Shown: in pieces, positions 1 through 20,118 of the stretch
How positions within the stretch are numbered: the stretch's first letter is position 1
Layout of the letters: every line of letters starts with the position of its first letter
Virus record (IMG/VR): IMGVR_UViG_3300043411_000614
Span: 1-20,118 of that record
DNA: 20,118 nucleotides
Source: a virus
Direction: 5' to 3' (one strand)
Program-made: the position numbers and the translations under genes
Notes under the pieces: model-generated
What the model was told of the DNA's origin: nothing
Seen by the model: only the letters and a program-made list of their open reading frames with translations
Database searches by the model: none

Positions 1-16
1 AGCCTATTAATTAAAC

Positions 17-259
17 ATGGCTGGACACAGAACAGAGATTAATGGAATGACATGCTTTATTGATTATCCAGATGGATATGGTGAAGCAGAGGTTAATGGC
101 AAAATCTGGAAATGGGAATTTCACGAATATTGTGGCCCGATGTTTTTAAAGAAAGACGGCGAGCCTAGAAAATGCCAATTTCCTAAAAGCAAAAAGGTTT
201 GGAATGCTTTTGAAAAATGGTTCAAAGAATATGAAAGAAGCAAAACACATTCTTCCTAA
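17..259 (+). CDS. Small hypothetical phage protein (80 aa)
   Basis: This is an 80-residue, basic, aromatic-rich protein with no family I recognise. It has three cysteines (C13, C39, C53), not arranged as an obvious zinc ribbon. The middle (about residues 24-50) alternates hydrophobic and charged residues like a small beta-sheet, and the last 20 residues look helical and rich in Lys/Trp. The ATG at 17 follows an AT-rich TTAATTAA tract and no Shine-Dalgarno, which matches most starts here. The next gene begins inside its 3' end (ATG at 231), so the two are probably translated together. It is the first complete gene of a run reading through to 748. Function unknown; I am fairly sure it is a real gene because of length, orientation and tight packing. 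Confidence 0.6.
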   Translation: MAGHRTEINGMTCFIDYPDGYGEAEVNGKIWKWEFHEYCGPMFLKKDGEPRKCQFPKSKKVWNAFEKWFKEYERSKTHSS

Positions 260-464
260 ATGGATTAGACTTAGAGATGACGCTCAAGCAAAAATCCATC
301 AGGAGTATTTAGACGCCTATAGAAATCCAAGTGAAAATTGGAAATGGTTTTCTCAATTAGTTGATTATCAAGAAGGTTGTAATAGAACAAGTAGATTTCA
401 AACAACAAAAACAAGGGCAATTAGATTTCTGATTTATTTGGCCGAAAAGATAGCGAGATTATGA
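231..464 (+). CDS. Small basic hypothetical protein (77 aa)
   Basis: This is a 77-residue, mostly helical, basic protein without a recognisable domain. Trp11, Trp37 and Trp39 and a basic C-terminal helix (about residues 58-77) are the main visible features. I chose the ATG at 231 over an in-frame ATG at 204, because the later start gives a 29-base overlap with the preceding gene rather than 56, and the nine extra residues add nothing domain-like. Its stop codon overlaps the start of the next gene as ATGA at 461, a typical translational coupling. A nucleic-acid binding role would fit the charge but is a guess. Confidence 0.55.
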   Translation: MKEAKHILPKWIRLRDDAQAKIHQEYLDAYRNPSENWKWFSQLVDYQEGCNRTSRFQTTKTRAIRFLIYLAEKIARL

Positions 465-748
465 TTGAGATTATTCTCTTCTTTATTGGTTCAACCTTCA
501 TTCTTAAATATGGAGCGCCGACAAAATTCATCAGAGACTTTTTCTCTAAATGGAATTGGGGCAAAAACTTATTTGATTGCGCGCTTTGTATTGGAACATG
601 GGTAGGAGTAATTTCTATCCCATTTTTATATAAGGAAATTGATTGGTTTAAGATTCCGCCAATTGCGGCGATTGTGTCATGGTTTGGGGATTTGATTTCT
701 CAGGTATTGATTGCGTTAAAAAAGAACTTGACAAAAGAAGAGAGTTAG
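461..748 (+). CDS. DUF1360-like small membrane protein
   Basis: This 95-residue protein has a hydrophobic N-terminal segment (residues about 2-17), a second around 45-57 and a third around 66-86, so it is predicted to sit in the membrane. The stretch at residues 37-48 holds a CxxC pair (C40, C43) followed by Gly-Thr-Trp-Val-Gly, which closely resembles the central motif of DUF1360 phage and Bacillus proteins. The biochemical role of that family is not known. An alternative reading, given the peptidase gene about 650 bases downstream, is a holin-like protein, but the CxxC-W motif favours DUF1360. The start ATG overlaps the upstream stop (ATGA). The -35 box of a perfect promoter lies in its last codons. 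Confidence 0.65.
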   Translation: MIEIILFFIGSTFILKYGAPTKFIRDFFSKWNWGKNLFDCALCIGTWVGVISIPFLYKEIDWFKIPPIAAIVSWFGDLISQVLIALKKNLTKEES

Positions 749-756
749 CTTATAAT
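728..756 (+). promoter_or_regulatory. Perfect-consensus sigma70 promoter
   Basis: TTGACA at 728-733, a spacer of exactly 17 bases, and TATAAT at 751-756: all twelve consensus bases match. The expected transcription start is near 761-765, just past the stop at 748. It would drive the structured region at 763-946 and the genes from 947 onward. Confidence 0.8.
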
Positions 757-762
757 TTAACC

Positions 763-946
763 GGAAGTCGTCATTAAGACGTATTCTCGGGGTTTTCTAT
801 TTGATGGTTGGTGTTCTCGCTAAATAGATAATAGAATTAATTCCGGTCTTTGACCCATCACCCCGCCCTTGAGAAAGGCGTAAGGAGTCTTAAAGATTTA
901 TTTCAGGAATAACAGCATCGGGAAACTTCTAAAATTTTTAATTACT
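763..946 (+). ncRNA. Candidate structured leader or small RNA
   Basis: This gene-free stretch of about 184 bases starts where the perfect promoter at 728-756 should initiate. Pairings found by eye: ACCGGAA at 760-766 with TTCCGGT at 841-847 (if transcription starts at 763, only part of the 5' arm is in the RNA); CGTC at 769-772 with GACG at 778-781; CTATTT at 797-802 with AAATAG at 822-827; a loop-to-downstream pairing GATGG 803-807 with CCATC 855-859, which would make a pseudoknot; and a hairpin at 864-880 (CGCC, bulged C, TT, loop GAGA, AA, GGCG) with a GNRA-type tetraloop. Competing pairs exist: TTCTAT 795-800 with ATAGAA 831-836, and CGGGG 788-792 with CCCCG 861-865. I see no convincing ORF and no clear terminator before the ATG at 947, so it may be a long 5' leader rather than a free RNA. 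I do not recognise a known RNA family. Confidence 0.4.
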
Positions 947-1408
947 ATGAATAAAGAAGAAAAACTTAAAGATGCTCTAGCAAGATGGGAGAAAGAGCAG
1001 GAGAACATAAATAAGAGAAAAAATGAATTTGATAAAACCTTAAAGGGGGAAGACAAAAAGAAGCTAAAGGCGATTGAATCAGCGATTAAAACTTTGACAG
1101 ATGCAAATGTTCCATTTTTGATGTTTTGCCAACAAAAACATTTTAGTTCAGCAGGAGAGGATTCGATCCAATATAATAATTTTGGAGAACTTTCTAAAAA
1201 ACTAGGGAAACTTGAAAATGTAATTGAGTGGACGCATAATCTAACCCTAGCAATTTGGGGTTATATTAATATGATGGCGGGAAGAAAGGGCGACATTAAA
1301 CTTTATAACCCTGTAGAGCTTTGGTTTTGGGGTTCGGTAAAAGACGAGTATCGCAAGAAATATACTGGTAATACAAAAAAACCAAAAACCAGTTATCCAG
1401 CACAGTGA
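947..1408 (+). CDS. Hypothetical protein with N-terminal coiled coil
   Basis: This 153-residue protein starts with about 45 highly charged Lys/Glu-rich residues that should form a coiled coil, followed by a more globular part with several Trp residues (about 94-130) and a short basic tail. No enzyme motif is visible and I do not recognise the family. It is the first gene after the promoter at 728-756 and its leader. The ATG at 947 follows an AT-rich tract. Its last codons overlap the GTG start of the cell-wall peptidase at 1405, so the two products are probably coupled. A structural or lysis-accessory role is only a positional guess. Confidence 0.65.
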   Translation: MNKEEKLKDALARWEKEQENINKRKNEFDKTLKGEDKKKLKAIESAIKTLTDANVPFLMFCQQKHFSSAGEDSIQYNNFGELSKKLGKLENVIEWTHNLTLAIWGYINMMAGRKGDIKLYNPVELWFWGSVKDEYRKKYTGNTKKPKTSYPAQ

Positions 1409-1794
1409 ACCTAATAGTAGCAACAACCGTCTTTTCTCTTTTTTCCTCTTCGCCAAATAAAATTGCGTCAACCGCAGAATCTTGGGAAGGGAGATATTTT
1501 AAACAAGGTCAATCTGCAAGATGCGCCGATTTTGTCGGCACGGTTGTTTTAAAATCAGGAAAAATTCCTCCAGAGGGTTATCAAAAATGCACCTCTTGGC
1601 TAAATTGGGGCAAGAAAGTAAATCTTGCAAATATTCAAAAAGGTGATATTGTCATATACGCCAAATCGGGAAAATACAATCACATTGGAATATATGATGG
1701 CGACGGGAAAATCATTCATCGCCCGACAAAGTCTAAAGTTGTTGGCAAAATGAATTATAAATATAGGCGAATTATAGGAATTAGACGGGCATGA
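1405..1794 (+). CDS. NlpC/P60-like cell-wall peptidase
   Basis: This 129-residue protein looks like a minimal NlpC/P60 (or CHAP-type) papain-fold peptidase, the kind that cleaves peptide bonds in peptidoglycan stems. The likely catalytic Cys is C40 in the Arg-Cys-Ala-Asp-Phe motif, followed by the typical Gly-Asp-Ile-Val strand (79-82), His92 in Asn-His-Ile-Gly-Ile-Tyr, and a second His at 104. Residues 2-13 are hydrophobic and could be an export signal, although the positive charge normally before such a segment is missing. The start is a GTG overlapping the upstream stop; there is no upstream in-frame ATG. The protein could serve as endolysin or as a virion-borne wall-degrading enzyme. It overlaps the next gene by ATGA at 1791. 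Confidence 0.7.
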   Translation: MNLIVATTVFSLFSSSPNKIASTAESWEGRYFKQGQSARCADFVGTVVLKSGKIPPEGYQKCTSWLNWGKKVNLANIQKGDIVIYAKSGKYNHIGIYDGDGKIIHRPTKSKVVGKMNYKYRRIIGIRRA

Positions 1795-1970
1795 CTATTA
1801 GAGAATTAGAAAATGAATTAAGCAAATATCCAGACGATTTTATCATTAAACTTTTTGATGATGAATTTGGATTGCGCGATATTTTTGAAATCAACGATAT
1901 AAAAAAAGAGTCAATCTATAATTCTTTCTTAACAGATGAAGAGAAAGGAAACACAATTTTCTTAAATTAA
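1791..1970 (+). CDS. Small acidic hypothetical protein (59 aa)
   Basis: This 59-residue ORF begins with an ATG overlapping the peptidase stop (ATGA) and ends one base before the next ATG, so it fills the gap exactly. The N-terminus (Met-Thr-Ile-Arg-Glu-Leu, then a helix and Lys-Tyr-Pro-Asp-Asp) follows the pattern of widespread small phage proteins in which a short helix precedes a Pro-Asp/Glu-Asp turn and a hydrophobic strand. The protein starting at 13746 has the same N-terminal layout. It is acidic. Function unknown. Confidence 0.6.
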   Translation: MTIRELENELSKYPDDFIIKLFDDEFGLRDIFEINDIKKESIYNSFLTDEEKGNTIFLN

Positions 1971-1971
1971 A

Positions 1972-2304
1972 ATGAATATTATTACTAGATACCAAGCAGA
2001 CGAAATCGCTAAGTTTAATCGGGCCAGAATTAATAAAGAAGCCTTTGACTTCTTAAAAGAGGAATACGAACTAGACGAGGTTATAAAGAAAGTTGTCGAT
2101 GCAATTTTTGATAAAATCAGAGAGGATTCAGCAGCAGGGGTTTTTGAAAGTTCTATTGAGATTAATTTCGGGACAGTCAATGATGATTTAAGCTATTATC
2201 AAGATTTCGCCTATTTAATAGAGCGTTCATTTAACCATTTGGGTTATACGGTGGATTCAATTCCGTTAAAGAATGAATTGAGGTTATTTATTAGTTGGGA
2301 TTAA
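1972..2304 (+). CDS. Hypothetical phage protein (110 aa)
   Basis: This is a 110-residue acidic protein: helices in the first 50 residues, then a segment ending in Gly-Tyr-Thr-Val and, at the C-terminus, a strand finishing in Ile-Ser-Trp-Asp. This helix-then-Gly-Tyr-then-Ile-Ser-Trp layout is seen in many small phage proteins of unknown role. ATG at 1972 lies one base after the preceding stop with an AT-rich upstream tract. The next gene could start inside its end (TTG at 2295), but I prefer the later ATG at 2310. Function not recognised. Confidence 0.6.
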   Translation: MNIITRYQADEIAKFNRARINKEAFDFLKEEYELDEVIKKVVDAIFDKIREDSAAGVFESSIEINFGTVNDDLSYYQDFAYLIERSFNHLGYTVDSIPLKNELRLFISWD

Positions 2305-2309
2305 AAGAT

Positions 2310-3101
2310 ATGAAGCCTACCGAAATTTTAGTTCTTGATTTTAACAGGAAAGAAGAACTTTTAACTCTTCTTAAATCTTTAAAGAACGAATGTTCTTTTG
2401 AACATAAAATTGTTGTATTAAATAATGGCGGCAAGAGATATGCTGATGAATTTTGCGAACAAGGGTTATGCGATAAAGTAATTAATAACGCGATCAATAT
2501 TGGTTGTGGAGCTGCGACGGTTCAATTATTCGCTCAATGCGAATCCGATTTTGCGCTTTATGTTCAAGTTGATCACCAACTTCTTTTTAATCTCTCAGAA
2601 TGTTTAATTGATAATTTCAAGATGATGATTTTATCAGGCGATTATTTTTATGTTGATTTGGCTGGTAATCAAGGAAACGGAGTTTTTTCAGAGAGGCCAT
2701 TCTTTATTAGTAAAAAGAATTACTTTAGCGCGAAAATCGAATTTGGCGGTCCCGGCCCTCTTTGTGATTTAACTTGGTCAGAAGAATCAATTCAAAATCA
2801 TATTAAAAAGAATAATTTAAAGTTTCATTCCAGCTATTTTGAATCGCATAATAGTAAATATCCCCCTTTTTTAGATTGTGGGAAATGGAGTGTTAGAGAA
2901 AATCCCGATAAATCGCAATGGCGTCATCGGCCAGATTCAAAGGAATTATGGCTTGTTAAGGGACCAGTTAAAGAGAGGCATTCTTACCCGAAATTTAACG
3001 AAGAAGAATGGAGAAATGTTTTAACTTATCAGTCTTGGCCTGATGGGAAAATTCCAGAACAAGAAAAGGCGAATTCTTTCATAGTTCCACAATGGCATTA
3101 A
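2310..3101 (+). CDS. GT-A-fold (family 2-like) glycosyltransferase
   Basis: This 263-residue protein looks like a nucleotide-sugar-dependent glycosyltransferase with a GT-A fold. The N-terminus opens with a beta strand and Asn/Arg turn (residues 5-13), then a helix and a second strand ending in Val-Leu-Asn-Asn-Gly (36-40). The Asn-Ile-Gly-x-Gly-Ala-Ala stretch near 63-69 is typical of family 2 enzymes, and the strand Tyr-Val-Gln-Val-Asp-His (84-89) sits where the metal-binding DxD motif normally is; only one Asp of that motif is obvious. The C-terminal third is Trp/Pro-rich and may form the acceptor site. An earlier TTG at 2295 is in frame, but ATG at 2310 comes just after the previous stop and removes an overlap. 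Donor and acceptor cannot be named. It is the first enzyme of the sugar cluster running to 7517. Confidence 0.65.
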   Translation: MKPTEILVLDFNRKEELLTLLKSLKNECSFEHKIVVLNNGGKRYADEFCEQGLCDKVINNAINIGCGAATVQLFAQCESDFALYVQVDHQLLFNLSECLIDNFKMMILSGDYFYVDLAGNQGNGVFSERPFFISKKNYFSAKIEFGGPGPLCDLTWSEESIQNHIKKNNLKFHSSYFESHNSKYPPFLDCGKWSVRENPDKSQWRHRPDSKELWLVKGPVKERHSYPKFNEEEWRNVLTYQSWPDGKIPEQEKANSFIVPQWH

Positions 3102-3107
3102 AAAGAC

Positions 3108-3136
3108 TTGACAAAGTTAATCGGACAAGTTAATGT
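3108..3136 (+). promoter_or_regulatory. Sigma70-type promoter for the 3156 gene
   Basis: TTGACA at 3108-3113, 17-base spacer, TAATGT at 3131-3136 (perfect -35; -10 keeps the conserved first, second and last bases). It starts seven bases after the glycosyltransferase stop and lies 20 bases before ATG 3156, which also has an AGGTG Shine-Dalgarno-like motif at 3146-3150. Confidence 0.55.
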
Positions 3137-3155
3137 TAATCTAACAGGTGAACTT

Positions 3156-3314
3156 ATGGAAGATAAAAACGAAAATAATGAACTAAGGCTTTTTGCCGCC
3201 GAAGTAATCAGAAAACTTTGGTCTGCAAAAGATTTGAGCCAACTTAATTTATTGAAAATGCAGGTTGAATCTTCTATTGAAGATCTTGAGAAAAAGGTTG
3301 ACAAGGGCTTATAA
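3156..3314 (+). CDS. Small helical hypothetical protein (52 aa)
   Basis: This is a 52-residue, almost entirely helical protein; the spacing of Leu/Ile and the Glu/Lys-rich C-terminal half (about 26-50) suggest a short coiled coil. The reading frame is open upstream to a TTG at 3108, but that codon is part of a TTGACA -35 box, and ATG 3156 has AGGTG five bases upstream, one of the few Shine-Dalgarno-like motifs in the window. I therefore choose 3156. It carries its own promoter and is followed by another, so it may be expressed apart from the glycosyltransferases. Function unknown. Confidence 0.55.
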   Translation: MEDKNENNELRLFAAEVIRKLWSAKDLSQLNLLKMQVESSIEDLEKKVDKGL

Positions 3315-3315
3315 T
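3286..3315 (+). promoter_or_regulatory. Sigma70-type promoter before the 3380 gene
   Basis: TTGAGA at 3286-3291, 18-base spacer, perfect TATAAT at 3310-3315. Predicted start near 3322, giving a leader of roughly 58 bases before ATG 3380. A TTGACA at 3298-3303 is also present but is only 6 bases from the -10 and cannot pair with it. Confidence 0.55.
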
Positions 3316-3379
3316 AAAAAAGCGTTTGAATTGAATGGAGAATTTGCATTTCTTAACATTATAGAAGAAAATTAAAATT

Positions 3380-4258
3380 ATGAGTAGAATATTTCTATGT
3401 GGCACAACCTCAAAAGAGTTCCAGAATATGAAGGAACTAACCGATCCAATATATGAACATATTGATGGGCTTTTATATACCATTGATGACGGAGCATTTC
3501 AAGATGGAACTTATGAACTTTTAAATGAAAGAAAAGGAGAAGGTGCATTAATTCATAGGAATTTTGTGAAGAACCATTCTTACTCACATAATCATTGGCT
3601 TTTAGATTCGGGAGTTTTGAAGACAGGAGACATATTTATCATGAGGGATAGCGCCGAGAGATTTCACCCTGAATGGGCATCTAAGATCAGGAATTTTATT
3701 GATACTCTTGTATTTGGGGGAGTTAAAACAGCGTTTAATTATAATAAATTATTCTTTGCAGTTAAAAATGACTCTATGGAATTTGTTCACTCGCCCCATT
3801 GGGCTTTAAAAGGATGGCAGAGAGAAGTTATAGAAATGTCTAATTATCATGATGAGTTAAAGAAGGAATGGACGTGGAGAAAAAGAGATGGGGAAGAAGG
3901 AGGGCGACCTATTGATAACAAAATTGATCATGAGGCAAAGTATTATTGGACATACGGAAACAGCAATCACCTTCTATTAGGCCGCGAGAATAATATAGAA
4001 GAATATCAGCGTCTTGAAATGATTCGACTCCATGTGCGTGACCAATCACGCCTATTGGGATTTGATATGACATTACAAGGTCTTGAGGATTTTATGCGTT
4101 GGATGACCGACGAAGAAAGAGAAGAGCAAACTCGATTGAATGGATTGAACTGGATTAATTCGTGTTCGATTTTGAAAAATTTCTACAGAAAGCATATAGC
4201 AAAAGAATCTTGGGAAGATATAATCTCTACAGAAAAGAGTTGGACATTAGAATATTAA
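3380..4258 (+). CDS. Glycosyltransferase-like protein
   Basis: This 292-residue protein resembles GT-A glycosyltransferases in its first 110 residues: an N-terminal strand (3-8), a strand at Leu-Leu-Tyr-Thr-Ile-Asp-Asp (31-37), a basic helix with Arg60-Asn61 followed by His-rich residues (66-72), and then Gly-Asp-Ile-Phe-Ile-Met-Arg-Asp-Ser-Ala-Glu-Arg-Phe (83-95). That last segment sits where family 2 enzymes have Asp-Ser-Asp-Glu; here the middle Asp is Ala92 while D90 and E93 remain, so metal binding may be altered. The remaining 180 residues are Trp/His/Arg-rich and not recognisable. It lies after its own promoter in the sugar cluster. I am confident it is a real gene, less so of the enzyme class; substrate unknown. 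Confidence 0.55.
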   Translation: MSRIFLCGTTSKEFQNMKELTDPIYEHIDGLLYTIDDGAFQDGTYELLNERKGEGALIHRNFVKNHSYSHNHWLLDSGVLKTGDIFIMRDSAERFHPEWASKIRNFIDTLVFGGVKTAFNYNKLFFAVKNDSMEFVHSPHWALKGWQREVIEMSNYHDELKKEWTWRKRDGEEGGRPIDNKIDHEAKYYWTYGNSNHLLLGRENNIEEYQRLEMIRLHVRDQSRLLGFDMTLQGLEDFMRWMTDEEREEQTRLNGLNWINSCSILKNFYRKHIAKESWEDIISTEKSWTLEY

Positions 4259-4262
4259 AATT

Positions 4263-4574
4263 ATGAGTGTAGATTACGAAGCATGTTATGGAATCGGGGC
4301 GCAAGTTAAACTTGTGAATCTAAAGGAAAATCAATGTCCTTATGAATATATTTCCAATAAATTAATTGATGAAGATCGGTTTTCTTATTTTGAAACTGGA
4401 CAAAGATCTTATACCTCAAAAGATGAAGGCGAGTTCTTTATTGTATTGAAAAACGATTATTTTGATAGCTTCATTCAAGAAAGGTTAGAAGAATTAGTAG
4501 GATTTATTAATAATCATCCTGATTTTAAAATGATTGGTGAGGCCGGATTAGTAGGAGGATTATTGATTAGTTAA
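4263..4574 (+). CDS. Hypothetical protein (103 aa)
   Basis: This 103-residue acidic protein has an N-terminal Tyr-rich part, a central segment around residues 40-65 with alternating hydrophobic residues, a helix at about 66-90 and a Gly-rich C-terminus (Gly-Leu-Val-Gly-Gly-Leu-Leu) near 95-101. I recognise no family. It begins four bases after the previous stop with the AT-rich start context common here and stops two bases before the next gene, so it is part of one polycistron between two glycosyltransferase-like genes. That position suggests, but does not show, a role tied to sugar modification. Confidence 0.55.
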   Translation: MSVDYEACYGIGAQVKLVNLKENQCPYEYISNKLIDEDRFSYFETGQRSYTSKDEGEFFIVLKNDYFDSFIQERLEELVGFINNHPDFKMIGEAGLVGGLLIS

Positions 4575-4576
4575 AT

Positions 4577-4879
4577 ATGAATGAAGATCTTAAAGTAGGA
4601 GAAGTGTATGAAGTAACGGAATCTTGCGGCATGTTTCTTTATAAAGGAAAATATTTAGGAATCGCCCAAAGAAAAAAAGGAGTTTATACAGAAGATGTTT
4701 TAGTTTTTGAGAATATACAAGGGAAAGGGCATGGCCCTAGATTTTTTAGCGCAAATTGGGCAACAAATAGTCCAATATCAATTGGGCAAAAACCTTATAT
4801 TTATCTTAGGTCAAACTACGGGGGAGACTCTATCGAAAATCTAAATAAAACAACCCCGTTTGAATTAAAAAAGAATTAA
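4577..4879 (+). CDS. Hypothetical small beta-rich protein (100 aa)
   Basis: This 100-residue protein opens with Leu-Lys-Val-Gly-Glu-Val-Tyr-Glu-Val (5-13), a pattern typical of small SH3-like beta barrels, and continues with alternating hydrophobic strands through about residue 85. There are no catalytic-looking residues. It sits two bases after one gene and one base before the next, inside the sugar cluster. A binding or scaffold role is possible; nothing in the sequence fixes it. Confidence 0.55.
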   Translation: MNEDLKVGEVYEVTESCGMFLYKGKYLGIAQRKKGVYTEDVLVFENIQGKGHGPRFFSANWATNSPISIGQKPYIYLRSNYGGDSIENLNKTTPFELKKN

Positions 4880-4880
4880 T

Positions 4881-5633
4881 ATGAAGATCGGTCTTATCTA
4901 TTGCGCGTTTAACACAGAGGAATATCTTTTTGATTCCCTCAAACCATTTAGAGAAGATCCTCGTTTTATTATTTCCGCCGTCTCTGTTCCTTTTTTAGAA
5001 TACAGAGATCAAGATATTAAAGTAGATGATACAACAGAAAAATTAAGAAAATATAAAGAAAGCGGCGCTATTAAATATTTAGTTGATTCGCCGAAGTATA
5101 TTAAAGAACATGAGGCGCGAAATCTTGCTTTAAATGAATTGAAAAAAGATAAGGTGGACTATATACTTTTGTGCGATAGCGACGAAGTTTACAAAAAAGA
5201 AGATCTAGATAAGATTGTAGATTATATTACCGAAGATAAAGAATCAATCTGGTGGAGGATTTGTCTGAAGAATTTCGTGTTTGATGAAGAAACATATTTA
5301 GAAGAACCGTTTTGTCCGCCTAGAATTTTTAGGACAAAAACAGAAGATCTAAGTCACCCTTCATTTTATTTTGACAACGATATATCTTATTTAGATAAAT
5401 CAGGCCAGAGGATTAGTTATGAAAAATTAAAAAACGACACCATTCCCCAAGGGTGGGTTTGGGTTGATCATTATACTTGGCCCGATAATGAGCGGGGGAA
5501 AGAAAAGCAAAAATATCAAATGTCGCATTTTGGACTCTGTTCGTTTTCTTGGGACGAGAAAAAAGGTTTGACATTTAATGAGGAATACTATAAACTAAGA
5601 GGCGAAGAAATTCCTAAAACAAGAGAACTTTAA
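4881..5633 (+). CDS. Family 2-like glycosyltransferase
   Basis: This 250-residue protein carries the clearest glycosyltransferase signature in the window: strand Ile-Gly-Leu-Ile-Tyr-Cys-Ala-Phe-Asn (3-11), the helix His-Glu-Ala-Arg-Asn-Leu-Ala-Leu (77-84) that usually precedes the metal site, and Asp-Tyr-Ile-Leu-Leu-Cys-Asp-Ser-Asp-Glu (93-102), in which D99 and D101 form the DxD motif that binds the nucleotide-sugar metal ion. Such enzymes transfer a sugar from a nucleotide donor to an acceptor, here unknown. The C-terminal part has a Trp-Val-Asp-His-Tyr stretch near 193-199 and lacks a membrane anchor, so it is probably cytoplasmic. Its stop shares the A of the next ATG (TAATG, 5633). Confidence 0.75.
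   Translation: MKIGLIYCAFNTEEYLFDSLKPFREDPRFIISAVSVPFLEYRDQDIKVDDTTEKLRKYKESGAIKYLVDSPKYIKEHEARNLALNELKKDKVDYILLCDSDEVYKKEDLDKIVDYITEDKESIWWRICLKNFVFDEETYLEEPFCPPRIFRTKTEDLSHPSFYFDNDISYLDKSGQRISYEKLKNDTIPQGWVWVDHYTWPDNERGKEKQKYQMSHFGLCSFSWDEKKGLTFNEEYYKLRGEEIPKTREL
5568..5596 (+). promoter_or_regulatory. Possible promoter inside the 4881 gene
   Basis: TTGACA at 5568-5573, 17-base spacer, TAAACT at 5591-5596 (four of six -10 bases). It lies in the last codons of the glycosyltransferase and would start about 30 bases before the methyltransferase ATG at 5633. A chance match in AT-rich coding sequence is possible. Confidence 0.35.
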
Positions 5634-6454
5634 TGTTATACTTTGATCCCGAAAATCCTAACAAATATGCGGCGCTTAAAAAAGAATTAGTGCCACATGA
5701 TCTTGTTTATCGACTTGATTGTGAAAACGAGGATTTAAAATATGAAAAAGAAAAGTTTGGAAAAGGAGATGGGTCTTATGTCTTGGCGAATTGCGATGAC
5801 TATTTTTATGGGGAGCGCCTTTTTCTATTATCTTATGGGATTGGCGACGACCCGCTAGGGGTTTCTTTTGAGCAGTCTTTTGACAACGAAGAGTTGGGTC
5901 TTAAAGCATTAACGATTCATGCGTATGATGGATCTATAGATTCTTTACCCGCGCCCATTAATCATACTTGTTTTTTTAAAGAATATTTAACTAAAGATAA
6001 TTTTAAAAATCATGTTAAATGGTTAGATATTGTGTCACCAACGCTTTCAGTTCTAAAAATGGATGTAGAGGGTTGTGAGTATGAATTTTTGACAGATGAA
6101 AATTTAAAAATCCTTGCCGACAATTTTGACCAGTTCACCTTAGAAGTGCATGGACTAATAGAGGAATCTCCCGAAGGTTGGGTTTATAACGAACAGACTT
6201 TGGAAGCGAAGAAAAATCTTTCAATGAAAGTTGACTTCTTTAAGAAACTAAACCAGCACTTCTATCTTTTTCATATTCACGGAAATAATCATGCGCCGCG
6301 ATATGTTGATTTTCCAGATTCCTTAGAGTTAACTTATGTTAATAAAAGGATTTGTGATAGTATTGGGGTAAGCCAACAAAGGTGTCCAGACTCGTCTGTC
6401 GATGAACCTAATTTTGACGGGCGACCGGACTACGTGATTGATTTTTGGATTTGA
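5633..6454 (+). CDS. FkbM/METTL24-like SAM methyltransferase
   Basis: This 273-residue protein resembles the Methyltransf_22/FkbM group of S-adenosylmethionine-dependent methyltransferases. The stretch Leu-Lys-Met-Asp-Val-Glu-Gly-Cys-Glu (141-149) is the hallmark Met-Asp-x-Glu-Gly motif, and Leu-Leu-Ser-Tyr-Gly-Ile-Gly-Asp-Asp (65-73) followed by Ser-Phe-Asp (82-84) fits the METTL24-like arrangement of an upstream Tyr-Gly-Ile motif. Residues 213-218 (Phe-His-Ile-His-Gly-Asn) are also typical. FkbM relatives often O-methylate sugars or other hydroxyl groups, which suits its place between a glycosyltransferase and a sugar-nucleotide enzyme. The substrate is inferred from context only. Start ATG overlaps the preceding stop. 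Confidence 0.7.
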   Translation: MLYFDPENPNKYAALKKELVPHDLVYRLDCENEDLKYEKEKFGKGDGSYVLANCDDYFYGERLFLLSYGIGDDPLGVSFEQSFDNEELGLKALTIHAYDGSIDSLPAPINHTCFFKEYLTKDNFKNHVKWLDIVSPTLSVLKMDVEGCEYEFLTDENLKILADNFDQFTLEVHGLIEESPEGWVYNEQTLEAKKNLSMKVDFFKKLNQHFYLFHIHGNNHAPRYVDFPDSLELTYVNKRICDSIGVSQQRCPDSSVDEPNFDGRPDYVIDFWI

Positions 6455-6488
6455 TTGATAAAATAGAGCTAATTTCATACCATTGTGT

Positions 6489-7517
6489 ATGGGAAAACTT
6501 GCTTTAATTACAGGCGCAAATGGGATGGATTCCAAGACGCTTGCCAGATTCCTTTCAAAAAAAGGATATGATGTTGTTTTAACTCATCGCCGCAATTCAT
6601 TATTTAATACCGCTGATTGGCTTGAGGAAACTCAGATTAAAAATAAAGAGAACATCTTTTTTGAACCTTGTGATATTACAGATCAGAACAGTGTCAGAAT
6701 TTGTATTAAAAATGTATTAGAATGTCACGGCAAGATTGATGAGATTTATATGCTTGCTGCAATGAGCCATGTCGGATCTAGTTTCTCTCAAAAAGAATAT
6801 TGCATTCAGGCTAATGGACAGAGTTATTATTATTTCTTAGAAGCCGTTAAAGATTTGACGCCGAAGACTAAAGTTTACGGAGCATTGACTTCTGAACTTT
6901 TTGGAGGAATTGGATCGGGAGTATTTAATGAAGAATCTTTGTGGCATCCAAAATCTCCTTATGCGATTGGGAAAGCGTTAGGGGGACATTGGATTAAATA
7001 TTATAGAGAATCAAAAGAAGACGGATTATTCTGTTGTTTTGGAACCTTGTTCAACCACAGTAATTTCTTCCGTTCACGCGACTTCTTCGTAGCCAAAGTC
7101 TGTAAAGCGGCGGCAGATATTTCACAAGGATCAGTTAAAAGTGTAAAACTAGGAAATCTCTCCTTTTTTAGAGACGAGCATTGGACAGACTACGGAGTTG
7201 AAATGATGTGGAAGATGTTGCAAAACGAATCCCCGAAGGATTACGTTATTGGCACTAACGAAACACATTGCGGCGAAGAGTATTTAGATAATGCTTTTAA
7301 ATACTTTAATCTTGATTGGGAAAAATATGTGGAATTTGATGAAAATTTAGTTAGACCAAACGAGGTTGATGTGTTAACTTCTGATTCGAGATTGGCCGAA
7401 AAAGAATTAGGTTGGAATCCAAAGAGGTTATCATTTGAAGATCACATTGGAAGACTTTGTTTATTTCATGACGCCAAGAATAAGGGAGAGAAAATAGATT
7501 TAGATAAATTCAATTAA
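6489..7517 (+). CDS. gmd: GDP-mannose 4,6-dehydratase-like SDR enzyme
   Basis: This 342-residue protein matches GDP-mannose 4,6-dehydratase, which converts GDP-mannose to GDP-4-keto-6-deoxymannose, precursor of fucose, rhamnose and related deoxysugars. Visible: Thr-Gly-Ala-Asn-Gly-Met-Asp (8-14) for NADP binding, where the family usually has Gln-Asp-Gly after the Gly; Leu-Ala-Ala-Met-Ser-His-Val (89-95); Thr134-Ser135-Glu136; catalytic Tyr158 and Lys162 in Ser-Pro-Tyr-Ala-Ile-Gly-Lys; Leu-Phe-Asn-His near 190; a Gly-Asn-Leu...Arg-Asp...Asp-Tyr substrate loop near 220-235; and Arg-Pro-Asn-Glu-Val-Asp near 295. Length is near the family norm. ATG 6489 is chosen over in-frame TTG 6483, since the strand leading to the NADP motif begins right after it. 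No epimerase-reductase partner lies in the window, so the end sugar may need host enzymes. A weak -10 (TAAAAT, 6459-6464) lies upstream. Confidence 0.85.
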   Translation: MGKLALITGANGMDSKTLARFLSKKGYDVVLTHRRNSLFNTADWLEETQIKNKENIFFEPCDITDQNSVRICIKNVLECHGKIDEIYMLAAMSHVGSSFSQKEYCIQANGQSYYYFLEAVKDLTPKTKVYGALTSELFGGIGSGVFNEESLWHPKSPYAIGKALGGHWIKYYRESKEDGLFCCFGTLFNHSNFFRSRDFFVAKVCKAAADISQGSVKSVKLGNLSFFRDEHWTDYGVEMMWKMLQNESPKDYVIGTNETHCGEEYLDNAFKYFNLDWEKYVEFDENLVRPNEVDVLTSDSRLAEKELGWNPKRLSFEDHIGRLCLFHDAKNKGEKIDLDKFN

Positions 7518-7880
7518 ATGCGGAAAAAATCAACTAAGCCAAAAATCCCGAAATCAACGGGAAAAGAAAGAAAAGCATTTGCGGTTAAGATGCTAGTTGA
7601 TAATCCCAAACCCGTATGGGCGGGAGAACTTTTGGCGACAAAAAAAATATACGAACTATTTCCTATTGACTTTTTAAATAAAGTAAAGAAGCCTGATTTT
7701 AAAATCAACTCTTGTTTTTATTTTCTCTCTGAAAACGGTAAAGAATATTTGACAAAAAAGTTAAAAGAATTCCTTTACAAACCTGTGAAGTATGATATTA
7801 TAGAAGGAACAGAAAAAGTAGGCGATGATTGGAACGGAATAAAACGAAGAGGATTGAGGGATTTTATCGAAGGAAATTAA
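7518..7880 (+). CDS. Basic hypothetical protein (120 aa)
   Basis: This 120-residue, strongly basic protein starts with a Lys/Arg/Pro-rich, probably disordered tail (1-18) followed by a predicted helical-beta region. Residues 29-60 contain the pattern Lys-Pro-Val-Trp-Ala-Gly-Glu-Leu-Leu-Ala-Thr, and residues 63-90 a Phe-Tyr-Phe-Leu segment and basic helix. I recognise no family; the charge would suit nucleic-acid binding, and the gene directly precedes recA. Its ATG begins immediately after the dehydratase stop, so it belongs to that polycistron. It ends eight bases before the recA start. Confidence 0.6.
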   Translation: MRKKSTKPKIPKSTGKERKAFAVKMLVDNPKPVWAGELLATKKIYELFPIDFLNKVKKPDFKINSCFYFLSENGKEYLTKKLKEFLYKPVKYDIIEGTEKVGDDWNGIKRRGLRDFIEGN

Positions 7881-7888
7881 TTTATAAT

Positions 7889-10081
7889 ATGGCTAAAAAA
7901 GAAAAATCAGAAGAAGTAATCGGAGACGTTTCGATTAAGCAGTTAGACGCTTATTTAAAAGCAAATAAGAAGGATCATCTTAATTATGATGAACAAGTAA
8001 ATTGGGTGGCGTCAACAGGGTCATTGGAATTTGACGCTGAGTTAGGGGGCGGATTTGGTCCCGGTGCTTATAAAGTTGCGGGAGCTTCATTTGCTGGCAA
8101 GGCGCAGCCAGTTAATGAACCTGTTTTAACAGCGAACGGATGGGTTCCAATTGGATCTTTGAAAATTGGAGATAAAATTATTAATTCAGAGGGTGGAGAA
8201 CAAGAAATTTTAGGCGTTTTTCCGCAAGGTAAAAAGCAGATTTACGAAGTAATCTTTCATAGTGGAGCTAAAACAAGATGTTGTGATGAACACTTGTGGG
8301 AAACCACAACCGTAAACGAAAAGAGATACGGGGGCAAGTCCATTAAACCATTAAGTTATATTAGAAAAACATTGAATTATGGAGCCAGAAATAATCACAC
8401 AATTAGAATTGTTAAGCCTATAGAGTTTTCTGATAAAGATCTTGTTTTGGACCCATATCTTTTAGGGGTGTTGCTTGGAGATGGGGGGATAACAGAGCGA
8501 GTAGACATAACAAATACAGACCAAGAAATTTGGGATTACGTTAAAATGTCGTTGAGAAGTCAATTTCCAGATGAAGAGTGGTCCCTTTCTGGAGACGGAA
8601 TTACGAAAATAATTGTTTTTAAAAAACAAACATCAAACCCACTTAAAAATATCTTGAAGGAAATGAGTCTTTATGGATTAAGATCTCATGAAAAATTTAT
8701 TCCAGAAGAATATCTTCTCTCTCCGATTAAAGATAGGGAGGCGTTATTACAAGGTCTAATGGATACGGATGGATTTATTTCGCCATCAAAAACAGAGTTG
8801 GTTTATTATTCAACATCGGAAAAATTGGCAGACGGAGTTCTTCATTTGGTTCGGTCACTAGGGGGGCTGGCGAGAAAAAAATTTAAGAAATCAGGGTATA
8901 TAAACAACAAAGGAGAAAGAGTGTCTTGCAAAGACTGCTTTATTATATCTTTTTATCTTCCAGAAGGAATAACTCCTTGTAGATTGACCAGAAAGGCGAT
9001 GCTTTATAGGCAGAGAATTCAATCTTTTGAAAACACAATTATTGGCGTAGAGCATAAAGGAGAGGATGAATGCGTTTGTATTAAAGTTTCATCGTTAGAT
9101 TCGATGTATGTTACAAAAGATTTTATTTTAACTCACAATACGAATTGCGTTTTGCAATGCGTTAAGAACGCTCTTGAAACGATTCCTAATTCAAAAGGTC
9201 TTTGGGTCAAAGCGGAAGGAAGGTTAGATCAAGAAGTTCAAGACAGGTCTGGAGTTAAGTTTGTTTATAAAGCCGAAGAGTGGCAAGTGGGAACGTGCTT
9301 CGTCCTTGAGACTAATATTTTTGAATTGGTAACAGATCTCATTAATAATCTAATCAAGAATAACCCTTCTGAAATTAGGTATGTTATGGGTATTGATTCT
9401 ATGGATGGTTTGATTCGTCGCGCCGACATGGAAAAGGATGCAGAAGAAGGGGAGCGGGTAGGAGGCGGAGCATTACTTACCTCTGTAATGTTTAAAAAAG
9501 CAAACCTTGTTCTTAATAAGAAAGGTCATGTTCTTTTTATGATTCACCAAATCCGCGCTAAAATTGAAACAAATCAATATGCGCCGAAAGATCAAAACAA
9601 ATCAGTTGGTGGTGGCGGGGCAAATTCTGGAGTTCACAGTTCAAATCAGGTTTGGAATTTTAGGGGAAGAACTAAACAGGTTAATATTGAAGAAAAAGGA
9701 AAAGTAGTAGGACATTATTGTGTTGTTGATCTAACTAAAGGAGTTAAAGAGCAAATTGATATTCGAGTTCAATATCCGGTTAGGCACGGAAGGAAGGGCG
9801 GAAAGTCTGTTTGGCTTGAGTATGAAATTTCTAATCTTCTTGTAAAATGGGAACTTGTAGAAAAGGCAGGATCTTGGCTTAAATTTGAGAAAGATTTTAT
9901 TCTAGAACTGCGTTCGCAAGGATTTAGCGTTGGAGAGGAAAAAATTAATAAAGAAACCAGTGAAAAAATTTATGAATTCTCTGTTCAAGGAGATGCCAAA
10001 TTAAAAGATTGGTTGGAAGAAAATCCAGCTATTACAGATTATCTTTATAAGAAATTTCTTAAAATGTTTACAGAAGAATGA
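7889..10081 (+). CDS. recA: Phage RecA-like recombinase precursor with intein
   Basis: This 730-residue precursor would splice to a RecA-like protein of about 384 residues that forms filaments on single-stranded DNA and drives strand exchange. Extein features: Thr-Gly-Ser-Leu...Gly-Gly-Gly (43-55); Walker A split as Gly65-x4-Gly70-Lys71 | intein | Thr418; Glu443 in Lys-Ala-Glu-Gly-Arg-Leu-Asp, matching the RecA catalytic Glu; Walker B strand Tyr-Val-Met-Gly-Ile-Asp (498-503); Gln554 in His-Gln-Ile-Arg, the nucleotide-sensing position; and a Gly-rich DNA-binding loop at 574-581. The frame is open upstream to 7829, but ATG 7889 follows the preceding stop and an AT-rich tract and begins a normal RecA N-terminus. 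The last 110 residues are less conserved. Without splicing the ATP site is destroyed, so splicing should be essential. Its stop overlaps the next start (ATGA). Confidence 0.85.
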   Translation: MAKKEKSEEVIGDVSIKQLDAYLKANKKDHLNYDEQVNWVASTGSLEFDAELGGGFGPGAYKVAGASFAGKAQPVNEPVLTANGWVPIGSLKIGDKIINSEGGEQEILGVFPQGKKQIYEVIFHSGAKTRCCDEHLWETTTVNEKRYGGKSIKPLSYIRKTLNYGARNNHTIRIVKPIEFSDKDLVLDPYLLGVLLGDGGITERVDITNTDQEIWDYVKMSLRSQFPDEEWSLSGDGITKIIVFKKQTSNPLKNILKEMSLYGLRSHEKFIPEEYLLSPIKDREALLQGLMDTDGFISPSKTELVYYSTSEKLADGVLHLVRSLGGLARKKFKKSGYINNKGERVSCKDCFIISFYLPEGITPCRLTRKAMLYRQRIQSFENTIIGVEHKGEDECVCIKVSSLDSMYVTKDFILTHNTNCVLQCVKNALETIPNSKGLWVKAEGRLDQEVQDRSGVKFVYKAEEWQVGTCFVLETNIFELVTDLINNLIKNNPSEIRYVMGIDSMDGLIRRADMEKDAEEGERVGGGALLTSVMFKKANLVLNKKGHVLFMIHQIRAKIETNQYAPKDQNKSVGGGGANSGVHSSNQVWNFRGRTKQVNIEEKGKVVGHYCVVDLTKGVKEQIDIRVQYPVRHGRKGGKSVWLEYEISNLLVKWELVEKAGSWLKFEKDFILELRSQGFSVGEEKINKETSEKIYEFSVQGDAKLKDWLEENPAITDYLYKKFLKMFTEE
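8102..9139 (+). mobile_element. Class 3-type intein with LAGLIDADG endonuclease
   Basis: This in-frame, 346-residue intein (precursor residues 72-417) sits between Lys71 and Thr418 of the RecA P-loop. It starts with Ala, not Cys or Ser. Block A shows Pro-Val-Leu-Thr-Ala-Asn-Gly-Trp (7-14) and Ile-Gly-Asp (22-24). Block B is Cys-Cys-Asp-Glu-His-Leu-Trp (60-66), with His64 and Trp66. Block F has Cys326 where class 1 inteins have Asp. It ends Thr344-His345-Asn346, and the +1 residue is Thr. Trp66, Cys326 and Thr344 are the Trp-Cys-Thr signature of class 3 inteins, which branch through the block F Cys instead of residue 1. The endonuclease has both LAGLIDADG-type motifs, Leu-Leu-Gly...Gly-Asp-Gly (120-128) and Leu-Leu-Gln-Gly-Leu-Met-Asp-Thr-Asp-Gly (215-224), likely catalytic Asp127 and Asp223, and a Lys198-Phe-Ile-Pro motif. 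No disruption is seen, so splicing and homing may both be active. Confidence 0.85.
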
Positions 10082-10245
10082 AAGAGGAATATATTAAACT
10101 AATAGCCGAACATGACAAACTTCTTTCTACTCTTCGCAAAAATTGGATGGAATCTAATGGTGCGGATAAGATGAAATGGATGAACAAGATTAATGGCTCG
10201 CTAGATGAACGTAGCCGATTAATGAAATTGCGCGATTCAAATTAA
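10078..10245 (+). CDS. Small helical hypothetical protein (55 aa)
   Basis: This 55-residue ORF overlaps the recA stop as ATGA at 10078 and ends two bases before the next ATG. The sequence is almost all helix, rich in Lys, Glu, Asp and Met, with Trp23 and Trp34; heptad-like Leu/Ile spacing in residues 6-20 suggests a short helical hairpin. No family recognised. Translational coupling to recA suggests co-expression with recombination genes. Confidence 0.55.
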   Translation: MKEEYIKLIAEHDKLLSTLRKNWMESNGADKMKWMNKINGSLDERSRLMKLRDSN

Positions 10246-10247
10246 TT

Positions 10248-10460
10248 ATGAATGACTGGAAACAATACAAAAGGAAAGGTCTTAGTGAAATGAGGCCATA
10301 TGTCGAAGGCGAAGATATGTCAGACATTAGCATTAGTAATGAGGATATTCTTAATTGCTCGCCTAGAGTCGGAGATATGATAGCCCGAAATCCAAAGAAC
10401 CATAAGGATCAATGGTTGGTGGTGCAAAAGTATTTTGAAGATAATCTTGAACTAGCTTGA
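10248..10460 (+). CDS. Conserved-type small phage protein (70 aa)
   Basis: This 70-residue protein carries a pattern familiar from many phages: Trp-Lys-Gln-Tyr-x-Arg-Lys near the start, Met-Arg-Pro-Tyr-Val-Glu-Gly-Glu-Asp (15-23), Ile-Ser-Ile-Ser-x-Glu-Asp (28-34), and Gly-Asp-Met-Ile-Ala-Arg-Asn-Pro-Lys-Asn-His-x-Asp-Gln-Trp (42-56) followed by Tyr-Phe. No biochemical function is known to me for that pattern; I base the likeness on memory of phage proteins, not a search. AT-rich start context, two bases after the preceding stop. Confidence 0.65.
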   Translation: MNDWKQYKRKGLSEMRPYVEGEDMSDISISNEDILNCSPRVGDMIARNPKNHKDQWLVVQKYFEDNLELA

Positions 10461-10466
10461 AAAGGG

Positions 10467-10649
10467 ATGAAGGCCGAATATACAGAAAAATATGTCAACG
10501 ACATTTGGGATAAGATTTTTTATTGGCAAGATGTTTCAGACGAATTAGCGACATTAGTTGAAGAGTATTTTGGTCAAAATTTCGGGGATTATTCTTCGCA
10601 TAGTTGTCGCGTTTTGGAAGCCATTAAATATTTAAAATCTAAAATTTGA
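10467..10649 (+). CDS. Small acidic hypothetical protein (60 aa)
   Basis: This 60-residue protein has a helix with Trp14 and Trp20, an acidic middle and Tyr/Phe-rich residues 33-43 (Glu-Tyr-Phe-Gly-Gln-Asn-Phe), then a basic C-terminal helix. Not recognised. ATG 10467 lies six bases after the preceding stop. Its stop overlaps the TTG start of the nuclease gene (TTGA at 10646). Confidence 0.5.
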   Translation: MKAEYTEKYVNDIWDKIFYWQDVSDELATLVEEYFGQNFGDYSSHSCRVLEAIKYLKSKI

Positions 10650-11047
10650 AACTTCTTAATATTTATAACCGTGAAGTTAATGTAAACGTAACAAAATATC
10701 TCATAGATTGGGACAAAATCGTTAGCAAGCCCCAAAAACAAGTTAAAGACGCATTAAAACCAATCTGGCAAGGACAATTAGTATGCGAAGAGTTTAGGAT
10801 TCCTTCTTCTAAAATGAGGATTGACCTTATTAATTTTTCTTTAAAAATAGTAGTAGAAGTATCGCCGAAGGGCAGTCATAAATTCAACAAGTTTTTTAAT
10901 AAGAACCGCTCTAACTTTTTAAGCGCCGTTAAGAGAGATATTTCAAAAGCCGAATGGTGCGAGAATAATGGATTTAGATTTGTGGAGATAGTGGATGAGG
11001 ATCTTAAGAAAGGAAATATAGTAAATAAGGTGTTAGAAGAAGATTGA
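10646..11047 (+). CDS. PD-(D/E)XK-type nuclease, first paralogue (DUF559/Vsr-like)
   Basis: This 133-residue protein pairs with the protein at 11358. Both share a core of the form Tyr-Leu-Ile-(Asp/Asn)-Trp-x-Lys, then Leu-(Lys/Arg)-Pro-(Ile/Phe)-Trp, a Ser/Gln-x-Lys/Arg turn before Ile-Asp, a hydrophobic strand with Glu and a His, and Asn-Gly-Phe-(Arg/Lys)-(Phe/Met)-Val near the end. Here the presumed active site is Asp60, Glu71 and possibly Ser73/Lys75, with His78; the Asp-Gly usually after Glu is replaced by Ser-Pro-Lys, so activity may differ. Related folds include DUF559 and Vsr nicking endonucleases and small resolvases. The TTG start is supported because the N-terminal 25 residues align with those of the second paralogue. 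It is coupled to the preceding gene by a 4-base overlap. Confidence 0.5.
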   Translation: MKLLNIYNREVNVNVTKYLIDWDKIVSKPQKQVKDALKPIWQGQLVCEEFRIPSSKMRIDLINFSLKIVVEVSPKGSHKFNKFFNKNRSNFLSAVKRDISKAEWCENNGFRFVEIVDEDLKKGNIVNKVLEED

Positions 11048-11049
11048 TG

Positions 11050-11130
11050 CGAACGAATACATTGAGATAATCTATTCGATCACATACATTTAATACGAAC
11101 GACTAAAAATGAACAAATTACAACGAACGA
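11050..11130 (+). repeat. Three CGAACGA direct repeats around a promoter
   Basis: The heptamer CGAACGA occurs at 11050-11056, 11096-11102 and 11124-11130 in a gap with no ORF of note. The second and third are preceded by A and followed by CTAA and TTAA. Copy one lies upstream of a promoter -35, copy two at the predicted start, copy three in the leader. They may be protein-binding operators or iteron-like sites. Confidence 0.5.
11062..11090 (+). promoter_or_regulatory. Promoter for the 11135 gene, bracketed by repeats
   Basis: TTGAGA at 11062-11067, 17-base spacer, TACATT at 11085-11090 (four of six -10 bases). The predicted start, near 11097, falls in the second CGAACGA repeat, a position where bound protein would block transcription. 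Confidence 0.45.
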
Positions 11131-11134
11131 TTAA

Positions 11135-11368
11135 ATGACCGCACTTGATTTTTTATGTTCAATTCCTCATGTTCCGATGGTTCTTCATGGGAACGAACCG
11201 CGCAAAGCATCCAATTCAGAAAGAAGGAGATGGTTAGAAAACTCTTCTGTATTAATTAACGGCGCGAAACCAAAACCATTTGATGAAATTCAATTTCCAA
11301 TAGAGCAACTTATCTTTTTCCCGAAAAATCAGAAAAGCAGATGCACTATGATAGACTATGTTATTTAA
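11135..11368 (+). CDS. Conserved-type phage protein with SNSE-RRW motif
   Basis: This 77-residue protein resembles small phage proteins with the order: Gly-Asn-Glu-Pro-Arg-Lys-Ala-Ser-Asn-Ser-Glu (20-30), Arg-Arg-Trp-Leu-Glu-Asn (32-37), Val-Leu-Ile-Asn-Gly (39-43), then Phe-Pro-Ile-Glu-Gln-Leu-Ile-Phe-Phe-Pro-Lys (53-63) and Arg-Cys-Thr (68-70). This pattern is familiar to me from prophage proteins of unknown function near replication genes. It has its own promoter and the CGAACGA repeats upstream. It lies between two paralogous nucleases and overlaps the second by 11 bases, so it may work with them. Confidence 0.6.
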   Translation: MTALDFLCSIPHVPMVLHGNEPRKASNSERRRWLENSSVLINGAKPKPFDEIQFPIEQLIFFPKNQKSRCTMIDYVI

Positions 11369-11795
11369 AATTCTAGACTCCCAAAAGCTAGTTGATATAA
11401 AAGTCCAGAATTATTTAATTAATTGGAGTAAGAAAATAACAAGGGGCGGCAAAAAGAATTTTGGCAAATTTCAGTTTGATGTAAAGCGCCTTTTGCGGCC
11501 TTTTTGGGAAGAAGACATAGTGCTAGAGGAAATGCCCGTTCCGGCTTTATCGGGGCAACGCGGCAAGTCTATTGATATAGTGAATATTACTCAGGGGATT
11601 TGTGTTGAATGTGACGGCGAGCATCACGGGAAGGTCGGCTGGATGCACAAAGATAAAGAATGTTTGAGAAAACAACTTTATAGGGATGATTATAAATTAA
11701 GATGGGCCGAATTGAATGGATTCAAAATGGTCAATATTTATGAAGACGATGAATTAAATATTGGACTTCTAAAAAGACTGGAAATTCTCCCTTGA
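11358..11795 (+). CDS. PD-(D/E)XK-type nuclease, second paralogue (DUF559/Vsr-like)
   Basis: This 145-residue protein shows the clearest nuclease motif of the pair: Lys-Ser-Ile-Asp73-Ile-Val, a turn, then Cys-Val-Glu84-Cys-Asp86-Gly-Glu-His-His (82-90), matching the Asp...Glu-x-Asp-Gly...His active site of DUF559/Vsr-like enzymes. A Lys/Arg-rich helix (97-110) and the strand Leu-Asn-Gly-Phe-Lys-Met-Val-Asn (119-126) follow, as expected for the fold. Likely role: cleavage of branched or mismatched DNA in recombination or replication. It differs from the first paralogue mainly in the active site, which looks complete here. Its 3' end carries the promoter for the next gene. Confidence 0.6.
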   Translation: MLFKILDSQKLVDIKVQNYLINWSKKITRGGKKNFGKFQFDVKRLLRPFWEEDIVLEEMPVPALSGQRGKSIDIVNITQGICVECDGEHHGKVGWMHKDKECLRKQLYRDDYKLRWAELNGFKMVNIYEDDELNIGLLKRLEILP

Positions 11796-11820
11796 CAAAT
11801 CAACAAACATACGTTAAAAT
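11792..11820 (+). promoter_or_regulatory. Strong sigma70-type promoter, almost leaderless
   Basis: TTGACA at 11792-11797, 17-base spacer, TAAAAT at 11815-11820 (five of six -10 bases). Only 12 bases separate the -10 from ATG 11833, so the transcript would have about six bases before the start codon and no room for a ribosome site. It should drive the helicase and primase genes. Confidence 0.65.
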
Positions 11821-11832
11821 ACCACACACTTT

Positions 11833-12078
11833 ATGACCGAAAAAGAATCGACTATTCCAGAAAGTTTACTCGCGAAATTATATGATCAAACAGGATTAAA
11901 AGACGGGAGTTGTAAGGGCTATTTTTTATTTTATTCCAATGAAGAAGGGGAGCCTTTTTGTGTTGCCAAATTTGACAATCAGATTGTAAAAATGGCGTTG
12001 ATGTCCGCTGTAGAACGAATGGTCCAAGAGGATTTCTTTGATGATTTAGATATAGATGGATTTGACGACGAAGATTAA
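11833..12078 (+). CDS. Acidic hypothetical protein (81 aa)
   Basis: This 81-residue protein has a short N-terminal part, a beta-rich middle (about 28-50) and a strongly acidic C-terminal tail: 10 of its last 14 residues are Asp or Glu. No family recognised. Acidic tails are common in proteins that contact DNA-binding partners, but I cannot name one. It is the first gene after the promoter at 11792-11820 and sits five bases before the helicase, so an accessory role for the helicase or primase is a reasonable guess. Confidence 0.6.
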   Translation: MTEKESTIPESLLAKLYDQTGLKDGSCKGYFLFYSNEEGEPFCVAKFDNQIVKMALMSAVERMVQEDFFDDLDIDGFDDED

Positions 12079-12083
12079 TTATT

Positions 12084-13622
12084 ATGTTTTCATTTGAACT
12101 AGAACTTAAAGTCCTTTCTGGACTACTGCAACATCCCCACAAGTGGGCAGAGATTTCATCTTTTATTACAGATGACGATTTCTTTTCAGAAGATAGCAAA
12201 TTCCACATTTCTATTTTCAAGATTATCCGCAAAGCATTAAATAATGCCGAGTCAATTAATGACACAATTCTTATTGACCGAATTAAGAATCTCAATATTT
12301 CTTTCCCCGATTCTATTGACCCCGAAGAATATATTCGGGCGATGCAATATTTCCCGATTGAAGAAAAAGTGTTTGAAAATTCAGTAAGGGAATTGAAGAA
12401 ATATACAATTAGGAGAAAGATTCTTCATATCAGCGATGATTTTAAAAGGTTTGCTAATAAGGTAGATACTACAGATTCTTATTCAAGTATTGTAGAAGGG
12501 GCGGATAAGATTTATAACGACACAATTAGAACTTTTGAATTAGGGGAGAATAAGATTATTGATCTAGCTGAAATAGCAGAAGAGATTGTAGAAGATAGGG
12601 GCGATAATCCTCCAGAAGAAATTGGGTTTATGTCCCCTTATCCGACTATTAATAAAATCTATGGATCATTATTAAGACCGGGAAACCTGTTGGTATTTGC
12701 CGCGAGAGCTAAGGCGGGAAAAAGCTCAATTATGTTGGATTATCTTCTTAAGACCTCTTACAAATATAAAGTGCCGGTTCTTCATTTCGATAACGGAGAA
12801 ATGTCAGAGCATGAACTTATTTTTAGGATGGTGTCAGGAATTTCGGGAGTCCCGATCCATTTACTAGAAAGCGGTAAATGGAGAACTTGTGGCTACAAAG
12901 ACTGGTCTTCAAAAGAAGTTGTTGAAAGGGTTAGATCTGTTTGGAAACAGATGAAGGGCATCAAAATTCTATATGAAAATGTAGCGGGAATGTCTAGTGA
13001 AGAAATGATCTCTCTAATGAAGAGAATTTATTATTCAGAAATTGGGCGCGGCAATCCAATGATTTTTTCTTTTGATTATCTTAAAACAGATTTTACAAAT
13101 TTAGGCAAAGGTAGCGATTGGGCCTTCGTCGGACGGCTTGTTAATAGCTTTAAACAAGTAATCCATAGAGAGCTAAAATTTGATGGAAAACCTTGTGTGT
13201 CAATGATGACGAGCGTTCAGACAAATAGGGCGGGGATTGTTAAAAATAAAGATTCCAAAACAGTAGTTGATGATGAATCTGTTGTAGCGTTGTCTGACGA
13301 TATTATTAGATTTGCCTCTCACCTTTTTCTTCTTAGAAAGAAAACTATTGACGAACTCGTAGATGAAGGCGATGAATTTGGAACTCATAAATTAATATGT
13401 TTGGCCGCGAGACATTTGGGAGAAGATCCATTCGGGCATCTTAATCCGGTTCAGATGGATGACGGATCATTAAGAGACAACTTTATTAATCTTAACTTTG
13501 ATTCTTTTAATGTAGAAGATCGTGGTGATTTAAGAGACATAATAACCGCCAAAATGGGCAACGATGTTCATCCTAGAGGGGACGATGTAGACGATGATGA
13601 TTTGCCAGAGGCATTGCGATGA
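12084..13622 (+). CDS. dnaB: DnaB-like replicative helicase
   Basis: This 512-residue protein fits a DnaB-family hexameric helicase. An N-terminal helical domain (1-150) resembles DnaB-N, which contacts primase, and a RecA-type ATPase domain begins near 180. Visible: Leu-Leu-Arg-Pro-Gly-Asn-Leu-Leu-Val (196-204), Walker A Ala207-Arg-Ala-Lys-Ala-Gly-Lys213-Ser214 (Ala for the first Gly is common in DnaB), Phe-Asp-Asn-Gly-Glu239-Met-Ser where DnaB has its catalytic Glu, and Walker B Phe-Ser-Phe-Asp331-Tyr-Leu. The C-terminus is acidic. The family is usually about 450 residues; the excess is mostly in the linker and tail. No intein is seen. It unwinds DNA ahead of the fork with the primase two genes later. 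Its stop overlaps the next start (ATGA). Confidence 0.85.
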   Translation: MFSFELELKVLSGLLQHPHKWAEISSFITDDDFFSEDSKFHISIFKIIRKALNNAESINDTILIDRIKNLNISFPDSIDPEEYIRAMQYFPIEEKVFENSVRELKKYTIRRKILHISDDFKRFANKVDTTDSYSSIVEGADKIYNDTIRTFELGENKIIDLAEIAEEIVEDRGDNPPEEIGFMSPYPTINKIYGSLLRPGNLLVFAARAKAGKSSIMLDYLLKTSYKYKVPVLHFDNGEMSEHELIFRMVSGISGVPIHLLESGKWRTCGYKDWSSKEVVERVRSVWKQMKGIKILYENVAGMSSEEMISLMKRIYYSEIGRGNPMIFSFDYLKTDFTNLGKGSDWAFVGRLVNSFKQVIHRELKFDGKPCVSMMTSVQTNRAGIVKNKDSKTVVDDESVVALSDDIIRFASHLFLLRKKTIDELVDEGDEFGTHKLICLAARHLGEDPFGHLNPVQMDDGSLRDNFINLNFDSFNVEDRGDLRDIITAKMGNDVHPRGDDVDDDDLPEALR

Positions 13623-13759
13623 AAATCATAAATAAAATCAAATGCGCCTTTGGGCTTCATAGATACGAGAAGCAGGAGATTAGAAATTCAGTTTGCCGCA
13701 AAACCTGTATGAGGTGCGGTTATAGAAAGTATTATTTAATTAGTCATGAACATTCTTGA
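13619..13759 (+). CDS. Small Cys-rich zinc-ribbon-like protein (46 aa)
   Basis: This 46-residue ORF overlaps the helicase stop (ATGA) and the next gene by 14 bases. The sequence Lys-Cys9-x4-His14 followed by Cys26, Cys30 and Cys33-Gly-Tyr gives Cys/His spacing like small phage zinc-ribbon proteins that start with Cys-x-Phe-Gly-x-His and end with Cys-x-Arg-Cys-Gly. The protein is basic (many Lys/Arg), so it may bind zinc and nucleic acid. It is short, so confidence rests on the Cys pattern and tight packing. Confidence 0.5.
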   Translation: MKIINKIKCAFGLHRYEKQEIRNSVCRKTCMRCGYRKYYLISHEHS

Positions 13760-13949
13760 ACTTAAAAAAGAAATAGACTTCATTATTGAAAATCATAAAC
13801 ATCCAGAAGACTTAGAAGTTATTGTCCCGATTCAAGGAATGGGCGGATGTCACGAAAGATTAAGAGGGATAGGCGTGGGATTTGACTGGTATTGGAATAA
13901 ATTATGTCTATATACAGAAGAAATGTTGGTCAAGAAAATTAGAAAATGA
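13746..13949 (+). CDS. Small hypothetical phage protein (67 aa)
   Basis: This 67-residue protein follows a pattern seen in many phage proteins: an N-terminal helix (Leu-Glu-Leu-Lys-Lys-Glu-Ile), a turn with Pro-Glu-Asp, then Leu-Glu-Val-Ile-Val-Pro (22-28), a Gly-rich loop and Gly-Phe-Asp-Trp-Tyr-Trp (45-50) with a C-terminal basic helix. Function unknown. The start overlaps the small zinc-ribbon ORF, and its stop overlaps the primase start by ATGA. Its N-terminal layout matches the protein at 1791. Confidence 0.6.
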   Translation: MNILELKKEIDFIIENHKHPEDLEVIVPIQGMGGCHERLRGIGVGFDWYWNKLCLYTEEMLVKKIRK

Positions 13950-14950
13950 ATTATGGAGAGGTTCTTAAAAACATCGGCTATAATCTAACCGATAGAGGAT
14001 CATATTGGTCTACTAATGCTTTATTTAGAGGAGGCGATAATAGAACAGCTATTCGTATTTACAAAGATAGCGGAGTTTGGTGCGACTTTGTAGAAGGAAA
14101 TCGGAGCTTACCATTTGAGGTTCTCCTTAAAAAAACAACAGGTAAAACAGACGTTTCGGATATTTTAAATAGTATCCATCAGATAATCCGAACAGAAAAA
14201 AGACTCTTGAAACAAGAAACGATATTCCCCGAATCCAGTTTAAAAAAACTATTGCCCGATTATGATTATTTTGAATCGCGGGGCATTAATAAATTAACTC
14301 AAAAAGCGTATAAATGCGGTTTAGCCACAGGAGGGAAACTTTATCAAAGGATTGTATTTCCGATTTATAGAGCAGACAAAAAGATTCACGGGTTTTCAGG
14401 ACGGAAAGTATTACAAGATAATGAGCGCCCACCTTGGCTTCATTATGGTCATTCAACAGACTGGTTTTATCCTTATTACTCTGTAGAAGGGGTAATCGAA
14501 AAGATTAAAGAAGAGAAGAGAGTGTTCTTAGTCGAATCAATCGGCGACTCAATGGCAATGTTTCAAAATGAAGTAGAGAATAATCTTGTTTGTTTTTCTA
14601 ATAAAATAGGCCCCAAAATGATTTCGCGGCTGGCGAATTTGGGCGTTGATATTGTATTTGCTTTTAATGATGATTCAAAAAAAGAAGGAAAGGCGAAAGA
14701 TCAGGGTAAGCGCGGGGCATTAATTTCTATTTTAAAATTAATTGACATTGTTGATTTAAATAGGATTTGGTTTGTGACGCCGAATAAAAATGATTTTGGA
14801 GACATGAATAGTGATGATTTTAAAAAGTGGAAGGGTGATCTTAAATTTAGTGAAGAATATCACTTGACATGGAGAGAGAATATGGTAAATTATTCGTCAG
14901 AGGCGAATTTGCCGAAGAATTTGGAATTGAAGATTAAGAAATTAAAATAA
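13946..14950 (+). CDS. DnaG-like Toprim primase
   Basis: This 334-residue protein looks like a reduced DnaG-type primase that makes RNA primers for the DnaB-like helicase two genes upstream. The N-terminus (20-60) resembles a primase DNA-binding domain but lacks its zinc-binding Cys/His set. Residues 107-113 (Tyr-Phe-Glu-Ser-Arg-Gly-Ile) and Gly149-Phe-Ser-Gly-Arg with Trp164-Leu and Phe174-Tyr match the DnaG catalytic-core pattern. The Toprim motif is Val-Glu197-Ser-Ile-Gly-Asp201-Ser-Met-Ala, with a second acidic cluster Asn-Asp242-Asp243-Ser-Lys for metal binding. It is shorter than bacterial DnaG (about 580) and has no helicase-binding C-terminus. ATGA overlap with the previous gene. Confidence 0.75.
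   Translation: MNYGEVLKNIGYNLTDRGSYWSTNALFRGGDNRTAIRIYKDSGVWCDFVEGNRSLPFEVLLKKTTGKTDVSDILNSIHQIIRTEKRLLKQETIFPESSLKKLLPDYDYFESRGINKLTQKAYKCGLATGGKLYQRIVFPIYRADKKIHGFSGRKVLQDNERPPWLHYGHSTDWFYPYYSVEGVIEKIKEEKRVFLVESIGDSMAMFQNEVENNLVCFSNKIGPKMISRLANLGVDIVFAFNDDSKKEGKAKDQGKRGALISILKLIDIVDLNRIWFVTPNKNDFGDMNSDDFKKWKGDLKFSEEYHLTWRENMVNYSSEANLPKNLELKIKKLK
14864..14891 (+). promoter_or_regulatory. Possible promoter for methyltransferase-helicase pair
   Basis: TTGACA at 14864-14869, 16-base spacer, TAAATT at 14886-14891 (four of six -10 bases), inside the primase 3' end. A start near 14898 would give a leader of about 56 bases before ATG 14954. Confidence 0.4.
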
Positions 14951-14953
14951 TAT

Positions 14954-16393
14954 ATGACAGTAGTAGACCAGAAAATAACAGATAGGTATGGCCTTTATAA
15001 TGGGGATTCATGCGAAGTAGTAAAAGGAATTCCGTCAAACTCTATTGACTATTCTATTTTCTCCCCTCCATTTGCTTCTCTTTATACATATTCGGCTAGT
15101 AGTCGAGACATGGGCAACTGTAAGGATGATGAAGAGTTTTATGAGCATTATAAGTTCCTTGTAGAAGAGATTTATCGAATCACAAAACCGGGGCGTCTTG
15201 TGTCGTTTCATTGTATGAATCTTCCGACGTTGAAGAGTCGTGATGGATTTATTGGATTGAAAGATTTTCGTGGAGATAATATTAAATTATTTCAAGATGC
15301 AGGGTGGATTTATCATAGTGAAGTTTGTATTTGGAAAGATCCAGTCACCGCAATGCAGAGGACTAAAGCTTTAGGATTGCTTCACAAGCAAATTATGAAA
15401 GATTCGGCAATGTCTCGCCAAGGATTGCCAGACTACGTGGTGACGATGAGGAAACCGGGAACAAATCCCGACCCAGTTGACGGGTGTTTTAATACTTGGA
15501 CGGGAGATCCAGAATTAGAGCCAAAAGATGAATATACGGGAGATTTTGAGAGATTGAACAAGTATTCGATTAATGTTTGGCAACGTTACGCAAGTCCAGT
15601 TTGGATGGATATTCGACAAGGAAGGACATTGACGAAAGAAAGTGCGAGGAATGAAGATGATGAGCGCCATATTTGCGCTCTCCAACTTGACGTTATTGAA
15701 AGATGTGTTGAATTATGGTCAAATGCCGGAGATGTGGTATTTTCTCCGTTTATGGGCATCGGTAGCGAAGGTTATGTTTCTCTACGGTGCGGGCGTAAAT
15801 TCATTGGAGTAGAACTTAAAAAAGACTATTACAATGAAGCGGTTTCCAATATTGAAAATAGCGAAAAACATGAGGACGATATTAAGGTTATTAAACGCGC
15901 CCAAATGAAAGAAGAAAGGGATCGTCGTAAAAACGAGATTAAACTTCTTGAAGTGCTGCCACAAGAAAGAGTTGGAGATGAGTATATCGAATCAGGATGG
16001 TTTGTAAAAGTTAATGGGTCGAACGATCTTATTGAAAATCACTTCGCTAAATGTCATGTGTTCGGAGAGTTTATCCCATCTAATTACAGGGAGTATCTTG
16101 AGCAAGATGTTAATAATATTTCATCTTATCAGGTAGCAAATAAAGTTTCGTTTGGTCCTAAAGATCACGATTCGCAATACGATTATGGCTTACAGTTTTT
16201 GGCCGTATTGTTTTATAAATTCATTGCCGACATTGAAACAAATAAACACGCAATTCAAAGCGCAAAAAAATTAGGGTTGCCAGAAGTGTTCTTGTCAGAT
16301 TCAAGAATTTCTAAAATCGCAAAAGAGTATTACAATAATAAAGAAGAACTGCTAGGCATTTCAACCGAACTTCGTGGTAGCTTCAAGAAATAA
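14954..16393 (+). CDS. DNA methyltransferase (N6-adenine/N4-cytosine, beta-type order)
   Basis: This 479-residue protein is a DNA methyltransferase of the N6_N4_Mtase family, transferring methyl from S-adenosylmethionine to adenine N6 or cytosine N4. Catalytic motif IV is Ser-Pro-Pro-Phe (37-40), and the cofactor motif I, Phe-Ser-Pro-Phe-Met-Gly-Ile-Gly-Ser (263-271), lies far downstream: the order IV then I of beta-class enzymes. Gly-Asp-Ser (17-19) and the strand Lys-Phe-Ile-Gly-Val-Glu-Leu (282-288) fit the fold. A charged linker near 300-340 leads to a C-terminal region of about 140 residues that I do not recognise; it may set target recognition or partner binding. The Phe after Pro-Pro leaves the modified base uncertain. 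It lies five bases before an SNF2 helicase and has no nuclease beside it, so it may protect phage DNA. Confidence 0.8.
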   Translation: MTVVDQKITDRYGLYNGDSCEVVKGIPSNSIDYSIFSPPFASLYTYSASSRDMGNCKDDEEFYEHYKFLVEEIYRITKPGRLVSFHCMNLPTLKSRDGFIGLKDFRGDNIKLFQDAGWIYHSEVCIWKDPVTAMQRTKALGLLHKQIMKDSAMSRQGLPDYVVTMRKPGTNPDPVDGCFNTWTGDPELEPKDEYTGDFERLNKYSINVWQRYASPVWMDIRQGRTLTKESARNEDDERHICALQLDVIERCVELWSNAGDVVFSPFMGIGSEGYVSLRCGRKFIGVELKKDYYNEAVSNIENSEKHEDDIKVIKRAQMKEERDRRKNEIKLLEVLPQERVGDEYIESGWFVKVNGSNDLIENHFAKCHVFGEFIPSNYREYLEQDVNNISSYQVANKVSFGPKDHDSQYDYGLQFLAVLFYKFIADIETNKHAIQSAKKLGLPEVFLSDSRISKIAKEYYNNKEELLGISTELRGSFKK

Positions 16394-16398
16394 AAATT

Positions 16399-17787
16399 AT
16401 GGACTATAAAACATTCTTAAATAAAAAAGACGTAGAAGATGCGCCGTCAGGATTGGACGTAGATATTAGCGAATTGAACGGAATGATGTTTCCGTTTCAA
16501 AAAGCGATTACAAAATGGGGATTGAAGAGAGGTCGCGCTGCTGTCTTTTTGAACACCGGATTAGGCAAGAGCTTGGTCCAATTGGATTGGTGTCGATTGA
16601 TTTCAGAAAAAACAAATAAACCTACCATTATTATCACTCCACTCGCTGTTGCAGAACAGTTTATGCGTGAAGCCGAGAAATTTGGGATCAAAGCCAATCA
16701 TATTCGAGACAATAAAGATGTTATCAATGGAATTAATATTACTAATTATGAAATTCTGCATAAAATTGATTGTCGCCAATTTGTAGGCGTGGCATTAGAC
16801 GAAAGTTCTATTCTTAAACAATTTGATGCGAAGTATCGAACCACAATTATTGATACATTTTCAAAAACTCCGTATCGCCTTTCGGCATCTGCAACTCCAG
16901 CACCCAACGATTACATGGAATTGGGCAACCAAGCACAGTTTCTTGGTGTTCTATCTTACCATGAGATGCTTGCGACGTTTTTTGTGCATGATAGCGGTCA
17001 AACTCAGAAATGGCGTCTTAAAAAACACGCAGAAGATGAATTTTGGAAATGGATGTGCGGTTGGGCGGTAAATATTCGCAAACCCTCGAACATCGGATTT
17101 GACGATACAGGTTATAATCTTCCCCCATTGAATCAACATCTTGAAGTCATTGAAACGATGGAAGAAAATGACGGAAAACTTACTTTGTCAATGGCTAAAA
17201 AAGTCCGTCGTCAGACAGTAGAAATGAAGGTGGATAAAGTTGTTGAAATCGTGAATAAATATGATAAGGACGAACCAATTCTTATTTGGTGCGGCCTCAA
17301 TGATGAAAGTAAAATGCTTATGCAAAAACTAAAACATTTGGGAGCTGTAGAAGTCAAAGGATCTGATTCTCATGACAAAAAAGAACATGCCGCCAAATGG
17401 TTTTCGGGAGCGATTCCATCTTTGAATAGAAAGATCCTTATTAGTAAACCTTCTATTTTTGGATTTGGAATGAATTTCCAAGAATGTGCGACACAAGTAT
17501 TTTGCGGGGTTGACTATTCTTTTGAGGGAGAATATCAGGCAATTCGGCGCAGTTGGAGATTTGGACAGAAAAAACCAGTCAATATTCACTTTGTCTTGAC
17601 AAATAAAGAAGAGTCGATTATGGATAATGTCAGGGCGAAAGAACAGGCATTTGAGAAAATGTATTCAAACATGGTGGAACATATGAAAGAGTTTACTAAG
17701 CAGGAAATTGTTAATTCTACAAAGTTTCAGGAAGAATATAATGATGATTTAAAAATGATTATTCCCGAATTTTTAAAGGCGGCATGA
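16399..17787 (+). CDS. SNF2-type DEAD/DEAH helicase/translocase
   Basis: This 462-residue protein is an SF2 ATPase of the SNF2 kind that moves along duplex DNA. Motifs in order: Gln34 in Phe-Pro-Phe-Gln before the P-loop; Walker A Asn-Thr-Gly54-Leu-Gly-Lys57-Ser (52-58); motif Ia near Ile-Ile-Thr-Pro-Leu-Ala (78-83); motif II Asp134-Glu135-Ser-Ser; motif III Ser-Ala-Ser-Ala-Thr-Pro (162-167); motif V region Phe-Gly-Phe-Gly-Met-Asn (354-359); and motif VI Gln380-Ala-Ile-Arg-Arg-Ser-Trp-Arg-Phe-Gly-Gln (380-390). It is shorter than eukaryotic SNF2 and near phage helicase size. Close coupling with the methyltransferase suggests a joint role, perhaps in delivering or clearing modification sites, or in replication. 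No nuclease domain is seen. Confidence 0.85.
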   Translation: MDYKTFLNKKDVEDAPSGLDVDISELNGMMFPFQKAITKWGLKRGRAAVFLNTGLGKSLVQLDWCRLISEKTNKPTIIITPLAVAEQFMREAEKFGIKANHIRDNKDVINGINITNYEILHKIDCRQFVGVALDESSILKQFDAKYRTTIIDTFSKTPYRLSASATPAPNDYMELGNQAQFLGVLSYHEMLATFFVHDSGQTQKWRLKKHAEDEFWKWMCGWAVNIRKPSNIGFDDTGYNLPPLNQHLEVIETMEENDGKLTLSMAKKVRRQTVEMKVDKVVEIVNKYDKDEPILIWCGLNDESKMLMQKLKHLGAVEVKGSDSHDKKEHAAKWFSGAIPSLNRKILISKPSIFGFGMNFQECATQVFCGVDYSFEGEYQAIRRSWRFGQKKPVNIHFVLTNKEESIMDNVRAKEQAFEKMYSNMVEHMKEFTKQEIVNSTKFQEEYNDDLKMIIPEFLKAA

Positions 17788-18047
17788 GAGTTACTATTGA
17801 AGATATTATTCCTGAATTTAATATTGATTCATACAATATTTCCACTTATGGTGGCGAATCTTGGATTGGAGATTACGAAATGAAAGAATATGGAATCCAA
17901 ATCGGAGATTTAACGATTGCAGAAATATCGCCAGAAGATATAAAGAAATTAGGAGTTTGTATTATTAATCATCTAATGGCAAATGGACATGAGTTTGAAT
18001 TTTATAACGACAACCAAGGGAACGGAAAGAGATTTAAAGCATCATGA
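17784..18047 (+). CDS. Acidic hypothetical protein (87 aa)
   Basis: This 87-residue acidic protein starts with an ATG overlapping the helicase stop (ATGA). The first 20 residues are helix-strand, the middle has Gly-Gly-Glu-Ser-Trp and Tyr-Gly-Ile-Gln-Ile-Gly-Asp (36-42), and residues 50-68 form a likely helix (Pro-Glu-Asp-Ile-Lys-Lys...) followed by a Gly/Asn-rich C-terminus. No family recognised. It overlaps the next gene by four bases. Confidence 0.55.
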   Translation: MRVTIEDIIPEFNIDSYNISTYGGESWIGDYEMKEYGIQIGDLTIAEISPEDIKKLGVCIINHLMANGHEFEFYNDNQGNGKRFKAS

Positions 18048-18286
18048 GCGAAAGAGATTATAACGTAAGACCAGAATTCCTAAAAGCGGGCGACAAACTT
18101 ATTTTCAAAGGTGTCCCTGAATTTTATTATCCGATGTTCACAAACATGAGGGATGATGCTAAGGTTTTAGAATTAGGGGTTGAATATATCGCTAAAGAAG
18201 TTAGAGTTAATTCTTCTTGGGTGACTATTTATTTAGAAGAATATCCTGAAATAATGTTTAATTTAATGTTTTTTGATCAAGTTTGA
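18044..18286 (+). CDS. Small hypothetical phage protein (80 aa)
   Basis: This 80-residue protein looks like a small beta-rich phage protein: Lys-Ala-Gly-Asp-Lys-Leu-Ile-Phe-Lys-Gly (14-23), then Asp-Ala-Lys-Val-Leu-Glu-Leu-Gly-Val-Glu-Tyr (38-48), Ser-Ser-Trp-Val-Thr-Ile-Tyr-Leu-Glu-Glu (57-66) and Met-Phe-Asn-Leu-Met-Phe-Phe (70-76). I recall this pattern from small phage proteins of unknown role. The gene starts with an ATGA overlap and ends one base before the YopX start at 18288. Confidence 0.6.
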   Translation: MSERDYNVRPEFLKAGDKLIFKGVPEFYYPMFTNMRDDAKVLELGVEYIAKEVRVNSSWVTIYLEEYPEIMFNLMFFDQV

Positions 18287-18287
18287 T

Positions 18288-18725
18288 ATGAATAGAGAGA
18301 TTAAATATCGCGTTTGGGATTTAAATTTGTTTATTTGGAGAGATTTCGTCTTGCCAAAACAAAACGGCAATCCAGTAGAAATTGACGGATATGATTGGCA
18401 AAATTTAGAAGAACAAAAAGATAATCTTGTATTTCAGCAATTTATAGGATTATTTGATAAAAATGGAGCGCCGATTTATGAAGGTGATATTTTAAATTGG
18501 GAATCTAATTCAATGTCTCACAGATTGGGGGAATGCAAGAGAATAAGAACAGTAGAGGTAATGTGGGATAAAAAGAGCGCGGCTTTTGTGGTAGTAAAGA
18601 AATTATCTAATAATCTTCTTTCGCCCGTTACGGTTTGGAAGATGGATGCAAATGATTTTAATGGAAAACCTTTTATTAAAGAAGTAATTGGAAACGTGTT
18701 TGAGAACAAGGAATTACTAGCTTAA
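18288..18725 (+). CDS. YopX-family phage protein
   Basis: This 145-residue protein matches the YopX family found in many phages: an N-terminal Arg-Glu-Ile-Lys-Tyr-Arg-Val-Trp-Asp (3-11), then Val-Phe-Gln-Gln-Phe-Ile-Gly-Leu-Phe-Asp-Lys-Asn-Gly-Ala-Pro-Ile-Tyr-Glu-Gly-Asp-Ile with the characteristic Tyr-Glu-Gly-Asp, a beta-rich middle and a C-terminal Val-Ile-Gly-Asn-Val-Phe-Glu-Asn. The family is common in early-region gene clusters; its molecular function is not established. An in-frame TTG at 18273 exists, but ATG 18288 starts the family's usual N-terminus and avoids an overlap with the preceding gene. Confidence 0.85.
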   Translation: MNREIKYRVWDLNLFIWRDFVLPKQNGNPVEIDGYDWQNLEEQKDNLVFQQFIGLFDKNGAPIYEGDILNWESNSMSHRLGECKRIRTVEVMWDKKSAAFVVVKKLSNNLLSPVTVWKMDANDFNGKPFIKEVIGNVFENKELLA

Positions 18726-18732
18726 CTTTATT

Positions 18733-19881
18733 GTGAAAAAACAAAAGAAAACAAAAACCCCGCTTTCTGCAAGTAGAATTAAAACACTACAAGGATGTAG
18801 TTGGGAGTTCTACAGTTTATACCATTTGCAGGTTCCAAATAGCGATAACACAGGGAGTATACTAGGCTCAACGGTCCACCAATGCTTCGAGCATCTAGGA
18901 GAACCAAAACGGCGCGGCTATTTTGATAAATTAATCGAGACACAAAAACTAAACAGTGTTCCGTCTATCTATAGATACTGTCTAACATTTCTCAGGAGCA
19001 AAAAGTTAGATCCTTTCGCAAATACGGTTTCAGCGCATGGTGAAGAAATTAGCCATATTGATCTTGTTGAAAGAATGGTAATGTCAGGATTGAATTATGA
19101 TTTTTTCGGTCAAGACAGAAATCCAGACGAAGTTCATTCAGAAATTGCCTTTGATATTGATGTAGAAGAAAACGGGAAGTCTTATAGAATCAGGGGGTTC
19201 ATTGATAAACTTATTTTATTCAAAGAAAAATCTCTTGCCGTTATCCGAGATTGGAAGTCAAGCAAGAAATATTATGAAGGCGCGGAAGTAGATGATAACA
19301 TTCAGGATTTGTCTTATCGCCTAGCTACTAGCAAGAAGTTTCCAGAATATAAAAAGAAGCAGACTGAATTTGTGTTTTTGCAGCATGAAGATAAGGAAGA
19401 ATTTTCAATTAAAACGCCGATTGCTTGTGATGACGAGTTAGATGGATTTGAACATTTCCTAACTGACATTCAGGAGATTGTAGATAATTTCACAGAGGAA
19501 GATGCAAAGAGTAATTTGGCTTATGACAAAGGGTTTCCTACAAAGGAGATGGGGTTTTCTGCTCGTATAAAGTGCGGGATGGGGACAGAACCAAATCAAA
19601 TGAAGAAAGATGGAAGTAAGCTACTCTGGAAATGCTTCGTTAAGCACCCTTTTTATTTTTATGTCATAGCCAAAGATGGAAACATTTTAGAATCAAAAAT
19701 GGAAGAGAAGGATTTGCGAGCATTAAAAGACGGAGAGAAAATTGAAAAAAGGCTATATGCGGGATGTCCAAGTTGGAAGCATTTAGAATATAATAAGAAC
19801 TTTAATAAAGAAGCGGCGGCGCTTGGATTTGAAAATGCAATTGTAGAAGAAAATTCACTTGACGATTTCGCGCATTTGTGA
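18733..19881 (+). CDS. RecB/Cas4-like PD-(D/E)XK exonuclease
   Basis: This 382-residue protein fits the PDDEXK_1 group of RecB-, AddB- and Cas4-like nucleases. Visible: Ser-Ala-Ser-Arg-Ile-Lys...Gln-Gly-Cys22 near the start, Gly-Ser-Thr-Val-His49-Gln, Glu137, Gly-Phe-Ile-Asp158-Lys-Leu, the core Val-Ile-Arg-Asp173-Trp-Lys175, and Gln191-Asp-Leu-Ser-Tyr195-Arg: the full set of metal-binding and motif III residues. Later Cys residues could suit a Cas4-like iron-sulfur site but are not spaced in a way I can confirm. It likely trims DNA ends for recombination with RecA. A GTG at 18733 is the only sensible start: the frame is open upstream for just two codons. The next gene has its own promoter in this gene's 3' end. 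Confidence 0.8.
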   Translation: MKKQKKTKTPLSASRIKTLQGCSWEFYSLYHLQVPNSDNTGSILGSTVHQCFEHLGEPKRRGYFDKLIETQKLNSVPSIYRYCLTFLRSKKLDPFANTVSAHGEEISHIDLVERMVMSGLNYDFFGQDRNPDEVHSEIAFDIDVEENGKSYRIRGFIDKLILFKEKSLAVIRDWKSSKKYYEGAEVDDNIQDLSYRLATSKKFPEYKKKQTEFVFLQHEDKEEFSIKTPIACDDELDGFEHFLTDIQEIVDNFTEEDAKSNLAYDKGFPTKEMGFSARIKCGMGTEPNQMKKDGSKLLWKCFVKHPFYFYVIAKDGNILESKMEEKDLRALKDGEKIEKRLYAGCPSWKHLEYNKNFNKEAAALGFENAIVEENSLDDFAHL

Positions 19882-19887
19882 TAGATT
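19859..19887 (+). promoter_or_regulatory. Promoter for final gene, almost leaderless
   Basis: TTGACG at 19859-19864, 17-base spacer, TAGATT at 19882-19887 (five of six, then four of six). ATG 19893 follows only five bases later, so the start would fall at or near the ATG itself. A chance match is possible. Confidence 0.35.
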
Positions 19888-19892
19888 AAAAT

Positions 19893-20118
19893 ATGAAAAG
19901 AGAAAAATTAAATATATCAAAAGATGACGCTCTAGAGTTCGCTCTTGGGGATAACGCGGAGGGTTTTAAACTTATTGAAGATAAGTTGGTTGATACGTCT
20001 CGATGGTCAGAAATTCACGAAATAGTAATTCAAAGAAATAGCGATGGTAAATTTTTCAAGGATAGCTATAGTGTCGGAGCGACAGAACAACAAGACGAAC
20101 AGCCTTGGGAATATGAAG
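19893..20118 (+). CDS. Hypothetical phage protein, cut by window end
   Basis: The ATG at 19893 opens a frame that is still open at the last base (75 full codons seen). The protein is charged, with Lys-Arg-Glu near the N-terminus, Trp38-Ser-Glu-Ile-His-Glu-Ile-Val, a strand with Asp-Gly-Lys-Phe-Phe (51-55), and Gly-Ala-Thr-Glu-Gln-Gln-Asp-Glu-Gln-Pro-Trp-Glu (62-73). That Thr-Glu-x-Gln-Asp/Glu...Pro-Trp ending recalls small phage proteins next to RecB-like nucleases. Function unknown, and its true length lies outside the window. Confidence 0.6.
   Translation, partial: MKREKLNISKDDALEFALGDNAEGFKLIEDKLVDTSRWSEIHEIVIQRNSDGKFFKDSYSVGATEQQDEQPWEYE

Follow-up and report, generated by a model that had tools for sequence, protein, structure and literature searches.

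Background

The reading frame considered here lies in a 20,118-base IMG/VR virus record (called the window below) and encodes a RecA-family recombinase that is interrupted within its ATP-binding loop. What is the insert, how would it leave the protein, and how did it reach this site? The original prediction was that the insert is a class 3 intein in the P-loop of RecA, an arrangement not known to have been described.

Class 3 inteins lack a nucleophile at position 1 and are recognized by a Trp at B:12, a Cys at F:4 and a Thr at G:5 (PMC7891396, PMC7664689); by 2020, 1,701 of them had been counted (PMC7891396). They have been described in phages, and the junction GK/T (the slash marks the point of insertion here and below) is known as the 'classic' P-loop intein site (PMC5050341). 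P-loop inteins in RecA and RadA are also stated by a review (PMC5874633). Our preferred reading, to which we assign a probability of about 0.92, is that a class 3 intein in the window, equipped with a LAGLIDADG homing endonuclease, interrupts the Walker A motif of a UvsX-like phage recombinase at its Lys/Thr junction and would splice by the chemistry expected of its class. The anatomy of the insert, its site, its class, the empty sites and the incongruence with its hosts were computed and are presented first.

Results

Insertion into a UvsX-like recombinase gene

The extein is a RecA-family protein of the UvsX-like branch, with a match to phrog_97 (2.8e-20) and a Walker A motif reading GASFAGKT, and it also matches RecA chains of the PDB in phmmer searches. 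The host had been named RecA; membership of that family stands, but identity as a cellular RecA was rejected in favor of the UvsX-like designation, with PF00154 reaching 20.3 bits against a gathering cut-off of 27. The intein comprises residues 72-417 of the precursor, beginning with AQPVNEP, ending with THN and containing no stop codon in the translation of 8102-9139 (Table 1). It is preceded by Lys71 and followed by Thr, and the flanks join as GASFAGK/T. In ten intein-free relatives of the host gene the sequence is continuous exactly across the Lys/Thr junction, and 84 intein-free UvsX loci read GKT (82) or GKS (2) at this point. The boundaries of the intein are therefore not guesswork, and these empty sites bear out the predicted insertion exactly between the Lys and Thr of Walker A.

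Table 1 Features of the intein-bearing recombinase gene in the window
Feature	Position	Strand	Evidence
Precursor gene, UvsX-like RecA-family recombinase plus intein, 730 aa	7889-10081	+	phrog_97 (2.8e-20); PDB RecA chains (phmmer); single open frame
N-extein, 71 aa, with Walker A GASFAGK (8081-8101) at its end	7889-8101	+	Runs directly into C-extein in intein-free relatives
Class 3 intein, 346 aa	8102-9139	+	Residues, motifs, splicing-domain tree
Block B His64-Leu65-Trp66 (Trp B:12)	8291-8299	+	His in 252/252 relatives; Trp in 238/252 (count biased upward)
First LAGLIDADG motif YLLGVLLGDG (Asp127)	8456-8485	+	Asp in 233/252 relatives
Second LAGLIDADG motif LLQGLMDTDG (Asp223)	8744-8773	+	PF14528 and PF05204 above cut-off; Asp in 250/252 relatives
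Block F Cys326 (F:4), predicted branch-point nucleophile	9077-9079	+	252/252 relatives; aligns with block F Cys of MchDnaB1 and MsmDnaBi1
Block G Thr344-His345-Asn346	9131-9139	+	Translation; alignment of relatives
C-extein, 313 aa plus stop, first residue Thr+1 (Walker A Thr)	9140-10081	+	Alignment with intein-free UvsX

Two paralogous small ORFs (10646-11047 and 11358-11795; 31% identical) lie 3' of uvsX, the former with a weak, below-cut-off likeness to Tox-REase-9, which has a restriction-endonuclease fold. Their homologues also follow uvsX in L013, L248, L056, L014 and L099; uvsX and these nuclease-like ORFs thus appear to form a conserved neighborhood.

Assignment to class 3

The residues of the intein are those of class 3. 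Position 1 is Ala, with neither a Cys, Ser or Thr nucleophile nor, therefore, the Cys/Ser first nucleophile of class 1. Trp66 follows the block B His64 at B:12, Cys326 at F:4 aligns with the Cys of class 3 and the Asp of class 1 inteins, and Thr344 (G:5), His345 and Asn346 are followed by Thr at +1. The original prediction had read the start at Ala72 of the precursor, the Thr-His-Asn end, the +1 Thr and the places of Trp66, Cys326 and Thr344 in the same way, and translation agrees with it throughout. Among 252 aligned relatives, His64, Cys326, Thr344 and Asn346 are unchanged in all, and Trp66 is found in 238, a count biased upward by scans partly seeded on CC.EHLW. Ala is the position 1 residue in 186 of the 252; across the relatives this position holds Ala, Ser, Gly, Glu, Cys, Met, Leu or Phe.

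A splicing-block tree included the window intein, ten class 1 inteins and, as class 3 members of solved structure, MchDnaB1 and MsmDnaBi1. The class 1 inteins split from all class 3 inteins at 98/89, and the window intein grouped with the solved class 3 pair. Forcing it into class 1 cost 29 log-likelihood units, but with only 122 columns the AU p was 0.066 and the tree by itself does not settle the matter; from residues and tree together the class is clear, and assignment to class 1 or 2 was rejected. Every sequence feature named for class 3 is thus present, and a splicing-domain tree, proposed beforehand as a check that could have placed the intein in class 1 or 2, sets it beside the structurally solved members of class 3.

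Some phage inteins depart from this pattern. Lactococcus phages LW81 (L330) and 949 (L336) carry closely similar inteins at the same GK/T of one ATPase, with Cys at position 1 in LW81 versus Ala in 949, the block F Cys in both and the block B Trp in neither; they may represent a natural pair at the boundary between classes 1 and 3. Terminase inteins of Vibrio phage VCO139 (L332) and Synechococcus phage B23 (L335) have the block F Cys and sit on long branches close to the class 3 inteins of mycobacterial DnaB, and that of VCO139 lacks the block B Trp (EDHIN).

Endonuclease domain and relatives of the intein

Both LAGLIDADG motifs had been described as apparently intact. The sequences LLGVLLGDG and LLQGLMDTDG indeed keep their Asp residues (127 and 223), and the Pfam families PF14528 (2.6e-8) and PF05204 (5.7e-5) are over their cut-offs. 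A structure model of the intein, built on an alignment of 30 relatives, reached a mean pLDDT of 95 and a pTM of 0.92. With this model, Foldseek retrieved the two-domain intein-endonuclease PI-SceI (E 2e-19), followed by TliVMA, I-DmoI and the MchDnaB1 splicing fold. The endonuclease domain of a homing intein is accordingly seen in the two motifs, their acidic residues and the PI-SceI-like fold. Sequence and model together indicate a full-length class 3 intein whose LAGLIDADG homing endonuclease is predicted to be active.

At 2.9e-34, intein-bearing phage terminase families align with nearly the entire intein, and 389 phage records match it over at least 80% of its length; because of these matches the likeness is not due to chance. 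The nearest inteins reside in unrelated phage and bacterial NTPases (SNF2-type helicases, PhoH, terminases, DnaB-like helicases and a MoxR-like ATPase), mostly at GK/T or GK/S junctions.

Other inteins at the UvsX site

Scans with the intein revealed four further distinct class 3 inteins at the same GK/T junction of UvsX-like recombinases (L353/L354, L355, L056 and L248); when the UvsX extein was the query, only intein-free genes came up, and 86 UvsX loci are without an intein. The L354 intein is identical to that of L353 and lies on a second contig, and L248 comes from a bacterial MAG, where it lies on a short contig. The UvsX-site inteins are 37-52% identical to each other. Position 1 is Glu in L353/L354, in contrast to Ala in the window, and the second LAGLIDADG Asp, intact in the window, is lost in L056 (DTGNG), whose endonuclease is therefore probably decayed. 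Among cultured phages, a query with the L248 precursor gave no record covering 80% of it, and hence no close UvsX-intein arrangement there. Additional intein-like matches on the L056 viral contig (G002:C1:77719-78423) fall within a neighboring 789-aa ORF, which also matches the DnaB-like protein of the window.

Distribution and probable mobility

Two well-supported groups emerge among the five UvsX inteins, one of the window and L353 and one of L056, L355 and L248. The window and L353 inteins are sisters (100/100) and 52% identical, versus 39% identity between their recombinases. In the recombinase tree, the partner is instead an intein-free gene in both cases, L013 for the window (60%) and L100 for L353 (89%); a single clade of the five intein-bearing recombinases is rejected (AU p = 5e-8), and at least four changes of intein state are required. 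On either side of a clean junction at which the intein is present in L354 and absent from L100, the two share 77-80% nucleotide identity. The distribution is thus patchy, with 86 intein-free UvsX loci and incongruence between intein and host, as in homing inteins. Since the sister inteins are more alike than their hosts, whose closer relatives are intein-free, and the single host clade is rejected, lateral spread by homing into one codon junction is indicated as the simplest reading. Inteins of class 3, the rarer type, appear to move between phage recombinases that are only distantly related.

The intein-free allele of L013 may escape the window endonuclease, because only 18 of the 40 bases at its target site agree with the flanks of the window intein. 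The gene uvsX is the least conserved of those common to the window and this close relative (L350/L351). Between the two, amino acid identity in codons 1-240 of uvsX is 54-66% as against 84-93% in the immediate neighbors, and identity at fourfold sites is 36% (close to random) near the insertion, 66% in the 3' part of uvsX and 54% in other genes. This contrast could be an imported (co-conversion) tract left around the intein by homing; we do not claim it, since the test (Fisher p about 0.012-0.014) is post hoc and divergence is seen in other genes of the pair as well.

Discussion

Precedents for the arrangement

The closest solved counterparts, MsmDnaBi1 and MchDnaB1 (PDB 6bs8, 6rix; PMC6195587, PMC7664689), share with the window intein the Trp-Cys-Thr set, the block B His, the Thr-His-Asn end and insertion into Walker A. 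They differ in their DnaB host, a Ser at +1 (PMC6195587), the lack of an endonuclease in these mini-inteins, and a block B of DxxH rather than CxxH. Mycobacteriophage TerL1-a occupies the same 'classic' Lys/Thr junction, and mycobacteriophage TerL inteins of the same layout splice, some of them also cutting empty sites (PMC5050341). The phage terminase inteins of phrog_19299, to which the full-length match above belongs, have a packaging ATPase as host, and the Phrappuccino intein is about 33% identical to that of the window. The RadA intein of Pyrococcus horikoshii probably belongs to class 1. Like the window intein, it interrupts a RecA/Rad51-family strand-exchange protein at the P-loop and, unlike it, is an archaeal mini-intein without an endonuclease; it has been well studied (PMC5790916).

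Given the classic GK/T site, the class 3 intein in the P-loop of M. smegmatis DnaB (PMC6195587) and the 1,701 class 3 inteins counted, the mechanism, the architecture and the type of site are already known, and the UvsX host appears to be the new part. The supposed lack of precedent holds only in part. We found no report of a class 3 intein in UvsX or RecA in the literature searched, whereas the P-loop site is a classic one (PMC5050341), P-loop inteins of RecA and RadA have been reviewed (PMC5874633), and our scans add the four further UvsX examples.

Proposed mechanism

The splicing chemistry, with its requirement for Cys326, the endonuclease activity and the inactivity of the unspliced recombinase are what we infer from the sequence. 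Cys326 would attack the Lys71-Ala72 bond to form a thioester branch, Thr+1 would take over the N-extein from Cys326 in a second branch, cyclization of Asn346 would release the intein, and an acyl shift would leave GASFAGKT and a restored ATP-binding loop. By analogy with P-loop RadA, which reportedly lacks ATPase activity when unspliced (PMC8529194), unspliced UvsX should be without ATPase activity. The endonuclease would cut intein-free uvsX at its Walker A codons, and recombination repair of the cut gene would copy the intein in. In T4, homing repair uses UvsX (PMC2988022); if this phage is like T4, splicing would have to come first for the recombinase to take part in homing of its intein.

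Alternative explanations

Could the intein be a conditional switch and not a plain parasite, with splicing responsive to redox state or DNA damage timing the recombinase, as proposed for DnaB class 3 and RadA P-loop inteins? In MsmDnaBi1 an oxidized block F Cys inhibits splicing (PMC6195587), in P-loop RadA splicing is conditional (PMC5790916), and the window intein has additional Cys residues at 60, 61 and 324. The partner in DnaBi1, Cys48, nevertheless has no counterpart, the aligned window residue being Ile, which removes a DnaBi1-like redox pair, and an intact endonuclease with a patchy distribution suits a mobile parasite. We consider a switch unlikely, although the two readings do not exclude each other.

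Vertical inheritance of an old UvsX intein, followed by repeated precise loss in most lineages, is quite unlikely. It would agree with sparse sampling and with a single origin of the five UvsX inteins, which is neither established nor rejected (AU p 0.49), but sister inteins that are more alike than their hosts are the opposite of vertical descent, and the window and L353 hosts each have a closer intein-free relative.

We hold a class 2-like chemistry, in which Thr+1 attacks the N-junction directly and Cys326 is not a nucleophile, to be very improbable; class 2 inteins, too, have no nucleophile at position 1, and the window has Thr+1, yet Trp B:12, Cys F:4 and Thr G:5 form the class 3 set, Cys326 is invariant among the relatives, and the intein groups with solved class 3 inteins. 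A splicing-dead remnant or assembly chimera is hardly credible, as no supporting point was found in the sequence, while the catalytic residues and both endonuclease motifs are kept in a single open frame and the same layout recurs in five other contigs.

Conclusions

With the class 3 homing intein as the preferred reading, a phage strand-exchange recombinase would join the proteins invaded by class 3 inteins. The matched intein-plus and intein-free alleles (the window with L013, L354 with L100) offer material for tests of homing and P-loop specificity, and another full-length class 3 intein with Thr at +1 may be of use in protein engineering. A bolder extension, which we regard as doubtful, is that class 3 inteins repeatedly invade the UvsX P-loop, that splicing gates the mobility of the intein itself, since the precursor before splicing would be without the activity required for its spread, and that conditional splicing would make it a switch of phage recombination. 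Because the host is the enzyme of T4-type homing repair, splicing, recombinase activity and the spread of the intein would be tied together in one molecule.
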